Positions 1-64,000 of a DNA stretch of 64,000 nt are shown one piece after another. The stretch spans positions 1 through 64,000 of the forward strand of contig NZ_JACBOT010000001.1 in assembly GCF_021532275.1 (NCBI RefSeq), given 5' to 3'. Position 1 is the first letter of the stretch, and every line of letters starts with the position of its first letter. The position numbers were made by a program, and so were the translations under genes. The notes below the pieces were generated by a model. It saw only the letters and a list, made by a program, of their open reading frames with translations. It was not told the origin of the DNA and ran no database searches. The stretch is from Brevibacterium sp. UCMA 11754 (GTDB lineage Bacteria; Actinomycetota; Actinomycetes; Actinomycetales; Brevibacteriaceae).

Positions 1-2124
1 CGGGAGGCCGACCGCTTCCAGGACTCCGTCAAACAGCTCGAGGAGATCCTCGCAGCCGATGGCGAGACTGCGCCCAGGCCGAACCGAAACCAGGATCGCT
101 CGACCGAACGCGACGTTTCCGGGGCTGTCCCGACCGAGTTCTTCAATGAGCCGGATACCGATCCCTCGCTGCCGGCGAACCAGAAGTGGGCCAAGGAGAT
201 CATCGCCGAGGCGACCACCCCCGGATATCTCGACGACCGTCCGAAGACGCCGAAGGTCGACTCGGCCGCGAAGCTCGATGAGATGATCGCCGATGGCCGC
301 GAGGCTGCCAAGGCCTGGCGTGCGCTGGGTGCCGCCGGTCGTGGAGAGGTCCTCCACCGGGCTGCCGAAGTGGTCGCCGCCCGCCGTGGTGAGTTCATCG
401 CCGTCGAGGCCGCCGAGGTTGGGAAGATGCCGTCCCAGTCCGATCCGGAGATCTCCGAAGCCATCGACTTCATCCGCTACTACGCTCTCAATGCCGCAGA
501 GCTGGACGGCCTCGAAGGAGCGAACTTCGTTCCCGATGAGATGGTCGTCGTGACTCCTCCGTGGAACTTCCCCATCGCCATTCCCACCGGCGGCACCGTG
601 GCTGCGTTGGCGGCCGGTTCGGCAGTCATCCACAAACCGTCGAAGCCCACACCGCACTGCTCGGCCCTCATCATCGACTGCCTGTGGGAAGCCGGCGTGC
701 CCAAGGACGTGCTGCAGCTGTGCACACCGTCCGACCGGGATCTCAGCCGTCACCTCGTCGCCCACCCGGATGTCGACCGTGTCATCCTCACCGGCGCCTC
801 CGAAACGGCGGCCCTGTTCAAATCCTTCCGTCCTGACCTGCACGTCAATGCGGAGACCTCGGGCAAGAACGCACTGCTCATCACTCCGGCGGCTGACCGC
901 GACCTGGCCGTGGCCGATCTCGTGTATTCCGCCTTCGGCCATGCCGGTCAGAAGTGCTCGGCCGCCTCGTTGGGCATCATGGTCGGCTCGACCTACGACT
1001 CCGAGCGCTACCGCAAGCAGCTCATCGATGCTGCTTCCTCGATGGTCGTCGACTGGCCGGCGAACATGTCGGCGACGATGGGACCGCTGACCGAGGATCC
1101 CTCCGACAAGCTCGAACGAGCCCTGACCTCCCTCGAACCGGGTGAGTCCTGGCTGCTCGAGCCCAAGCAGCTCGATGACACGGGTCGGCTGTGGAGCCCG
1201 GGAATCAAGGACGGCGTCAAGCCGGGATCCTTCTTCCACCTCACCGAGGTGTTCGGTCCGGTGCTCGGTCTTATGCACGCCCGCGACCTCGACGAGGCCA
1301 TCGAGTTCCAGAACGATGTGGACTTCGGCCTGACCGGCGGCATCCACTCCCTCGACCCCGAGGAGGTGCGCACCTGGCTCGACCGCGTGCAGGTCGGCAA
1401 CGCCTACGTCAACCGCGGCATCACCGGCGCAATCGTCAGGCGCCAGTCCTTCGGCGGCTGGAAGCAGTCCTCCGTCGGGCTCGGTTCGAAGGCCGGTGGC
1501 CCGAACTACCTCATGCTCTTCGGCCACTACACCGACGATCCCTCTACTCTGCCAGGCGCCACTGACGCAAGCCAGAGCCTCGAGCTCGCAAAAACTGACG
1601 ATGAGCGTTGGCTGGCACGCGAATTCGGAGCGGCGAAGGATCACACGGGCCTGCAGTCCGAAGCCAACATCTTCCGCTACCGGCCCCGCCCGGTCACACT
1701 GCGAGTGACCTCGACGTCGTCGCTGTTCGATCTGGAGAGGTCACTGCACGCAGCGAAGTGCGTCGGGTCGACAGTGCAGCTGTCCGTCGCCGAGGAGGTG
1801 GCCTCCGAGGTGAAGATCGCCGCCACGAACGCGGGTGTCGCAGCTCGGACCGAGTCCGCAGCGACGTTCGCGAACATGGTCGGCGAAGGACGCTACGACG
1901 ACTCCGTCGGTGCCCGCATCCGCGTGCTCGGACCGCAGGAACCTGAGCTGCTGGCTGCCACAGCACCACGCCCGGAGGTTGCGGTCATCGATGAGCCTGT
2001 GACCTCCTCGGCGCGGGTGGAGATGCGGTACTACGTGCAGGAGCAGGCAGTGTCGATGACCCTGCACCGCTTCGGCAATCCCAGCCGTGACTTCCACGAG
2101 CTGGCCGCCGAGCTCAAGGCCTGA
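1..2124 (+). CDS. putA: PutA, P5C dehydrogenase half (5' end outside window)
   Basis: C-terminal part of bifunctional proline dehydrogenase / 1-pyrroline-5-carboxylate dehydrogenase, which oxidises proline to glutamate. The frame is open from the first base, so the gene is cut by the left edge and the proline dehydrogenase domain is missing. Visible aldehyde dehydrogenase features are TPPWNFPIAIPTGG (substrate/NAD region), a Glu in ETSGKN near base 855, and the catalytic Cys in GHAGQKCSAAS near base 957. After about base 1560 comes a roughly 180-residue C-terminal extension (bases 1561-2124) that is not part of the catalytic fold, as in long PutA forms. The first internal Met (base 283) lies too deep in the fold to be the start. 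The 3' end overlaps the convergent hydrolase by 11 bases. Confidence 0.93.
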   Translation, partial: READRFQDSVKQLEEILAADGETAPRPNRNQDRSTERDVSGAVPTEFFNEPDTDPSLPANQKWAKEIIAEATTPGYLDDRPKTPKVDSAAKLDEMIADGREAAKAWRALGAAGRGEVLHRAAEVVAARRGEFIAVEAAEVGKMPSQSDPEISEAIDFIRYYALNAAELDGLEGANFVPDEMVVVTPPWNFPIAIPTGGTVAALAAGSAVIHKPSKPTPHCSALIIDCLWEAGVPKDVLQLCTPSDRDLSRHLVAHPDVDRVILTGASETAALFKSFRPDLHVNAETSGKNALLITPAADRDLAVADLVYSAFGHAGQKCSAASLGIMVGSTYDSERYRKQLIDAASSMVVDWPANMSATMGPLTEDPSDKLERALTSLEPGESWLLEPKQLDDTGRLWSPGIKDGVKPGSFFHLTEVFGPVLGLMHARDLDEAIEFQNDVDFGLTGGIHSLDPEEVRTWLDRVQVGNAYVNRGITGAIVRRQSFGGWKQSSVGLGSKAGGPNYLMLFGHYTDDPSTLPGATDASQSLELAKTDDERWLAREFGAAKDHTGLQSEANIFRYRPRPVTLRVTSTSSLFDLERSLHAAKCVGSTVQLSVAEEVASEVKIAATNAGVAARTESAATFANMVGEGRYDDSVGARIRVLGPQEPELLAATAPRPEVAVIDEPVTSSARVEMRYYVQEQAVSMTLHRFGNPSRDFHELAAELKA

Positions 2125-3043
2125 GCTGTCGGACGGTCTCCGCGATCCTCTCGTAGACGGGAAGGACTGCCTCCCGTGAAGCACCGAGGATGTTGAAGCC
2201 GTGCCCCGCCTCGGGCAGGTCGATGTGGTCGATGAGAGACCCAGCCTGCTCGAGCCGATCAGCGTAGCGAACACCCTCGTCCCGCAGGATGTCCCGGCCG
2301 CAGGTGACCACCAGCGCCGGGGCTATCCTGTCGAGCGGCGCTGTGTCGTACTTGCCTGCCGGTGAGATGAGCCGATCCCGCCGCCGGCTTTCGTCGGGGC
2401 AGTACACGGCGTTGAAGATCGGGCCCATGTAGACGAGGAACTTCTCTTTGTCTGCCGTCCATTTCTGCGAGGAGGGAATGCTCAGGTCGAGCGCCGGATA
2501 CATCAGCACCTGCAGCTCAATCGTCGAGAGTCCGTTCTCCAGCGCCAACCGGGCTGCCCCGGCGGCAAGCGAACCGCCAGCCGACTGTCCCCCAACGGCG
2601 CACCTGGCGCCGTCCCACGGTCGAGAAGCCTCCGTCGCCCACTTCACGACGTCGTAGGCCTGCTCGATGGGTCCCGGAAAACGGGACTGCGGGGCCGGTG
2701 TGTAGTCAACGTTGAGCACAGTGACGCCGGCCCTCGCTGCGAGGAACCGACACAGCGGATCGTCCTGTTCCGGATGGCGCAGGACGAATCCGCCGCCGTG
2801 GAAATTCACGTACACGCCACGACTGCCCAGGTTCTCCAATGCCGACCTGCTGTGGCCGTCCACGTCCGACGACGGCAGGTAGACCGTGGCAGGCAGGCGG
2901 CCATGACGAGTGGGTATCTCGATGTCCTCGGTGATCGCGTCGATCTCCGCGAACGATGTCTCCGGCGACTGCTGCGAGGAGCCCGGTGCCTTCTGCATGA
3001 GGCGGGCGAGGAGATCAGCAAGCCCTCGAGGAATCGTCATCAT
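2114..3043 (-). CDS. alpha/beta hydrolase, hormone-sensitive-lipase type
   Basis: 309-residue esterase/lipase-like hydrolase, probably cytoplasmic. The oxyanion motif HGGGF is near residue 80, the nucleophile elbow GGQSAGG gives the catalytic Ser near residue 155, and the acid and base lie in CGRDILRDEG and EAGHGFN near the C-terminus. These are the marks of the HSL (family IV) carboxylesterases, and the length is typical. The substrate cannot be read from the sequence. It follows the SDR gene on the same strand with a 64-base gap, so the two may be co-transcribed under the TetR palindrome. It converges on putA with an 11-base overlap and no room for a terminator. Confidence 0.85.
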   Translation of the reverse strand: MMTIPRGLADLLARLMQKAPGSSQQSPETSFAEIDAITEDIEIPTRHGRLPATVYLPSSDVDGHSRSALENLGSRGVYVNFHGGGFVLRHPEQDDPLCRFLAARAGVTVLNVDYTPAPQSRFPGPIEQAYDVVKWATEASRPWDGARCAVGGQSAGGSLAAGAARLALENGLSTIELQVLMYPALDLSIPSSQKWTADKEKFLVYMGPIFNAVYCPDESRRRDRLISPAGKYDTAPLDRIAPALVVTCGRDILRDEGVRYADRLEQAGSLIDHIDLPEAGHGFNILGASREAVLPVYERIAETVRQLRP

Positions 3044-3107
3044 TTCTCACTTTCTCTGTCTGCTGTTTCATGCTGTGTCGACGTCCATCGCTGCCGGACC
3101 GACCAGA

Positions 3108-4127
3108 TCACTGGACCGACCAGCCGCCATCGGAGGGAAGTATCACTCCGTTGATGTTGACTGCGTCGTCGCTGAGGAGGAACGAAATGGACGCTGCCAG
3201 CTGAGGCGCCGTGGCGATCGTCGGAATGGCACTCTGGAAAGGACCGAGTCGCGCAGATCCGGCTTCGGAGGTCTCACCCTGCGGCGGAATCCCCGTGGCC
3301 ACGCCGCCTGGTGCGACTGCATTGACGCGAAGTCCCTGCGGTCCGTACATGAAAGCGGCGCTGCGCGTGAGTCCGACGACTCCATGCTTGGATACTGTAT
3401 AGGCATTGCCCGAGGCGTTGCCCCGAAGCCCGGCCTCTGAAGCAACGTTGACGATCGCTCCGGCACCACGCTCAAGCATCGCCGGGATGACGGCCCGGGA
3501 CAGTTTGAATCCACCGGTCAGGTTGATGGCGATGACGCGATCCCACATGGCGTCTTCGGTCTCGTGCAGCGGCGAGAAGTCGTCATTGATTCCGGCCACA
3601 TTCGCCAGCCCGTCGATTCGTTCGCCCCCAGCTGCAACGATGGAATCAATGTCACTCTGCTTCGTGATGTCGCCGACGACGGTATCGATCTTCGCGTCAG
3701 GAAGCGATGACGACAGATCCTGCAGTCGATCAGCGCTGATGTCGACGGTAACAACGCGGCCGCCTTCGCGTGCAATCCTCTCGGCAACGGCGCGACCGAT
3801 GCCGGAAGCGGCGCCGGTCACGATGACTGTCCTGCCCGAGAAGCGTCCCGAAGTCACCTGCTCCACCCATCCCGTTTCGTCACCCGCGTTCTCCGGGGCG
3901 ACTCCGCCATTGGCCTGCATCACAAGGTCATCGACGACCGACTGCGGCATCTGCCCCTGGCTCATCACCACCAGCTGCTGCAGCGGCAGACCCCGCACCG
4001 GGGCGAGTGATTCTTCTCCTGCACCAGACGCTTCCAGAAGTCCTCGGACCAAGGGACCGCCCTCTGGGTGATCCAGCCACGTGCCGATCGTGCTGTTCGG
4101 AGTCAGAGGTGCTGATTCGTCAACCAT
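3108..4127 (-). CDS. SDR oxidoreductase with N-terminal extension
   Basis: 339-residue short-chain dehydrogenase/reductase. The Rossmann glycine motif TGAASGIG sits near residue 100 instead of near residue 10, followed by the NAG-like VAGIN and the catalytic Tyr/Lys in YTVSKHG. The first ~85 residues (start MVDESAPLTPN) are not part of the SDR fold and I do not recognise them with confidence. The start ATG is 59 bases from a perfect palindrome shared with the divergent tetR gene, which supports local repression. The neighbouring esterase suggests a small oxidation/hydrolysis pathway for an unknown compound. Confidence 0.85.
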   Translation of the reverse strand: MVDESAPLTPNSTIGTWLDHPEGGPLVRGLLEASGAGEESLAPVRGLPLQQLVVMSQGQMPQSVVDDLVMQANGGVAPENAGDETGWVEQVTSGRFSGRTVIVTGAASGIGRAVAERIAREGGRVVTVDISADRLQDLSSSLPDAKIDTVVGDITKQSDIDSIVAAGGERIDGLANVAGINDDFSPLHETEDAMWDRVIAINLTGGFKLSRAVIPAMLERGAGAIVNVASEAGLRGNASGNAYTVSKHGVVGLTRSAAFMYGPQGLRVNAVAPGGVATGIPPQGETSEAGSARLGPFQSAIPTIATAPQLAASISFLLSDDAVNINGVILPSDGGWSVQ

Positions 4128-4185
4128 CGGTGAAGCCCTTTCGCCAGAGGCCGCACTGATACGGCCGGTAGTTTCAGAGCCTAGT

Positions 4186-4203
4186 TATTCACGATCGTGA
4201 ATA
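4186..4203. promoter_or_regulatory. perfect 18-bp palindrome, candidate TetR operator
   Basis: TATTCACGATCGTGAATA is perfectly self-complementary. It lies in the 102-base gap between the divergent SDR and TetR genes, 27 bases from the tetR start. TetR-family proteins usually bind such palindromes in their own divergent promoter region. Function is inferred from position and symmetry. Confidence 0.7.
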
Positions 4204-4229
4204 CAAGACTTCCGAAGTAGACTGGTCAG

Positions 4230-4919
4230 ATGACAGATACGGGCCAATCCGGTGATTCCGAACGTCGCAGCCGAGGAAGTCGGGCTGGACTGTCCCTGGC
4301 CGGCATCGCGGAAGCGGCACGTGGTCTGGACCCGAAGAAGATCACAGTGAAGGCCGTAGCGGACAGGCTTGGCGTCGACAGAGCCGCCATCCACCACCAT
4401 GTCTCCGATCTCGACGGTCTGCGAGAACTCGTCGCCGGCGACGCATTCTCACTGCAGCTCAACCCTGTGGTCATCTCACAAGGGGCGGGATGGCGAGAAG
4501 CCTGCCGACTGCTCGCCGAATCGATGTATGATGCCGTGCTGACCTCAGGGGGCCTCGGTGCCTATCTGCGGATCAACGCCATCGACATTCGCCAGCTGGA
4601 ATCGGTCGAGGATACTCTGCGAATCATGCTGGAAGCGGGATTCGACGACGAAATTGCGGCTCGCAGTCTTGCTGCTCTGGCATCATTGGCCTCCGCCAGC
4701 GCACGAGAGCGGATCCTTGCTCGCCGGTCGACCGGCCATCCGCAGGTGTCCGAGGTACGGCGTGTCCTCGATGACAGCATCTCATCCGAATTGCACAATC
4801 TCAGTCGATTGACGCAAGCGGACATGGTCAGCTTTGACCTCCGACAATTCGAGACGAGCATCGATCTGCTGCTGGACGGCATGGAGGCTAGGCTCGTAGA
4901 CAACAGATCAGGGCCCTGA
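4230..4919 (+). CDS. TetR-family transcriptional regulator
   Basis: 229-residue DNA-binding repressor. The N-terminal helix-turn-helix is visible around residues 20-60 (LSLAGIAEAARGLD, then ITVKAVADRLGVDRAAIHHH), followed by an alpha-helical ligand domain resembling the TetR_C class. The gene is divergent from the SDR-hydrolase pair, with the 18-bp palindrome between them, so it probably represses itself and that pair until an inducer binds. No strong ribosome site precedes the ATG; the transcript may be nearly leaderless. Confidence 0.85.
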   Translation: MTDTGQSGDSERRSRGSRAGLSLAGIAEAARGLDPKKITVKAVADRLGVDRAAIHHHVSDLDGLRELVAGDAFSLQLNPVVISQGAGWREACRLLAESMYDAVLTSGGLGAYLRINAIDIRQLESVEDTLRIMLEAGFDDEIAARSLAALASLASASARERILARRSTGHPQVSEVRRVLDDSISSELHNLSRLTQADMVSFDLRQFETSIDLLLDGMEARLVDNRSGP

Positions 4920-4920
4920 G

Positions 4921-4946
4921 CCGGAGGCCTGATGTCAGGCTACCGG
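4921..4946. terminator. hairpin between convergent tetR and monooxygenase genes
   Basis: CCGG-AG-GCCTGA-TG-TCAGGC-TA-CCGG forms an imperfect stem: a perfect 6-bp inner stem, an outer CCGG pair, and a 2x2 mismatch between them. It overlaps the stop codon of the monooxygenase gene. There is no U-run, so terminator activity is inferred from position only. Confidence 0.4.
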
Positions 4947-6116
4947 CCAGGCGGGGAGCTCGATCGGGTCCCGCAGGCTGCGCCCCATGGCGAGATTCGC
5001 GACGGGCGGCAGTCCCATGAGCCTCATCAGTGTGTTTCGCAGCATGAGGCGTAGGCGATTCGGCGGAGCGAACGCCGTGCCGAGGCCCTTGGCCGCGTCC
5101 TGTTTGCTGCGCAGCATCGGCATCAGCCGACGTTCATAAGCATCGAAGGCTCGGCGATGGTCCTCAGGTGTGGCAGCCAGTTCGGCAGCCAGAACATAGG
5201 CCTCGACCATCGCCAACGCCGATCCCTGACCGGCGAGCAATGACGGGCTCGCCGCCGCATCACCGATCAGTGCGACCCTGCCACTGGTCCACGCGGGCAT
5301 CCGGATCTGGTTCGCCCGGTCAAGGTAGAGTGTCCGTGCTCGCGGCAGCTCGTTGAGGATCGCTGGGATCTCCCACCCTGCATCGGCCAGGCTCGTGCGC
5401 AGCAGCTCCTGCTGGGCCCCGAGGTCATCGGTGGGGACAGGACCATGGTGGCGGAAGGTGAGCATGAACATCGTCAGGTCCTCGCGCAGCGCGACACGGA
5501 TCGCTTGAAACCCGACTTCAGCATGCATGAGCGCGACGTGTTCATCGCGTGGGCGGTAGCCGACGACGTCGAACGCAGCGACGGCGATCCCAAGATCGCG
5601 CTCGTACAGGGCCTCTTCCCCGAAAGCCAGCTCACGGACGCGAGAATGCAGCCCGTCGGCACCGACGACGAGGTCGAATTCGCGTGGGGCGCCATGGTCG
5701 AACTCGACGCTGATGCTCTGTTCGCCCTCGGTGAGCCGGGCGACGGTGTCACCGAAGATCGTCTCGACTCCGTCGTCGAGGCTGTCATATATTGCGGCGG
5801 CGAGGTCTGCTCGAAGGATGCTGACATATTGGCCGCTGGCTCCCGCAACTAGACGCTGCGGATCAAGCGAGGCGATCCGGTGTCCGTCTCCTGCGACGTC
5901 GCGGGCCTCCCTGAGCTCGTATCCCTCTCGGCGCAGCCTGGGGACGAGGCCCATCCGCTCCGCCACGTCGAATCCTGTGCCCCAGAAGTCGATCAGGTAT
6001 CCACCTCGGCGGAGGGCGGGCGCTCGCTCGAGGAGAGTGGGCTCATGCCCCGCTCGCTGCAGCCAATAGGCAAGCGTGGAGCCGGCGATTCCGGCACCGA
6101 CGATCAGCACACGCAT
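4935..6116 (-). CDS. FAD-dependent monooxygenase
   Basis: 393-residue flavoprotein hydroxylase of the PHBH-like family (cytoplasmic, NAD(P)H dependent). The FAD-binding GAGIAGSTLAYWLQRAGH lies at the very N-terminus, and the second FAD motif GDAAASPSLLAGQGSALAM is near residue 280. I start it at the second ATG of an ATGATG pair (6116) because AGGGAGG lies six bases upstream; a longer frame from 6149 would include this ribosome site inside the gene. The substrate is unknown; the family includes aromatic hydroxylases and antibiotic-modifying enzymes. It converges on tetR. Confidence 0.85.
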   Translation of the reverse strand: MRVLIVGAGIAGSTLAYWLQRAGHEPTLLERAPALRRGGYLIDFWGTGFDVAERMGLVPRLRREGYELREARDVAGDGHRIASLDPQRLVAGASGQYVSILRADLAAAIYDSLDDGVETIFGDTVARLTEGEQSISVEFDHGAPREFDLVVGADGLHSRVRELAFGEEALYERDLGIAVAAFDVVGYRPRDEHVALMHAEVGFQAIRVALREDLTMFMLTFRHHGPVPTDDLGAQQELLRTSLADAGWEIPAILNELPRARTLYLDRANQIRMPAWTSGRVALIGDAAASPSLLAGQGSALAMVEAYVLAAELAATPEDHRRAFDAYERRLMPMLRSKQDAAKGLGTAFAPPNRLRLMLRNTLMRLMGLPPVANLAMGRSLRDPIELPAWPVA

Positions 6117-6304
6117 CATCTGCCTCCCTGCAGATCGATGGTTTGCCATCAGTCTAGATCTTTCAGCGTCAGTATCGGTGAGACATAGTACAGTCAGTTC
6201 ACACCATATTCACAAGGTCGTCACCGATGACGCCTCGTCAACGGATAGTGTGCATGCGTCTGCGCCGTCATCCACCACGGTGCACAAAACTCCGAAAGGC
6301 TCCC

Positions 6305-9172
6305 ATGACAGTCTCCAAGACGGCCTCATCGTGCGCGGCGCTCAGCCTCGTCGCGGCGATCGGCCTCACCTTTCCGGCGGCGCCGGCAACTGCCGCCGAG
6401 GATCCGCACATCAGCGAGATCGGGTACACGCTCGACACCGACTTCATTGAGATCGCAGCCGAGCCGGGAACCGATGTCTCCGGTTGGACTTTCGGGTCCG
6501 TGACTCGGGGCGGAAGCGTTCAGGCTGAGGAGAATCTCGCCAGCGTTCCCGCTGGCACCACCGTCGGCGACAGCGGAGCACTGGCGGTCGAGGTGTCGAT
6601 CACGAACTCCGTGAAATCCGGGTCTGCCGGCGACGGCAGCTATGGCTCCTCGGCCTTCGCCATCGATGATGACGGCGTGCTCGTGGACTTCGATCAGGTC
6701 GGCGGAGTCGTCGACGGCAAGGGAGTCACGGGCAAGGCGAATACGAACACCCCGGAGGCTGTTGTCGGCACGGATGCCGAACCCACGGGTGCCACCGCCT
6801 CGGGCGGGCAGTCGATCCAACTCATCGACGGCATTTGGAACTCTGCGGCCCCGACCCCCGACGCACTTCCCGGCGACGATGGGGGCGGCGATGATCCGGC
6901 TCCTGAGGACGTCACGCCCATCGCCGACGTGCAGGGCACCGGCGAGGAGAGTCCCCTGGCAGGCACAACCGTCAAGACTCAGGGAGTCGTCACCGCCTCA
7001 TACCCCACTGGCGGGCTGAATGGCTACTACGTGCAGACGCCGGGAACCGGCGGAGCCGTGGACGAGACCCCCGGAGCCTCGGACGGTGTCTTCGTCTACT
7101 CCCCCGACTCGGTTGACGATGTCAGCATCGGTGATCACCTCGAATTCACCGGCGCAGTCTCCGAACGCTACGGTCAGACCCAGATCTCCGTCAGCAGCAA
7201 TGGAGTGACGGCCCTGGATGAACCCGCCGAGGCGGTCAAGCCCGTTGAAGACGCGTTCCCCACCGACGCTGCCGCACGTGAGGCACTCGAGGGCATGCTT
7301 CTGCAGCCCGGCGGTGAGATGACCGTGGCCGACAACTACAATACGAACACCTACGGAGAGATCGTCTTGGCCACCGGAGAGGGCACGCTCCCTCAGCCCA
7401 CCGACGTCGCCCGCCCGGGCAGCGATGAGGCCAAGGCCATCGAGGCCGAGAACCTCGAGCGTGAGGTCGTCCTCGACGACGGCGCGACCGTCAACTACCT
7501 GCAGAACGACAAAGACATCCCTCTGCCCTATGTCTCAAACGACGCCCCTGTGCGTGTGGGTGCGAGCGCCACGATGACCTCTCCTGTGGTGCTGGGCTTC
7601 GACCATGAGAAGTGGCGCTTCCAGCCCACGACGCGTCTGACCGGGGACAACGCCGAAGCGATTCTGCCGGCGAGATTCTCGGACACCCGCACAGAAGCTC
7701 CGGAAGCTGTCGGCGGAGAAGTCAGCATGGCCAGCTTCAACGTCCTCAACTACTTCACGACGACTGGCGATCAGCTCTCCGGCTGTGATTACTATTCCGA
7801 TCGCGAAGGCAACCCGATCACGGTTCGCGGCGGCTGCGATGCTCGCGGTGCTGCCAACGGAGAGAGCCTCAAGCGGCAGGAGACGAAGATCGTCTCGGCC
7901 ATCAACAAGCTCGACACCTCGGTGGTCTCTCTCATGGAGATCGAGAACTCCGCCGCGTTCGACAAGGACCGCGATGCCGCGCTCGAGACGCTGGTCGAAC
8001 GCCTCAACGAGGCCGCCGGCGCCGACAAGTGGGACTTCGTCCCCTCCCCCGACGACGTGCCGGCAGATGAGGACGTCATCCGCACAGCCCTGATCTATCA
8101 GCCCGCCGAGGTGGCCCCGCAGAAGGATTCGACGATCCTTGACGATGAGGCCGCGTTCTCAAACGCGCGCGAACCCCTCTCGCAGGCATTCGCGCCGAAG
8201 GACGAGTCAGGTGAGACTGACACGGACAAGACCTTCGTGACGATCTCGAACCACTTCAAGTCCAAAGGTTCGGGCTCAGGTCCGGGCAATGAGGACAGCG
8301 GCGACGGCCAGGGTGCCTCGAATGCTGACCGGGTGAAGCAGGCGGCGTCGCTCGTGGACTTCGCCGGGGAGCAGCAGGAGGCAGCGGACTCCGACTACGT
8401 CTACCTGCTCGGCGACTTCAACGCCTACACGCAGGAAGACCCGATGCAGGTCTTCTACGAAGCCGGGTTCAAGGATGTCGCGTCCGAGATGACGGACAAG
8501 TCGACCTACGTGTTCAAGTCCCGCACCGGCAGCCTCGACCATGTGCTGGCACTGGACTCTTCGGGCTCTGACGCCGTCGACCAGGCGGCGGCTCCCGGCG
8601 CACAGGCGGATCTGCCCTCGAGTGCCTTCGATGCGATCACCGGTGCCGATGTCTGGAACATCAACTCCGTCGAGGCCCTTGCACTCGAATACAGCCGCTT
8701 CAACTACAACATCAGCGACTTCTACGCCCCGGATCCGTTCCGTGCCTCGGACCACGATCCTGTGGTCGTCGGACTCTTCGGGCCAGAAGACGCGGACGGA
8801 AACGACGATGCAGGGTCGGCTGAGGCAAATGCTGACGGCGGAGAGGCTGAGGCATCGGCCGGTGCAGACGGTGCTGACTCGGGTACATCTGTGGGCGCGG
8901 ATTCCGATTCCGACAGTGGCTCGAGCGACTCGTCCAGCGGTTCGGACGGTTCGAACGGTTCCTCGGCTGCGGGCGCAGGCGGGACCTCGGACTCGGCCGC
9001 AGATACCGGTGGCGCTGAGGATGACGCCAGCTCAGACAGCAATGCCGGCGCCGACCTGCCCCGCACAGGCGTTGATCCGACGCTGATGATGTCGATTGCG
9101 GCCGGACTGCTCGTCATCGGTGCGAGCATCGTGGTCTTCGCGCGGCGACGTCGACTGGGAGGACGCCACTAA
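6305..9172 (+). CDS. wall-anchored ExeM/NucH-type extracellular endonuclease
   Basis: About 955-residue secreted nuclease. I place the start at 6305 (MTVSKTASS) because a signal peptide with an AATA cleavage region follows directly and GAAAGG lies just upstream; an earlier ATG at 6227 would bury the signal. Domain order: lamin-tail-like domain (about 31-140), OB-fold nucleic-acid domain (about 200-330), endonuclease/exonuclease/phosphatase domain from about 472 (SMASFNVLNYF, LMEIEN, LLGDFNAYTQED near 700, SDHDPVVVG near 815), then a Ser/Asp/Gly-rich linker and a sorting signal LPRTG near 917 with a membrane helix and RRRR tail. Likely role: degrading extracellular DNA for nutrients or biofilm turnover, tethered by sortase. 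Confidence 0.9.
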   Translation: MTVSKTASSCAALSLVAAIGLTFPAAPATAAEDPHISEIGYTLDTDFIEIAAEPGTDVSGWTFGSVTRGGSVQAEENLASVPAGTTVGDSGALAVEVSITNSVKSGSAGDGSYGSSAFAIDDDGVLVDFDQVGGVVDGKGVTGKANTNTPEAVVGTDAEPTGATASGGQSIQLIDGIWNSAAPTPDALPGDDGGGDDPAPEDVTPIADVQGTGEESPLAGTTVKTQGVVTASYPTGGLNGYYVQTPGTGGAVDETPGASDGVFVYSPDSVDDVSIGDHLEFTGAVSERYGQTQISVSSNGVTALDEPAEAVKPVEDAFPTDAAAREALEGMLLQPGGEMTVADNYNTNTYGEIVLATGEGTLPQPTDVARPGSDEAKAIEAENLEREVVLDDGATVNYLQNDKDIPLPYVSNDAPVRVGASATMTSPVVLGFDHEKWRFQPTTRLTGDNAEAILPARFSDTRTEAPEAVGGEVSMASFNVLNYFTTTGDQLSGCDYYSDREGNPITVRGGCDARGAANGESLKRQETKIVSAINKLDTSVVSLMEIENSAAFDKDRDAALETLVERLNEAAGADKWDFVPSPDDVPADEDVIRTALIYQPAEVAPQKDSTILDDEAAFSNAREPLSQAFAPKDESGETDTDKTFVTISNHFKSKGSGSGPGNEDSGDGQGASNADRVKQAASLVDFAGEQQEAADSDYVYLLGDFNAYTQEDPMQVFYEAGFKDVASEMTDKSTYVFKSRTGSLDHVLALDSSGSDAVDQAAAPGAQADLPSSAFDAITGADVWNINSVEALALEYSRFNYNISDFYAPDPFRASDHDPVVVGLFGPEDADGNDDAGSAEANADGGEAEASAGADGADSGTSVGADSDSDSGSSDSSSGSDGSNGSSAAGAGGTSDSAADTGGAEDDASSDSNAGADLPRTGVDPTLMMSIAAGLLVIGASIVVFARRRRLGGRH

Positions 9173-9184
9173 GGCCGACACCCT

Positions 9185-10351
9185 TCAGACCGTGACGGCG
9201 ACCTTTCCGACCATGAGCACCCGTGCGGTGCGGAACAGGGAAGTCGCCGCCACAGTCTTCTCCTCTTCATCCCAGACGGCCGCCGCGGTGACAGTGCCTG
9301 ACGGTGTGCCCAGGCGGACCTCGGGGCCGGGCACCGAATGCTCAGAACGGGCGATGATGGCGTGGACGATGGTACCGGGGATCTGCGCGGCCGCGGCCAG
9401 ACACATTGCCCCGGTACCCGGTACAGCCTTGTGGGTCTGGCCCATCGAGATCATGCGGACGACGACATCGGAATCTCTCGCGCCCAAGGTGGTGCCGTCG
9501 AGAAGGGTCGTCGGCTTCTGTGAGGTCACGACCGCGACCTTGGGTACGACCTGCGGAGCTTTCTCCGGAGTCTCGCACAAGCCCATTCGCACGGCCGCTT
9601 TGCGTCTCAGTTCCTCGATCATCAGCGTCGAGGGAACATTGGCGTCGATGGACTCCGGAGACTCATCGCCGTTGAGACTGATCGCTTCTGCGGGCACGAT
9701 GACGACGGGCAGCGACGCATCGACCATGGAGACGTCGACCATGCGTCCGTCGACATCGATCGACTCCGACGGCGCTCCCGTGGGCAGAATCCCCGAGGTG
9801 CGGCTGCCTGCCGGATCGGGGTAGATGAGTTCGATCGGTGCTCCGGTGCCGCTGACACCGGTGAGTTCGAAGTCTCCCGCGACCGCAGCCTGTCCATCGA
9901 CGACGGTGAGGCCGACGTCGACGAGCTTGTCCGTGTTCGTGTTGAACAGACGGAAGACGTGCCACCCATCCGCCGCGGAGACGATCTCGGCCAGCAGGGC
10001 GAAGGGCACGACACCCGAGGACAGATTTCCACAGTTGCCGGAATAGTCCACGACCGCCTCGGCGACATCGACCTGACCGAAGGTGTAGTCGAGGTCGACA
10101 CCTGTCCGCATCGAGGCGGACACCACCATCACCTTCGACAATGACGATATTCCACCACCCATGCCATCAAGCTGACGGCCGAAGGCGTCCGGGGAGCCGA
10201 GTGCGGAACAGAAGATCGCATCCCACGCCGAGGTGTCGCCGGCGGCTCCCGGGGCTGGCACCGTGTCCAGCTCGGGCAGGGAATCGGCACGGAAGTAGAG
10301 TCCTTTGCTCGTGCCTCCACGTACGAACGCGGCATCGATCCAGTCGGTCAT
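9185..10351 (-). CDS. PrpF-family isomerase/tautomerase
   Basis: 388-residue member of the PrpF family (diaminopimelate-epimerase fold), which includes methylaconitate isomerase, methylitaconate isomerase and 4-oxalomesaconate tautomerase. Family marks are RGGTSKGLYF at the N-terminus, DYSGNCGNLSSG near residue 95, and MGQTHKAVPGTGAMC near the C-terminus. Its ATG overlaps the TGA of the MFS gene (ATGA), so translation is probably coupled. Beside an aromatic-acid transporter and an aldehyde dehydrogenase, a tautomerase of ring-cleavage products is the likeliest role, but no ring-cleavage dioxygenase is adjacent, so the substrate is open. Confidence 0.82.
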   Translation of the reverse strand: MTDWIDAAFVRGGTSKGLYFRADSLPELDTVPAPGAAGDTSAWDAIFCSALGSPDAFGRQLDGMGGGISSLSKVMVVSASMRTGVDLDYTFGQVDVAEAVVDYSGNCGNLSSGVVPFALLAEIVSAADGWHVFRLFNTNTDKLVDVGLTVVDGQAAVAGDFELTGVSGTGAPIELIYPDPAGSRTSGILPTGAPSESIDVDGRMVDVSMVDASLPVVIVPAEAISLNGDESPESIDANVPSTLMIEELRRKAAVRMGLCETPEKAPQVVPKVAVVTSQKPTTLLDGTTLGARDSDVVVRMISMGQTHKAVPGTGAMCLAAAAQIPGTIVHAIIARSEHSVPGPEVRLGTPSGTVTAAAVWDEEEKTVAATSLFRTARVLMVGKVAVTV

Positions 10352-11607
10352 CGGCCTGCGGCGTCCACAGCCTTCGGAACGATGACCATCGCGGCGAAAC
10401 CGAGAACGGCGACGACAGCGAAGAGATAGAAGCCCCACGGATAGGCAATGCCTGCCGTGACGAGGGTGCCGGTGATGAACGGTCCGACGATGGCGCCGAT
10501 GCGGCCGACGGCCGAGGCCATGCCCAACGCCGTTCCGCGTGCGGTAGGCGGGTAGATCGCTGAGACGAAGGCATAGACGAGGACCTGGGCGGAGAAGACG
10601 AAGACACCGGTGATGAAGACGGCGATGTTGAGCAGGATCTGGCTCGTCATCGGGATGCTCAGTGCCGCGAGGAACACGGCCGCGAGGATGAACCACAGCA
10701 GCACGATCGGCTTGGTGCCGTGCTTGTCCGCAAGCCACCCGGCGATGACGAGGCCGACGACGGCGCCGACGTTCATCACGAACAGCATGACGAGGGAATC
10801 GGAGACCTCGTAGCCCGCATCGGCCATGATCTTCGGCAGCCAGGTGTTGAGTCCGTAGACGAGCAGCAGACCCATGAAGCTGGCGGCCCAGACGCCGATC
10901 GTGACCAGTTTGAACCGGCCGACGAACAATCCGGCCATGCCGGTCTTCGGAGCCACGGCAGTGGATTCCGCAGGTGCCTGCTTCGCCGCCTGAGCCTCGA
11001 CGAACTCCTGAGATTCCGGCAGCTTCCACCACAGCAGCGGGACGAGGACGAGTCCGGCGACGCCGCCGGCGATGAAGAGCAGGTGCCAGTTGTGCGAGTA
11101 GAAGACGGCGAGCAGGGAGATCGCCACGGCGCCGGCGTGGTAGCCGGTCATCGTCAGGGTCGTCGCTTTGCCGGTCTTGCCTGATTTGTTGTGCTCGCTG
11201 ATGTAGGCGAGGCAGCCGGGCATCACGGCACCCAGGGCAAGTCCGGCGATGAACCGGAAGGTCGTGAACAGGGCGACGTTCGGGGAGAACGCGACGAGAA
11301 TTGTGAAGAGGGAGAAGACGAGCACGCAGAAGATGATCGTGTAGCGGCGTCCGAAGCGGTCGGCGATCGGTCCCACCGCCGCAGCACCGAGGCCCACACC
11401 CACCAGGCTCAAGGTCGCGACGAGCGTCGCAGCCTCAGGAGTGAAGCCGATGGCGTTGGTCGCCAGGAGTTCGGGGATCACGGCTCCCAGCACGACGAGG
11501 TCGAATCCTTCGAGTGCGACGGCCAGCCAGCACAGGATCGCCGGCCAGCGGGTATCGCCGGCGCGGGCAGTGTTGGCAGCGCCAGGGGCTGCGGCAGGTG
11601 TGGACAT
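10348..11607 (-). CDS. MFS aromatic-acid:H+ symporter (AAHS type)
   Basis: 419-residue transporter with about 12 membrane helices. EGFDLVVLGAVIPEL in the first helix and DRFGRR in the loop between helices 2 and 3 are the marks of the PcaK/BenK-like aromatic acid:H+ symporters. Its place between an aldehyde dehydrogenase and a PrpF-type isomerase suggests import of the substrate of that pathway. It lies 66 bases after the dehydrogenase gene, with a tandem repeat in the gap, and overlaps the next gene by four bases. Confidence 0.85.
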   Translation of the reverse strand: MSTPAAAPGAANTARAGDTRWPAILCWLAVALEGFDLVVLGAVIPELLATNAIGFTPEAATLVATLSLVGVGLGAAAVGPIADRFGRRYTIIFCVLVFSLFTILVAFSPNVALFTTFRFIAGLALGAVMPGCLAYISEHNKSGKTGKATTLTMTGYHAGAVAISLLAVFYSHNWHLLFIAGGVAGLVLVPLLWWKLPESQEFVEAQAAKQAPAESTAVAPKTGMAGLFVGRFKLVTIGVWAASFMGLLLVYGLNTWLPKIMADAGYEVSDSLVMLFVMNVGAVVGLVIAGWLADKHGTKPIVLLWFILAAVFLAALSIPMTSQILLNIAVFITGVFVFSAQVLVYAFVSAIYPPTARGTALGMASAVGRIGAIVGPFITGTLVTAGIAYPWGFYLFAVVAVLGFAAMVIVPKAVDAAGR

Positions 11608-11636
11608 CAGTGTCTCCGGTCGTTCAGTAGGTCAGT

Positions 11637-11667
11637 GTGGTTGGACGGTCTTCGTGGTTGGACAGTC
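11637..11667. repeat. tandem 14-bp direct repeat in operon gap
   Basis: GTGGTTGGACGGTC and GTGGTTGGACAGTC (one difference) are spaced 17 bases start to start. They lie in the short gap between the aldehyde dehydrogenase and MFS genes. They could be a second regulator site or a slipped duplication. The GTGGT core resembles the arms of the inverted repeat at 13292-13317. Confidence 0.5.
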
Positions 11668-11673
11668 AGCAAA

Positions 11674-13137
11674 TCAGAAGGGGTACGGCGCGATCTGCGA
11701 GCGCATCGTGACCCACTGGGTTTCGGTGAAGGCCTCGATGTTGGCTTCGGCCCCACCGAAGCGGGATCCGTTGCCGGAGTCCTTCGTGCCGCCGAAGGGC
11801 ACATTGGCCTCATCGGAGACGGTCTGCTCATTGATGTGGACTTTGCCGGAGTCGACGAGGTCGGCCAGTTCGATGGCCATGCCCACATCACCGAGGATGC
11901 CCACCGACAGCCCGTATTCACTGGCGTTGATCAGTTCCGCGGCCTCCTCAAGAGTCGAGAAACGACTCACGGGCGCCACCGGTCCGAAGATCTCCTGCGT
12001 CCAAGCTGGGTTCGAGGGGCTGAGGTCAGCCAATACCGTCGGCGGCACGAATGCTCCTTCACCGGTTCCTCCGGCGACGAGTCGTGCACCGTCGGCCTGG
12101 GCCTTGTCGATGATGTCGCGGACGTGCGTCCGCTGTTTGTCGTCGATGATCGGCCCCAGCGCGACCTCCTCAGTGGCGGGATTGCCTACGGGCAGGTTCC
12201 TGGCGCGCTCGGCCAGCTGTTCGACGTATTCGTCGTAGATGGACTCGTGGACAAGGTGGCGCCCGGTGGTCATGCAGATCTGTCCCTGGTGCATCCATGA
12301 GCCGAATGCCCCCGCCGAGGTGGCCGGACCGACCTCTGCCCCGGGGAGGACGACGAGTGCGTTGTTTCCACCCAGTTCCAGGTGGCAGCGCTTGAGGAGG
12401 CGTCCGGCGGATTCGCCGACCTTGCGTCCGGCTGCGGTCGATCCGGTGAAGGAGATGACCGATACCTCAGGGGCGGAGACCACTGCTTCGCCGGCTTCCC
12501 GGCCTCCGGGCAGCACCTGCAGGAGCCCCTCGGGAAGCCCCGCCTCGGCGAAGATCCGGGCCAGACTCACGCCGCCGCAGACCGCGGTGCGTGGGTCCGG
12601 TTTGAGCAGCACCGCATTTCCCAGGGCCAGCGCCGGTGCGACCGAGCGGATGGAGAGGATGAGTGGGAAGTTGAACGGTGCGATGACCGAGACGACCCCG
12701 GCGGGCACCCGGCGGGAGAACGACCAGCGGGGCTCGTTCGAGGTCAGGACCTGTCCTTTGGGGTGGCTGGGCAGGGCGGAGGATTCGTAGCAGATCTGCT
12801 CGGCGGAGCTGACTTCCAGCCCGGCCTTGGCCGGAATCCCACCTGATTCGCGGATGATCCAGCCGGAGATCTCCTCGGCGTGCTCGGCCCACAGTGCGCC
12901 GGCCCGGCGGAGGACAGCGGCACGCTCGGCAGGTGGCGTCTTCGCCCACTCCTTCTGTGCTGCGGCCGCGCGGGTGGCGGCCGCATTCACGTCATCGGCG
13001 TTCGCAGCGCCCAAGCGCCCCAAGGTCTGACCTGTTGCGGGTTCGATGACGTCATAGGAGGCGTCTGCGCCGTTCGTCCACGCGCCGGTGAAGATCTTGC
13101 CGTGCCACTGGGTGCCTAGGAAACTGTTCTCGCTCAT
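11674..13137 (-). CDS. NAD(P)+ aldehyde dehydrogenase, benzaldehyde-dehydrogenase-like
   Basis: 487-residue aldehyde dehydrogenase oxidising an (aromatic) aldehyde to the acid. Visible are APFNFPLILSIRSVAPALA, FTGSTAAGRKVGE, the general-base Glu in HLELGGNNA (about 257) and the catalytic Cys in HQGQICMTTGR (about 287). I start it at MSENSFLG (13137), which has GGGGAGAA just upstream; the frame continues upstream without that support. Divergent from the IclR gene and followed by the aromatic-acid transporter, so it probably forms an inducible aromatic-aldehyde catabolic operon with the two genes downstream. Confidence 0.88.
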   Translation of the reverse strand: MSENSFLGTQWHGKIFTGAWTNGADASYDVIEPATGQTLGRLGAANADDVNAAATRAAAAQKEWAKTPPAERAAVLRRAGALWAEHAEEISGWIIRESGGIPAKAGLEVSSAEQICYESSALPSHPKGQVLTSNEPRWSFSRRVPAGVVSVIAPFNFPLILSIRSVAPALALGNAVLLKPDPRTAVCGGVSLARIFAEAGLPEGLLQVLPGGREAGEAVVSAPEVSVISFTGSTAAGRKVGESAGRLLKRCHLELGGNNALVVLPGAEVGPATSAGAFGSWMHQGQICMTTGRHLVHESIYDEYVEQLAERARNLPVGNPATEEVALGPIIDDKQRTHVRDIIDKAQADGARLVAGGTGEGAFVPPTVLADLSPSNPAWTQEIFGPVAPVSRFSTLEEAAELINASEYGLSVGILGDVGMAIELADLVDSGKVHINEQTVSDEANVPFGGTKDSGNGSRFGGAEANIEAFTETQWVTMRSQIAPYPF

Positions 13138-13291
13138 GTCGTTCTCCCCTATTCCTGCTCTGGTCGGGTTGTGACGGTGTTGACGTCGGTGAAGGGCGGT
13201 CAGGGCCCCGGCTGCCGCTCCTTCGAGGTCGGCCTTTTCGGGCACAGGTGATGCACATGACAGCCACGCTTACCGGCCACAATAGTGATGC

Positions 13292-13317
13292 GGACCACGA
13301 GGAGCCATCGGTGGTCC
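13292..13317. promoter_or_regulatory. inverted repeat, candidate IclR operator
   Basis: GGACCAC and GTGGTCC are perfect 7-bp arms separated by 12 bases, 43 bases before the iclR start and within the divergent aldehyde dehydrogenase/iclR gap. Spacing and placement suit a dimeric regulator bound near its own promoter. Function is inferred. Confidence 0.55.
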
Positions 13318-13359
13318 ATTGATTGAGAATACGGGTGCGCTGGAGATACGATTGCGGAC

Positions 13360-14133
13360 ATGGCGAACTCTCAATCGGGCGATTCCATGATCGATCGACT
13401 GGTCCGGGTCCTCGGTTCGTTCGACCCCGATCATCAGAGCCTGAGCACCGACGAGCTCTCCGCGCGAGCGGCATTGCCGAAGTCCACGGCCTATCGGCTG
13501 ATCAACGACATGATGCGGCACAATCTGCTGCAGCGCGACCCCGGCGGACGGCTGCGAATCGGCGTGGGAATGTGGGAGCTGTCGAACCGTGCCTCCGACG
13601 CCGTCGATCTCGCGACCGTGGCCAGACCGCACATGATGGCCGTCCACGATTTCGTCGGCGAGAACACCCAGCTGGGAATCCTGCGCGAACGCGAGGTCCT
13701 CATCATCGAGAGGATGTCGAAGCCGACTGCGGTCATCCACCGCTCGAAGACAGCGGGGAGACTCCCTGCGCATGCATCCTCGTGTGGGCTGGTGCTGCTC
13801 GCCCACGCCCCCAAGCACGTGCGGGAGGCCTACCTGCGCGGACCGCTGGCCGCAATCACCGAGAAGACGACGACCGATCCGGCGCTGCTGCGCAAGATGC
13901 TGGCCACGATCCGGACCTATCACTTCGCAGAGCTTGCCGGACATATCGATGACGGCACCACCGGTATTGCAGTTCCCGTCTTCGACAGTCATGGGCTGAC
14001 GATCGCCGGCATCGGCGTCGTCGTCGACTCCGAACACCATGTGGGCGGGCCGGCGATCATGCAGGCCCTGCGCGCCGCCTCGGCGGGGATCACGAAGGAT
14101 CTCGAGGCTCAGGGCAAGTCCGTGGTGGACTGA
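13360..14133 (+). CDS. IclR-family transcriptional regulator
   Basis: 257-residue regulator. A winged helix lies near residues 10-65 (LSTDELSARAALPKSTAYRLINDM) and a GAF-like effector domain follows, with the conserved RLPAHASSCGLVLLA segment. IclR proteins in this position usually control a divergent catabolic operon, here the aldehyde dehydrogenase-transporter-PrpF set. An inverted repeat between the genes is a likely binding site. The effector is probably the pathway substrate or an intermediate. Confidence 0.88.
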   Translation: MANSQSGDSMIDRLVRVLGSFDPDHQSLSTDELSARAALPKSTAYRLINDMMRHNLLQRDPGGRLRIGVGMWELSNRASDAVDLATVARPHMMAVHDFVGENTQLGILREREVLIIERMSKPTAVIHRSKTAGRLPAHASSCGLVLLAHAPKHVREAYLRGPLAAITEKTTTDPALLRKMLATIRTYHFAELAGHIDDGTTGIAVPVFDSHGLTIAGIGVVVDSEHHVGGPAIMQALRAASAGITKDLEAQGKSVVD

Positions 14134-14158
14134 TGAGAGTCAGCACCCGAGCACCGAC

Positions 14159-14545
14159 TCAGACTGCAATGCCGATGAGCAAAGACGCGACCGCCAACAG
14201 AGGCAGGAGTCCCTGCTTGATCGCCGAGGCAGCGAGGCTCGGTGACGAGGCCACGAGCACCAAGGCCGCCGCCAGCATCGAGCCGACGCCGGTGAACACG
14301 AGAGTCAGGCCGATGATCGGCGCGCCCGCAAGGCAGACGATGATGCCGATGAATACTGCAAGGGCGAGGAAGAGATTGTAGAAGCCCTGGTTGAAGGCCA
14401 TCGACTTCGTGGCCCCGGCTTCCTCCTCGCTGGTACCGAATGTCGCTCGAGCACGCGGACTCATCCAGGCAATCGATTCCAGATAGAAGATGAAGACGTG
14501 CAGAGCCGCCGCGAGACCGGCGAGAACGAGCCCGAGGATCGTCAT
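14159..14545 (-). CDS. DUF1304-family membrane protein
   Basis: 128-residue integral membrane protein with about four helices and no soluble domain. The sequence pattern LEHVYIFYLE-like (here HVFIFYLESIAW), NQGFYNLFLA and a Gly-rich third helix matches the DUF1304 family, whose function is not established. Its start ATG overlaps the stop of the DUF2277 gene by four bases, so the two are co-translated. It converges on iclR. Confidence 0.8.
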   Translation of the reverse strand: MTILGLVLAGLAAALHVFIFYLESIAWMSPRARATFGTSEEEAGATKSMAFNQGFYNLFLALAVFIGIIVCLAGAPIIGLTLVFTGVGSMLAAALVLVASSPSLAASAIKQGLLPLLAVASLLIGIAV

Positions 14546-14805
14546 GCGCGGGCTTCGTATCTGGCTCGTCGCTTCTCGGCCTCGACCTCACGGTTCTTCG
14601 GCGGAGCAGTGGTCACCAATGCGTCGAGGAGATGCTGAGTCGTGTGAGCGATCTCGTCGACGGCTGCCTCGAAGGCCTCCGCATTGGCCTGGGAGGGCTT
14701 CGTCGTGCCCGCGATCTTGCGCACGTACTGCAGTGCTGCGGCGTGCACTTCGTCCGAGGTCGCGTGGGGTTCGAAGTTATGAAGGGTTCTGATGTTCCTG
14801 CACAT
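14542..14805 (-). CDS. DUF2277-family small protein
   Basis: 87-residue soluble protein beginning MCRNIRTLHNFEPHAT with EVHAAALQYVRKIAGTTKPS following, which is the recognisable pattern of the DUF2277 family (actinobacterial, function unknown). Its last bases overlap the DUF1304 start (ATGA). The C-terminus is charged and helical. First gene of a two-gene operon. Confidence 0.82.
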   Translation of the reverse strand: MCRNIRTLHNFEPHATSDEVHAAALQYVRKIAGTTKPSQANAEAFEAAVDEIAHTTQHLLDALVTTAPPKNREVEAEKRRARYEARA

Positions 14806-14917
14806 GTTCCAAAGGTACGCCGCGGGACTGACACGGGATAGGGGTCCGCCCCCGATAGACTTGTCGGGCGCCCCCTCAGCAGCCCAGCTCCCTCAATAGA
14901 CCCAGCCATGGAGAACG

Positions 14918-15661
14918 ATGTCCGATCGAATCCCATCCTCGAACATGGCGCTGACTCCTGGCCAAGTGGCGAGCGTGCGAGCCCTGCGGCGCGACTTCTC
15001 CAGGCTGCTCATGGAACACCGCTTCGTCATCGACGAGCTGCTGACCAAGATCTCCATCCTCAGCGAAGAGTCCTCCCACACACGCAGCTACAACCCGATC
15101 GAACACATCACCTCACGAGTGAAATCACCTCGGAGTCTGCTCGAGAAGGTCAATCGCCGTGAGCTTCCCCTCGACCTCGATGTCATCCGCACGAAGATCA
15201 CCGACATCGCGGGCATCCGCATCACCTGCACCTTCATCGCCGACACCTATCATGTGCTCGAGATGCTGACCTCGCAGAATGATGTTCGGGTCGTGGAGAT
15301 CAAGGACTACATCGCCCACCCGAAGCCCAACGGCTACAAGAGCCTGCATGCGATCCTCGAGGTGCCCGTGTTCCTCAGCGGCGGCCCGACCCCGGTGATC
15401 TGCGAGGTCCAGATCCGCACCATCGCCATGGATTTCTGGGCCAGTCTGGAACACAAGATCCACTACAAGTTCGCAGGCGAAGTTCCCGATCGGCTCGTCG
15501 AGGAACTCACTCGGGCCGCCGAGGTGGCCGGCCAGCTCGATCGCAAAATGGAACAGCTGCACACCGAGGTCCACGACGGTGAACCCGACGGCTCGGCCAG
15601 CGAGGACTTCGATGACGAGGCGATGCGCACCCTGTGGGAGCTGAGCAGGCGCGAGGCCTGA
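14918..15661 (+). CDS. small alarmone synthetase (RelA/SpoT domain, RelQ/RelP type)
   Basis: 247-residue single-domain (p)ppGpp synthetase, making alarmone from ATP plus GDP/GTP in the stringent response. The synthetase domain shows the family segments RVKSPRSLLEKV, DIAGIRITCTFIADTYHV, KPNGYKSLHAILEVPVF and EVQIRTIAMDFWASLEHKI. There is no HD hydrolase domain and no TGS/ACT regulatory tail, which fits the small-synthetase class. A helical acidic tail may support oligomer formation. GGAGA precedes the ATG at a short distance of three bases; another in-frame ATG at 14945 has no ribosome site. Confidence 0.88.
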   Translation: MSDRIPSSNMALTPGQVASVRALRRDFSRLLMEHRFVIDELLTKISILSEESSHTRSYNPIEHITSRVKSPRSLLEKVNRRELPLDLDVIRTKITDIAGIRITCTFIADTYHVLEMLTSQNDVRVVEIKDYIAHPKPNGYKSLHAILEVPVFLSGGPTPVICEVQIRTIAMDFWASLEHKIHYKFAGEVPDRLVEELTRAAEVAGQLDRKMEQLHTEVHDGEPDGSASEDFDDEAMRTLWELSRREA

Positions 15662-15678
15662 GGCCCGGGACCCGAGAC

Positions 15679-16242
15679 CTACGGCTGCTTCGGGCGAAAT
15701 CTGCGAAACCAAGCGTCTTTGTTGGCTTCATCCTCTGCGATGAGCTCCCAATAGACGCGCCTGCCTCCGGGAACATCGAAGATACGCGTGCCGTCGCCGA
15801 GGAAGATGGGCGCGACGAAGACCTGCATCTCGTCGATGAGGTCAACCTCGAGCGCCTGCCTGCCGATATCGGCGCTGATGATCTGGATGTCACGATCACC
15901 GGCGATGGCCTGTGCCCGGTCGACCACCTCGGCGATTGAGCAATTCAGGGCTGTGATCGTCGTGTCCTCGGCGAGCTCCTCGGGACGATGGGTGAGGATG
16001 AACTCGGTGCCCTCCCACGCTCCGCCGTAGGCTTCGGAGGTCATCTCGTCGCGCTCCGCCGCCTGTGCCTTGGCCGCGTCGTAACCGCGGCGGCCGGAGA
16101 TGATGATGGCGACCTGCGATGCGAGGTCCTCGACGGTGCCATCTGAGAGCGAACCGAGCCCGGCCATCCAGGACATGTCGTGATTCGGGCCGGTGATGAA
16201 CCCGTCGAGTGAACTCGTGAAACCCCACGTGACTCTTGCCAT
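15679..16242 (-). CDS. dihydrofolate-reductase-like protein (RibD C-terminal fold)
   Basis: 187-residue cytoplasmic protein of the RibD_C/DHFR-like superfamily. It begins MARVTWGFTSSLDGFITGPN and has ISGRRGYDAA and a QIISADIGRQALEVDLIDEMQVFVAPIFLGDGTRIF segment, the standard pattern for these NADPH-binding proteins. Most such stand-alone members in actinobacteria have no proven substrate, so no specific reductase is claimed. It converges on the alarmone synthetase gene. Confidence 0.78.
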   Translation of the reverse strand: MARVTWGFTSSLDGFITGPNHDMSWMAGLGSLSDGTVEDLASQVAIIISGRRGYDAAKAQAAERDEMTSEAYGGAWEGTEFILTHRPEELAEDTTITALNCSIAEVVDRAQAIAGDRDIQIISADIGRQALEVDLIDEMQVFVAPIFLGDGTRIFDVPGGRRVYWELIAEDEANKDAWFRRFRPKQP

Positions 16243-16394
16243 CGCTCCTCCTTGAACAGTCGGTGCAATCAGTATGACGATCTTTGGGTCACGCTGCTAT
16301 GGCTCGTGTCGAAATTTGCTGCTAGGTTCCCAATTGAAGAGGGCCAGCTTCACAGGTAGGCCGGTGGAGAACCCGACTCAGGAGTGTCCTTGGA

Positions 16395-16423
16395 TTGACA
16401 ACTCCCCTGCCAAGTGTTCAATT
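16395..16423 (+). promoter_or_regulatory. candidate promoter of the AbiE-like operon
   Basis: TTGACA, 17 bases, then TCAATT matches a sigma-70-like promoter. The expected transcript start falls near 16430, about 20 bases before the first plausible start codon. Its -10 box overlaps the first TGTTCA half-site of the operator described next. Confidence 0.5.
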
Positions 16424-16469
16424 TTTTCAGATGTTCAAGTATCCATGAACATATGGATGTGACTGAACA
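16415..16469. promoter_or_regulatory. four-half-site nested inverted repeat (candidate autoregulatory operator)
   Basis: TGTTCA occurs at 16415 and 16432 and its complement TGAACA at 16446 and 16464. The inner pair is centred at 16441.5 and the outer at 16442, so the four sites form one nearly symmetric array. It covers the -10 box, transcript start and start codon of the AbiEi-like gene. AbiEi antitoxins are known to repress their own operon by binding inverted repeats, so this is a strong operator candidate. Confidence 0.65.
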
Positions 16470-17478
16470 TCGGAATCAAGATGCGCCCGCGTTCATCGAG
16501 CGGGCTGTCAGTCATCTCGCTGCGTTGGGCATGCGTGTCGGGTGGTCCGGTCATGCGGACGAATACGGGCAAGCCGTTTCAGGAACACTGACGATCCACA
16601 ACGGGGGACGACCTCACAAGTTCTCAGCAATTGCGAGCCCTTCGAACACAAAAGCAGACGTCGCCATGTTCCCTCATGATCGAGACACGGTCCTGATTTC
16701 AGAGCGAATAACGCAAGCACGTGCGCAGCAGCTCGAAGACCGGGGGTGGGGAGGTTACGTGGACTCCTCGGGCAATGCTTCACTGCGCGGAGAGGGCTTG
16801 GTCATTGAAATCACGGGCCAACGCAATGGTGATTCGGCTCAGCAGGCTGCGACTACAGCACCGTTCACCCGCGCGGGGCTACCCGTGACGTTCTCACTTC
16901 TTGCCGCCAACGAGCATTTCGGCAGCACGCCCACTCAGCGAGCCCTTGCTGACAGTTCTGGAGCTTCCTTGGGAACGGTCAACCGTGTGATCAGGGCACT
17001 TCGCGAGCGCACTCCGTCGTTTCTGGACGGAAAGCACAATGAGCTGTTGAGAAGATCCACTTTGGAACACGAATGGATCTCAGCCTACTCAGCGATGCAG
17101 CCCACCGTCTGGCCCGAAGAACGTTTTACCAGCGACATCTGGAAGAAGCCCTCAGATCTGCTCGACGTGTCTCTTCCAACGGCTGCACTATTCGGCTCGG
17201 AAATCGCCGCCGCCCGCCTCGGCGCACCGATTCGGCCAGCATCCGTGCTCATCCACCTCGGCGGCAACGCCAGCGACCGGCGCGAGCTGATCCGACAGGG
17301 GAGACTCCGCAGAGACGAGCGCGGGATGATCCGAATCCGGCCTGCTATCTGGAAAAACCCACCGGCGCCGTCGCTCGATCAGACGGCTCCTCGCCTCCTT
17401 GTTCGCGCCGATCTGCTGCTCGAAGACGATCCGCGTGTCGACGAGATCAGAACTCAGTTCTTCGGTGACGACCGTTGA
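16453..17478 (+). CDS. AbiEi-family type IV antitoxin / autoregulator
   Basis: About 341 residues from ATG 16453 (the frame also has an upstream GTG at 16414). The N-terminal half has a restriction-endonuclease-like pattern (GWGGYVDSSGNASLRGEGLVIEITG). A central helix-turn-helix (TQRALADSSGASLGTVNRVIRALRE) follows, and the C-terminus ends LLVRADLLLEDDPRVDEIRTQ, all seen in AbiEi-family proteins. It directly precedes a nucleotidyltransferase toxin gene, with a 4-base stop/start overlap. Likely role: neutralises the toxin at the phenotype level and represses the operon through the TGTTCA array. No Shine-Dalgarno site is evident. Base composition is lower in GC than the flanks, hinting at horizontal transfer. 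Confidence 0.78.
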   Translation: MDVTEHRNQDAPAFIERAVSHLAALGMRVGWSGHADEYGQAVSGTLTIHNGGRPHKFSAIASPSNTKADVAMFPHDRDTVLISERITQARAQQLEDRGWGGYVDSSGNASLRGEGLVIEITGQRNGDSAQQAATTAPFTRAGLPVTFSLLAANEHFGSTPTQRALADSSGASLGTVNRVIRALRERTPSFLDGKHNELLRRSTLEHEWISAYSAMQPTVWPEERFTSDIWKKPSDLLDVSLPTAALFGSEIAAARLGAPIRPASVLIHLGGNASDRRELIRQGRLRRDERGMIRIRPAIWKNPPAPSLDQTAPRLLVRADLLLEDDPRVDEIRTQFFGDDR

Positions 17479-18263
17479 TCGATCTCTTCGGACACAACGA
17501 CGTCCCGGTGCCCGAAGAGGTCCTCGCCGAACTTGCAGCAGTCTGCAAGCAGGCAAACGTCGACATGCTCGTCGTCGGCGCAGCCGCTCGGGATCTCGTC
17601 ATCCATTCCCAGCAGCAGAAAGAGCCCAGACACGCCACAGATGATATCGATATCGCTGTTGCAGTCCGCGCCGACGAACAGTTTCTCGAACTCACCGGAA
17701 CCTTTGCCCGCAGAGGCAAAGCACCTCACAAGTTCAAAGTCCTCGGAGTCGAGGTCGACATCGTTCCGTTCGGCGGCAACGAAGCCGATCGCACTGTGAC
17801 ATTCACAGACGGCAAGCTTCTCGATGTCACTGGGCTTCAAGAAGCGCACTCGACCTCCGTCTCGGTGCGCATGCCGCGAGGAACCGAATTGCAAGTTATA
17901 TCCCCTGCTGCTCTGACTGCACTCAAGATTCTCGCCTGGCATGATCGCCACACCGACAACCCCAAGGACGGACTGGGCCTCGCCGTCATCCTCAATGCGC
18001 TGTCTGAAAGACCATTCGATGATGAAGTTTGGGACGACGACGAAGCACTTGACGCTACCGATGCCGACATCATCACAGCGGCCAGTTACCACTATGCCCA
18101 CATCGCAGCCCAGCCATTCTCGCCGCACGACGGGATGGCCGTGCTCGACATCCTCCGCGATCCGGCACAGAGACAGATGCTGATCCGTCACATGCGGAAC
18201 CCGCTTGCCGGTGATCTCCTCACCGCCTATAGCCGAGGATTCGAAGCCGGCCTCAGACGATGA
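17475..18263 (+). CDS. AbiEii-like nucleotidyltransferase toxin
   Basis: 262 residues from a TTG start that overlaps the antitoxin stop (TTGA), a sign of translational coupling. The minimal nucleotidyltransferase motifs are clear: VVGAAARDL (the GS-like motif), TDDIDIAV (metal-binding acidic pair), and VEVDIVPFGG with the third acidic residue; ALTALKILAWHDR follows, as in the AbiEii/AbiGii toxin family. Such toxins transfer nucleotides, for example onto tRNA acceptor ends, and stop growth on phage infection. The next in-frame ATG would remove the first 30 residues, including the strand before the active site, so TTG is preferred. Confidence 0.8.
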   Translation: MIDLFGHNDVPVPEEVLAELAAVCKQANVDMLVVGAAARDLVIHSQQQKEPRHATDDIDIAVAVRADEQFLELTGTFARRGKAPHKFKVLGVEVDIVPFGGNEADRTVTFTDGKLLDVTGLQEAHSTSVSVRMPRGTELQVISPAALTALKILAWHDRHTDNPKDGLGLAVILNALSERPFDDEVWDDDEALDATDADIITAASYHYAHIAAQPFSPHDGMAVLDILRDPAQRQMLIRHMRNPLAGDLLTAYSRGFEAGLRR

Positions 18264-18387
18264 CGAAAGACCGCCTGTCTGCTGTTCATCCGTCCTGGCA
18301 GGCGGAATGATCCCGCCGCCAAATCAGTTGCACCTGGTGAGGGCCCCGACAGTGGGCCCGAACCCGCGAAGGAAGAAGGCAATCGCA

Positions 18388-19146
18388 ATGGCAGATTTCA
18401 CGAACAAGGTCGCGCTCGTCACTGGCGGAGGCTCCGGTCTCGGCGAAGCCATTTCCAAGGACCTCGCTGCCAGGGGCGCGAAGGTCGTCGTCACCGATAT
18501 CGACCTCGCCGCCGCACAGCGAGTCGTAGACGAGATCAGCGAGGCCGGCGGAACCGCCTCGGCGATCAAGCAGGACACCAGCGTCAAGGACGACTCCGCG
18601 AAGGTCGTGAAGTTCGCGATCGACACCTACGGCGGACTCAACTATGCCGTGAACAATGCCGGCATCGGCGGCAAGCAGGTACCAGCGGGCGAAACCGACC
18701 TGGACAACTGGGACAAGGTCATCGACGTCAATCTCAACGGCGTGCTCTACGGCATGCGCTACCAGATCCCGGCGATGCTCAAAGCCGGAGCCAAGGAATC
18801 GGCGATTGTGAACATGGCGTCTGTCCACGGCTCGGTCGCCGCGATCAACAACGGTGCCTACACCGCGGCCAAGCACGGCGTCGTCGGCATTACGAAGAAC
18901 GCCGCCGCCGAATACGGGACACAGGGGCTGCGCATCAACTCCGTGGGGCCGGGCTACATCTCGACTCCGCTGCTGGAGAGCAGCATGGATGCCGAGGCCC
19001 TCGAAGGCCTCAAGGCCAAGCACCCGCTCGGCCGTCTGGGCACCGCCGAGGAGGTCGCAAAGGTCGTGAACTTCCTACTTTCGGACGACGCCTCCTTCGT
19101 CACCGGCGCCTACTACCTCATCGACGGGGGCTATACCGCGCTCTGA
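18388..19146 (+). CDS. SDR-family oxidoreductase
   Basis: 252-residue classical short-chain dehydrogenase. TGGGSGLGEA binds the cofactor, D near residue 35 (VVVTDIDLAA) suggests NAD preference, NNAGIGG stabilises the fold and YTAAKHG carries the catalytic Tyr/Lys. The C-terminal DDASFVTGAYYLIDGGYTAL is standard for the family. GGAAGAAGG lies ahead of the ATG. The substrate is unknown; the TPP operon on the other strand ends three bases away but is convergent, so no shared transcription. Confidence 0.87.
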   Translation: MADFTNKVALVTGGGSGLGEAISKDLAARGAKVVVTDIDLAAAQRVVDEISEAGGTASAIKQDTSVKDDSAKVVKFAIDTYGGLNYAVNNAGIGGKQVPAGETDLDNWDKVIDVNLNGVLYGMRYQIPAMLKAGAKESAIVNMASVHGSVAAINNGAYTAAKHGVVGITKNAAAEYGTQGLRINSVGPGYISTPLLESSMDAEALEGLKAKHPLGRLGTAEEVAKVVNFLLSDDASFVTGAYYLIDGGYTAL

Positions 19147-19149
19147 TCC

Positions 19150-19743
19150 TCAGCTGGTTCCACTGCTGCCGACCAGTCTGGCGGTCAGCCAGGTCTGGAA
19201 GCGGTGGGCCAGGACGACTGGGTCGACGAGGAGCTTGGGGACGTCGGCCGTATTGCCGGCCTCGATGCTCGCATGCAGCAGCGTCGGCCCGGTCGTTGTC
19301 AGCAGGCGATCGAATTCGCCGCGCAGCTGAGATTCGTCCTCGGCTCGGCCGACCGTCCACCCCGCGGCTTCGGCGAGCGCGCCGAGGTCGACGTGTGAGG
19401 AGTAGGTCGGCAGGCCGGCCGTCGATCCGTACACCTGGTTATCGAGGAGGATGAGGAACAGCTTTTCGGCCCCTAGGAATCCACCGGTGGGCAGCACGTT
19501 CGGGTTCATCAGCAAGGATCCGTCGCCTTCGAGACCGATGACTTTGGGCAGGTCGGAGTCCTTCGCCGCCAGGGCGAGGCCTGTGGTGATGGAGCCGACG
19601 AGGCCCATCGAGTCGAGGACGTAGAAGTGGTTGTCCCGGTTCTCCACGGACGCCAGCTCACGGCTGGTCGCGGCACAGGTCACGACGACGGGCAATTCGG
19701 CGGTCAGTTCGTTGAGGACTTGGAGTGCTTCGATGCGCTTCAT
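19150..19743 (-). CDS. TPP-dependent decarboxylase, beta (TPP-binding) subunit
   Basis: 197 residues from ATG 19743. This is the C-terminal pyrophosphate-binding domain of a split TPP enzyme: GLEGDGSLLMNPNVLP provides the GDG...N Mg-TPP motif, and ILLDNQVYGSTAGLPT is typical of sulfopyruvate/phosphonopyruvate decarboxylase beta subunits. It begins one base after the alpha-subunit stop. Together they should decarboxylate a 3-carbon 2-oxo acid carrying a sulfonate, phosphonate or similar group. No gene for making such an acid is adjacent, so the substrate is not assigned. Confidence 0.78.
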   Translation of the reverse strand: MKRIEALQVLNELTAELPVVVTCAATSRELASVENRDNHFYVLDSMGLVGSITTGLALAAKDSDLPKVIGLEGDGSLLMNPNVLPTGGFLGAEKLFLILLDNQVYGSTAGLPTYSSHVDLGALAEAAGWTVGRAEDESQLRGEFDRLLTTTGPTLLHASIEAGNTADVPKLLVDPVVLAHRFQTWLTARLVGSSGTS

Positions 19744-19744
19744 C

Positions 19745-20299
19745 TCAGGCCACCTTCCCATCGGTGTTCCAGAAGGAACCGAGCACGACGACCGGACGGT
19801 AGGTCATACGGGCATGAACACCCGCCTCGGCGACGGTCTGCTCCCAATCCTCGGACGACGAGCGCCGATCGAGTTCGAGGACTTGGAGTCCTACCGTGCG
19901 CAGCACCGTCGGCATGGGCTGGCTGATCGAGTGGATCATCGAGTTGTACTCCCCTGGGCCGCCACGGGTGTTGGCGAAGATGAGCAGCGGCAGGTGGTAG
20001 GACATCGAGCACGTCGTCAGTGCCGTGAGGCTGTTGCCGAAGCCGTTGTCCTGCATGACGACGGCCCCGAACTTCCCCGCCAGCGGCAGTGCCCCGAGTA
20101 CGCCGATCGCTTCCTCTTCACGCGAGAGCGGCTTCACTCGCTCCGAGCTTCCGGCTCTCCCTCCATCGGCAGTGACCAGATGGTCGATGACGGGCGCGAT
20201 GGTGACCGAGGGGATGTAGCCGATGAGATCGGCGCCTGCACCCCAGATCCCATCGGCGACGGCCTGCGTATATGACTTCGCTGTCACAGCATTCCTCAT
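19745..20299 (-). CDS. TPP-dependent decarboxylase, alpha subunit
   Basis: 184 residues from ATG 20299 (MRNAVTAKSY), which overlaps the stop of the upstream gene (ATGA). The PYR-domain features are GADLIGYIPSVTIAPVIDHL, the cofactor-activating Glu in LSREEEAIGVLGALPLAGK, and MQDNGFGNSLTALTT, close to the alpha subunit of sulfopyruvate decarboxylase and the N-terminal half of phosphonopyruvate decarboxylase. It pairs with the beta subunit downstream to form the active site at the interface. Confidence 0.78.
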   Translation of the reverse strand: MRNAVTAKSYTQAVADGIWGAGADLIGYIPSVTIAPVIDHLVTADGGRAGSSERVKPLSREEEAIGVLGALPLAGKFGAVVMQDNGFGNSLTALTTCSMSYHLPLLIFANTRGGPGEYNSMIHSISQPMPTVLRTVGLQVLELDRRSSSEDWEQTVAEAGVHARMTYRPVVVLGSFWNTDGKVA

Positions 20300-20664
20300 T
20301 CCCTGTCTTCGCTGGATCGGTGCGCGGTGATGTTGATGATGTTGCCGTCGGGGTCGCGGACGAAGAATCGCGTCACGCCCCATTCCTCGGTGGTGAGCGG
20401 ATGGACGATGTCCAAGCCGCGATCAACCGCCTCGGCGTAGGCGGCATCGATGTCATCGACCTTGAGCGAGAGCACCGGGGTGATGGGAGCGGTGGCGTCC
20501 TTCGTGACGAGCTGGACGTGGGCTCCGGTCGCCGCCGAGGTGAAGCGGGCCACCCAGCCGAGGTTGAACTCCTCGATGCCCAGGCCGAGGAAATCTCCGT
20601 AGAAACCTCGGGCCGCGTCTATGTCGGAGACCGGAATGTCAGGGATGACGTCGTGGACCTTCAT
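20296..20664 (-). CDS. VOC-family (glyoxalase/dioxygenase fold) protein
   Basis: 122-residue vicinal-oxygen-chelate protein. It starts MKVHDVIPDIPVSDIDAARGFYGDFLGL and ends with WGVTRFFVRDPDGNIINITAHR, two beta-alpha-beta-beta-beta units typical of glyoxalase/bleomycin-resistance proteins. Metal ligands cannot be assigned safely; Glu in RDPDGNIINI replaces nothing obvious. It overlaps both neighbours (ATGA on each side), so it is part of a four-gene unit with the split decarboxylase. Confidence 0.83.
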   Translation of the reverse strand: MKVHDVIPDIPVSDIDAARGFYGDFLGLGIEEFNLGWVARFTSAATGAHVQLVTKDATAPITPVLSLKVDDIDAAYAEAVDRGLDIVHPLTTEEWGVTRFFVRDPDGNIINITAHRSSEDRE

Positions 20665-20999
20665 GTTCTGCCGCCTTCCGATCGAGCAGGGGGTACGAGC
20701 CCGGCCCTGATCTGCTGCACATTGTACTTGTTCTTTCCCCAGTCGAAGATCTGGAGGGGAAAGGCACAGGCGCTCCGGATGCGCACGAAAGTGCCGTCCG
20801 ATGCCTGACCGACTTGGACGGTGATCTTCTCGCCCCAGCTCCTCCACGTCGTCCTGAAAGAAGCGGACAGCACCCCCGAATGCGACATCGCAATCGCCCC
20901 GGCGGCGCCCTGCTGACTCCGCAGCACTTCGAATGCCCTCTGCCAAACATCGGCGGCGGCGATGGGGACGGTCATCGTCTCTTCATAGCTTGTGCCCAT
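20661..20999 (-). CDS. conserved small protein of unknown function
   Basis: 112-residue soluble protein without signal peptide or membrane helix. The segment TWRSWGEKITVQVG followed by CAFPLQIFDWGKNKYNVQQI looks like a conserved beta-rich fold, but I do not recognise a family with known function. It is the first gene of the overlapping operon that leads into the VOC and split TPP-decarboxylase genes; its stop overlaps the VOC start. The start ATG at 20999 is the only one that keeps the complete domain. Confidence 0.7.
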   Translation of the reverse strand: MGTSYEETMTVPIAAADVWQRAFEVLRSQQGAAGAIAMSHSGVLSASFRTTWRSWGEKITVQVGQASDGTFVRIRSACAFPLQIFDWGKNKYNVQQIRAGLVPPARSEGGRT

Positions 21000-21042
21000 G
21001 AAACCAGAGTAGCCGCGGGCTACTGTCCACGTCAGTTGATTT

Positions 21043-21576
21043 TCACCATTGGTCGTGGTCGAATACCTGGCAGAACACGCTCGTCATCGAGTCGCTGAAG
21101 AGGACGAAGACCACCTCGGCGATGGACTCCCAACGCCCGCGTTCGCGGCCGTCGACGATGACGGCGTGAGCCGCCTCGGCGACGGCCCGGGCCGACCAGC
21201 CGTAGACTCCTCCCCCGATGGCAGGAAAGGCCACCGAGGCGGCACCGAGCTCCTCGGCCACGTTGAGGCTCGATTCGAAGCAGGATTCGAGCACCTCGGG
21301 ATCGGCTTCGCCCTGGTGACGATTCGGACCGACGGTGTGGATGACCCACTTGGCCTCGAGCGCGCCGGCGGTAGTGGCGACGGCCTGACCTGCGGGAAGG
21401 CCGCGCGGGTGGCTGGTTTGGCGTACCTCTCGGCAGGCCTCGAGCAGTTCGGGTCCGGCTGCCATGTGGATGGCGCCGTCGACGCCGCCTCCGCCGAGCA
21501 GACTTGAGTTGGCGGCATTGACGATCGCGTCCACGGACTGCTCGGTGATGTCTCCCTCGAGTACCGTGATCTTCAT
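21043..21576 (-). CDS. macrodomain protein (ADP-ribose/O-acetyl-ADP-ribose binding)
   Basis: 177-residue single macrodomain. Family marks are IVNAANSSLLGGGGVDGAIHMAAG (ADP-ribose loop 1, residues about 18-42), SHPRGLPAGQAVATTAG, WVIHTVGPN and AFPAIGGGVYGW (loop 2). Bacterial members of this class remove O-acetyl-ADP-ribose or reverse ADP-ribosylation. The Asn-Ala-Ala-Asn and the GGGVYG loop are intact, so catalysis is expected. No toxin-like ADP-ribosyltransferase is adjacent. Confidence 0.9.
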   Translation of the reverse strand: MKITVLEGDITEQSVDAIVNAANSSLLGGGGVDGAIHMAAGPELLEACREVRQTSHPRGLPAGQAVATTAGALEAKWVIHTVGPNRHQGEADPEVLESCFESSLNVAEELGAASVAFPAIGGGVYGWSARAVAEAAHAVIVDGRERGRWESIAEVVFVLFSDSMTSVFCQVFDHDQW

Positions 21577-21686
21577 GGTTCGAGTCTAGTCAGCACTACG
21601 TTCCGGGAACAGTGTGCGGACGTACGATGAAGGTCATAGCCGCCTCGGCGAGGCAGACGGCCTTCTGCGGAAGGAAACGACGTACC

Positions 21687-22565
21687 ATGTGCAGACTTCT
21701 CGGCTACATCTCCCCCACTCCGGCGAGCGCAGCGGATCTCATCGGTGCCGAGGAATGTCGGCCGTGGCAGAACTTGGGCCGACTCCATGCCGATGACTGG
21801 GGCACCGCGTGGATCCGACCGGAATCTGATTCAGCCGAATCACCCCGTCCGCAGGAAACCACCTCGGGCACCTTCGACACCGGCCCCGACGTGCAGGACA
21901 CCGTGCCTCGGGGAGGACGTCTTGAAAGGTATCGCACTCCGCACGAGGGAGCCGACGACCCTCATCTCACGGAAGTCCTCACCTTCCGTCCGACGGTCGC
22001 GCGGATCACTCACTTGCGCATGGCCACGCACGGGGCCGTCGACCTCACCGAGAATTCGCACCCCTTCCTCGCCGACAACATCGCCTTGGCTCACAACGGG
22101 TCCATCCAACCGATAGAACGCCTACGCGAATACGTCACGGCTGCCGAGGCCGAGCGCATCGGCGGAACTACAGACACCGCAATCCTGTTCGCCCTCATTT
22201 TGCGACGATTGGGTCAGGGCGAACCTCTGTTCGATGCCACAATAGCGACCGTTCGGATGCTGCGGGCAGACTTCGACCATCCGGGGATCAATCTGCTCGT
22301 ACTCAATGCCGAGGAGATGATCGTCGTCCATGCGACTGCGGGAACACCGATTCCATATAAGAACTTCGGCACTTCCGGCACTGGCGGCGAACTGCCACGC
22401 GATCACAAGGACCGCTGCCACCGAATGAACTGGCAGCACTTCGAGAACGGAGCGATGATCGTGTCGTCCTCGGGCCTTGATCATAAGGGTTGGAGTCTCA
22501 TCGACCAGAACACGGCGATGCGCCTGACTGTGGCGGATGGTGCGAGGACTGTGGTGGGGGTGTGA
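21687..22565 (+). CDS. class II glutamine amidotransferase (YafJ/EgtC-like)
   Basis: 292-residue Ntn-hydrolase. I start at MCRLLGY (21687), because removal of Met exposes the catalytic Cys2; AAGGA precedes it. HADDWGTAWI, LRMATHGAVDLTENSHPF and LAHNGSI are the standard glutaminase motifs; GGTTDTAILFALIL completes the pocket. Stand-alone members include EgtC of ergothioneine synthesis, but no egtA/B/D genes are nearby, so the substrate is open. The frame upstream of 21687 is not supported by a ribosome site. Confidence 0.85.
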   Translation: MCRLLGYISPTPASAADLIGAEECRPWQNLGRLHADDWGTAWIRPESDSAESPRPQETTSGTFDTGPDVQDTVPRGGRLERYRTPHEGADDPHLTEVLTFRPTVARITHLRMATHGAVDLTENSHPFLADNIALAHNGSIQPIERLREYVTAAEAERIGGTTDTAILFALILRRLGQGEPLFDATIATVRMLRADFDHPGINLLVLNAEEMIVVHATAGTPIPYKNFGTSGTGGELPRDHKDRCHRMNWQHFENGAMIVSSSGLDHKGWSLIDQNTAMRLTVADGARTVVGV

Positions 22566-22577
22566 GGCTCAGAATAT

Positions 22578-23123
22578 TTATGTCAGGTTGCGACAGTTTC
22601 CGCCGATTCCGCCCAGCAGACCAGCGTTGCTCGCGACGGAGGCGGGCTTCGATTGCCAACCGCTTTCATGCTCGGCCACGAACGCGATCTCCAGTTCGGT
22701 TCCGAGACCGAGCAGCCCGCCGAGGAGGTTGGTGGGTACATCAGTTGTATAGGTGCCGTCACCGTTGGAAGTGGTGTTCGACGTGAGGCTGAACCCAGTC
22801 AGTGGTGCCAACACGGATCCAAGACCACGAGTAGATGCTTTGACGACGATGTCATCGAGTTGATAGCCCGCCGGCGGTTTCCAGTACACCCTAACTCGAG
22901 CCCCAAGGCCGAGGACCGATCTGAATTCGCAGGATTTGGTCAAGGCTGGTGCTGGGATCGTCGCGGCTGAAAACGACCCAGCCGATTCCTCTGAGTCAGC
23001 CCACCCGGCCATGGTCGAGCGCGCACCCGACAGGCCCAGCGCGAGCATGACGAGAGCCAGGCCAGCGATGAGGGCCTGAACTCGTCGGTTCCGAATTATC
23101 CGTAGCCTATCGTTTCGAGTCAT
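22578..23123 (-). CDS. SipW-type secreted protein (third surface protein)
   Basis: 181-residue exported protein. The N-terminus is basic (RNDRLRIIRNRRVQ), then a hydrophobic stretch and a cleavage-like region ARSTMAGWADSEESAGSFSA, which parallels the AAWTDxExAxGTF motif of the two genes upstream. The rest is beta-rich with two Cys (CEFRS, NCRNLT) that could form a disulfide. Its ATG overlaps the signal-peptidase stop by four bases, so it is made with it. Likely a matrix or fibre component; no LPxTG. Confidence 0.7.
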   Translation of the reverse strand: MTRNDRLRIIRNRRVQALIAGLALVMLALGLSGARSTMAGWADSEESAGSFSAATIPAPALTKSCEFRSVLGLGARVRVYWKPPAGYQLDDIVVKASTRGLGSVLAPLTGFSLTSNTTSNGDGTYTTDVPTNLLGGLLGLGTELEIAFVAEHESGWQSKPASVASNAGLLGGIGGNCRNLT

Positions 23124-24475
23124 GACGTTCTCCGACTACGCGTCCTGGCAACGACTGTCGAACCTGTTGCGATGAGTACGCTCGCGAAAAGCAGAATCCA
23201 CATCCATCCCTCGATGCCGGTTCGCGGGAGGTCACCGGGGGCGTCAGGATCGTCAGGACCCGGTGCTACAGGTTCACCCGGGTTCCCAGGGCCGAGTGAG
23301 ACCTCTTCTCCTTGACCAGTTGCGGTCAGACGGACTCCGCTGCGGTGGCCGGCGACCGCCTCCGCGTCGGCATTCTCATTCATCGTGACCGTCACCTGCA
23401 CTCGTCGTTTCTCATCGCTGGGCATTTCGAGCAGTCGTCGATCATTGTCGGGTGCAGCCCCGAGGTCGGTCAGCGCCGCTCGAGTAATCGGCTTCGCCGC
23501 CCCGCCGGGGCACTCGTCGATCGGCACCATCTGTGAACAGGTGCGTACGTCGACAACCAGCTCGGAGGCGATCGGCTCCGTCAGCTGTCCGGAGCCAATC
23601 TCCAACTCCACTGTCCCTGGATCCGGCGCATCAGCCCAGACATCGACAGTCCAGTCCGCGGAGGCACCCGGGCTCAGGCTGAGCATCTTCGTCTCGTCAC
23701 CAACGGCACGCATCCGCAGGTACTGCCCGCGCACCTCGGCGGTGGTGTTCTCTGCGGTGGCGCCGACTGCCGAGGCAGCGACGCCTTCAGCGGTTGCAGC
23801 CACTGGCATCGGCCCATCGATCGAGCCGAATGGACCGCTGTTGGTCGCCAGCAGCACAACCGCGACCGGCAGCACGAATGCATGCTTCGGTGAGCGGGTC
23901 ACGGCTGATTGGGCAGTGAAGTGCGCCGAAGGCTGTGCAGCCGTGGTGGCGTCCTCGCCCTTCTCCGCGAGTTCATCACCATCGTCCTTCTTCGCGTGTC
24001 GTGGCCAGAAAGCCCAGACGACGAGCAGGGAAGCTGCGATCGTGATGCCGCCGAGCAGGAATGGATTACGCATCGATTGGATGGCGGGCGCGACCCCTGG
24101 AATCGAGAACATGACCTTGCGGACGGTGTCCGCCGTGTAGGGCTCGGGGTCCTTCGCTTCGTTGGCATCGCCCTTCATCTCGAAGGTGACCTGCCCGGAC
24201 GAACTGCCAGCGTCCAAAATCGACGTCACGCGGTGGGTCACGGGAAGGACGTTCTCGCCGCGATCGGCGGTGATGATGTCTCCGACCTTCATCTCCTCGG
24301 CGGGGATCTCTTGGACGAAGGCGATCGATCCGGCTTCGATGGTCGGGCTCATCGATCCCGTCTTGAACATCATGATCGATATGTTGAAGACGAAGCTGAG
24401 GATGACGAGGACGATGCACACCGCCCCCAGTGCGGCGAGGACGTTGAGCAGTGCTCCGCCGAGCCACTTAACCAC
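23120..24475 (-). CDS. SipW-like signal peptidase I with C-terminal LPxTG anchor domain
   Basis: 451-residue membrane protein. An N-terminal helix precedes the catalytic Ser in TGSMSPTIEAG (about residue 40); VTHRV near residue 80 supplies His where classical type I peptidases use Lys, as in the SipW/ER type. A second membrane helix follows (about 140-160). The C-terminal ~270 residues are a separate extracellular part with WTVDVWADAPDPG-like beta sandwich segments and end in LPRTGIEGWMWILLF...RTRSRR, a sortase signal. It probably processes the three flanking exported proteins and may itself be anchored. The fusion is unusual. Confidence 0.82.
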   Translation of the reverse strand: MVKWLGGALLNVLAALGAVCIVLVILSFVFNISIMMFKTGSMSPTIEAGSIAFVQEIPAEEMKVGDIITADRGENVLPVTHRVTSILDAGSSSGQVTFEMKGDANEAKDPEPYTADTVRKVMFSIPGVAPAIQSMRNPFLLGGITIAASLLVVWAFWPRHAKKDDGDELAEKGEDATTAAQPSAHFTAQSAVTRSPKHAFVLPVAVVLLATNSGPFGSIDGPMPVAATAEGVAASAVGATAENTTAEVRGQYLRMRAVGDETKMLSLSPGASADWTVDVWADAPDPGTVELEIGSGQLTEPIASELVVDVRTCSQMVPIDECPGGAAKPITRAALTDLGAAPDNDRRLLEMPSDEKRRVQVTVTMNENADAEAVAGHRSGVRLTATGQGEEVSLGPGNPGEPVAPGPDDPDAPGDLPRTGIEGWMWILLFASVLIATGSTVVARTRSRRTS

Positions 24476-24477
24476 GA

Positions 24478-25209
24478 TCAGCCACCTGCCGGAACAGATT
24501 CACCGTTGAACGTCCACGTATGAGCGGCGCTCGTTCCCTGGGCAGCACTCGGAGTGGCGGTCGGTAGGACGACTTCGAAGCAGTAGGCTTGGACCGACCC
24601 TGCTGTGGAGCTGACCGTCTGCTTCGATGCGCTCGTGACAGAATTTCTCAACGGCTGTTTGGAGGCTCCCCCACCGAAGACAAAGCTCGGCGAACCGGCG
24701 AACGCCGAGGCGTCGCAGGCAGAGGCGAAGGCCTCGGCAGCCGAGGGGAAGGATTTCGTCACCGCACGGTATTCGAGATTTCCGGCAATGGTGCTCGAGG
24801 TCCCGGCTACGCCGTTGCCTGCGACCTGGATCTGACCTTTCATCGTGGTATCGGCCGTCGTCCTCACATAGGCGGGAGCGTAGACAGTCGAGCCCGGGTA
24901 CATTCCGGTGGCTTTGAAGGTCATTTCGCGGCTGTTGCTCCATGTCTTGTCGACTGACAGGTCGATTTTGAACCTGCCTGCCTCGAATGTCCCCGAGGCA
25001 GTCTCGGTATCGGTCCAGGCTGCAAGGGTTGCGGTGGCGCCGATGCCGAAGACCAGGCCTCCCGCGAGAACCGCTTTGATCCGCTGGTTGCGCAGCGCTC
25101 GACTATTCCGCGCATGAGCCCGGTTTTGCCGTCGACTGTCTGAGCGGGGCCCTGACGAGACCCGCTCAGACGGGTTGGGGTCACGCAGCGGACCCGAGGT
25201 GAACCTCAC
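24478..25209 (-). CDS. SipW-dependent secreted protein (TasA/camelysin-like), long N-terminus
   Basis: 243 residues. An Arg-rich cytoplasmic lead (RSDSRRQNRAHARNSRALRN) precedes the hydrophobic segment AVLAGGLVFGIGATATLAAW, then the cleavage-region motif WTDTETASGTFEAG shared with its neighbours. The mature part is Ser/Thr/Ala-rich with beta propensity and two Cys. TasA/camelysin proteins of this kind form extracellular fibres in Firmicutes and need SipW. The start could also be at an internal site, since the N-terminus is longer than usual. It lies two bases from the peptidase gene. Confidence 0.75.
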   Translation of the reverse strand: MRFTSGPLRDPNPSERVSSGPRSDSRRQNRAHARNSRALRNQRIKAVLAGGLVFGIGATATLAAWTDTETASGTFEAGRFKIDLSVDKTWSNSREMTFKATGMYPGSTVYAPAYVRTTADTTMKGQIQVAGNGVAGTSSTIAGNLEYRAVTKSFPSAAEAFASACDASAFAGSPSFVFGGGASKQPLRNSVTSASKQTVSSTAGSVQAYCFEVVLPTATPSAAQGTSAAHTWTFNGESVPAGG

Positions 25210-25223
25210 GGAGACCGATCTGA

Positions 25224-25829
25224 CTATTCAGCCGAGGTCGCGGTGAACTGCCACTGGGCAGTTGCGGCCTGACCCTGTGTCAGGCTGTCATCGGCGGTGA
25301 CCTGGAAGCACAGAGTGACGGGTGCACCTGCAGTGGCGTCTGCGCCGGCAGTGAGGTCAAAGCCCTGGGCGCCTGCGACAGAGCCTATGGCCGTGCCAGC
25401 AGGGACGATCGAGGTGCCGGTCGCGTCCGCACTGCAGGCGCCTGCGTTGGCGACAGAGACTATTCCGTAGGTCAGCGCCTCAGCGTTGCCGCCGCTTCCC
25501 GCAGCATTTTCGAGAACCACGCTCGCGTCATATGAGGTGTCGCCGTCGAGCCTGAGAACGAACGGTGCCGCCACGGTGTCGCCGGGGGTGAGGTTGTCGC
25601 CGCCGTCGAGGTCGAATGTCAGATTCGCCGCACCATCGGCACTGGTGTGATCGGTGAAGTCGGTGCCATTGGTGCTTCCCTGCACATTGAACGAACCGGC
25701 GCCGAAGGTCCCTTCGGCCCATTCGTTGTCCGTCCAGGCGGCCAGCGTCACCGCAGCTCCGACACCGAGAACGATGCCACCCGCGAGGATGGCCTTGAAC
25801 TTGCGAGAACGCGTCGTGGACTGCGTCAT
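25224..25829 (-). CDS. SipW-dependent secreted protein (TasA/camelysin-like)
   Basis: 201 residues from ATG 25829 (MTQSTTRSRKF), with AAGGAGTC directly upstream; longer frames from 25898 lack that support. The hydrophobic AILAGGIVLGVGAAVTLAAW leads to WTDNEWAEGTFGAGSFNVQG, the same motif as in the next gene. The mature protein is acidic and Gly/Ala/Thr-rich (STNGTDFTDHTSADGAAN). First gene of the surface locus; the upstream region is AT-rich with a 12-bp palindrome, so the operon promoter probably lies there. Confidence 0.8.
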   Translation of the reverse strand: MTQSTTRSRKFKAILAGGIVLGVGAAVTLAAWTDNEWAEGTFGAGSFNVQGSTNGTDFTDHTSADGAANLTFDLDGGDNLTPGDTVAAPFVLRLDGDTSYDASVVLENAAGSGGNAEALTYGIVSVANAGACSADATGTSIVPAGTAIGSVAGAQGFDLTAGADATAGAPVTLCFQVTADDSLTQGQAATAQWQFTATSAE

Positions 25830-25846
25830 TCTGACTCCTTGAAAAA

Positions 25847-25858
25847 GCACATATGTGC
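25847..25858. promoter_or_regulatory. 12-bp palindrome ahead of the surface operon
   Basis: GCACATATGTGC, perfectly self-complementary, lies 18 bases upstream of the first SipW-dependent gene, inside its 5' leader. The surrounding 25850-25930 region is markedly AT-rich. It may be a regulator site or a leader hairpin; function not shown. Confidence 0.4.
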
Positions 25859-26016
25859 ACAAAACACCAACAGTGGTGACTTGCTCATTATCATACAATT
25901 ACTTTTGCAATAAAATCGTTAATCACACCTGTGCTTTTCGGCACAGCCACGAATGCCAAACAGCCACAGCCCCCGATCCCGGATCGATATTCGCAATCTG
26001 CCCGCGGGCAGCACAA

Positions 26017-26047
26017 AGGCGGCCCTGCGAATTTCGCAGGGCCGCCT
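26017..26047 (-). terminator. hairpin terminator after the thiosulfate-uptake genes
   Basis: AGGCGGCCCTGCGAA, one base, then its exact complement: a 15-bp perfect stem. On the minus strand it follows the tusA-like stop and is followed by TTTGTGC, so it should end that transcript before the surface operon begins. Confidence 0.7.
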
Positions 26048-26092
26048 CGGCAGTGGGGATGGTCGCGTGCTCGAGGGGAGCTCTGTGGCCGA

Positions 26093-26317
26093 TCAGGCCT
26101 TCTGAACAGTGATCGTCCAGCTGGCGCCTCCGGTGCGATCGAAGTGGGTCACGGGGTATCCATTCTCCGCAGCCCACTGGGGAATCGCCTCGGTGGCTTG
26201 GGTGCAGTCGAAGTTGATGACGAGCTCATCTCCGTTGTCCATTCCGCCGATTGCATCCTTGGCCTCAACCAGAGGGAAGGGGCAGACAAGACCGTTTGTC
26301 TCTAATACCTGTTTCAT
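26093..26317 (-). CDS. TusA-family sulfur carrier (TsuB/YeeD-like)
   Basis: 74-residue protein with the CPxP motif in TNGLVCPFPLVEAKDAI; the Cys carries persulfide sulfur. It starts four bases inside the YeeE/YedE gene (ATGA overlap), the standard tsuA-tsuB order, in which TsuA brings thiosulfate in and TsuB takes it. Length is typical of the family. Cytoplasmic. Confidence 0.85.
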   Translation of the reverse strand: MKQVLETNGLVCPFPLVEAKDAIGGMDNGDELVINFDCTQATEAIPQWAAENGYPVTHFDRTGGASWTITVQKA

Positions 26318-27369
26318 ACGCTCCTGCTCTCTACGGGCTGCGCGGCACCTGTCCGCGCTCCTGACTTGATGGTGAATTTCGCGGCGACTCCAGCGCCGAC
26401 GATCATGAAGAAGGTCGCGACCCAACCCTGATATTCGAACTGTGCGGTCGAGACCATGGCGTTGCCGACGGTGCAGCCGCCGGCGATCGCGGCACCGACG
26501 CCCATCCCGCTTCCGCCGAGGATGGACTTGACCACGGTCCCCTGATCGGGAACGCGAATCCGGAACTCGCCTGAGGCCTTCGCCGCGATGAACGATCCGA
26601 GGAGGATGCCGATGACGAGCATGACGCCCCAGTCGACGAGCGAGGAGTCGCCCGTGCCGAGGAATGTCGTGAGATTCGCCGAGGGGGTCGTGATTCCCAG
26701 ACCCGAGTTCCGTCCGGTCGCAGCCGAGAGCGGCCAGGCGATCGTGGCGATGACGCCGATGACAACGGCCGTGACGAACGGGTTCCAGCGCTTCTCCGTG
26801 AGGATATGGGCCAGGCCCTTCTTCAGCGGCGGCAGGGTCGCGACGGGCGTGGCGGTCTTCTTGTTGTGGTGGACGGTGACGGCAATGGCCACGGCGGAGA
26901 TGATCGCAACGAAGACCCACGGGCTCAGCCCCGTCGATGCCTGGAGCGTGCCGCTCTCGATCGTGATCGAGCGCAGCCCCTCCGTCGCCGAGGCGAGCGG
27001 ACCGTTCTTCATCACCGCGGAGACGAGCGCATAGAAGATCAGTGCGAACCAGCTGCCGACCAGACCTTCACCGGCCCGGTAATAGGTGCCGGTGGCACAT
27101 CCGCCGGCCAGCACCATGGCGAAGCCGAAGATGAGGCCGCCGATGATCGACGCCAACCAGGGGAATGGCGAGGCCTCCAAGGTAATGACGCCGAGCCCGT
27201 TGAGCAGGAACAGCCCGATCGAGTGCACGGCGATGAGGAGGATGAGTGCCGAGAACCACCTGGTGTTCCCAGTCAGTGTGAGATCGCGGAAGGCTCCGGT
27301 CACGCAGAAACGCCCCCGCTGGAGGACGAACCCGAGTGCCAGGCCGACGATCAATCCGGTGATGATCAT
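26314..27369 (-). CDS. YeeE/YedE-type thiosulfate transporter (TsuA-like)
   Basis: 351-residue membrane protein with about nine to ten helices. The family segments LQRGRFCVTGAFRD (first conserved Cys), MVLAGGCATGTYYRAGEG, and AIAGGCTVGNAMVSTAQF are intact, matching the three Cys that relay thiosulfate in TsuA. The gene is followed by a TusA-like carrier with overlapping codons, as in known thiosulfate importers. It probably feeds cysteine synthesis. Confidence 0.85.
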   Translation of the reverse strand: MIITGLIVGLALGFVLQRGRFCVTGAFRDLTLTGNTRWFSALILLIAVHSIGLFLLNGLGVITLEASPFPWLASIIGGLIFGFAMVLAGGCATGTYYRAGEGLVGSWFALIFYALVSAVMKNGPLASATEGLRSITIESGTLQASTGLSPWVFVAIISAVAIAVTVHHNKKTATPVATLPPLKKGLAHILTEKRWNPFVTAVVIGVIATIAWPLSAATGRNSGLGITTPSANLTTFLGTGDSSLVDWGVMLVIGILLGSFIAAKASGEFRIRVPDQGTVVKSILGGSGMGVGAAIAGGCTVGNAMVSTAQFEYQGWVATFFMIVGAGVAAKFTIKSGARTGAAQPVESRSV

Positions 27370-27646
27370 TCATGAGCTTTCTGCTTGTAGGCAGCTGGCT
27401 GCCGTGACGATTCATGTGTTGAGCTATCTTTTGCCGAGGCGGGCTGGGTAGAACGCTCGCACCTCACCTCGTGAACACAACGCCCTTCATTCTGCTCAAC
27501 AATCTGATCGTTCGTCAACATCACCGCCCGAATCCCCGTCGATCCCGGAGTCCGCACAGACGTTCTTCTCATTCATTGATAACTTCCTCGCCTTGTGTCA
27601 GTGACTGGGCGCACACTGAGAGGACAGTTACGGCAAGGAGGCCCAG

Positions 27647-28831
27647 GTGCCAGAATTTCAGACCGACGTCGCTATCGTCGGAGCAGGTCCGGCCGGGCTT
27701 CTGCTCGCCCACACGCTGCATAATGCAGGGATCGACTCAGTCGTCATCGACAACCGCAGCCGCGACGACATCGCCCACACCCACCGGGCAGGCATCCTCG
27801 AGGCCGGGTCCGTGCGCATGCTCGAGGCCCAAGGCATCGAGTCCCGCGTGCACACCGCCGGCCACCGCCACGACGGCATCGACATCCGCGTCGACGGTGT
27901 CAGCCACTCCTTCGACTTCCCGAGCCTCGTCGGCGAATCCGTGTGGCTCTACCCGCAGAACGAGATCTTCGTCGACCTCTCCGCTGCCCGCGAACGCACC
28001 GGACGCCCCACCTTCTACTCGGTCACCGACACCGCGATCGGCGATATCGAGACCGAGCAGCCGTGGGTGAGTGCGACGACCGAGGACGGCGAGGAACTGA
28101 CGATCAATGCCCGCTACGTCATCGGCTCCGACGGCTCCCGCGGGCCCTGCCGGGCGATGATCCCAGCAGGCACGAAGCAGCGCTTCTTCCACGAATACCC
28201 CTTCGCCTGGTTCGGGATCCTCTGCGAGGCACCGGCCAGCCACGAGGTACTCATCTACTCCCGCTCCGAACGCGGCTTCGCCCTGATCTCCCAGCGCAGC
28301 GAGTCCGTGCAGCGCATGTACTTCCAAACCTCCCCCGACACCGAGGTGGTCGATTGGTCCGATGACCGCATCTGGTCGGAGCTGCAGTCCCGAGTCGACG
28401 GACCCGACGGCTTCCAGCTCAAAACGGGTGCGATCATCGACAAGAACATCCTGCCCTTCCGCTCGGCCGTGACCGAGCCGATGCAGCACGGTTCCCTGTT
28501 CCTCGCCGGCGACAGCGCCCACACCGTTCCACCCACCGGGGCCAAGGGCCTCAACCTCGCCTTCGCCGACGTGTCAGTGCTTGCCCCGGCGCTGATCTCA
28601 GCGTGCAAGAACTCCGACGCCGAGGCGCTGGCCGGGTATTCGCAGACCGCGACGAAACGTGTGTGGAAGGCTCAGAACTTCTCCTACCAGATGACCCGGA
28701 TGCTCCACACCGACCACAGCCAGGATGCGTTCGAAACGAAGCGCAGCCTCGGCGAACTCAATTCGATCCTCGAATCCGAGCACGGGCGGCGCTACCTTGC
28801 CGAGTGCTACACAGGCTGGCCCCAGGGCTGA
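27647..28831 (+). CDS. pobA: 4-hydroxybenzoate 3-monooxygenase
   Basis: 394-residue FAD enzyme hydroxylating 4-hydroxybenzoate to protocatechuate with NAD(P)H and O2. GTG start at 27647 with a strong GGCAAGGAGG five bases upstream. VAIVGAGPAGLLLAHTLHNAG binds FAD; RAGILEAGSVRMLEAQG, the GSDGSRGPCR segment near residue 165, and LAGDSAHTVPPTGAKGLNLA near residue 285 match PobA closely. It leads directly into pcaHGBL, which converts the product to beta-ketoadipate. No regulator gene is adjacent. Confidence 0.92.
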   Translation: MPEFQTDVAIVGAGPAGLLLAHTLHNAGIDSVVIDNRSRDDIAHTHRAGILEAGSVRMLEAQGIESRVHTAGHRHDGIDIRVDGVSHSFDFPSLVGESVWLYPQNEIFVDLSAARERTGRPTFYSVTDTAIGDIETEQPWVSATTEDGEELTINARYVIGSDGSRGPCRAMIPAGTKQRFFHEYPFAWFGILCEAPASHEVLIYSRSERGFALISQRSESVQRMYFQTSPDTEVVDWSDDRIWSELQSRVDGPDGFQLKTGAIIDKNILPFRSAVTEPMQHGSLFLAGDSAHTVPPTGAKGLNLAFADVSVLAPALISACKNSDAEALAGYSQTATKRVWKAQNFSYQMTRMLHTDHSQDAFETKRSLGELNSILESEHGRRYLAECYTGWPQG

Positions 28832-28877
28832 GCAGGCACAACACAAAGAACCCCCACACCGAGAAGAAAGGTTCGAC

Positions 28878-29678
28878 ATGGGAGCACAGAAACTCTCCGG
28901 CCCGGACGATGCAGCCGAATCACAGCAGACGTTGTCTGCCGAGATCGAAGCCATCGAGACCGAACATAAGAACGCAGTCGCCGCCGGCACACCGGCCGAG
29001 ACACAGCCGCGCCTGGACTACCCGCCGTACCGGTCCTCGATTCTGCGGCACCCGACGAAGGACCCTCGGCACACGGATCCGGAGACCATCGAGCTCTTCT
29101 CCCCCGCATTCGGCCACCGCGACCTGGCGAACCTCGAATCCGACCTCACGATTCAGGCTGGCGGGGAGCCGATCGGCGAACGCATCAAGGTCACCGGTCG
29201 CGTCCTCGACGGCAACGGCCGCCCGGTCCGAAACCAGCTCGTTGAGATCTGGCAGGCCAACTCCGCCGGACGCTACATCCACAAGCGCGACCAGCACCCG
29301 GCCCCGATCGACCCGAACTTCACCGGCGTCGGCCGCACCCTGACCGGCGACGACGGCTCCTACTCATTCACGACGATCAAGCCCGGCCCCTACCCGTGGA
29401 AGAACCACCACAATGCGTGGCGACCGGCCCATATCCACTTCTCGCTCTTCGGCTCTGAGTTCACCCAGCGCATGATCACTCAGATGTACTTCCCGGGCGA
29501 TCCGCTGTTCGCCCTCGATCCGATCTACCAGTCGATCACGGATCAGAAGGCCCGCGACCGCCTCGTCGCCACCTACGATCACAACATCACCGAGCACGAG
29601 TTCCTCATGGGCTACAACTGGGACATCGTGCTCACCGGAGGCAACCGCACCTGGATGGAAGAAGAGGACGATGACTGA
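28878..29678 (+). CDS. pcaH: protocatechuate 3,4-dioxygenase beta subunit
   Basis: 266 residues. Iron-binding subunit of the intradiol dioxygenase that opens the protocatechuate ring to 3-carboxy-cis,cis-muconate. The four Fe(III) ligands can be placed: Tyr in GRYIHKRD, Tyr in KPGPYPWKN 39 residues later, and both His in WRPAHIHFS. N-terminal DLTIQAGGEPIGERIKVTGRVLD is the family start of the beta-sandwich. The coding end overlaps pcaG by eight bases, keeping the subunits in equal amount. Confidence 0.94.
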   Translation: MGAQKLSGPDDAAESQQTLSAEIEAIETEHKNAVAAGTPAETQPRLDYPPYRSSILRHPTKDPRHTDPETIELFSPAFGHRDLANLESDLTIQAGGEPIGERIKVTGRVLDGNGRPVRNQLVEIWQANSAGRYIHKRDQHPAPIDPNFTGVGRTLTGDDGSYSFTTIKPGPYPWKNHHNAWRPAHIHFSLFGSEFTQRMITQMYFPGDPLFALDPIYQSITDQKARDRLVATYDHNITEHEFLMGYNWDIVLTGGNRTWMEEEDDD

Positions 29679-30243
29679 CCAGAAGCTCACCGCGACACCC
29701 GGCCAGACCGTCGGCCCGTTCTACGGCTATGCCATGCCGTGGCCCGGCGACAACGAACTCGTTCCCCCAGGCAGGAACGGGGCCGTACAGCTCCACGGCT
29801 ATGTCTACGACGGGGCAGGTGCACCCGTTCCCGATGCGATCCTCGAGATCTGGCAGCCTGATGGCAACGGCAATGTCTCCCGCAATTCGGGATCCCTGCG
29901 CCGTGATGGATTCACTTTCACCGGGTTCGGTCGCAACGAGGTCGACCCGGAAGGCCGCTACGTGTTCTCCACCCTCAATCCAGGGGCGACTGAGGCAGGC
30001 AAGGCACCGTTCATCAGCGTCGTCATCTTCGCCCGCGGACTGCTGAACAGGCTGTTCACCAGGATCTATCTCCCCGAGGACACCGAGGCTCTGGCGGCCG
30101 ACCCGCTGCTGTCCTCCCTCGATGAGACAGAGCGGGACCGTCTCATCGCGACTCGCGGGGCTGACGGATCGCTGCGTTTCGACATACGGTTGCAGGGTGA
30201 GAACGAGACCCCATTCCTGCGGTTCCCCAGTCACGAAGACTGA
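29671..30243 (+). CDS. pcaG: protocatechuate 3,4-dioxygenase alpha subunit
   Basis: 190 residues, the partner of PcaH. TPGQTVGPFYGYAMPW at the N-terminus and ILEIWQPDGNGN are typical of the alpha subunit; the iron ligands are absent, as expected. The gene starts inside the end of pcaH. The product of the heterodimer is 3-carboxymuconate for PcaB, encoded 51 bases on. Confidence 0.93.
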   Translation: MTDQKLTATPGQTVGPFYGYAMPWPGDNELVPPGRNGAVQLHGYVYDGAGAPVPDAILEIWQPDGNGNVSRNSGSLRRDGFTFTGFGRNEVDPEGRYVFSTLNPGATEAGKAPFISVVIFARGLLNRLFTRIYLPEDTEALAADPLLSSLDETERDRLIATRGADGSLRFDIRLQGENETPFLRFPSHED

Positions 30244-30294
30244 CAGGACTCACGAAGACTAAGTCACCGTTGCCGCCACCGGAGAGGACACACA

Positions 30295-31680
30295 ATGACT
30301 GACACCGCTGCCCATACGCGCCTCCTGTTCGCCCCGGGCGACCTGCGAGGCGCAGAGGCCATCGACGATGTCGCCCTCGTGTCTGCACTCGGCGATGTGG
30401 AGTCGGCGTGGATCAACGCTCAGGCACATGCCGGGCTGATCTCCTCCGATGCCCGCGCCGAGGCGGTGACGGGCATCGAAGCCACCACCCGGTCGCTTCT
30501 CTCCGACTCCACCGAACTCGAGACGCTGGCCGCTGACGCCGAATCCGGTGGCAATCCGGTCATTCCGTTCCTCAAGACCGCGCGCTCACGACTCGGTCCG
30601 GATGCGTCCCGTGCATTGCACAAGGGCCTGACCAGCCAGGACGTCATGGATTCGGCGCTAGGACTGCTCATGGCCCGAGTTGCCCGCCAGACTCATGCAC
30701 GCCTCGACGTCATCGCCGAGGTGCTCGTCGGGCTCTCCGAGGATCATGCCTCGACCGTGTGCTTGGCTCGCACCCTGACCCAACCGGCAATGCCGACGAC
30801 CTTCGGGCTCAAGATCGCCTCCTGGGCCGCCGAAGTACACGAGGTCCAGAGCCTGACCCCGCGCATCGACTACGTGCAGGTCGGAGGGGCCGCGGGCACA
30901 CGAGCCGCGATCCGCGAGTTCGCGGGGACCCAGACCGAGGCGCTGCTGCGCGAATTCCATGTGCAGCTGCGCGGACCCGACGCCGCGCTCACCAGCATCC
31001 CCGCGCCCTGGCACACCGACCGCGTCCGGGTCCTCAACTGGGCCTCTCACCTCACCCAATGTGTGACTGTCGGAGCCTCAATCGCCCGAGACGTGCTCAT
31101 CGGCACCCGCCCGGAGGTCGGCGAACTGAGCCTGGCTGCAACCGGTGGGTCCTCGGCGATGCCGCAGAAGCTCAACCCCACCTCGGCGGTGCTGCTTCAC
31201 CGCAACGGCATGCGCGCCCCCGGGCTCATGGCCACACTGACCTCGACCGCGGCCGAGGCGATCGAGGAGCGCTCCGACGGAGCCTGGCACGCAGAATGGC
31301 CTGCCCTGTCCGAGCTGATGGGCCTGGCCGTGTCCTCGCTCATCATGCTCCAGACGATGGTCGAAGGACTGAGCGTCAAGCCTGATGCGATGCGGAAGAA
31401 CGTGGACGCCGCCAGTCCCGGCATCTATGCCGAACGCCTCAACATCGCCTTCGGCGACCGGCTGACGAAGACTCAGGTTCAGGACATCATCGCCCCTGGT
31501 GGCGACCCTGTGGCCGCGCTCAAAGCAGCCCTGGACCAGGCCGACGACGATCTGGAGAGCTTCTTCTCACCGGAGAACTACCTCGGCGACGCCGAAGACA
31601 TCCGACAGACCATCATTGCCACAATCAACGGACCCGAGCCCGTATCGCCGGGGCTCCTCCCCTTCGCCTCAAGAAAGTGA
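30295..31680 (+). CDS. pcaB: 3-carboxy-cis,cis-muconate cycloisomerase
   Basis: 461-residue member of the fumarase/aspartase superfamily that closes 3-carboxymuconate to 4-carboxymuconolactone. The signature GGSSAMPQKLNP lies near residue 284, and HKGLTSQDVMDSALGL near residue 105 carries another conserved region. Ribosome site GGAGAGGA precedes the ATG. It is followed by pcaL after six bases. Confidence 0.93.
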   Translation: MTDTAAHTRLLFAPGDLRGAEAIDDVALVSALGDVESAWINAQAHAGLISSDARAEAVTGIEATTRSLLSDSTELETLAADAESGGNPVIPFLKTARSRLGPDASRALHKGLTSQDVMDSALGLLMARVARQTHARLDVIAEVLVGLSEDHASTVCLARTLTQPAMPTTFGLKIASWAAEVHEVQSLTPRIDYVQVGGAAGTRAAIREFAGTQTEALLREFHVQLRGPDAALTSIPAPWHTDRVRVLNWASHLTQCVTVGASIARDVLIGTRPEVGELSLAATGGSSAMPQKLNPTSAVLLHRNGMRAPGLMATLTSTAAEAIEERSDGAWHAEWPALSELMGLAVSSLIMLQTMVEGLSVKPDAMRKNVDAASPGIYAERLNIAFGDRLTKTQVQDIIAPGGDPVAALKAALDQADDDLESFFSPENYLGDAEDIRQTIIATINGPEPVSPGLLPFASRK

Positions 31681-31686
31681 CCTGAC

Positions 31687-32988
31687 GTGGAACTCACCGC
31701 ATCTGTCCTTGCCGCCCCTGCCGCCGCCACTGCCACAGCGAACCCGCGCGTCCTCGTCGTCCTGCCTTCACTGGGCACCTCGGTGAGCGCGCTGTGGCAG
31801 TCAGCTGCCACCCACCTCGGCGGCGTGGATCCTGAGACGACGGTCATCGGCATCGACCTGCCCGGCCACGGCCGGTCGACGCCGGTCGACGTCCCCGCGG
31901 GGACGTCCGAGGTGCCCAGACTGACGATGAGCGACCTCGCCGAGGCGGTCCTGACCACCATCGACCGAGTCCTTCCCGACGTGGCCGGTTCTGCTGCCCG
32001 CATCAGCCTGGCCGGTGACTCGATCGGCGGCGCGATCGCCCTGCAGCTGGCCCTCGACCACGGTGACCGCTTCGACCGTGCCGCCGTGTTCTGCACCGGA
32101 GCCAAGATCGGTGAGGCCAGCGGTTGGGAGGAACGCGCGGAGGTCGTCGCTACCTCGGGCACACCCACACAGGTCATCGGTTCGGCCCAGCGCTGGTTCG
32201 GTGAGGGCTTCATGGATCGCGAGCCCGATGCTTCGGCTGCCCTGCTGCACTCGCTGCAGGACGCGGACCGCTTCTCCTATGCCGCGCTCTGCCACGCACT
32301 GGCCTCCTTCGACATCCGCTCGCGCCTATCAGAGATCGCCCTGCCGGTTCTCGCCGTCGCCGGGTCCGAGGATCAGCCGACCCCACCGACCAAACTCGCC
32401 GAGATCTCCAATGGCATCTCCGGTGCCCTCCTCGAGGTCATCGAGGGTGCCGCGCACCTCGTGCCTGCCGAAGCGCCGGCGGTCGTCGCGAGTCTGCTCC
32501 ACGACTTCCTGGATGGAAACAACACGGGCGGAAACTCTGCGAACACACAGAGCTCGGACGCCGCCTCGGCGGAACTGCCCACTGCCTCCGGTCCACGTGA
32601 AGCCAGCCGGGACGAGGTTCGCGTGGCCGGAATGACCGTGCGCCGCCAGGTCCTCTCCGACGCTCACGTCGACCGCGCGAATGTGAAGGTCGATGACTTC
32701 ACCGCCGACTTCCAGGACCTCATCACCCGCTACGCCTGGGGCGAGATCTGGACCCGCCCGGGCCTCGAGAAGCGCATGCGATCAGCGATCACACTGACCG
32801 CGATGATCGCCGGTGGGCATGAGGCCGAACTCGCGATGCACGTCAAGGCCGCCGTGCGCAATGGGCTCAGCCGCGACGAGATCAAGGAAGTCCTGCTGCA
32901 GTCGGCCATCTACTGCTCCGTGCCGAGTGCGAACACCGCATTCTCCGTGGCGTCCCAGGCACTGGCAGAGATGGACGAAGAAGGCTGA
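31687..32988 (+). CDS. pcaL: PcaL: 3-oxoadipate enol-lactonase / 4-carboxymuconolactone decarboxylase fusion
   Basis: 433 residues from GTG 31687. The N-terminal ~270 residues are an alpha/beta hydrolase (PcaD: LPGHGRSTP, nucleophile in LAGDSIGGAIALQL, base in GAAHLVPAE), then a 40-residue Ser/Ala-rich linker, then the PcaC part (GMTVRRQVLSDAHVDRA, EIWTRPGLEKRMRSAITLTAMIA). The fusion does the last two steps to beta-ketoadipate and is a known actinobacterial arrangement. pcaIJ and pcaF, needed to finish the pathway, are not in this window. Confidence 0.93.
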   Translation: MELTASVLAAPAAATATANPRVLVVLPSLGTSVSALWQSAATHLGGVDPETTVIGIDLPGHGRSTPVDVPAGTSEVPRLTMSDLAEAVLTTIDRVLPDVAGSAARISLAGDSIGGAIALQLALDHGDRFDRAAVFCTGAKIGEASGWEERAEVVATSGTPTQVIGSAQRWFGEGFMDREPDASAALLHSLQDADRFSYAALCHALASFDIRSRLSEIALPVLAVAGSEDQPTPPTKLAEISNGISGALLEVIEGAAHLVPAEAPAVVASLLHDFLDGNNTGGNSANTQSSDAASAELPTASGPREASRDEVRVAGMTVRRQVLSDAHVDRANVKVDDFTADFQDLITRYAWGEIWTRPGLEKRMRSAITLTAMIAGGHEAELAMHVKAAVRNGLSRDEIKEVLLQSAIYCSVPSANTAFSVASQALAEMDEEG

Positions 32989-32992
32989 GCTT

Positions 32993-33048
32993 CCGGTAGC
33001 CCCGCTGTCGCTGTTCGAATCGTCACATTACGTCCGCGGGGCTATCGG
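32993..33048 (+). terminator. hairpin after the pca operon
   Basis: CCGGTAGCCCCGC and GCGGGGCTATCGG pair over 13 positions (one G-U) around a 30-base loop. It begins five bases after the pcaL stop and probably ends the pob-pca transcript. No U-run follows. Confidence 0.5.
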
Positions 33049-33158
33049 CGGCTGTCGATGGGCAATAGGCTTGTTCGGTTGCAGTGAATCGCCCTATTGA
33101 GTCTCCGACCTCGGGCGTCACCGCGGTCCAAACCATTCACTTCACCCGAAGGAACTCC

Positions 33159-34361
33159 ATGAGCGACGCTCCGGTGCCACGCCGCGTCTACAAATTCGCC
33201 GTCTTCGCCCTCGCGATCGGCGCATTTGCCATCGGTGTGACCGAGTTCGCCACGATGGGCCTGCTGCCCCATATCGCGCGCGAACTCGGCATCACCGTGC
33301 CCCAGGCCGGCCACGCCGTGTCGTTCTACGCCATCGGCGTCGTCGTCGGGGCACCCCTGATCACCACGATCGCTGCGCACATGGACCGCAAGAACCTGCT
33401 GCTGGGCCTCATGGGCCTCTTCGCCCTCGGCAACTTCGCCTCCATGCTCGCCCCCGACGCGACCCTGTTCAATATTGCGCGCTTCGCCAGCGGACTCCCC
33501 CACGGCGCCTACCTGGGCATCGGCGCAATCGTCGCGTCCTCCCTCGTGCCCTCGCACCGTCGGGGACGAGCGATGTCGCGAGTCATGCTGGGACTGACGA
33601 TCGCGAACATCGTCGGCGTCCCCATCGCCACCGCACTGGGCAACATGCTCGGCTGGCGCAGCGCCTACGCCCTCGTCGCCGCTCTCGGCATCCTCACCGT
33701 CATCATGGTCGCCGTCGGCGTACCCCGCGTGAAGCTCAGCGGCGTGCCCTCGGCACGCGGTGAGATGAAGGCCCTGGCCCGACCGCAGATCATCCTCACC
33801 CTCGTTGCCGGCTCCGTCGGCTTCGGCGGCATGTTCGCCGTCTACACCTACATCGCCCCGACCATGACGGACGTCGCCGGCGTCCCCGAGGTCGCGATCC
33901 CCTGGGTCCTCGCGGTCTACGGACTCGGAATGACCGTCGGCTCCCTCATCGCCGGGCCCCTCGTCGACAAGTCCATCGAACGCTCCGGCATCGGCGGCAT
34001 GATCCTCTCCGCCATCGTGCTCGCCGCCTTCGGCGCCTTCACCCACATCGCTGCCGTCGCGATCATCGCTCTCTTCCTCATCGGCATCGCCGGCTCGATG
34101 ATCACGACCGCCCTGCAGATGCGTCTGCTGCGTGACTCCCACGACGCTCCGAGCCTGTCAGCGGCCATGAACCATGCCGCATTCAACCTCGCCAACGCCC
34201 TCGGCGCCTGGCTCGGCGGCATCGTCATCACCGCAGGCTTGGGCTACCGTGCACCCGCCTGGGTGGGCGTGGGCCTGTGCCTGCTCGGACTCATCGTCCT
34301 CATCATCGCAATCGCCCAGCGCCGAGGCGGCACCGCGAGCCGCACCACCGTCGAGCTCTGA
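33159..34361 (+). CDS. MFS transporter, DHA1 family
   Basis: 400 residues with 12 membrane helices. Start at MSDAPVPRR (33159) behind GAAGGAAC; an earlier frame start at 33084 lacks a ribosome site. The first helix FAIGVTEFATMGLLPHIARELG and LPSHRRGRAM-like loop (VPSHRRGRAMSRV) match the AraJ/PbuE/chloramphenicol-efflux type of drug:H+ antiporter. It is probably an exporter of purines, sugars or drugs; the substrate is not readable. Confidence 0.83.
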   Translation: MSDAPVPRRVYKFAVFALAIGAFAIGVTEFATMGLLPHIARELGITVPQAGHAVSFYAIGVVVGAPLITTIAAHMDRKNLLLGLMGLFALGNFASMLAPDATLFNIARFASGLPHGAYLGIGAIVASSLVPSHRRGRAMSRVMLGLTIANIVGVPIATALGNMLGWRSAYALVAALGILTVIMVAVGVPRVKLSGVPSARGEMKALARPQIILTLVAGSVGFGGMFAVYTYIAPTMTDVAGVPEVAIPWVLAVYGLGMTVGSLIAGPLVDKSIERSGIGGMILSAIVLAAFGAFTHIAAVAIIALFLIGIAGSMITTALQMRLLRDSHDAPSLSAAMNHAAFNLANALGAWLGGIVITAGLGYRAPAWVGVGLCLLGLIVLIIAIAQRRGGTASRTTVEL

Positions 34362-34584
34362 GGCCGGTGGGGCTTGACGTCCTGGCGTGACGTGGCGTTC
34401 GGGTCGCGCAGATCGCTCGGACGTACAAGTAATCTCAACTTCTGATACCGTCGGATCGCACTGCGTGAGACAGGAGTAGTGTTTAGCAGTCGCCTCACAC
34501 GCCAGTGTCCGGCGACTTTCATCTGACACGAGCACCATCCCGCCCGTGCCTTCGTATCTCGACAACAGCGGAGCACAAAAGAAC

Positions 34585-36027
34585 ATGTCCACCCATACAC
34601 AGCCGGGAAACCCGAGCGCTCAGTCGGGCTCGGAGTCCGAATCCGATGTCATCGCAGCGACTCGGAAGAACAACACCCGGGGCAAGGTTCTCACCGCCTC
34701 GATGGTCGGCACCACGATCGAATTCTTCGACTTCTATGCCTATGCGACCGCCTCGTCGCTGGTGTTCCCGGCCCTCTTCTTCCCCAACCAGACGTCGACG
34801 ACCCAGCTGCTGAGCTCCTTCGCGATCTTCGGTGTCGCCTTCGTCGCCCGACCCCTGGGCTCCATCATCTTCGGCCACTTCGGCGACCGCATCGGCCGCA
34901 AGAAGACACTCATCGCGTCCCTGCTCATCATGGGCATCGGCACCTTCCTCATCGGCCTCCTCCCAACCGCGAGCACTCCGGGCTGGATCGTCCTGGCCCC
35001 GCTGCTCCTCGTCCTCCTGCGCTTCTGCCAGGGAGTCGGACTCGGCGGCGAATGGTCGGGTGCGGCACTGCTGGCCACCGAGAACGCTCCGAAGGGCAAA
35101 CGTGCCATCTGGGGAACCTTCCCGCAGCTGGGCGCCCCTGTCGGCTTCATCATCGCCAACCTGCTCTTCGTCGGGCTCAACAAATGGACCTCCCCCGAGG
35201 CGTTCCTCGCCTGGGGCTGGCGCATCCCGTTCCTGCTCTCAGCACTCCTCGTCGCCGTCGGCCTCTACGTTCGCATGTCCCTCATGGAGACTCCCGCCTT
35301 CCAGCTGGTCGCGCAGAAGCAGCAGATCTCCAAGGCCCCGCTCGCTGCTGTCTTCAAGACGAGCTGGAAGCCGCTGATCCTCGGCACCTTCATCATGTTC
35401 GCGACCTACGTGATCTTCTACTTCATGACCGCGTTCACCCTCACCTACGGCACCTCACCTGCCACCACCGGTCAGGCGAAGACCGCCGCCGAGGCTGCCG
35501 GCACGAGCTTCGACCCCGCCGGGTTCGTCGCTGGGCTGGGGTACACGAAGAGTGAGTTCCTCACCTACCTCATCATCGGCGTCGTGTTCTTCGGCATCTT
35601 CACCGTGGTCTCCGGACCGCTGGCCGAAAAGCTGGGACGACGCAAGATGCTCATGGGGGTCACGGTTCTCATCGCCACCTATGGTCTCGTCGTCAATGTA
35701 CTGTTCAATTCAGGAACCCCAGGCGTCATCATCGCCCTGATCGTCGGCTTCATCCTCATGGGACTGACATTCGGTCCGATGGCCGCGTACCTGCCGGAGC
35801 TGTTCCCTGCCAATGTGCGCTACACGGGCTCGGCGATCTCCTACAACATGTCCAGCGTCATCGGTGCGGGCCCGGCACCGTTCGTCATGGTGGCCCTGTG
35901 GCAGGCCGAAGGTGGAACGATCTTCTACTGCGGCCTCTACATCATCGGGGCGGCGATCCTCACGCTCATCGCCCTGTTCCTGGCCAAGGACACCTCTGAC
36001 CTCGACATGGAGGCTCAGCTGAGCTGA
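34585..36027 (+). CDS. MFS transporter, MHS (metabolite:H+ symporter) family
   Basis: About 480 residues from ATG 34585 (the frame also starts at GTG 34546). GTTIEFFDFYAYATASSLVFP is the MHS-family first helix, and HFGDRIGRKKTLIASLLIMG the signature loop; LPELFPANVRYTGSAISYNMSSVIGAG in the later half is also typical of ShiA/ProP/citrate symporters. It imports an organic acid or osmolyte with protons. Twelve membrane helices are visible. Confidence 0.85.
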   Translation: MSTHTQPGNPSAQSGSESESDVIAATRKNNTRGKVLTASMVGTTIEFFDFYAYATASSLVFPALFFPNQTSTTQLLSSFAIFGVAFVARPLGSIIFGHFGDRIGRKKTLIASLLIMGIGTFLIGLLPTASTPGWIVLAPLLLVLLRFCQGVGLGGEWSGAALLATENAPKGKRAIWGTFPQLGAPVGFIIANLLFVGLNKWTSPEAFLAWGWRIPFLLSALLVAVGLYVRMSLMETPAFQLVAQKQQISKAPLAAVFKTSWKPLILGTFIMFATYVIFYFMTAFTLTYGTSPATTGQAKTAAEAAGTSFDPAGFVAGLGYTKSEFLTYLIIGVVFFGIFTVVSGPLAEKLGRRKMLMGVTVLIATYGLVVNVLFNSGTPGVIIALIVGFILMGLTFGPMAAYLPELFPANVRYTGSAISYNMSSVIGAGPAPFVMVALWQAEGGTIFYCGLYIIGAAILTLIALFLAKDTSDLDMEAQLS

Positions 36028-36080
36028 GTTCGATGCCCTAGGATCGAGACGAGGGCAACCGGCATCAGGGGAGGACGTCC

Positions 36081-36551
36081 ATGGCACTTTCACCGCAGCT
36101 GCAACCCTTGATCGGCACCTGGCAGGGCACCGGATCGGGCCACTACCCCACGATCGACCCCTTCAGCTACAGCGAAGAACTGATCTTCCGCGACGTCGCC
36201 AAACCCTTCCTGGTCTATCAGCAGCGCACCTGGTCACCCGACGGACGGCCCATGCACATGGAAACGGGATTCCTGCGCAGCCCCACGCCCTCGACCGTCG
36301 AACTCGTGCTGGCCCAACCGACCGGGCACGCCGAACTGGCCGAAGGCACCCTGATTGCTGCGGAGGACGGACCGGTTCTCGAACTGCAGTCACCGCAGGT
36401 CCTCGTGGCTGCCTCGGCGAAGCCCGTTGAAGCAACCGCTCGAACCTACCGTCTGGTGGAGAATCAGCTGTCGGTCGACTTCTCCATGGCCGCCGTTGGA
36501 GCGGCCATGACTCACCACCTCCATTCGGACCTGGTCAGAGCCGAGGACTGA
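36081..36551 (+). CDS. nitrobindin-like heme-binding beta-barrel protein
   Basis: 156-residue protein of the FABP-like/nitrobindin (THAP4-like) family. LIGTWQGTGSGHYPTI at the N-terminus carries the GxWxGxGxGxYP motif, and the C-terminus TYRLVENQLSVDFSMAAVG...THHLHSDLVR supplies the conserved His proposed to bind heme. Such proteins bind ferric heme and react with peroxynitrite or NO. Cytoplasmic. Confidence 0.85.
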   Translation: MALSPQLQPLIGTWQGTGSGHYPTIDPFSYSEELIFRDVAKPFLVYQQRTWSPDGRPMHMETGFLRSPTPSTVELVLAQPTGHAELAEGTLIAAEDGPVLELQSPQVLVAASAKPVEATARTYRLVENQLSVDFSMAAVGAAMTHHLHSDLVRAED

Positions 36552-36617
36552 CACAGATTCCGGGTCACGGCTGCCCGGGCCGAAACGGAACTTCAACACT
36601 ACGATTTGGCAACGACC

Positions 36618-36630
36618 GCCTCGGCGAGGC
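36618..36630. repeat. palindromic copy of the recurring CCTCGGCG word
   Basis: GCCTCGGCGAGGC lies between genes upstream of the amino-acid transporter operon. An identical copy lies near 21642 ahead of the amidotransferase gene. Both extend the word CCTCGGCG, which is over-represented in the window. Confidence 0.45.
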
Positions 36631-36751
36631 TCCGTTCGTCATGTGTGTGACTCAGGACACGGTACGATTCCATTCAGACGTTGCTCAGACTTTTCCCGCG
36701 CGAGCGACACCTTTCTATGACATCGATGTCACTGACTCTCCTGGAGGAACT

Positions 36752-37549
36752 ATGAAACGACGCTTGACTCTGGCCACGGTGGCCGTCGGCGCCATGCTCG
36801 CTCTGTCCGCATGCGGAGGAGGAGGCGAATCGGAGCCGGCAGCGACCGGCGAAGGTGGAGTCCCTCTGGTCAAAGAGGGCAAGCTGACGACCTGCACCCA
36901 CCTGTCCTACCAGCCCTTCCAGTTCGAGAAGGACGGCGAGGTGGTCGGATTCGACGTCGACATCGTCGATGCCGTGGCGAAGAAGCTCGGCGTCGAGCAG
37001 GAGATCGTCAACACCTCGTTCGAAACGATCACCTCGGGCGCGGAATTCAACCAGAAGAAGTGCGATGTTGCGGCCGCGGCCACGACGATTCAGCCGAAAC
37101 GTGAAGAAGCAGCCGATTTCTCCGAGCCCTACTTTGATGCGAACCAGGCGATCTTGACCAAGGGCGACAAGAAGGCCAAGGACGAGTCAGCGATTAAGGG
37201 TTTCAAGGTCGGCGCACAGGCGGGCACCACGGGCCTCGAGTACGCGACCGATCACTTCAAGGACTCCGAGGTCATCACCTATGAAGACCTGCCGCTGTCC
37301 CTCGAGGCGCTCAAGACCGGACAAGTCGACGCCGTGATCAATGACAACGGCGTGCTCTACAACTACAACACCGAGAATAAGGGCTTCGCGATCGGCTTCG
37401 ATATCAAGACCGATGAGCACTACGGTATCAGCATGAAAAAGGGCAACACCCAGATGAAGAAGGCCGTCGACGACACTCTCAAGGAGATCAAGGATAACGG
37501 CGAGTACGACAAGATCTACAAGAAGTGGTTCGGCGAAGCTCCGAAATAG
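36752..37549 (+). CDS. ABC importer substrate-binding lipoprotein (polar amino acids)
   Basis: 265 residues from ATG 36752, with TGGAGGAAC just upstream. A lipoprotein signal ends in LSACGGGG (lipobox; Cys anchored). The binding domain resembles the SBP_bac_3 family: YQPFQFEKDGEVVGFDVDIVDAVAKKLG, then QPKREEAADFSEPYF and KKWFGEAPK near the C-terminus. It should bind a polar amino acid outside the membrane and hand it to the permease encoded next. A hairpin lies between these two genes. Confidence 0.9.
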   Translation: MKRRLTLATVAVGAMLALSACGGGGESEPAATGEGGVPLVKEGKLTTCTHLSYQPFQFEKDGEVVGFDVDIVDAVAKKLGVEQEIVNTSFETITSGAEFNQKKCDVAAAATTIQPKREEAADFSEPYFDANQAILTKGDKKAKDESAIKGFKVGAQAGTTGLEYATDHFKDSEVITYEDLPLSLEALKTGQVDAVINDNGVLYNYNTENKGFAIGFDIKTDEHYGISMKKGNTQMKKAVDDTLKEIKDNGEYDKIYKKWFGEAPK

Positions 37550-37560
37550 AAATCGCTGAT

Positions 37561-37602
37561 CGGGCGGTCTGCCTCGGCTTTCAAGTCTGGGCTGGCCGCC
37601 CG
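37561..37602 (+). terminator. hairpin between binding-protein and permease genes
   Basis: CGGGCGG and CCGCCCG are perfect arms with a 28-base loop, 11 bases after the binding-protein stop. Such structures often protect or attenuate messages so that binding protein is made in excess over the membrane parts. The function is inferred. Confidence 0.5.
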
Positions 37603-37654
37603 TTGACCTGAGCAGACTCGGCACACCACGCCACCATCGTTGAAGGACTCACCC

Positions 37655-38530
37655 ATGTCACCAACACCCGAGACCGGACGCGGCGGTCAGACCGGCCCCG
37701 CAGTCCCTCTCGCCACTGCCACCCCCAAGGCCAAGATGAGCAAGCGTCAGAAGGCGAAGCTCTCCCGTGGCATCCAGTACGCGATCCTCATCCTCATCGC
37801 CGTCGTCATCGCGCTCGTAGCGGATTGGCCAACGCTCATCGACACCTTCGGGCGCTTCGATATCGCCGTTGGAATGTTTCCTGAGGTCATCACCGGTGCG
37901 CTGAAGAACACCGTCATCTTCACAGCCCTCGGCTTCGTCCTCGGGCTGGCTATCGCTCTCGTCGTCGCTCTCATGAGACTGTCCTCGGTCGGCGTCTATC
38001 GCTGGCTCGCGACGATCTACATCGAATTCTTCCGCGGGCTGCCGGCGCTCGTTGTCTTCCTCGTCATGGGATTCGGGCTTCCCGTCGCGTTCCCCGGTTT
38101 CCTACTCCCCCAGCTGGTCATCATCATGATCGCCCTCGGCCTCGTGTCGTCGGCGTACATGGCGGAGACCATCCGCGCCGGCATTCAAGCTGTGCCCAAG
38201 GGCCAGGTCGAGGCAGCACGTTCACTGGGCATGTCGTCCTCGCGAGCAATGATCACGATCGTGCTGCCCCAGGCGATGCGCATCATCCTCCCGCCGCTGA
38301 CCAATGAACTCATCCTGCTCACGAAGGACTCCTCACTGGCCTACATCCTCGGGTCCTCTGTCGACGGGCGCGAACTCGCCGCACTCGGCCGAGCCGAGAT
38401 CGTCAACACAGCCAACCTCACCCCGTTCATCGTCATCGCGGTCTGCTATCTCATCATCACGATCCCGCTGTCCTATCTCTCACGCGTCCTTGAACGCAAA
38501 TACGGTTCCGCCGAGCCAGGAGCGAAGTAA
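37655..38530 (+). CDS. ABC importer permease (HisM-type)
   Basis: 291 residues from ATG 37655 (an earlier in-frame start at 37640 has no ribosome site; GAAGGA precedes 37655). A basic, Ala-rich cytoplasmic N-terminus is followed by about five to six membrane helices. [19 protein letters not shown] and the coupling loop [30 protein letters not shown] (seen in two parts) are typical of polar amino-acid permeases. It overlaps the ATPase start by one base (TAATG). Confidence 0.9.
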
Positions 38531-39315
38531 TGTCCAGAACAGCCACCACCTCGGCGCGGGAGACCGCGACTCCGATCATCGCGATTCGGAACCTCAAGAA
38601 GAGCTTCGGGTCCAACCAGGTCCTCACGGACATCAACCTCGACGTCGACAAGGGCGAAGTCGTCTGCGTCATCGGTCCCTCGGGATCCGGCAAATCGACG
38701 ATGCTGCGCTGCATCAACACGCTCGAGACCCCGACTGGCGGCTCGATCGTCGTCGACGGCATGGACATGATGGACCTCGATCTCGACATCGATGCCGCGC
38801 GCACCCGCATCGGCATGGTGTTCCAGTCCTTCAACCTCTTCGGCCACCTCACCGTGCGAGAGAACCTCACCATCGCCCAGACCAAGGTCCTGGGGCGCTC
38901 GAAGACGGAGGCGAACACCGTCGCCGAGGCGAACCTGGCGAAGGTGGGACTGTCTGAGAAGATCGCGGCCAAGCCCTCGTCCCTGTCTGGCGGTCAGCAG
39001 CAGCGAGTCGCAATTGCGAGAGCCCTGAGCATGGACCCCGATGTCATGCTCTTCGACGAGCCCACCTCGGCACTCGATCCAGAGACCGTGGGCGATGTCC
39101 TCCAGGTCATGCGCAACCTCGCCGAGGCCGGAATGACGATGGTCGTCGTCACGCACGAGATGGAGTTCGCCCGGCAAGTCGCCGACCGTGTCCTGTTCAT
39201 GGACGGCGGGTACGTCGTCGAGTCCGGACCCGCCAGGGAGGTCATCGGCAGCCCGCAGGAGCAGCGGACGAAGGACTTCCTCTCCCGCGTGCTCAATCCC
39301 GGGCAACTGGGGTAA
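38530..39315 (+). CDS. ABC importer ATPase (GlnQ-type)
   Basis: 261 residues. GPSGSGKST (Walker A), [15 protein letters not shown] (signature), [15 protein letters not shown] (Walker B/D-loop), [10 protein letters not shown] (H-loop) are all intact. The protein is the energising subunit of the amino-acid importer encoded just upstream. TAATG overlap with the permease couples translation. Confidence 0.93.
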
Positions 39316-39344
39316 GGGCAATTCAGCTTCGCCGAGCGGGCACC

Positions 39345-39388
39345 TTAGCGTTGAGCGGCTATGGCAGAACCTAGCCCGTCAACGCTAA
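39345..39388. terminator. bidirectional hairpin between convergent operons
   Basis: TTAGCGTTGA and TCAACGCTAA are perfect 10-bp arms, with GGCTA/TAGCC pairing inside. It lies between the transporter ATPase stop and the stop of the convergent proline-racemase-like gene. Confidence 0.65.
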
Positions 39389-39427
39389 TGTGACCGCTCG
39401 ATGAAAGAGGTTGTCTGGGCAGCTTGC

Positions 39428-40474
39428 TCAGAGTGTGAAGCCGGCGGGGAACGGGTCGCTCGGGTCGAGTGTGTAGTGCGCGGTACCGGTGATCCAAGCG
39501 CTGCCTGTGATCGTGGGGATGACACCCGCATGCTCGGCGACGTTCGTCTCGTCGACCAGGCGGCCGGTGAACGAGGTGCCGATGAAGGACTCGTTGGTGA
39601 AATCCGTGTTCAACTCCAGCTCGCCACGGGCATGACGAACGGCCATGAGAGCGCTCGTTCCGGTTCCACCCGGTGAGCGGTCCAGCCAGCCGGGCGCATT
39701 GATGAGCACATGGCGCACGCCGAGGGAACTCTGCCCGCTGTCGCTTCCCGGTGCCAGGAACACCACGTGTTCGCAGCCGCGGTACCCCGACTCCGGATGC
39801 ACCGGCTCCATCTGCTCGTTGACCGCGGCCATGACGTCCCGCCCGGCGGCGATGAAATCCTCCGCGCGATCACGCTCGAAGGGGATTCCGACTCCCTGCC
39901 CGTCAGAAGCGCCGTCCCCGATAGCGACCTCAGCAGCATTGACGAACGCATAGAAGTTGCCGCCGAAGCCGATGTCGCATGCCAGTTCACCGCGACCCGG
40001 CACGTCGACGATCTGGTCAAGCGCATGTGCATAGGACGGGACGTTGACGATAGTCACCGATTCGGCACGACCATCGTGCACGGCCACGTCGGCGGTGATG
40101 AGGCCGATCGGAGTATCGAGACGCACAGTCGTCACCGGTTCCTCCACGGTCACCATTCCGGTCTCGACGAGGACGGTGGCCACGGCGATTGTGCCGGCTC
40201 CGCACATCGGGAGCACTCCGGTGACCTCGATGAACAGCACGCCCCAATCGGCATCGGAATGCGTCGGCGGCTGCAGGATCGCGCCGGAGAGGCAGCTGCT
40301 GCCGCGCGGTTCGCACATGAGGAAGGTGCGCAGTTCATCGGAATTGGCGATGAACCATTCCCGACGCTCAGCCATCGTGGCACCGGGGAATGTTCCGCTT
40401 CCCCCGGTGACGACCCGCACGGGCAGGCCCTCGGTATGGGCTTCGACGGTCTGGATGAGTCGATTCGTGCGCAT
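39428..40474 (-). CDS. proline-racemase-family protein with altered active site
   Basis: 348 residues of the proline racemase / hydroxyproline epimerase / t3Hyp dehydratase family. The N-terminus RLIQTVEAHTEGLPVRVVTGG and C-terminus DPFPAGFTL are typical. The two active-site motifs differ from the usual MCGHG and DRSPCGTG: here they are MCGAG (Cys kept, His changed to Ala) and DRSPGGTG (second Cys replaced by Gly). A two-Cys racemase is therefore unlikely; a dehydratase-like or altered reaction is possible. It follows the decarboxylase gene on the same strand by six bases. Confidence 0.8.
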   Translation of the reverse strand: MRTNRLIQTVEAHTEGLPVRVVTGGSGTFPGATMAERREWFIANSDELRTFLMCEPRGSSCLSGAILQPPTHSDADWGVLFIEVTGVLPMCGAGTIAVATVLVETGMVTVEEPVTTVRLDTPIGLITADVAVHDGRAESVTIVNVPSYAHALDQIVDVPGRGELACDIGFGGNFYAFVNAAEVAIGDGASDGQGVGIPFERDRAEDFIAAGRDVMAAVNEQMEPVHPESGYRGCEHVVFLAPGSDSGQSSLGVRHVLINAPGWLDRSPGGTGTSALMAVRHARGELELNTDFTNESFIGTSFTGRLVDETNVAEHAGVIPTITGSAWITGTAHYTLDPSDPFPAGFTL

Positions 40475-40480
40475 GTTCGG

Positions 40481-43351
40481 CTACTTCTTCGACTCGAGCG
40501 CATCCTTCGGCAGGATGACACGGTAGCCCAGACGGGCGTCGTAGCCGTGGATCTCCCTGGTGTCGAGGGCGGACATGAAGTCGAGCACCTCGGCGGTGAT
40601 GACCTGGCCGGGTACGAGCACGGGGAATCCCGGCGGGTAGGGTGTGACGAACCCGGCAGAGACCGGCTGATCTCCTGACTCGATCCGACGGCCCAACTCC
40701 TCCGGGAGGACGTGTTCGATGTTCCACCGGCGCAGCCCGGCGTAGTAAGCGGTGCGCAGGTCACCATCGGGCAGCTGCCTCGACGGATCCTCAGCCAGTA
40801 CCTCGGCGGCGTATTCCGGGGCGAAGGCGCTGAAGTCCGGCAGCGGCGGCATGATCTCGGCCGGCTCGTCGAGGGAGTACTCGGCCTGGAGTTCGTGCGG
40901 GTCGTTGAACTTCTCGGCCATCTTGACGAGGACCTCGATGAGGTAGGCCACGGCCGACCGTGACGTGCCGATGTTCGTCATGAACAGCACAGTGTTGCGG
41001 CTCGTTTTGTTGACCTGGATGCCGTAGCGGTCCATGAGGAAGTCGTGTTTGAAGGTGTCCCCGTCGACTCCGGTGCCGCTGATCTCGATGGTGATGCGGC
41101 TGGGATCGACGACGAACTCGTCGGTCGACCACGCATGCCAGAACGTCGCCAGACCATCGCGCAGAGGCATCGTGCGCTCGGTCTGCCGGTACTCCTCGGG
41201 GATGAGGTCGGCCGCGGTGAGCACCCGGAAGGTCTTCTTCAGCAGCGGATGGCGCGAGACGGCAGAGGCCAGGCTCATCGCCAAATCCAACTGCTTCTGC
41301 ACGAGGGCGAAGCCCTCCATCTCGACCTGCCGGCGCCCCAAGTCCAAGGACGCGAGGATCTGGTAGTTCGGCGAGGTCGAGGTGTGCGTCATGTACGCCT
41401 CGTGGAACGAGTCCTCCGCTCCGTGTGAGAACTCCTGGTCGTAGACGTGGATCATCGAACCCTGCCGCAGCGAGGTCAGCGTCTTGTGCGTCGACTGGGT
41501 CGCATACACGCGCAGAACCGCGTCCGGCGGCGGCAGCAGCGACTCGTTCAGCCACACCTCGTCGGGGGCAGGTTCACCGGTCTCTGCATCGAAGAGACGC
41601 TCACGCTGCTCGCGATACGCCCTGGCATGGGCGTCCGTGTCGAGGGTCGCTTCGAGCCGCTCGGCTGCGACCATGGCGGTGCGCTTGCGGGTGACCGGGT
41701 GGAACCGGGCGAAGGCGAACCAGGCCTCGTCCCAGAGGAAGACCAGGTCGGGCTTGATCGCCAGGCATTCGGCCATGACCTTCTCCGGGTCGTAGACGAT
41801 CCCGTCGAAGGTGCAGTTGGTCAGGGTGATCATCCGGACCTCATCGAGGCGGCCGGCGGCCCGGTAGTCGAGCAGGAGCTGCTTGATCCGGTTCAGCGGC
41901 ACCGCGCCGTAGAAGGCGACGTCGTTGAGCGGGTACGCCTCGAGGTAGGCGGTCCTGGCACCCGTGAGCATGAGCGCATGGTGGTGCGACTTGTGGCAGT
42001 TGCGGTCGACCATGACGACCTCGTCGGGTGAGACGACGGCCTGGTGGACGATCTTGTTCGCCGTCGAGGTCCCGTTCGTCACGAAGTAGGTCCGCTTCGC
42101 GCCGAAGGCCCTGGCCGCCAGGGACTGCGCCTTCTTGATCGTGCCGACCGGCGCCAGCAGGGAGTCCAGCTCACCCGAGGTGGCACTGGTCTCTGCCAGC
42201 AGCAGGTTGAGGCCGTAGAAGTCGACGAAGTCACTGATCCACTTCGATCCGACGACCGAGCCGCCACGGGAGACGGGCAGGGCGTGAAAGACACCGGCCG
42301 GGCGGCGCGCGTGCTCACGGATCGCGGTGAAGAACGGAGTGTCATAGAGGTGCTGGACGCGGCGCAGCAGAGACAGGTGGAGCTCGAACTGGTCCTCACG
42401 GCGGAAGACACGACGGAACCGATGGGTCAGGGCTCCGGCCAGGCTCTCGATGTGGGCACCGGCCATGAGGTAGAGGTCGAGCTCCGGGCGCAGACCGGCC
42501 AGAGTGTCTGCCAGACGCAGCACTCGACGGACCGAATTGAGTGGACTCATCGGCATCGTCGGCGAGTCGGTCGTGCCCTGGTGGGCCAGCTCGACGGCGC
42601 TGCGCAGATCGCGGCTGAGCACCTGCCGGGTTCGGTCGGTGAAGCCGGGGCGGATGACGCAGGCGAGCAGGTTCGGGTTCGTCAGCGCCGCCGCGACCGC
42701 ATCGTCTGCGGTGGGGACGATGACGTAGTCGTAGATGAACTGGTCGGAGGAGTGGCGCAGCTTGAGCAGGTCGGTATGCAGCTCATCGCGGCCACCCTCG
42801 GTGGTCTCATCGACGATGAGGACCTCGAAGCGGGGGCGCGAATCCTGGCGGTCCTTGTGCTCGGCACGCTCGTCCTCGGTGAGGTCATCCTCGGCGACGT
42901 CGGGGACTGTGGTTCCGCGCAGGCGGTTGACGGCACGCGTGATCATGTCGTGGGCCTTGTCGAACTCACCGTTGGAGAGCAGCTCGGCGATGTCCTCGAC
43001 GTAGCGCTGCCCGAAGCCGCCCCAGTACAGTTCGATCGTCTTCAGCGACCGCAGCGAACGCCAGACCTCACCGTCGGCGGCGATCATCGAGAAGTCCCCG
43101 CCGCTGATGGCCAGACGCTTGATCGCGAACTTCAGGTACTCCCAGGCGTCCGAGCGCAGACGCCAGGTGCTCGCTGGCATTCCCGGATCGCGTTCGAGCT
43201 GCGACTTCTTCGGCCGAGACCGGAAGCCCGTCTCTGTGGATCCCCCAGACGAGTCAGAGTCCAGCCGCTTCCGGGGCGTCCCTCCGGCCGCTGCCGGTCC
43301 AGGCATGAATGATGCCTGTCCCGAGTGTTCGTCGGAGTCGATGCCGGTCAT
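40481..43351 (-). CDS. large PLP-dependent Orn/Lys/Arg decarboxylase
   Basis: 956 residues from ATG 43351 with AGGAGG just upstream (the frame itself opens earlier, at 43423). The PLP lysine is in STHKTLTSLRQGSMIH near residue 620, and FLWDEAWFAFARFHP gives the Asp/Ala-phosphate region near 550. The C-terminal domain (PYPPGFPVLVPG) is family-typical. It has an N-terminal wing domain, as in the inducible decarboxylases. The substrate (Arg, Lys or Orn) cannot be told from sequence alone. Probably co-transcribed with the proline-racemase-like gene. Confidence 0.88.
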   Translation of the reverse strand: MTGIDSDEHSGQASFMPGPAAAGGTPRKRLDSDSSGGSTETGFRSRPKKSQLERDPGMPASTWRLRSDAWEYLKFAIKRLAISGGDFSMIAADGEVWRSLRSLKTIELYWGGFGQRYVEDIAELLSNGEFDKAHDMITRAVNRLRGTTVPDVAEDDLTEDERAEHKDRQDSRPRFEVLIVDETTEGGRDELHTDLLKLRHSSDQFIYDYVIVPTADDAVAAALTNPNLLACVIRPGFTDRTRQVLSRDLRSAVELAHQGTTDSPTMPMSPLNSVRRVLRLADTLAGLRPELDLYLMAGAHIESLAGALTHRFRRVFRREDQFELHLSLLRRVQHLYDTPFFTAIREHARRPAGVFHALPVSRGGSVVGSKWISDFVDFYGLNLLLAETSATSGELDSLLAPVGTIKKAQSLAARAFGAKRTYFVTNGTSTANKIVHQAVVSPDEVVMVDRNCHKSHHHALMLTGARTAYLEAYPLNDVAFYGAVPLNRIKQLLLDYRAAGRLDEVRMITLTNCTFDGIVYDPEKVMAECLAIKPDLVFLWDEAWFAFARFHPVTRKRTAMVAAERLEATLDTDAHARAYREQRERLFDAETGEPAPDEVWLNESLLPPPDAVLRVYATQSTHKTLTSLRQGSMIHVYDQEFSHGAEDSFHEAYMTHTSTSPNYQILASLDLGRRQVEMEGFALVQKQLDLAMSLASAVSRHPLLKKTFRVLTAADLIPEEYRQTERTMPLRDGLATFWHAWSTDEFVVDPSRITIEISGTGVDGDTFKHDFLMDRYGIQVNKTSRNTVLFMTNIGTSRSAVAYLIEVLVKMAEKFNDPHELQAEYSLDEPAEIMPPLPDFSAFAPEYAAEVLAEDPSRQLPDGDLRTAYYAGLRRWNIEHVLPEELGRRIESGDQPVSAGFVTPYPPGFPVLVPGQVITAEVLDFMSALDTREIHGYDARLGYRVILPKDALESKK

Positions 43352-43491
43352 ACTTGAGCCTCCTGGCGATGAAGTATCTCGATGTCGAGCGATCCCCTGC
43401 GGAATCCGTTGTGCCAAGATCATACGGCGTTGCGTGACCGAATGTTCAAGAGTCTGCCCACATGAGACAAAAGAATGATAAGCATGAAGCC

Positions 43492-45219
43492 ATGGACAAC
43501 TCCGCGCCTCTTTCCGCCGGCCATCTCCTCGTCAAGGAGCTCGAAGCCCACGGCGTCCAGCGTGCCTACCTGGTCCCCGGCGAGTCCTATCTCGACGTGC
43601 TCGATGGCCTCCACGACTCGACCATCACCCCCATCGTCTGCCGCCAAGAGGGCGGAGCCGGCTACATGGCCGTGGCCGAGGGACGCATGACCGGCATCCC
43701 CGGAATCGCCATGGTCACCCGCGGTCCCGGTGCCTCGAACGTCATGGTCTCCGTCCACACCGCCTACCAGGACGCGACACCGCTCGTCGTGTTCGTCGGC
43801 CTCATCCCCACGACACAGCGTGGACGTGAGTCCTTCCAGGAATTCGATCTGGGCGGCTGGTTCTCGACGACGACCAAGAAGGTCCTGACCCTCGATGACC
43901 CGGATAAGGCCGCCGAGGTGGTCGCCGATGCCATGCACACCGCCGTGACCGGCAGGCCGGGTCCCGTCGTCGTCGGCCTGCCCGAGGAGGTGCTCGTCCA
44001 GGCCAGCGGCGGTCGAGTTCTCGCCCCGCGCACACACGGTTCCGCCACACCGTATGCCGGCGATGTCACAGAGCTGCGGGCCCGCATCCTCCAGGCCGAT
44101 TCTCCTGTGCTCATCATCGGCGGCGAGGACTGGTCCCCGGCCACCTCGCGCAGGATCGCCCAATGGTCGCGCGACCGCGGCCTCGGCGTGATCGGGACCT
44201 TCCGCGCCTATGACGGCATCGACCACGACTCCCCCAACTTCCTCGGTATGCTCGGCTTCGGTGCCTCCGCAGTAGCGAAGAGAACCTTCGCTTCCGCCGA
44301 CCTGCATATCTTCCTCGGCTGTGTCCGCACCGATGTGGCCACCGAGTCCTACACGATCGGCACCGAGGCCAAGACTGTCGTCATCGGTCCCGACCCGGAC
44401 GCCCATGGACACTTCGGCAGCCTCGCCCAGCACATCGTCACCTCGGTCAGCCGCTTCGCCCAGGCCCTGTTCACCGAGGACGGTGCCCGCGCCTATTCGG
44501 TCTCCTCGGACGGGTCCATCGATGAACCCGCCGTCGGCGATGAGCACCTGAGCGGCAACGATGAGCCGGTGCCGCTGCCGGACTGGATCCGCGAGGCCCG
44601 CGCCGAACTCGAGGAATGGAGGGTGCCGGTCACCACCTCGGCGAGCTCTGGCTCTGATGATGCCGGTGACGGCTTCGTCGACATGGATGAGGCCTTCGTC
44701 CATGTCAAGGAGCTGCTGCCGGACAACGCGATCATCACCTACGGTGCCGGGAATTTCTCGGGCTGGGCTACCAGGTTCCTGCCCACGCACGGGTTCCCCT
44801 CGGCGCTGGGGCCGCGCAACGGCTCGATGGGCTTCGGGCTCCCGGCCGCCGTTGCCGCCGGTCTCGTTCATCCCGAGCGGCCCGTGTTCTGCATCGCCGG
44901 GGACGGGGACTTCCTCATGAACGGCCAGGAGCTCGCCACCGCCGCACAATACGGGGTGAACCTCACCGTCGTCGTCAACGACAACTCCGTCTACGGCACG
45001 ATCCGCGGCCACCAGGACCGCGAGTATCCGGGCCGGGCAACGGGAACTGCGCTGTCAAGCCCCGACTTCGCGGCCCTGGCCACGGCCTTCGGCGGCCTGG
45101 GGCTGACGGTCGAACGCACCGGGGACTTCCGGGACGCCTTCGAGAAGGCACTCGCCCATGAGGGTCCGGCCCTCGTCCGCTGCCTCACGGATCCCGCGAT
45201 CCGCGGTGCCCGGGTGTGA
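43492..45219 (+). CDS. TPP-dependent enzyme, acetolactate-synthase-like
   Basis: 575 residues from ATG 43492; an in-frame ATG at 43462 would add ten residues, and neither has a clear ribosome site. Domain order: PYR domain with the cofactor Glu in CRQEGGAGYMAVAEG (about residue 55), central domain, and TPP-binding domain with IAGDGDFLMNGQELATAAQYGVN (about 469) and VVNDNSVYGTIRGHQ. The family includes acetolactate synthase, glyoxylate carboligase and oxalyl-CoA decarboxylase; the catalytic loops do not decide. Divergent from the decarboxylase gene. Confidence 0.85.
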   Translation: MDNSAPLSAGHLLVKELEAHGVQRAYLVPGESYLDVLDGLHDSTITPIVCRQEGGAGYMAVAEGRMTGIPGIAMVTRGPGASNVMVSVHTAYQDATPLVVFVGLIPTTQRGRESFQEFDLGGWFSTTTKKVLTLDDPDKAAEVVADAMHTAVTGRPGPVVVGLPEEVLVQASGGRVLAPRTHGSATPYAGDVTELRARILQADSPVLIIGGEDWSPATSRRIAQWSRDRGLGVIGTFRAYDGIDHDSPNFLGMLGFGASAVAKRTFASADLHIFLGCVRTDVATESYTIGTEAKTVVIGPDPDAHGHFGSLAQHIVTSVSRFAQALFTEDGARAYSVSSDGSIDEPAVGDEHLSGNDEPVPLPDWIREARAELEEWRVPVTTSASSGSDDAGDGFVDMDEAFVHVKELLPDNAIITYGAGNFSGWATRFLPTHGFPSALGPRNGSMGFGLPAAVAAGLVHPERPVFCIAGDGDFLMNGQELATAAQYGVNLTVVVNDNSVYGTIRGHQDREYPGRATGTALSSPDFAALATAFGGLGLTVERTGDFRDAFEKALAHEGPALVRCLTDPAIRGARV

Positions 45220-45261
45220 TTGGGCTGATGCGCTCCTTACCACCGGCTGCACAGCCACGGA

Positions 45262-45327
45262 CCCAACGGTTGGTGACTTCTGGTCGAAAATTCGCTTCGA
45301 ATCGACCAGGAGTTACCAACTGTTGGG
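45262..45327 (+). repeat. 66-base hairpin with 26 paired positions
   Basis: The left arm (45262-45287, starting CCCAAC) pairs with the right arm (45302-45327, ending GTTGGG) over 26 positions when transcribed from the plus strand: all Watson-Crick apart from three G-U pairs. The G-U pairs become A-C mismatches on the other strand, which suggests plus-strand RNA folding. A further TTCG/CGAA stem lies inside the loop. It sits 43 bases after the TPP-enzyme stop; no U-run follows. Confidence 0.75.
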
Positions 45328-45451
45328 CGCTCGGACCGCGTTCCGAGTACTCCGACACCGCGGCGGCCTCGGTCGCCGCGAAGTCACACGCTCTCTCGCT
45401 GTAGCCGATCCCCACGCTCCAACTGATTCCCACGCTGCAAAGGTGACTGAC

Positions 45452-47083
45452 ATGAACATCGACGCGATCTTCACCGATCTTGATGCCCACACGCTCGACC
45501 CGGCACGTCCGCGGGCGACGAAGATCGGCGTCTTCGCCGGGCGCATCATCGGCTTCGACGAGGAACTCGACGGCGTCACCGCGGATCGGGTCGAATCGCT
45601 GGGCGGGGCCACCGTGCTCCCTGGCTTCAACGACGTCCACTGCCACACCGCATGGTTCGGACTCACCCTGGCATCCATCGACGTCACAGCGCTGCCCGGC
45701 GGTCTGCCCGATGTCTACGCTGCGCTCGAGAAAGCGGCAGCGACGACGCCGGCCGGCGAGTGGATCAACGCCACCGGCTACGCCCACCGCGACTACGACG
45801 GGCAGTACCCGGAGCTCTCCCGCCTCGACGAGATCACCGGCGACCGGCCTCTGTTCATGCGGCAGACCTCGGGGCATGCCGCGATCGTCAACACCGAGGC
45901 GATGAAGCGAGCGGGGATCCTCGACCCCGGCTTCAGCGACCCCGTCGGGGGCAAGGTCGTCACCGATGCGACGGGCCACCCCACAGGTCTGGTCGAAGAG
46001 ACCGCGCAGGGCCTCGTCCAGGACCTCATCCGCCCCTATTCACTTGACACGATTGTCGAGGCCATCGACCTTGCGACTGCGTACTACGCAAAGGAGGGCA
46101 TCACTTCCTTCGGTGACTGCGGCGTCGCCTACGGGTGGATCGGGCACTCCCCCATCGAGGTCAGCGCCTACCTGCGCGCTCGCGAAGAGGGCAAGCTGCG
46201 TGCCCGCGCGCAGCTCCTGCCGCAGGCCGATGGTCTCCACGAGATCGCAGCGAACTCCGCCGACGGCTTCGGCATCGGCCTCGATGCGGGAGTGCGCACC
46301 GGCCTCGGCGATGACCTCGTCTCGCTGGGACCCGTCAAGTTCTTCATGGACGGGGCGCTGAGCGGGGAGACCGCGGCTCTCCGGGAGAACTACGAGGGCA
46401 AGGACCATCCCGGCTATCTGCAGGACGACGCCGAGGTGCTGCGCAAGCAGATCCTGGACACCTACGCCTCCGGGTGGTCCGTCGCGGTCCATGCGATCGG
46501 CGATGCGGCCGTGGATGCTGCGGTGGCCAACATCGTCGACGCCCAGGCCAAGTATGGTCGCCGAGCCGTTCCCAACCGGATCGAGCATGCTGGCCTCGTC
46601 CATGATGAGCACCTGTCCACCTTGGCCGACAACAGCATCGTCGTGACCCCGCAGTCAGCGTTCGCCGAAGGAATCGGCGACGGAATGAACGCCTCACTGG
46701 GACCTGCGCGCCGCTCACTGATCTACCGCGCGAAGTCCTTCCTCAACGCCGGTGTGCTCCTGGCCGGCAGCTCGGATCGCCCTTGCGCCGACGGCAATGC
46801 GCTGCGCGGCATCGAAGCCTTTGTGACCAGGAAGACCCGCGATGGCGACATCATGGGCTCGGCCGAGGAATGCCTGAGCGCCGATGAGGCGATCGCCGCC
46901 TACACCTCGGTCGCGGCCGAGGCCTCCGGGCATGGCGCAGACAAGGGAACACTGTCACGCGGGAAGCTCGCGGACTTCGTGGCCCTCGATGCCCACCCCG
47001 CCGAGGTGGAACCGGAGCAGATCTCACAGATCACGGTCCGCGCCACCGTCCTCGGCGGAGATTTCACCCACGACGCCCGCTGA
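45452..47083 (+). CDS. amidohydrolase, YtcJ-like (amidohydrolase_3)
   Basis: 543 residues from ATG 45452 (AAAGGTGA upstream). PGFNDVHCHTAWFGLTL carries the HxH metal ligands; ETAALRENY, VAVHAIGDAAVDAAV with a metal His, RIEHAGLVHDE and AGSSDRPCADGNA are the later ligand and active-site regions. A carboxy-lysine or Glu bridge is likely (KFFMDGALSGE). These enzymes cleave amides or related bonds of unknown small molecules. A long run of upstream frame is a shadow of the previous gene end and the hairpin region. Confidence 0.85.
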   Translation: MNIDAIFTDLDAHTLDPARPRATKIGVFAGRIIGFDEELDGVTADRVESLGGATVLPGFNDVHCHTAWFGLTLASIDVTALPGGLPDVYAALEKAAATTPAGEWINATGYAHRDYDGQYPELSRLDEITGDRPLFMRQTSGHAAIVNTEAMKRAGILDPGFSDPVGGKVVTDATGHPTGLVEETAQGLVQDLIRPYSLDTIVEAIDLATAYYAKEGITSFGDCGVAYGWIGHSPIEVSAYLRAREEGKLRARAQLLPQADGLHEIAANSADGFGIGLDAGVRTGLGDDLVSLGPVKFFMDGALSGETAALRENYEGKDHPGYLQDDAEVLRKQILDTYASGWSVAVHAIGDAAVDAAVANIVDAQAKYGRRAVPNRIEHAGLVHDEHLSTLADNSIVVTPQSAFAEGIGDGMNASLGPARRSLIYRAKSFLNAGVLLAGSSDRPCADGNALRGIEAFVTRKTRDGDIMGSAEECLSADEAIAAYTSVAAEASGHGADKGTLSRGKLADFVALDAHPAEVEPEQISQITVRATVLGGDFTHDAR

Positions 47084-47094
47084 CTCCCCCAAAC

Positions 47095-47146
47095 ACCCGA
47101 CGGCGGCCCTGCTACCTCGCGCGAGGTAGCAGGGCCGCCGTCGGGT
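47095..47146. terminator. 52-base perfect palindrome between convergent genes
   Basis: Arms of 26 bp with no loop: ACCCGACGGCGGCCC...CTCGC meets GCGAG...GGGT. It begins 11 bases after the amidohydrolase stop, and the aminotransferase stop follows 15 bases after it. It could serve as a bidirectional terminator. The perfect, loop-free arms and the GC content are unusual for one; see findings. Confidence 0.75.
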
Positions 47147-47160
47147 AGCAGTTGGTGGGG

Positions 47161-48522
47161 TCAGCGGGAGAAGTCGAGGTCGATGAGGACCTTTTCGAAG
47201 ACGCCCAGGCCGGTCTCGAGGTCCTCTTCGCTGATGTTGATCGGCGGGACGACGTGAAGCCGGTGGTAGTTGTTGAAGGGGACGACGCCGTGTTCCTTGA
47301 GTGCAGCAACCACCGAGGCGACTTCGGGCGAGCCCCCACCGTAGGGCGCCAGCGGTTCGCGGGATTCCTTGTCCCAGACCAGTTCGATCGCCCAGAAGGC
47401 GCCGACTCCGCGGACCTCGCCGACGTGCTTCGAGTTCTCCGCTATCTGACGCAGCCGGGGCCCGATGATCTCCTCGCCGATGCGTTCGGCGTGCTCCATC
47501 ATGCCCTCCTCGTCCATGGCCTTCATCGTGGCCACCGCGGCCGCGCAGGCCAGAGGGTGGCCCGAGTAGGTGAGTCCGCCGGGATAGGGCCTGCGTGCGA
47601 ATGAACCGTAGATCGCATCATCCATGATCACCCCGCCCAAGGGCACGTAGCCGGAGTTCACGCCCTTGGCGAAGGTGATGATGTCGGGCACCACGTTGAA
47701 GTGCTCGAAGGCGAACCATCTGCCGGTGCGGCCGAAACCGGCCATCACCTCGTCGGCGATGTAGATGATGTCGTGCGTGTCGCACAGCGCACGGACGCCG
47801 CGCATGTAGTCGCTTCCGGGGAGCATGATGCCGGCGGTGCCCGGAATGGTCTCGAGGATGATTGCGGCGATCGTCGACGGACCCTCGAGTTCGATGGTGC
47901 GCTCGAGGTGCCGCAGTGCCCGCTCGGTCTCCTCCGCCTCTGTGGTGGCAGAGAACTCGGACCGGTACAGGAAAGGCCCGAAGAAGTGGACGACACCTGA
48001 GTCACCGCGATCATTCGACCACCGACGTGGGTCGCCCGTGACGTTGACGGCGGTCTCGGTGCCACCGTGATAGGAGCGATAGCGGGAGAGGATCTTATGC
48101 TTGCCCGTGTGCAGCCGGGCCATGCGGATCGCGTGCTCGTTCGCGTCGGCTCCGCCGTTGGTGAAGAACACATGGTCGAGTCCGGCCGGGGTGCGATCGG
48201 TGATGAGGCGGGCGGCCTCCGAGCGAGCGGCGTTGACGTGGGCGGGACTGATCGTGCACAGCAGGTCCGCCTGATCCTTGATGGCCTGGACTACCTTCGG
48301 ATGCTGGTGCCCGATGTTGGTGTTGACCAGCTGGGAGGAGAAGTCGAGGAACGACTGCCCCTGGCCGTCGATGATGGTCGATCCCTGCGCACGGGAGACG
48401 GTCATCGGATCAAGCAGCTCCTGCGCCGACCACGAGTGGAAGACATGCGCCCGATCGAGCTCGTAGGCCCTGGCGGATTCGTCCTTGATCGCTGCGATGT
48501 CTGCCTCGCTGAGCTGCTGCAC
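47161..48522 (-). CDS. class III aminotransferase
   Basis: 453 residues. PLP-binding Lys in [15 protein letters not shown] (about 285), [15 protein letters not shown] carries the cofactor Asp, and [20 protein letters not shown] the phosphate-binding residues. The family includes omega-amino-acid and polyamine aminotransferases such as beta-alanine:pyruvate and taurine enzymes. The [18 protein letters not shown] region is consistent with this. Neighbours (decarboxylase, amidohydrolase) point to amine or beta-amino-acid breakdown. Confidence 0.88.
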
Positions 48523-48622
48523 AACGCATCACCCTTTCACCATTGTTCAGGTTCGTCCGCTCATCGTAGATCAGATTCCGGTGAAACGGTCCGCGTCCGT
48601 GGTTTTCGGTAGAGTGACCGGC

Positions 48623-49234
48623 ATGCCTTACCGCACGCTCGCCGCCGTGTCCGAAGCCGAGATCGAGATCAAGAAGTCACGCTTCATCGGATACCTCGCA
48701 CCGGTCGCCGATGAGGCAGAGGCCAGAGAGGTCATCGCCGAGCGCCGCAGCGCCCATCCGAAGGCGCGCCATCATTGCACCGCCTTCGTCCTCGATCCGG
48801 ATTCGCGCACACAGCGCTTCAGCGATGACGGTGAACCGGCAGGAACGGCCGGGGCGCCGATCCTCGACGTCGTCTCCGGTCACCAGCTGACGTTCGTCGT
48901 TGCGGTCGTGACCAGGTACTTCGGGGGAACCCTGCTGGGGGCGGGAGGCCTCGTCCGCGCCTACGGCCAGGCCACCTCGGCGGCATTGGAGACGGCACGC
49001 GTGGTGACGAAGCATGAGCTGGTGCCTGTGCGCGCCGAGGTCGACTATGCCCAGGCCAACACCCTGGATCGGGCGGCCGGGAACAGAGGATGGACAACGC
49101 GTTCACGCTACGGTGCCACCGTGGTCATCGACATGATGGTCCCCGTCGCCGAGGTGGACGCGGCCCTGGCAATGTACGCAGACGTCACCGCAGGGCAGGC
49201 AGAGCCCGCCGTCGGTGACGTCGAATGGGCCTGA
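48623..49234 (+). CDS. IMPACT/YigZ-family protein
   Basis: 203 residues, start ATG 48623. IEIKKSRFIGYLAPVADE and the signature HHCTAFVLDPD...QRFSDDGEPAGTAGAPILDV...VVTRYFGGTLLGAGGLVRAYG define the UPF0029/IMPACT N-terminal domain; the C-terminal RYGATVVIDMMVP gives the YigZ second domain. Role in nutrient signalling or a ribosome-linked process is suggested for relatives but not established. It converges on ybaK, with a hairpin over both stop codons. Confidence 0.87.
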   Translation: MPYRTLAAVSEAEIEIKKSRFIGYLAPVADEAEAREVIAERRSAHPKARHHCTAFVLDPDSRTQRFSDDGEPAGTAGAPILDVVSGHQLTFVVAVVTRYFGGTLLGAGGLVRAYGQATSAALETARVVTKHELVPVRAEVDYAQANTLDRAAGNRGWTTRSRYGATVVIDMMVPVAEVDAALAMYADVTAGQAEPAVGDVEWA

Positions 49235-49253
49235 TCAGTGCTGAACTGATCAG
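49231..49253. terminator. hairpin over both convergent stop codons
   Basis: CTGATCAGT, five bases (GCTGA), ACTGATCAG: a perfect 9-bp stem. The TGA of the IMPACT gene and the TGA of ybaK both lie in it. It may be a two-way terminator, lacking a U-run. Confidence 0.6.
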
Positions 49254-49750
49254 TCCAGGGCTGCGATCTTTCCGACCTGTGCATTGGTCAGCATAACGAG
49301 ATCCTCGGGACGGATTTCGATCTCGAGGCCTCGACGACCTGCGGAGACGAAGACCGAGGAGTGCTCGAGTGCGGTGCGGTCGATGACGACCGGCACAGCA
49401 TGGCGCTGCCCGAACGGGGAGACTCCGCCGACCGGGTAGCCGGTGCGACGCTCGGTCTCGGCGACGCCTGCCAGCTGGGCCTTCTTCGCTCCACGTGTGG
49501 AGGCGAGACCCTTGAGGTCAAGCTGCCCGGAAACGGGAACCAGGGCGGTGACGGGTTCGCCGTCGACCTGGATCATGAGGGTCTTGAATACCTGGTCGGA
49601 GCCGACGCCGAGCTTGTCGGCCGCTTCGGTTCCATATCGGCGTGTGCTCGGATCGTGATCGAAGCTGTGCAGGGTGTAATCGATGCCTGCCAGGTTGAGC
49701 ACACGGACGGCCGGGGTAGCCGCGCTTGTCGGTTTGGATGCCACTGTCAT
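49250..49750 (-). CDS. ybaK: YbaK/EbsC-family Cys-tRNA(Pro)/Cys-tRNA deacylase
   Basis: 166 residues from ATG 49750. YTLHSFDHDP, the Lys in DQVFKTLMIQVDGEP and GYPVGGVSPFGQRHAVPVVIDRTAL are the YbaK pattern; the Lys and Gly loop bind the substrate 3' end. It removes Cys mischarged onto tRNA-Pro. The frame opens farther upstream, but these extra residues do not fit the family. Confidence 0.87.
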   Translation of the reverse strand: MTVASKPTSAATPAVRVLNLAGIDYTLHSFDHDPSTRRYGTEAADKLGVGSDQVFKTLMIQVDGEPVTALVPVSGQLDLKGLASTRGAKKAQLAGVAETERRTGYPVGGVSPFGQRHAVPVVIDRTALEHSSVFVSAGRRGLEIEIRPEDLVMLTNAQVGKIAALD

Positions 49751-49995
49751 AAAGGGGTCGTGCCTCCTGCCCGTAAATCTGCGAGGACACGCGGAGCATT
49801 TCTGCCCAGGGCATTCGCCCCTGTGTTCCCGCGTCGATACGGACGGAATGTTGTATCGAATGCTGATGGGTACCCGCCCACAATAAGCGAAGTCCCGGCT
49901 CAAGCGCCAATCAATGACGGTTGATGAAGAGTCAGCTACCACCTACGACCTGGGGTGACGCCGGTGTTCGCGGTCGACTGCGGAGGTTGTGGAGC

Positions 49996-50343
49996 TCAGC
50001 CCCAGCCGATCTCGTGGAGCCGTTCGTCATCGATTCCGTAGAAATGTGCGATCTCGTGGACGATGGTGATGACGATCTCGCTCCGCAGGTGGTCTCGGTC
50101 CTCGGCGAAGGCAATGAGGTTGTCGCGGTAGAGGAAGATATTGTCCGGCAGCTCGAGTCCGGAGATGCCGCGCTCCCCCACCGGTGTTCCGTCGTAGAGG
50201 CCCAGCAGATGTGTATTCCCGTCCTCGGGCCGGTCCTCGACGAAGAGAGCGACATTGTCGAGCTCATCGGTCACGCCCGCAGGAAGTTGGTCGAGCGCCT
50301 CGTCGAGGATCGCTTCGAACTCTTCTTCACTGAGGTCTTCCAT
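49996..50343 (-). CDS. small zincin-like metallopeptidase
   Basis: 115 residues, all of one domain. HEIAHFYGIDDERLHEIGWG is the extended HExxH motif, with the Glu catalytic and a second zinc ligand likely in the downstream DDxxLHELGW part, as in the metallopeptidase family PF06262 (actinobacterial, substrate unknown). The N-terminus is acidic (MEDLSEEEFEAILDEALDQL). Cytoplasmic. Confidence 0.83.
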   Translation of the reverse strand: MEDLSEEEFEAILDEALDQLPAGVTDELDNVALFVEDRPEDGNTHLLGLYDGTPVGERGISGLELPDNIFLYRDNLIAFAEDRDHLRSEIVITIVHEIAHFYGIDDERLHEIGWG

Positions 50344-50527
50344 GTCGCCGAGCCTACCGGGATGATCTCCGAGGGGACTGTGGGCCGTTCTCCCGCGGGC
50401 CTGAAACCGTCCTCCTCAAGGCCCCCGAAACAGTGTGACCGAGGACACGGGTTGCCGGTTTGCACTCTGCGAAATGGTTGGGATAAGCTTAACGTCGTTG
50501 CCCCGGGGAATCCGAGGTCAACCTGGG

Positions 50528-50600
<73 letters not shown>

Positions 50601-50647
50601 GGTGTAGGATTGTAAAGTCCGACATCGGATCAGATGCAACATAGTTA

Positions 50648-50721
50648 GGCCCTGTAGCGCAGTTGGTTAGCGCGCCGCCCTGTCACGGCGGAGGTCGCCG
50701 GTTCGAGTCCGGTCAGGGTCG
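50648..50721 (+). tRNA. tRNA-Asp (GTC)
   Basis: Acceptor GGCCCTG/CAGGGTC, anticodon loop CTGTCAC (anticodon GTC), T loop TTCGAGT, discriminator G. No CCA encoded. It follows tRNA-Glu by about 47 bases. Confidence 0.94.
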
Positions 50722-50729
50722 CGGAGCAC

Positions 50730-50759
50730 AAGGCTCTTCTTCGGAAGGGCCTTTGTTTC
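50730..50759 (+). terminator. hairpin terminator after tRNA-Asp
   Basis: AAGGCTCTTC, a TTCG loop, then GAAGGGCCTT (one G-T pair) and TGTTTCT form a strong hairpin with a T-rich tail, eight bases after tRNA-Asp. Confidence 0.75.
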
Positions 50760-50763
50760 TCTC

Positions 50764-50781
50764 AACATACTTCGGTATGTT
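50764..50781 (+). other. TTCG-loop hairpin ahead of tRNA-Phe
   Basis: AACATAC-TTCG-GTATGTT, perfect 7-bp stem with a stable tetraloop, eight bases before tRNA-Phe. It may end the previous transcript or be a processing signal. Confidence 0.5.
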
Positions 50782-50789
50782 TGCGGCCT

Positions 50790-50862
50790 GGCTCTGTAGC
50801 TCAGTTGGTAGAGCGTTCGACTGAAAATCGAAAGGTCACCGGATCGACGCCGGTCGGAGCCA
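50790..50862 (+). tRNA. tRNA-Phe (GAA)
   Basis: Acceptor GGCTCTG/CGGAGCC, anticodon loop CTGAAAA (GAA). T arm is ACCGG-ATCGACG-CCGGT: the normal T at position 54 is A. The 3' part contains the 26-bp attachment repeat, so this tRNA is the integration site of the element that follows. Confidence 0.93.
50828..50853 (+). other. attachment site in tRNA-Phe (26-bp core copy 1)
   Basis: 26 bases beginning TCGAAAGGTC and ending GACGCCGG are repeated exactly at 53874-53899. They cover the anticodon-stem 3' side, variable region and T arm of tRNA-Phe, which is the usual target of tyrosine integrases. Confidence 0.8.
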
Positions 50863-50871
50863 CAAACAGCG

Positions 50872-50898
50872 AAGCCCCCGGGAAACCGGGGGTTTTCT
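50872..50898 (+). terminator. terminator after tRNA-Phe
   Basis: CCCCCGG-GAAA-CCGGGGG followed by TTTTCTCTTT, a textbook GNRA-loop intrinsic terminator, ten bases after tRNA-Phe. Confidence 0.85.
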
Positions 50899-50937
50899 CT
50901 TTCTAACAGTCCGTCGCTCCGCATAAACTCCGCACTT

Positions 50938-51875
50938 TCAGATCACCCCTTTAAGCTGATCCTGCATCACTGCACCAGTTCGGGCGCTGCCCTTGAGCGT
51001 ATTCATGTAGACGTCCTGGGCCATCGACGGGTTCGCATGGCCGAGGAAGGCCGCGATCTCGGTCGCCGACATCCCGGTACGGTCGAGCATCGCCGCCGCC
51101 TTGCGAAACGAGTGGGTTGAAAGTTTCGGGTACCCCAGTGAGTTGCGAACATCCCGAAGCTCACGCTGTGTGTTCGAGGGGTCCCGCAATGTGAGTGCCG
51201 CGGTCGGGAAAAGCAACGCTGTGTCCACCTTCAACCGCTCGTACCGGCGGCGCAGAAGGTCCATAGTTGGTCCAGGAAGTGGTGTGACGCGCCAAGCCGC
51301 ATCAGTCTTTGGCACCGCTTGTCGGATGATCCCCCGCCCTTTCACACGAACGTTGCTCGCCACCACCTCTGCCGTGCTGGAGCTGAAGTCAATTGACGAA
51401 GCCTCCAAGGTGCAGGCCTCCCCTACCCTCCACCCCGACGCAACTATGAAGTCCAACAACTCAACGGTGTCCCGCTCAACGAGGGTGGAAGCCTGCCGAA
51501 GCTTTCCCATAAGGTCTAGAAGGTCGCCTGGAGAAACAGCGGCAGCTCCCTTCTTGCCCTTTGGCTGGGCAATCCGCTCCACATCGCGCACCGAGTTACG
51601 AGAAATGACTCCGTTCCTTACCGCCAGTGACATCATCCCACTCAGTGTGGACCTGCAATTTTTCGTCGCCCCATGACCAGACTTCTTGTGCACTGAGTTG
51701 AGGAACTTCTGCAACCGGTCCGGCTTTGCCTCGGCAATGGTAGGTCGCCAATCCTGGGAATGATATGCGCAGTGACGGCGTAGCCGTAGGTCTCAAGGGT
51801 GCCTTCGGAGCGTTCCAGGCCACGCTTATGCTCGAGGAACATCTGGCCAAGAATCCGTAGTGGCGTCGTCGGCAT
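50938..51875 (-). pseudogene. tyrosine-recombinase integrase, frameshifted
   Basis: The C-terminal 258 residues carry the catalytic Arg (SGWRVGEAC), HSFRK, and LGHANPSMAQDVYMNT with the final Tyr. The N-terminal SAM-like part (LGQMFLEHKRGLERSEGTLETYGY...RIGDLPL) lies in another frame just upstream. The two join at about 51733-51737, where adding one base restores LPLAEAKPDRLQKFLNS. So either the gene is broken by a 1-base deletion or the read has an error. If whole, it would be about 312 residues. It sits next to tRNA-Phe, the expected position for an element integrase. Confidence 0.8.
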
Positions 51876-51954
51876 CAGCTCGCCACCACGGCCAGCTTCG
51901 ATGGTGAGAAGCGAGTGTGACGTGGCCCCGATCGGGATGAGAGTCCATACTTCT

Positions 51955-51992
51955 CTGCTGGGGCAGTACCTCAGTCGGTTCTGCCCCAGCAG
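51955..51992. repeat. 12-bp inverted repeat
   Basis: CTGCTGGGGCAG, 14 bases, CTGCCCCAGCAG: perfect arms upstream of the integrase gene. It may be an integrase arm site, an excision-related operator, or a terminator for the gene behind it. No U-run is seen. Confidence 0.55.
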
Positions 51993-52020
51993 TTGCTAGC
52001 GAGGAGAGTTTAAGCCTCGG

Positions 52021-52449
52021 TTAGTTTTTGATTTTGTCCCAGTCTGCGGGTTCATCGACGATTGGGAAGTTGCCGTCTAGCCGAATGTCGCCGATGGTGA
52101 TGACCTGAATATGGCCAATCGCAAGCATTTTGCGGGCGTTGGCCTGCTGGTACAACACGGACTCGACGGCTGCATCAGTCAACAGGTCGAGAACTTCCCC
52201 CTCAGGGGATTCTCTGATCGTCGACATGTAAAAATAGCCATACACGGTATCGCCAGGCTCAACCCAATGCCCCTCCGAATCATTGATGAACCGTTCCTCC
52301 CAACTGACTTCGTACTCCGAGTGTTCGGCCTCGAACCGCTCACAATCTCGCTCGTCAGTCACAATCCCTATGAACGGATCGATCATCTCTTCCGAGTCGA
52401 ACGGCGAAGGCTGTTTAGCGAAGAGTAAAAATACCTTCTGGTTACCCAT
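52021..52449 (-). CDS. acidic small protein of unknown function
   Basis: 142 residues from ATG 52449, with GATGAGGTG about five bases upstream (an in-frame GTG lies at 52455). It is strongly acidic (EEMIDPFIGIVTDERDCERFEAEHSEYEVSWEERF) with YGYFYMST in the middle. It has no signal peptide or membrane helix. I recognise no family. It follows the secreted-protein gene by 28 bases, so the pair could be a toxin/immunity or cargo/partner pair, but that is speculation. GC content is low for this genome. Confidence 0.65.
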   Translation of the reverse strand: MGNQKVFLLFAKQPSPFDSEEMIDPFIGIVTDERDCERFEAEHSEYEVSWEERFINDSEGHWVEPGDTVYGYFYMSTIRESPEGEVLDLLTDAAVESVLYQQANARKMLAIGHIQVITIGDIRLDGNFPIVDEPADWDKIKN

Positions 52450-52477
52450 AATCACCTCATCTGCATGTCAGCGGGCT

Positions 52478-53107
52478 CTAGTGCGGACCGCATTGCACTG
52501 AGAGTATCGGCGAAGTCACCCGCGCCCAAAGCGTCCGGCCCTGATACCGCAGTCGGCCGATCGAGCTGGCTGACCATTTGTGTGTCTTCGTTCCCTTGCA
52601 CTTGTAATTTATGTTCGTCTGCGTGAATTTCACCGTATAGTGCTTCTTCTTGTATTTGCCGCCAGTGCGCAGGTCCTTGTCGTTGGCGGTTTGCGGGATT
52701 TGGATCCCGGCCTTGGCCTATATGAGACTGTTCTTCACCCTCAGCTGAGAAGCCATTTTGATTCCGGTCACCCTTTTTGTGCAGACCGTGACCGGTTTCA
52801 CGCCAGCGTACTTGTGTCCGGCTGACTTTCGGGTGTGGAATCCGGCAGGGTGCAAGGTGCAGGGGCCGTACCGTTTGTATGCTGCTTGGGTCGAGATGCC
52901 TTGCGGGTGTTCTTTCTCGATCGCGTCGAGTTTCCGCATCGCTTCTTCTTCAGTGTCGGCCTCAACGTAGGGAGACGCTCCCTGGGAAGATGTGATTTCT
53001 TCTTCGCTGACTTCGTCTGTGTCGGAAGCTGTAGCTGTCGTGACTGTAGAACTGAGAAGGAGGAACGTCAGAGTTGTGCAAGCCAATGCTGGTTGCAGTT
53101 TCCTCAT
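52478..53107 (-). pseudogene. secreted cationic protein with in-frame stop
   Basis: A signal peptide (MRKLQPALACTTLTFLLLSST...ATAS) is followed by an acidic linker and a domain TQAAYKRYGPCTLHPAGFHTRKSAGHKYAG. Translation stops at TAG 52718-52720 after 129 residues. The same frame stays open for another 79 codons and reads AKAGIQIPQTANDKDLRTGGKYKKKHYTVKF in two parts, lysine-rich and with matching Cys (YKCKG, SVQCG). This is best explained by a Trp TGG to TAG change. The protein family is unknown to me. GAAAGG precedes the ATG. The stop could instead be real and the shorter protein be the product. Confidence 0.6.
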
Positions 53108-53873
53108 AGTGGTGCCTTTCGACGACCGTAGAGTGAGTCCGCTACCAGTAGTGAACTCACTGACACTATGCCGAGTTCGGAATCGAGCACATCCCTCAAA
53201 AATATGAAATTTGAGCAGTTTAACTAGGAGCAGCCGGGAACGAACTGAAACTTAAGGCGGAGCCATTTCAAGATGACACAGCCAGTCTCAATAGCTCCCA
53301 ACTGAGACACAGACTTATGAGACTGGGCCATTGAGACGTAGGCGTCCGCGCTCCAAGGCGAGGTGCGGGTGTCTCGTTTAGGTGGTGTCTACGAGACGGT
53401 CAGTGGAGAGACAACTTCATAATCGACATGAACCGCGCGGACGTACGATCCGTGCTGTCGTGCTGCACTGGTTACCCAAAGTGTGCTGCACTTCGAATGT
53501 GTGTCCGTAAGCGGAACGCTCGAGGGAAATGCCGGACGCGGTCGCCGTCCAAGAGGGTGATGCTCCTTTTCAGTGGACTGATGTTGTCATCGCAAACACC
53601 ATTACCCCTGGTCAGGGGCACTTTCTTCTTGCTAGTCCAGCATCTGGCAACGTCTAATCATGAAACCCGAGGCTAGGAGGACGGTGGTGTGCGTGCGTGA
53701 CAATTACTGATTGTTGAGCATGCGTGTATGAAGGACTGCCCATAGACCCCGCATCTATTCCGCACATTCAACAACAGCTCCTGACAGACCGTGAAAGCCA
53801 ATTGCACCCATGACCAGGCAGGACCGAATTTCGCAACAGTCCGCAGACATCCCCGATAGAGCGGAAGTCTTAC
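53108..53873. other. gene-free stretch inside the element
   Basis: I see no convincing gene in this 766-base stretch. Short frames of 70-82 codons on either strand lack ribosome sites and family likeness. It includes a cluster of GAGAC/GTCTC words at 53285-53412 and AT-rich sequence. It may be decayed cargo or regulatory/recombination DNA. Confidence 0.6.
53285..53412. repeat. cluster of seven GAGAC/GTCTC words
   Basis: GTCTC at 53285 and 53371; GAGAC at 53304, 53319, 53333, 53393 and 53408; a near copy GTCTA at 53887-style position lies at 53387. The pair GTCTCGT...ACGAGAC (53371-53397) is a perfect 7-bp inverted repeat with 13-base spacing. This looks like a recombinase or regulator binding array. 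Confidence 0.55.
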
Positions 53874-53899
53874 TCGAAAGGTCACCGGATCGACGCCGG
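53874..53899 (+). other. attachment site copy 2 (26-bp core)
   Basis: Exact copy of 50828-50853. The flanking bases differ from tRNA-Phe on both sides, so it is a bare core. It overlaps the 3' end of the CPBP gene and supplies its last five codons and stop. Confidence 0.8.
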
Positions 53900-54721
53900 C
53901 CGGGAGGCCCCGGGCACCTGCCGCCGATTGCGCGGTGGAAGTATCGTATCGCGACGATGAGCCATCCAGATGAAGACGGCACCCGCAAGCGTGCAGACGG
54001 CGATGGAGAACACGCTGCCTTCAGGTCCGAAGTCTCCGCCGGTGATGAGCACCGGTCCGGACATCGTCGCATCCAGCAGCCCCTGCGGCGTATTGGCCCC
54101 GGAGACCTCGGTGCTGAAGATTCCACCGGCGGCTATGTTCCAGCCGAAATGCAGACCGATAGGAACCCAGAGTCTCCTCGTCGCCATGTAGGCGGCGGTC
54201 AGCATGAAGCCGGCCTCGACCGCGATGGCGATCGCACCGAAGAGGGAGGCGTTGGGGTTGAGCAGATGCATGAGGCCGAACACCATACCGGTGGCCGCCA
54301 TGGCGATCCATGAGCCTGTCCGCTCTTCGATGACGCGGAACAGGACACCGCGAAAGATCACTTCCTCTGTGACGGCGCCTGCTGCCATGAACCCGAGCAT
54401 TCCCAGCAATGCCCCCGGGGATCCGAGCCCGTCGACGGCGTATCCGCCGAGGAGGCCAATTGTCGCGATCACGAGAGAGAACAGGCTGATGCCGATGAGC
54501 GCTCCGAGGCCGAGCGACCGGGCGGCGCCTGTCCGCGACACCTCGGTGACAGTGCGATTCTCCGTGCGCCGTACTACAGCACGGTAGACGACGAGCGTGA
54601 GGGTCGCAGTGATGAGTCCGGCCACGAGAGCCGCCACCCCGTTTCCCCCGATGATGTTTGTGACGACGCTTCCGAGGACGGTGACTGCCACGACGGCGAT
54701 GAGCTGTTTGATGAGACGCAC
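53882..54721 (-). CDS. CPBP-family intramembrane metalloprotease
   Basis: 279 residues from GTG 54721, with GGAG eight bases upstream; an in-frame ATG at 54769 is a weaker alternative. Eight or so membrane helices. The three CPBP/Abi motifs are intact: TEEVIFRGVLF (EExxxR), VFGLMHLLN (FxxxH) and HFGWNIAAG (HxxxN/B). Such proteases process membrane or peptide substrates, and relatives act in bacteriocin maturation or immunity. The last five residues and the stop codon come from the attachment-site core, so the original C-terminus may have been different before the element inserted. Confidence 0.82.
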   Translation of the reverse strand: MRLIKQLIAVVAVTVLGSVVTNIIGGNGVAALVAGLITATLTLVVYRAVVRRTENRTVTEVSRTGAARSLGLGALIGISLFSLVIATIGLLGGYAVDGLGSPGALLGMLGFMAAGAVTEEVIFRGVLFRVIEERTGSWIAMAATGMVFGLMHLLNPNASLFGAIAIAVEAGFMLTAAYMATRRLWVPIGLHFGWNIAAGGIFSTEVSGANTPQGLLDATMSGPVLITGGDFGPEGSVFSIAVCTLAGAVFIWMAHRRDTILPPRNRRQVPGASRPASIR

Positions 54722-54837
54722 GACACTGACTCCATTCGCAAGAAGACCGTGAGCGTTTGCCTCGGCCATCGGCGACGATAGGGGGCATCCATCCGGGCCG
54801 GCGACACCCCTGAGAGTGAAAACAGATGGGACCAAAC

Positions 54838-54855
54838 GGTTACGCAACGGTAACC
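54838..54855. promoter_or_regulatory. inverted repeat in the SDR/CPBP divergent gap
   Basis: GGTTAC, six bases, GTAACC; a third copy GGTAAC lies about 20 bases further on (near 54875). It is placed between divergent genes, 80 bases before the SDR start. Candidate regulator site. Confidence 0.5.
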
Positions 54856-54934
54856 ATGGCATGTATTGTGATGGCGGTAACAGAGTTCCCAACCGAACCA
54901 TGCGCTGAAACTCAAGATGCAAAGGAGCAAAAAT

Positions 54935-55831
54935 ATGACACGTGGTACCCGAATGAATGGTGCACGAGTGCTGATCACCGGTGCAGGCAGCGGAATCGGA
55001 CGCCTGATGGCCCTCGACGCTGCAGCACGTGGAGCCGCAGAGATTCTGATCTGGGACCTCTCGGCCGAGAGTGGACAGCGCGTACGCGATGAACTCGTGG
55101 CGGCAGGAACGCCGGCCCGCTCATTTGCCGTCAATGTGGGCGACTCCAGCCAAGTCACAGCCACCGCAGAGGAGACCGGCCCGATCGATGTCCTCATCAA
55201 CTGCGCCGGAATCGTCACCGGCAAGAAGCTGCTGGACGCCGATGAGGACGCCATCCGACGGGTCTACGACGTCAACACCCTCGCTTTGTATTGGACGACA
55301 CGTGCTTTCCTGCCCGGAATGCTCGAACGTGACCGCGGCAGCGTGGTCACCATCTCCAGCGCCGCGGGCCTCACCGGAGTGGCCAAGCAGACCGACTACT
55401 CGGCCAGCAAGTTCGCCGCCCTGGGCTTCACCGAGTCCCTGCGCAACGAGCTGCGCACCGACGGCAGCAACGTCGGAACTCTCGTCGTGTGCCCTTTCTA
55501 CATCAACACCGGCATGTTCGAGGGCGTGACCACGAAGTTCCCTCGCCTGCTGCCCATCCTCGAGGAGAACAACGTCGCCACCAAGGTCATCGACTCCATC
55601 GAATCCGGGCGCGAACAGCTGGTCATGCCCTCCCTGGCCCGTCTGCTGCCAAGTATGCGGATGCTGCCGACGCAGGCCTTCGACCGGGTCCTGGACTTCC
55701 TCGGCGTCAACAAGACAATGGATCATTTCACCGGCCGTCGGCCCGCGGCGGCGGAGTCGAATACCGCCTCGCCGGCACAGGAGCTGAATTCCGCCGATCC
55801 GACCGCCGCCCCGGCCCCTGCGCGACGCTGA
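54935..55831 (+). CDS. SDR-family oxidoreductase (retinol-dehydrogenase-like)
   Basis: 298 residues from ATG 54935 with AAAGGAG upstream. TGAGSGIGRLMALDAAARGA binds the cofactor, INCAGIV is the fold motif, and DYSASKFAALGF carries Tyr/Lys. LRTDGSNVGTLVVCPFYINTGMFEG is typical for the subgroup with a longer C-terminus (about 40 extra residues) similar to DHRS-type reductases. Substrate unknown; probably a lipid or retinoid-like molecule. Followed by a long inverted repeat and a patatin gene. Confidence 0.85.
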   Translation: MTRGTRMNGARVLITGAGSGIGRLMALDAAARGAAEILIWDLSAESGQRVRDELVAAGTPARSFAVNVGDSSQVTATAEETGPIDVLINCAGIVTGKKLLDADEDAIRRVYDVNTLALYWTTRAFLPGMLERDRGSVVTISSAAGLTGVAKQTDYSASKFAALGFTESLRNELRTDGSNVGTLVVCPFYINTGMFEGVTTKFPRLLPILEENNVATKVIDSIESGREQLVMPSLARLLPSMRMLPTQAFDRVLDFLGVNKTMDHFTGRRPAAAESNTASPAQELNSADPTAAPAPARR

Positions 55832-55843
55832 CGAGGGACACGA

Positions 55844-55898
55844 GCTCCTCCTCATCATTGGCTATACGCCTACTCGATGGACAATGATGAGGAGGAGC
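55844..55898. repeat. 17-bp inverted repeat between SDR and patatin genes
   Basis: GCTCCTCCTCATCATTG and its exact complement are separated by 21 bases. It begins 13 bases after the SDR stop. The right arm includes GGAGGAGC, a ribosome-site-like run, so a folded RNA might hide or release it. It may be a terminator or attenuator; no U-run. Confidence 0.7.
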
Positions 55899-55948
55899 AT
55901 CGACCCCGCGGTGGCTCAGACACCGAAGCTGCGCAGAAGGAGGAGGCC

Positions 55949-56932
55949 ATGGCCCTCACCGATCTGGTCCTCGAAGGCGGAGGAGCCAAACTTCCTGGTC
56001 TCGTCGGCGCGATCAATGCGCTGACCTCGGCCGACTACTCCTTCAACCGCATCGCCGGAACATCGGCCGGTGCGATCGTGGGCGCGCTGACCACCGCGGG
56101 CATTCCGCCGGAGCAGCTCATCGAGACGATCCTCGGCAAAGACTTCACCGATTTCGAAGATCTCAACCCCGCCTTCAGCCTCGTGCCGTGGCTCGGAAAG
56201 GTCCAAGGCCTGCTGTTCCACAAGGGAATGTACCTCGGCACCGCCCTCCACGACTTCCTCGACGATATTCTCTCCGCACAAGGCATCCGCACCTGGGGAG
56301 ACCTCCGCCTGCACGACCCGGAGAGTGCGCTGCCTCCCGAACGGCAGTACCGCCTCGTCGTCATCGTCTCCGATGTCTCCCGCGGTCGGATGCTGCGCCT
56401 GCCCTGGGACTACCGATCGGCTCTCGGTGTCGATCCGGATTCTCAGTCGGTCGCCGAGGCGGTCTGCGCCTCTGCCGCGACACCGTTCTTCTTCCGGCCC
56501 CGCTCGTTGAAGGCCGAACCGAGTGTCGCAGGCGGCGCCTCGGTGCTCGGCTCCGACGGCGGGCTGCTCTCGAACTTCCCCGTGGACATCTTCGACCGCA
56601 AGGATGCACAGCCTGCCCGCTGGCCCACGCTCGGGGTCATGCTCTCGGCCCGGACGACAGCTGAGGCAGAGTGGCGACCGAATGCGAACACCTACGAGTA
56701 CGCCGTCTCGCTTCTGTCGACCATGATCAATGCCCACGACCGACGCCACATCGATGAGCCTTCGGTCACCGAGCGGACGATCTTCGTCGACACTGACCGC
56801 CACAGCAGCACCGATTTCGCCCTGTCACGGGAGGACAAACTCGACCTCATCGACTCAGGCACGAACGCGGCTCGATCGTTCCTCAACCACTGGGACTGGC
56901 TTGAATGGAAAGAGCACTACGGGCGCCGATGA
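55949..56932 (+). CDS. patatin-like phospholipase
   Basis: 327 residues from ATG 55949, with AGAAGGAGGAGG just upstream. LEGGGAKLPGLVGAINAL (oxyanion loop), GTSAGAIVGAL (nucleophile Ser near residue 40) and SDGGLLSNFPVDIF (catalytic Asp) form the Ser-Asp dyad of patatins. LVVIVSDVSRGRMLRLPWDY is also family-typical. It hydrolyses membrane phospholipid acyl esters or similar lipids. Close to the CPBP protease and SDR but transcribed on its own or after the SDR. Confidence 0.86.
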   Translation: MALTDLVLEGGGAKLPGLVGAINALTSADYSFNRIAGTSAGAIVGALTTAGIPPEQLIETILGKDFTDFEDLNPAFSLVPWLGKVQGLLFHKGMYLGTALHDFLDDILSAQGIRTWGDLRLHDPESALPPERQYRLVVIVSDVSRGRMLRLPWDYRSALGVDPDSQSVAEAVCASAATPFFFRPRSLKAEPSVAGGASVLGSDGGLLSNFPVDIFDRKDAQPARWPTLGVMLSARTTAEAEWRPNANTYEYAVSLLSTMINAHDRRHIDEPSVTERTIFVDTDRHSSTDFALSREDKLDLIDSGTNAARSFLNHWDWLEWKEHYGRR

Positions 56933-57054
56933 GCGGTGGCGCGCCTGAGCCGCCGCACCTCAGCTATCGCCATGGACCCTCTCGGCAAGGCCGAGCTCGC
57001 GTGCAACAATGTCCGTGAGAGTTATACTGATCGACCACACGCGAAGGAGAGATC

Positions 57055-57495
57055 ATGAGCGACAATCCCAACGAACCGACGCAGTGGCAGGACGAGCTGG
57101 AGGTCGAGGACCCGACGCTCGACGAGCCCACCGCTGATGACTTGGACGACCCAGAGCTCAACGCGGCTGAGGCCGACGCCGTCGACGTCGACAGCGATCT
57201 CGACGCTTCGTCCGCTCCCTCTGTCGAACCCGGCGCCGAAGGTCCGGAGGGAACCGGCATCGAAGGTGCCGATAACGAGCTGTTGGACGCCAAAGACATG
57301 GAATCGGGAAACGCAGCGCCCGACATACCGGACGAGTTCACTGCCGATTCCTCACCCGCGGCCGAACAGGGAAACCGGCGCAGCGATCACATGATCTCCG
57401 AAGACCACGACGATGCAGAGGTAGCCGAACTTTCCGGTGATGACCTCGATGTCGACGCACTCGCCGACGATGGGATCGAGCGACGGGGGCTATGA
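57055..57495 (+). CDS. acidic low-complexity protein, unknown function
   Basis: 146 residues, GAAGGAGA upstream. Nearly every third residue is Asp or Glu (LDEPTADDLDDPELNAAEAD), with no hydrophobic core, signal peptide or transmembrane helix; likely disordered. Comparable acidic proteins are common in actinobacteria without known function. Its 3' end overlaps the convergent PEP-mutase-like gene by six bases. Confidence 0.75.
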   Translation: MSDNPNEPTQWQDELEVEDPTLDEPTADDLDDPELNAAEADAVDVDSDLDASSAPSVEPGAEGPEGTGIEGADNELLDAKDMESGNAAPDIPDEFTADSSPAAEQGNRRSDHMISEDHDDAEVAELSGDDLDVDALADDGIERRGL

Positions 57496-58329
57496 GTCCA
57501 CGTCCGAGACCGTGAAATATGACAGGACGTTCGCGGTCTGTACCGGTCGGCCAGAAGCCAGACCCTCCAACGACTGCAGAGCCATGGACACCGCAGTTCG
57601 ATAGAGCAGCGAACCCGTGCTGATCCTCGCCACGCCCGCTTCGGCCAACTGCTCGAGCGAGAAGCGAGGACTGGCGAGGACGTTGACCGGCAGCGGGCAG
57701 ACATCGACGATGCCGCTGATGACGTTCAGTTCGAGGCCGCCGGGAACGAAGATCCCATCGGCTCCGGAATCAACGTAGCGCCGCATCCGGTCGAGGGTAT
57801 CGCCGAGGTTGTCCTGCCCTGTCCAGTAGGTGTCGATCCGAGCATTGACGAAGAGATCCGGAAATTCGTCCTTGATCGCGTTCACCTTGCCAGCGAGCGC
57901 CACCGCGGGGAGGAGTCGACCGCGAGCGGAATCCTCGATGTTGATGCCGTCGACGGCGAGGACACCCTCAGCTGAGGCGCGATGTTCGCCCGCCGGGGCA
58001 GGCAGACTCGGGAAGCTCCTTCGCAGAATATCGACGACGCCCTTCGGATCGTCGCTGTATCCATCTTCGAAGTCGCAGGTGAGCAGGCCCTCTGGCAGTG
58101 CTCGCCGCATGTTCGTGATGAGAGCGGCCATCGCGGTCAGAGTCTCGCGGTCCTCATCGGCGGCGCCGATCCCGGCTGCCACACCGAGACTGGTCGTGCC
58201 GACGGCAGGGTGACCAGCCTCGGTGAACAAGCGGGCACTCGCCACGTCCCAGGCGCAGGGCAGAATGAACGGCTCCCCCGGGCGGTGCAGACGGTGGAAG
58301 GCCGGGATCGGTGCGGACTGTCTGCTCAT
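57490..58329 (-). CDS. isocitrate-lyase / PEP-mutase superfamily protein
   Basis: 279 residues from ATG 58329, which overlaps the stop of the regulator gene (ATGA). LPCAWDVASARLFTEAGHPAVGTTSLG and LLTCDFEDGYSDDPKGVVD, then INIEDSARGRLLPA and FVNARIDTYWTG match the ICL/PEPM family. The EDKxxxxxNS loop of true PEP mutase is not present, and neither is the KKCGH of isocitrate lyase, so the exact reaction is unassigned. Co-transcribed with the regulator upstream. Confidence 0.8.
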   Translation of the reverse strand: MSRQSAPIPAFHRLHRPGEPFILPCAWDVASARLFTEAGHPAVGTTSLGVAAGIGAADEDRETLTAMAALITNMRRALPEGLLTCDFEDGYSDDPKGVVDILRRSFPSLPAPAGEHRASAEGVLAVDGINIEDSARGRLLPAVALAGKVNAIKDEFPDLFVNARIDTYWTGQDNLGDTLDRMRRYVDSGADGIFVPGGLELNVISGIVDVCPLPVNVLASPRFSLEQLAEAGVARISTGSLLYRTAVSMALQSLEGLASGRPVQTANVLSYFTVSDVDS

Positions 58330-59036
58330 AGCTGTGTCACCTCTGCGGCAAGGATCCAGTCGAGGTTCTCCCGACCGGTCGGTGTGAGTTTGAGTGCTCG
58401 ACTGCTCGGTCGGCGCGTGATCCACGTGCGGTCGATGAATTCTCGGCACAGTTCGTCTCCGAGCCACCCGCCGAGGTGGGTCCGCCGTTCCGTCCAATCG
58501 AGGCACCGTTGTGTGACCGGTCGGGCAGATGTCGCTGTGGTCGGCACGTCGATGCCCCACGCCTTCGCGATTGCCTCCCGACCGGAATCGGTCACGGTCA
58601 CCGCCTCGTCGATCCACCCGCGTGCGGTCAGGGCTGCGAACAATCGGACGCCGAGTTTTCCTGCGATGTGCCTGTAACAGGTCCTCGCCTCGAGGAGGTG
58701 ACGGTCACGAGTCTTCGCAGCCAGAGACGAGGCCGATTCGACCCGCTGGCCTGCCAGGGCTCCGGTGTGCTCGAGCCAATCGGCGATGTCTGCCGAGGCG
58801 AGTTGGACGTAGCGGTGCCTGCCCTGACGGCGTTCCGCCAGGACTCCGCGGTCGATGAGGATGCTGACATGTTCCGAGGTCGACGACATCGGCAGCCCGA
58901 GTGCACGGGACAACTCGGTCAGCGTCCAGGCTCTGCCGTCGAGGACGCAGGTGCAGATCATCACTCGTGTGGGCTCGGCGATGGCCGATGCGAGTGCGGC
59001 GATGTCCGGTGCCGATTCCTGGTGTGCCCTGCTCAT
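58326..59036 (-). CDS. ArsR-like winged-helix regulator with C-terminal domain
   Basis: 236 residues. N-terminal wHTH: LASAIAEPTRVMICTCVLDGRAWTLTELSRALGL followed by SSTSEHVSILIDRGVLAERRQGRHRYVQLA. About 100 further residues are a second domain of unknown ligand (HLLEARTCYRHIAGKLGVRLF), an arrangement seen in a subgroup of ArsR-like proteins. It overlaps the PEP-mutase-like gene and probably regulates it. Confidence 0.8.
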   Translation of the reverse strand: MSRAHQESAPDIAALASAIAEPTRVMICTCVLDGRAWTLTELSRALGLPMSSTSEHVSILIDRGVLAERRQGRHRYVQLASADIADWLEHTGALAGQRVESASSLAAKTRDRHLLEARTCYRHIAGKLGVRLFAALTARGWIDEAVTVTDSGREAIAKAWGIDVPTTATSARPVTQRCLDWTERRTHLGGWLGDELCREFIDRTWITRRPSSRALKLTPTGRENLDWILAAEVTQL

Positions 59037-59141
59037 GCCTCCATGCTAGGACTCCAACGGTTCGGGCAGTGCCGAAGTAACCTCGCGCTGTGGCATATGG
59101 TGGACAGCGATGACAGAGACAGCGGATGTAAGGGGGCAGTC

Positions 59142-60509
59142 ATGACAGACATGACGGTGGACGACTCGGCGGCAGACCGCCTCGAATCCGCACTGTCGGG
59201 ACGAATCGACCGATCGGCCATGGACACCGTTGCGAATCTCGCGCACCAGGTCTCCCTCCCTGAGCTCACCCGGCTCGTCCACACGACGACCCCGCTGCAG
59301 TCGGCGGTCCTGTTCCGAGTGCTGGACAAGGACGGGGCACTTGCGGTGTTCGAGAATCTGACACCGAGCTATCAGGCGGACCTGATCCAGAACCTCCGCG
59401 AACCGGAGATCGCCGATATCGTCGAGGGCCTGGACCCCGACGACCGTGCCGAACTCTTCGGTGAGCTTCCGGCCAATGTCACCCGACGGCTCATGAGCGG
59501 ACTCGACGCCGAGGAACGGGAGATGACGACGGCGGTTCTCGGGTATCCGAAGTCCGCGATCGGCCGGTACATGTCCCCGGAGGTGCTCAGCCTCCACGAG
59601 GATTGGACGGCCGCCGAGGCGATGGAGGTCGTGCACTCCCGCATCGACGGCCCCGAAACCGTCTACCTGCTGCCGGTCGTCGGCCCTGGCCGTGTGCTCC
59701 TCGGTGTCGTGTCGCTGCGCAATCTCATCGCCGCCGACGCCTCGACGATCATCGGTGACATGGTCCGCGATTCGATCAGCACCCATGCGCTCACCGACCG
59801 TGAGGAGGCATCCCGGCAGTTCCTCTCGCACCGGCTCATCGCGATGCCGGTTGTCGACGAGGAGGAACGGCTCGTGGGCATCCTCACGATGGACGATGTC
59901 CTCGACATCGTCGACGAGGAGGACGCGGAGGACATCGCTCGGTCCAGCGGTTCCGAACCCCTCGACCGTTCTTACCTGTCGAGCACCATCGTTCGCCTGG
60001 TGCGGAGCCGCATCGTCTGGCTGCTCGTCCTCGCAGTCTCCGCGATCCTGACCGTCCAGGTCCTCGAAGTGTATGAGGACCGGCTCGATCAGGTAGTCAT
60101 CTTGGCCCTGTTCATCCCCCTGCTGACCGGCACGGGCGGCAACACCGGCAACCAGGCCGCGACGACAGTGACCCGGGCGCTGGCCGTCGGCGAGGTGAGG
60201 GTACGCGACCTCGGCCGCGTCATCTGGAGGGAGCTGCGGGTCGGCGCACTGTTGGGAGCCGTGCTCGGCCTGCTGGGCTTCCTCGTCGCCGGCCTCGTCT
60301 ACGGGTGGGCGATCGGCCTGGTCATCGGGCTCACCCTGCTGTCCGTATGCATCATGGCGGCCACCGTGGGCGGTCTGATGCCGATCATCGCGAAGAAGGT
60401 GGGGGCGGACCCTGCGGTGTTCTCCAACCCCTTCATCTCCACGTTCTGCGATGCCACTGGCCTCATCCTCTACTTCTCGATCGCGACGGCGGTGCTGGGT
60501 CTGAGCTGA
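59142..60509 (+). CDS. mgtE: magnesium transporter MgtE
   Basis: 455 residues from ATG 59142 (AAGGGGGC upstream; the open frame extends upstream but without family likeness). Domain order: N-terminal superhelical domain (about 10-130, NLREPEIADIVEGLDPDDRAELFGEL), CBS pair (about 135-260, GIVSLRNLI-like and VGILTMDDVLDIVDEED), then five membrane helices with LLTGTGGNTGNQAATTVTRAL. The CBS domains sense cytosolic Mg2+ and gate the channel. Confidence 0.9.
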   Translation: MTDMTVDDSAADRLESALSGRIDRSAMDTVANLAHQVSLPELTRLVHTTTPLQSAVLFRVLDKDGALAVFENLTPSYQADLIQNLREPEIADIVEGLDPDDRAELFGELPANVTRRLMSGLDAEEREMTTAVLGYPKSAIGRYMSPEVLSLHEDWTAAEAMEVVHSRIDGPETVYLLPVVGPGRVLLGVVSLRNLIAADASTIIGDMVRDSISTHALTDREEASRQFLSHRLIAMPVVDEEERLVGILTMDDVLDIVDEEDAEDIARSSGSEPLDRSYLSSTIVRLVRSRIVWLLVLAVSAILTVQVLEVYEDRLDQVVILALFIPLLTGTGGNTGNQAATTVTRALAVGEVRVRDLGRVIWRELRVGALLGAVLGLLGFLVAGLVYGWAIGLVIGLTLLSVCIMAATVGGLMPIIAKKVGADPAVFSNPFISTFCDATGLILYFSIATAVLGLS

Positions 60510-60527
60510 CTCGCGATCCTCGCTGAC

Positions 60528-60543
60528 GCCTGAGGCCTCAGGC
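60528..60543. terminator. 16-bp palindrome over the ABC gene stop
   Basis: GCCTGAGGCCTCAGGC, loop-free palindrome that includes the ABC gene stop codon at 60538, 19 bases after the mgtE stop. It may be a two-way terminator. Confidence 0.45.
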
Positions 60544-62349
60544 CGACCACGCCTCCCACAGCCGGGCGTAGCGGCCGCCTTGAGCGACGAGTTCCTCGTG
60601 TGGGCCCTCTTCGACGATCTGTCCGTGCTCCATGACGAGCACGCGATCAGCGGTCTCGGCCTGGCTGAGGCGGTGGGCGACGACGAGAGCTCCGCGCCCG
60701 GCGAGTGCGGCCCTGGCCGATTGCTCGAGAGTGTGGGCTCCGGCGGATCCCGCCTCGGCGGTGGCCTCGTCGAGGATCGCGAAGTCCGGATTCGCCAGCA
60801 CCAGACGGGCGAGTGCGATCGTCTGCTCCTGCACCGCGCTCAGACGGGTTCCGCCGTCACCGATCTCGGTGTCGGAACCGTGTGCTAGCTCGCTCACCCA
60901 ATCGGCTCCGACCGTGTCCAAGGCCGCAGTGACCAATTCGTCCGAAGCGTCCGGGACGGGCAGGGCCACGTTGTCGTGCAGGGTGCCGTTGAAGGTATGG
61001 ACCTCCTGGGCGACCATCGTGATGTGGCCGCGCAGCACGGATTCGGGCAGCGCGGTCAGAGCCTCCGGCTGTTCATGTTCGGTGCACTCTTTCGCCGAGG
61101 CGGCTGTGCCGGATTCGAGTCGCGCCAGTCCGCGCGTGGGTGCGGAGAGTCCGGCCGCGATCCGTGCCAGCGTGGACTTCCCGGCCCCGGTGGTGCCGAC
61201 GACGGCGACGACTTCGCCCGGCTCCAGTCGCAGAGTCACACCCTTGAGGACGTGGTTGCTCGATTCCGGATCCTCGTCGTAGGTGAACCACAGGTCCTCG
61301 AGCACGAGGGCCGGAGAGTCGATGATGACGTCGCTCGTCCGCCTCGGCGAACTGCCTGCCTCATCGATGACGCCGACCATGCGCGTAAGCGAAGCGCCGG
61401 CGGATTGGATCTGGTCGAAGAGCCCGACCAGCGCCCCGATGGGGTTGAACAGACGGTGGAAGACCAAGGCAGCGGTCGTGACTGCCCCGGCCGTGGTCTC
61501 ACCGGTGAAGACCAAAGCGAATCCGGCGACGAGGAGCAGGGAGAGCACGACGGCCTCGGCGCGGTTGTTGCGTCCGAAGGCACGGGTCAGGAAGCGGAAG
61601 ACATTGATCGACAGGTCACGGGCCTCGCCGGAGGCCGAGTCGATGCGGGTCAGCTCGCCGTCCTCGGCGCGGTAGGCACGGAGGGTCTGTGCTCCGGTGA
61701 GTCCGCCCAGCAGCCGACCGGCGCGCCTGCCGAACGCCGCCCGCTCCTCCTTGTAGATCGGTTCCGAGCGGGGCAGATACCAGCGCAGGGTGAGCCAGTA
61801 CATCGGCAGTGCGACGAGGCCGACGATGCCCAGTCGCCAGTCGATCGTGCCCAGGCCCACGGCGGAGACGATGACGATGAGCAGCGATTCGACAACGAGC
61901 GGCAGCACCTGGGCGGCGGCCTCGCTGATCTTGCGGGAGTCGTCGGCGACGCGGGAGACCAGGTCGCCGGTGCCGGTCTTCTCGATGCGCTGGGAATCCA
62001 GTCTGAGCGCGGATTCGACGACCTGGGTGCGCAGCTCGGCGACGACGGGCATGGCGATATGGGCCAGTGACCACGCGCTGACCCACGTGCCCACCGCCAT
62101 GACGATGCCGGCGGCCGCAACGGCGATCGCGCAGGTCCAGACGAGATCCGGGCCGGCGCCGGTGGGCAGTTCGTCGACGAGGCGGCCGATCGCCCAGGGC
62201 CCGACGAGACCGGCACCTGCGTTGGCCAGACCCGAGACGGCGAGCACAACGAGCCATCCGCTTCGCGCCCTCAGCAACGGTGTCAGGTGGGAGAAGGAGC
62301 GTCGCCTCGAGGCGATCGACAGAGTAGCGGGCGCGGGAGATTCGGTCAT
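60538..62349 (-). CDS. ABC exporter half, intact Walker motifs but altered signature
   Basis: 603 residues. Six membrane helices then an ATPase domain. Walker A VVGTTGAGKSTLARIAAG, Walker B FAILDEATAEAG and H-loop VVAHRLSQ are intact, but the signature LSGGQ reads LSAVQEQTIALARL. Its start overlaps the partner stop (ATGA). It should form a heterodimer with the adjacent gene, in which this half binds and hydrolyses ATP at one site only. Substrate unknown; family exports drugs, lipids or peptides. Confidence 0.9.
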   Translation of the reverse strand: MTESPAPATLSIASRRRSFSHLTPLLRARSGWLVVLAVSGLANAGAGLVGPWAIGRLVDELPTGAGPDLVWTCAIAVAAAGIVMAVGTWVSAWSLAHIAMPVVAELRTQVVESALRLDSQRIEKTGTGDLVSRVADDSRKISEAAAQVLPLVVESLLIVIVSAVGLGTIDWRLGIVGLVALPMYWLTLRWYLPRSEPIYKEERAAFGRRAGRLLGGLTGAQTLRAYRAEDGELTRIDSASGEARDLSINVFRFLTRAFGRNNRAEAVVLSLLLVAGFALVFTGETTAGAVTTAALVFHRLFNPIGALVGLFDQIQSAGASLTRMVGVIDEAGSSPRRTSDVIIDSPALVLEDLWFTYDEDPESSNHVLKGVTLRLEPGEVVAVVGTTGAGKSTLARIAAGLSAPTRGLARLESGTAASAKECTEHEQPEALTALPESVLRGHITMVAQEVHTFNGTLHDNVALPVPDASDELVTAALDTVGADWVSELAHGSDTEIGDGGTRLSAVQEQTIALARLVLANPDFAILDEATAEAGSAGAHTLEQSARAALAGRGALVVAHRLSQAETADRVLVMEHGQIVEEGPHEELVAQGGRYARLWEAWSA

Positions 62350-64000
62350 CGGGTCACCGCCTGACGGTAGGACTCTGCGGCCGCGGACTCCGCGGCGAGG
62401 AGTTCGGCGTGGCCGCCGATGAGAACCTGTCCGTTCGCAGGAACGAAGACAACCGTGTCAGCGGCTGCCAGGAATGCCGGAGAGCTGGTGACGATGACGG
62501 TGGCAGCCGATCGGCTGGCCCGACGCAGATCGCTCACGCCGCTCGAGATGCGTGCCTCGGTGACGGCATCGACGGCGGTGGTGGGTTCGTGGAGGACGAG
62601 GATGCTCGGGTCGGCATTCAGCGCTCGGGCAAGGGCGACGCGCTGCCGTTGGCCGCCCGAGAGGTTGCCGCCGAGTTCCTGGATTCGGTGGTCCAGGCCC
62701 CCGTCGACGAGTCCGAGAAGTTCGTCGACCCCCGATGCGAGGAGCACCTCGGCGGGGACGGGGTGGTCGGTCGTGCCGACGACCATGGTGATGTTGGAGC
62801 GGATCGTGCCCTCGAAGAGGTCGACGGTGTGGGGCGAGACGATCATCTGGTCGGGACTCGTCCCACGGGCATGGGATGCCAGCGCTGCGAGGAGTGCCGT
62901 CGTCGGCTCGGCGCTCTCGGTGACGATGCACGTCAGTGAGCCGAACTCGGTGGTCAAGTCGACGCTGCGGTTCTCACCGACTGCCCAATCGCGGACGTCG
63001 ACCGCAGTGTCACTGATGTGGATCCTTGTCGGCCTCCCGCCTCGGCGCGGGGCCCTCTTGTCGGATTCTGTCTCGTCGGATTCTGTCTCAGCGGCTGCGT
63101 CGGTCGAGGTGAGTGTCGCGTCCGAGGGAACAGCCTCGGCGGAGTCGATGTCGGTCAGGAGCCGGGCGATCCTGCCTGCCGCGCCGTGTGATTGGGCGAA
63201 GAGGCCGACGATCTCGGCGAGCGCGCGCATCGGTTCGGTGAGGAATGCGGTCATACCGAGGATGCCGATGAGTGCCCCGACGCTCATCTGCCCTTCGATG
63301 AGCCGCAGGCTTGCGACGACGAGGACGATTGCGAGCACCGTCGACATCACGAGAGCACCCAGGCCTGCGAGTCGGCCTGTTCTCTCACCGGTGGCGATGC
63401 CGGCTGTCGCGGCCTCGTCGGAGGTCTTCTCGTAGCGGCGGACGGCCCAGGGCTCACCGCCCATGGCCTTGATCACGCGCAGACCGTGCATGAGGTCGGA
63501 TGCGGAACGACCGGCACCGGCCACTGCTTCGAGCTGGGTTGCGGCCTTCGCGGATACGGAACGGCTGGGAAGGGCGACGATGAGCAGCCCGATGGGCACG
63601 GCGATGAGGACGACGAGCCCGGTCACTGGGTCAGCGATGAGGAGGAATACTGCGGCGGCGACCATGCCCAGCACCGAGGCGATGCCGCGCCCGGCCTGGG
63701 CGAACGACTGCGCTGCGGTGTCGGCGTCTGCAGAGGCGATCGAGAGGACCTCACCGGAGGCGCGATCGGGCGGCAGGTTCGCCGAGGTGAGCGCGGCGTG
63801 GGTGATTTCAACGCGCAGGGCGTGGGCTTCGTGTTCGCGCGCGGCATTGCAGAACCGCGCACCGAAACGGTAGCCGAGGCTGAGCACGGTGAAGAGCAGA
63901 CCGAGGCCGATGATCGAGACGATGAGCATCGGAAGGGACAGGGGAATGATCGCACGGTCGACGATGATTCCGATGGCGACGGGCACGAGGGCTTCGCAGA
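62346..64000 (-). CDS. ABC exporter half, degenerate Walker motifs but intact signature (5' end outside window)
   Basis: At least 551 residues; the frame is open to the right edge, so the start lies beyond. Transmembrane domain then ATPase domain. The signature NLSGGQRQRVALARAL is intact, but Walker A reads TESAEPTT (no GxxGxGKS/T), the Walker B carboxylate before Glu is His (ILVLHEPTTAVD) and the H-loop is Ser (VIVTSSPAF). An insert with ETESDETESDK lies between the TM and ATPase domains. It complements the other half. Confidence 0.88.
   Translation of the reverse strand, partial: CEALVPVAIGIIVDRAIIPLSLPMLIVSIIGLGLLFTVLSLGYRFGARFCNAAREHEAHALRVEITHAALTSANLPPDRASGEVLSIASADADTAAQSFAQAGRGIASVLGMVAAAVFLLIADPVTGLVVLIAVPIGLLIVALPSRSVSAKAATQLEAVAGAGRSASDLMHGLRVIKAMGGEPWAVRRYEKTSDEAATAGIATGERTGRLAGLGALVMSTVLAIVLVVASLRLIEGQMSVGALIGILGMTAFLTEPMRALAEIVGLFAQSHGAAGRIARLLTDIDSAEAVPSDATLTSTDAAAETESDETESDKRAPRRGGRPTRIHISDTAVDVRDWAVGENRSVDLTTEFGSLTCIVTESAEPTTALLAALASHARGTSPDQMIVSPHTVDLFEGTIRSNITMVVGTTDHPVPAEVLLASGVDELLGLVDGGLDHRIQELGGNLSGGQRQRVALARALNADPSILVLHEPTTAVDAVTEARISSGVSDLRRASRSAATVIVTSSPAFLAAADTVVFVPANGQVLIGGHAELLAAESAAAESYRQAVTR

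Follow-up and report, generated by a model that had tools for sequence, protein, structure and literature searches.

Long perfect palindromes are generally regarded as unstable, and the palindromic elements of Rickettsia are examples in which a palindrome is carried inside a reading frame. REP and BIME repeats, described together with the RAYT transposases, are dispersed, mostly intergenic palindromes in high copy that are often located between convergent genes (PMC2817692; this and the other comparisons with published systems draw on extracts of the papers cited). REP palindromes are also known as targets of IS110 and IS621 elements (PMC1525189, PMC11208160). Gene ends are the place of intrinsic terminators and inverted repeats just after stop codons (PMC6060812), and U-poor 3' ends have been reported in Streptomyces (Streptomyces avermitilis, PMC8780764). 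Finally, the DNA uptake sequences of the Neisseriaceae occur in dialects, with inverted pairs that are tied to terminators (PMC3630211). In listings and extracts from the open-access PMC literature, Brevibacterium genome papers included, we found no description of the repeats treated here.

The locus examined here lies in a stretch of 64,000 nucleotides from Brevibacterium sp. UCMA 11754 (the window). The preliminary description had pointed to a perfect, spacer-free palindrome of 26 + 26 bases between two convergent genes, and comparison of the arms confirms it. The arms, 47095–47120 and 47121–47146, are 26 nt each, 100% complementary and 0 nt apart, an arrangement with a chance expectation of ∼1e-10 in 64 kb of the same base composition with independent bases. 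As Table 1 shows, the perfect 52-bp core is extended by imperfect outer arms that reach over the stop codons of both genes. The TGA stop codon of the amidohydrolase ORF is 6 nt from the 62-nt repeat unit discussed below, and the aminotransferase stop codon is 9 nt from it. The RNA fold of 47070–47175 has an energy of −88.9 kcal/mol (z −12.4), with 0 of 200 shuffles equally good. No T-run terminator pattern was found within 46500–47700. Rfam gave 0 matches above the gathering score and 13 below; the microRNA-like matches are long-hairpin noise, and a known RNA family was rejected for the palindrome.

Table 1. Positions of the palindrome, its flanking features and the copies located within etfA
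Feature	Position	Strand	Remarks
Perfect spacer-free palindrome, core of one family-A copy	47095..47146		model match 77 bits, both strands; family alignment
Whole slot, stop codon to stop codon, 77 nt: element with C-rich/G-rich outer arms	47084..47160		
Left outer arm	47076..47092	+	88% complementary to 47152–47168; takes in stop codon of + gene
Right outer arm	47152..47168	-	takes in stop codon of - gene
Amidohydrolase-family ORF, Amidohydro_3 PF07969	45158..47083	+	profiled 45446–47080; start uncertain
Class III aminotransferase ORF, Aminotran_3 PF00202	47161..48522	-	convergent to amidohydrolase ORF
etfA-internal family-A copies	G000:C29:37145 (L010:2446-2507); G003 (L072:6266-6327)		

A scan of the window for perfect arms of at least 14 nt with loops of 0–12 nt returns a single further match, at 26017–26047 with 15-nt arms; this hairpin has GGCGGCCCTGC in common with the repeat family of the palindrome (family A). 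Two long imperfect inverted repeats, 39333–39400 and 55844–55898 (arms of 29 and 22 nt, loops of 10 and 11), are unrelated to family A.

The palindrome is a member of a dispersed, sequence-conserved Brevibacterium repeat family. Similar DNA was seen at 12 places in the own genome (G000), and a covariance model of 12 gapless-aligned copies over 62 nt has 17 matches in that genome at E ≤ 10. Thirteen of these matches are strong, which answers the search for further copies proposed in the preliminary description and excludes a single copy. Three weak matches (C11:94110, C15:1352 and C15:8786) represent a single ordinary hairpin that comes after an aminotransferase gene, has TCTTTG behind it and does not belong to family A; the remaining one (C21:374223) matches poorly and was left out. 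The full unit, ∼62–80 bp, runs from a C-rich outer arm through CTACCTGACGGCGGCC... to a centre GCGC and then its mirror image. In the family alignment the GCGC centre is almost invariant, two-sided changes occur in 11 of 29 base pairs, 13 pairs never vary, and symmetric change is found in 19 cells versus 7.5 ± 2.0 in shuffles.

Model matches at E ≤ 0.001 are present in 39 of 57 genus genomes, 15 of which have at least 94 each, and the remaining 18 have no model match. The exact half-site CTACCYGACGGCGGC is found in 24 of the 57, with a maximum of 70 + 67 in one genome; the reversed pattern, as control, gives 0–1 matches per strand. Across 84,980 species genomes the exact core occurs in at least 118 stretches, and 80 of the 80 listed are Brevibacterium. 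An order-wide model search of 396 genomes gave matches in 71, 49 of them from other genera (best E outside the genus 7.4e-10), and the latter may be ordinary long hairpins. Plasmids and phages, from which records near the own genome were possibly left out, have no blastn match to the palindrome, and an origin of family A in either was rejected on this ground.

Copies of family A are concentrated at gene ends. In a set of 41 (13 from the own genome and 28 from G003), placement is convergent for 17, tandem for 20, divergent for 0 and inside an ORF for 4, whereas the 246 gene boundaries at their loci include 50 convergent and 44 divergent ones; 36 of the 41 start ≤26 nt from a stop codon, with a median of 9 nt. 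A second set of 80 named loci, chosen by a pattern requiring a perfect core, holds 83 copies. Both neighbours were called for 70 of these (38 convergent, 29 tandem, 3 divergent); the other 13 lie inside an ORF (6) or at an edge (7), and the median distance from the stop codon is 6 nt. Convergent places are in excess (38/70 copies versus 82/430 gene boundaries, p 6e-11) and divergent ones in deficit (3/70 versus 79/430, p 5e-4). The pooled 198 copies include 5 that are divergent, 8 inside ORFs and 8 other; since genes were called by a simple codon-score method made for this analysis, single contexts can be wrong. One checked copy between divergent genes, G048:695174, is absent in G003. Family A is present at just 1–3 of the 12–16 convergent pairs per 100-kb stretch. 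When such stretches are compared among four related genomes, at least 5 slots have A in two or more, and one relative clearly lacks 1 slot, with many slots not comparable owing to a missing or rearranged flank. The copy at L069:6427 directly follows another hairpin. The etfA gene (ETF and ETF_alpha profiles) of two species contains a family-A copy that is in frame and read through as protein, which is like the Rickettsia elements; unlike them, nearly all copies of family A are intergenic.

Family A resembles REP repeats in that its palindromes are extragenic, dispersed and numerous, and that the unit carries a GTAG-like motif at its end, in this case GGTAG/CTACC (PMC2817692). Relative to the REP/BIME units described in those extracts, however, the Brevibacterium units are 52–80 bp, perfect or nearly so, and lack a loop spacer, and the GTAG is not 5' of the hairpin, where REP repeats have GTAG or GTGG, but in the stem itself, at the 3' end. 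The RAYT domain (Y1_Tnp, PF01797) was found in 0 of 57 genus genomes, with matches in 5 of 14 control rings. A RAYT-mobilised REP in the strict sense was rejected for these two reasons, the missing Y1_Tnp and the different motif layout. No target-site duplication is seen by eye in the few filled and empty sites compared, where the spacer differs throughout and a short duplication could be lost. The earlier suggestion of a mobile, REP- or MITE-like repeat family therefore holds as far as a dispersed, sequence-conserved family goes, and not for a strict REP or for a visible target duplication. By analogy, family A may work like REP repeats and bidirectional terminators, while strict membership of the REP class fails.

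We compared the window slot among 41 genomes of the genus. It holds family A in 16, a variant of A in 2, and A split by an IS in 2; an unrelated palindrome of family B in 5 (G045, G005, G052, G028 and G049), a D-like palindrome in 2 (G021 and G047), another long palindrome in 1 (G007) and another spacer in 1; 8 have only 1–21 nt and no palindrome (G004, G056, G006, G012, G032, G035, G043 and G050), and 4 are not comparable. The G007 palindrome (L109) reads CCCGAA.GGACAAATTCGA... The genes flanking the slot are 94–98% identical between G000 and G045/G005. In a tree of these two genes, G000 (A) groups with G045 and G005 (B) with a support of 0.81, then with G002 (A) at 1.0, and further out stand G004 with G056 (short), G052 (B), G028 with G049 (B), and G016 with G017 (A). 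Provided that the slot follows the genes, hand parsimony gives a minimum of three changes between A and B there; alternatively, short tracts may have recombined between species.

The same exchange appears at other gene ends. The family B unit is CCTCCC[CT]GACGTCACTAA ... followed by its mirror. Its half-sites number 10–13 in G005, G045, G028 and G052, 6 in G056 and 1–2 in five others; family D is found in 12 of 57 genus genomes, and G000 has neither B nor D. Placement is convergent in 17 of the 17 listed B occurrences and 6 of 10 D occurrences, many of which are the same slot in sister species. Four of the seven B places in the close relative G045 match A slots of G000 at both flanks (with 74% identity for one of the right flanks), two match at one flank (C17:46742 and C1:411400), and at the seventh G000 has no A. 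If 3,600 gene ends are assumed, of which 13 are A slots, sharing at least three of seven has p 1.3e-6. At C31:452460, with both flanks matched, A is found in G016, B in G045, G005, G004, G052 and G028, and D in G056 and G049; in G002 the contigs break inside this palindrome. At C17:45587, A is found in G002 and G016 and B in G045, G005, G052 and G056, and pattern matches give B in G028 and D in G049. The right flank of C17:46742 adjoins B in G045, G005, G028, G052 and G056 and D in G004, and C24:244368 has B in G045 with both flanks matched. The A slots C1:130872 and C31:401360 are without a palindrome in G045, and C1:95470 is not comparable.

Between G045 or G005 and G052, the B core differs at 1 of 58 positions, whereas the surrounding 3.7 kb are 88.8% identical; B is thus either strongly constrained or recently exchanged. 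The gene between C17:45587 and C17:46742 is 71–82% like its counterpart in several B genomes, with outer flanks of ∼95% in G045/G005. In B-type relatives this gene has apparently been replaced as a cassette, both palindromes included (G000:C17:45587-46803).

Comparison of flanks shows that slots of family A are shared with the unrelated families B and D in relatives, where these take the place of A. Because several of these spots hold a different palindrome in a close relative, the palindromes would seem to be a gene-end signal whose place is kept and whose sequence can be swapped. For the genus as a whole, the aligned slots show a family of gene-end palindromes whose places are mostly fixed and whose sequence can be exchanged. 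Many positions are inherited, and several Brevibacterium species keep dozens of such long palindromes at positions common between species. Slot sharing of this kind is a natural experiment in which the gene-end need, a palindrome in place, is separated from incidental sequence; it also renders the origin of REP-like repeats that lack a RAYT testable.

The position of the copies just after stop codons is like that of intrinsic terminators and gene-end inverted repeats (PMC6060812), and the stable hairpin directly after the stop codon that marks an intrinsic terminator is present in family A. The preliminary description had considered a terminator without a U-run odd, a view that the genus does not bear out. 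In the 8 nt after the stem, family A has a mean of 2.1 T, with five or more in 0% (n = 115), and hairpins of the genus that follow stop codons but lie outside the family have a mean of 2.3 T, with five or more in 4% (n = 45). Since these other gene-end hairpins also lack U-runs, the U-run, which family A does not have, is weakly diagnostic here, and its lack does not count against termination. Unlike intrinsic terminators as described in the extracts, the family-A sequence, centre included, is conserved between unrelated genes across the genus. On the sense strand of copies downstream of one gene only, G-U and A-C mismatches number 20 vs 15 (p 0.5), without a G-U excess, so that this test for RNA-level selection on pairing was negative. 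Convergent copies, whose orientation is arbitrary, have 20 A-C and 6 G-U mismatches. The arms extend outward past the consensus in 10.3% of one-sided copies vs 2.8% in shuffles (highest of 300 shuffles 7.5%), and in 7.1% of convergent copies vs 4.2% (highest 11.4%), the latter no excess; related copies were removed only in part for this test.

Taken with the placement and the slot exchange, these data lead us to lean, by a modest degree, towards a two-way gene-end hairpin that belongs to a REP-like family and acts as a terminator or protects 3' ends. RNA arriving from either side would fold into a long hairpin, which would end or protect the 3' ends of both transcripts. Any sufficiently long palindrome would then serve, so that slots could persist while their sequences are exchanged, be it by recombination between species, gene conversion or a mobilising enzyme. 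Several observations do not fit such a hairpin well. Conservation of the sequence, with GCGC at the would-be loop included, goes far beyond the needs of a hairpin alone; the two etfA-internal copies are in an odd place for a terminator; one copy is located between divergent genes and another directly behind a different hairpin; most convergent pairs of the 100-kb stretches lack A; and eight genomes manage without a palindrome at the window slot.

The same misplaced copies would be natural for a selfish miniature element that is moved by a transposase and seen at gene 3' ends since insertions elsewhere are harmful. This is a possible explanation that we nonetheless consider unlikely. High copy number in one species group next to genomes devoid of model matches, copies from separate sites of one genome that do not differ along 62 nt, and clear presence and absence between relatives all agree with it. 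It is opposed by the filled and empty sites, where no target duplication is visible, and by the absence of the REP transposase family from the genus genomes and of plasmid or phage matches; tolerance of insertions alone, moreover, leaves the use of A's slots by B unaccounted for. It is also conceivable, although we regard it as doubtful, that fixed gene-end slots are rewritten among A, B and D by an undescribed process, in which each family may have its own cognate protein, such that slot and sequence would be inherited separately.

Conservation of the sequence and not of the structure alone, a palindromic centre that is invariant or almost so, and the lack of a G-U bias would fit a DNA-level site for a dimeric protein (nucleoid, gyrase-like or uptake), with A, B and D as dialects for different versions of the protein. 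The families do tend to replace one another across genomes, and the uptake sequences of Neisseria likewise have dialects and paired copies at terminators, so that family A resembles them as species-group variants of one repeat (PMC3630211); counting palindromic units only, however, there are tens of copies and not the thousands of the uptake sequences in that account, and family A is not known to be connected with transformation. With no candidate protein, dialects that are not exclusive (some genomes mix B and D) and a strong gene-end bias that such a role does not require, we judge this reading improbable. An ordinary gene-specific terminator outside any family, or an assembly artefact, is highly improbable and, as far as the sequence data go, already refuted: strong hairpins between convergent genes are common and draft contigs do end at copies, but the dispersed copies share one consensus, occur in single-contig genomes and fill the same slot in independent assemblies. 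For 47095–47146 in particular an artefact is unlikely, given that G002 has the same perfect palindrome at the same slot and that several single-contig genomes contain copies of the family.

The preliminary description also raised a recombination site, and this stands to the extent that IS110-family elements lie inside copies, with no wider sense borne out. Such an element splits the window-slot palindrome in G003 and G039, and PF01548 and PF02371 are present in both intact IS110 insertions. The insertion points are after CCGTCAG/CCGTCGG and after CTACCTC. The IS end GATCCTTCTATG adjoins a family-A copy in 6 of 6 distinct copies, at two points, in loci that were chosen for carrying the family. 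Family A is therefore used as an IS110 landing site, in line with the REP palindromes that are targets of IS110 and IS621 (PMC1525189, PMC11208160); it differs from the REP targets in those extracts in that the Brevibacterium palindrome has two insertion points. Another family-A copy in G003 carries an IS with an integrase core domain (rve).

These palindromes host IS110 elements and break draft assemblies, which is useful in practice for genome work and bridge-RNA studies on cheese and skin bacteria. Draft contigs of G002 and G009 start or end at family-A copies, seven G009 contigs begin ≤64 nt from a half-site, and palindromes are the site of two contig junctions in G002. In the own genome, contig C15 (L064, 10,178 bp) is a mirror image that contains its genes twice in inverted order, with the same genes again on C11, and is probably an assembly artefact.
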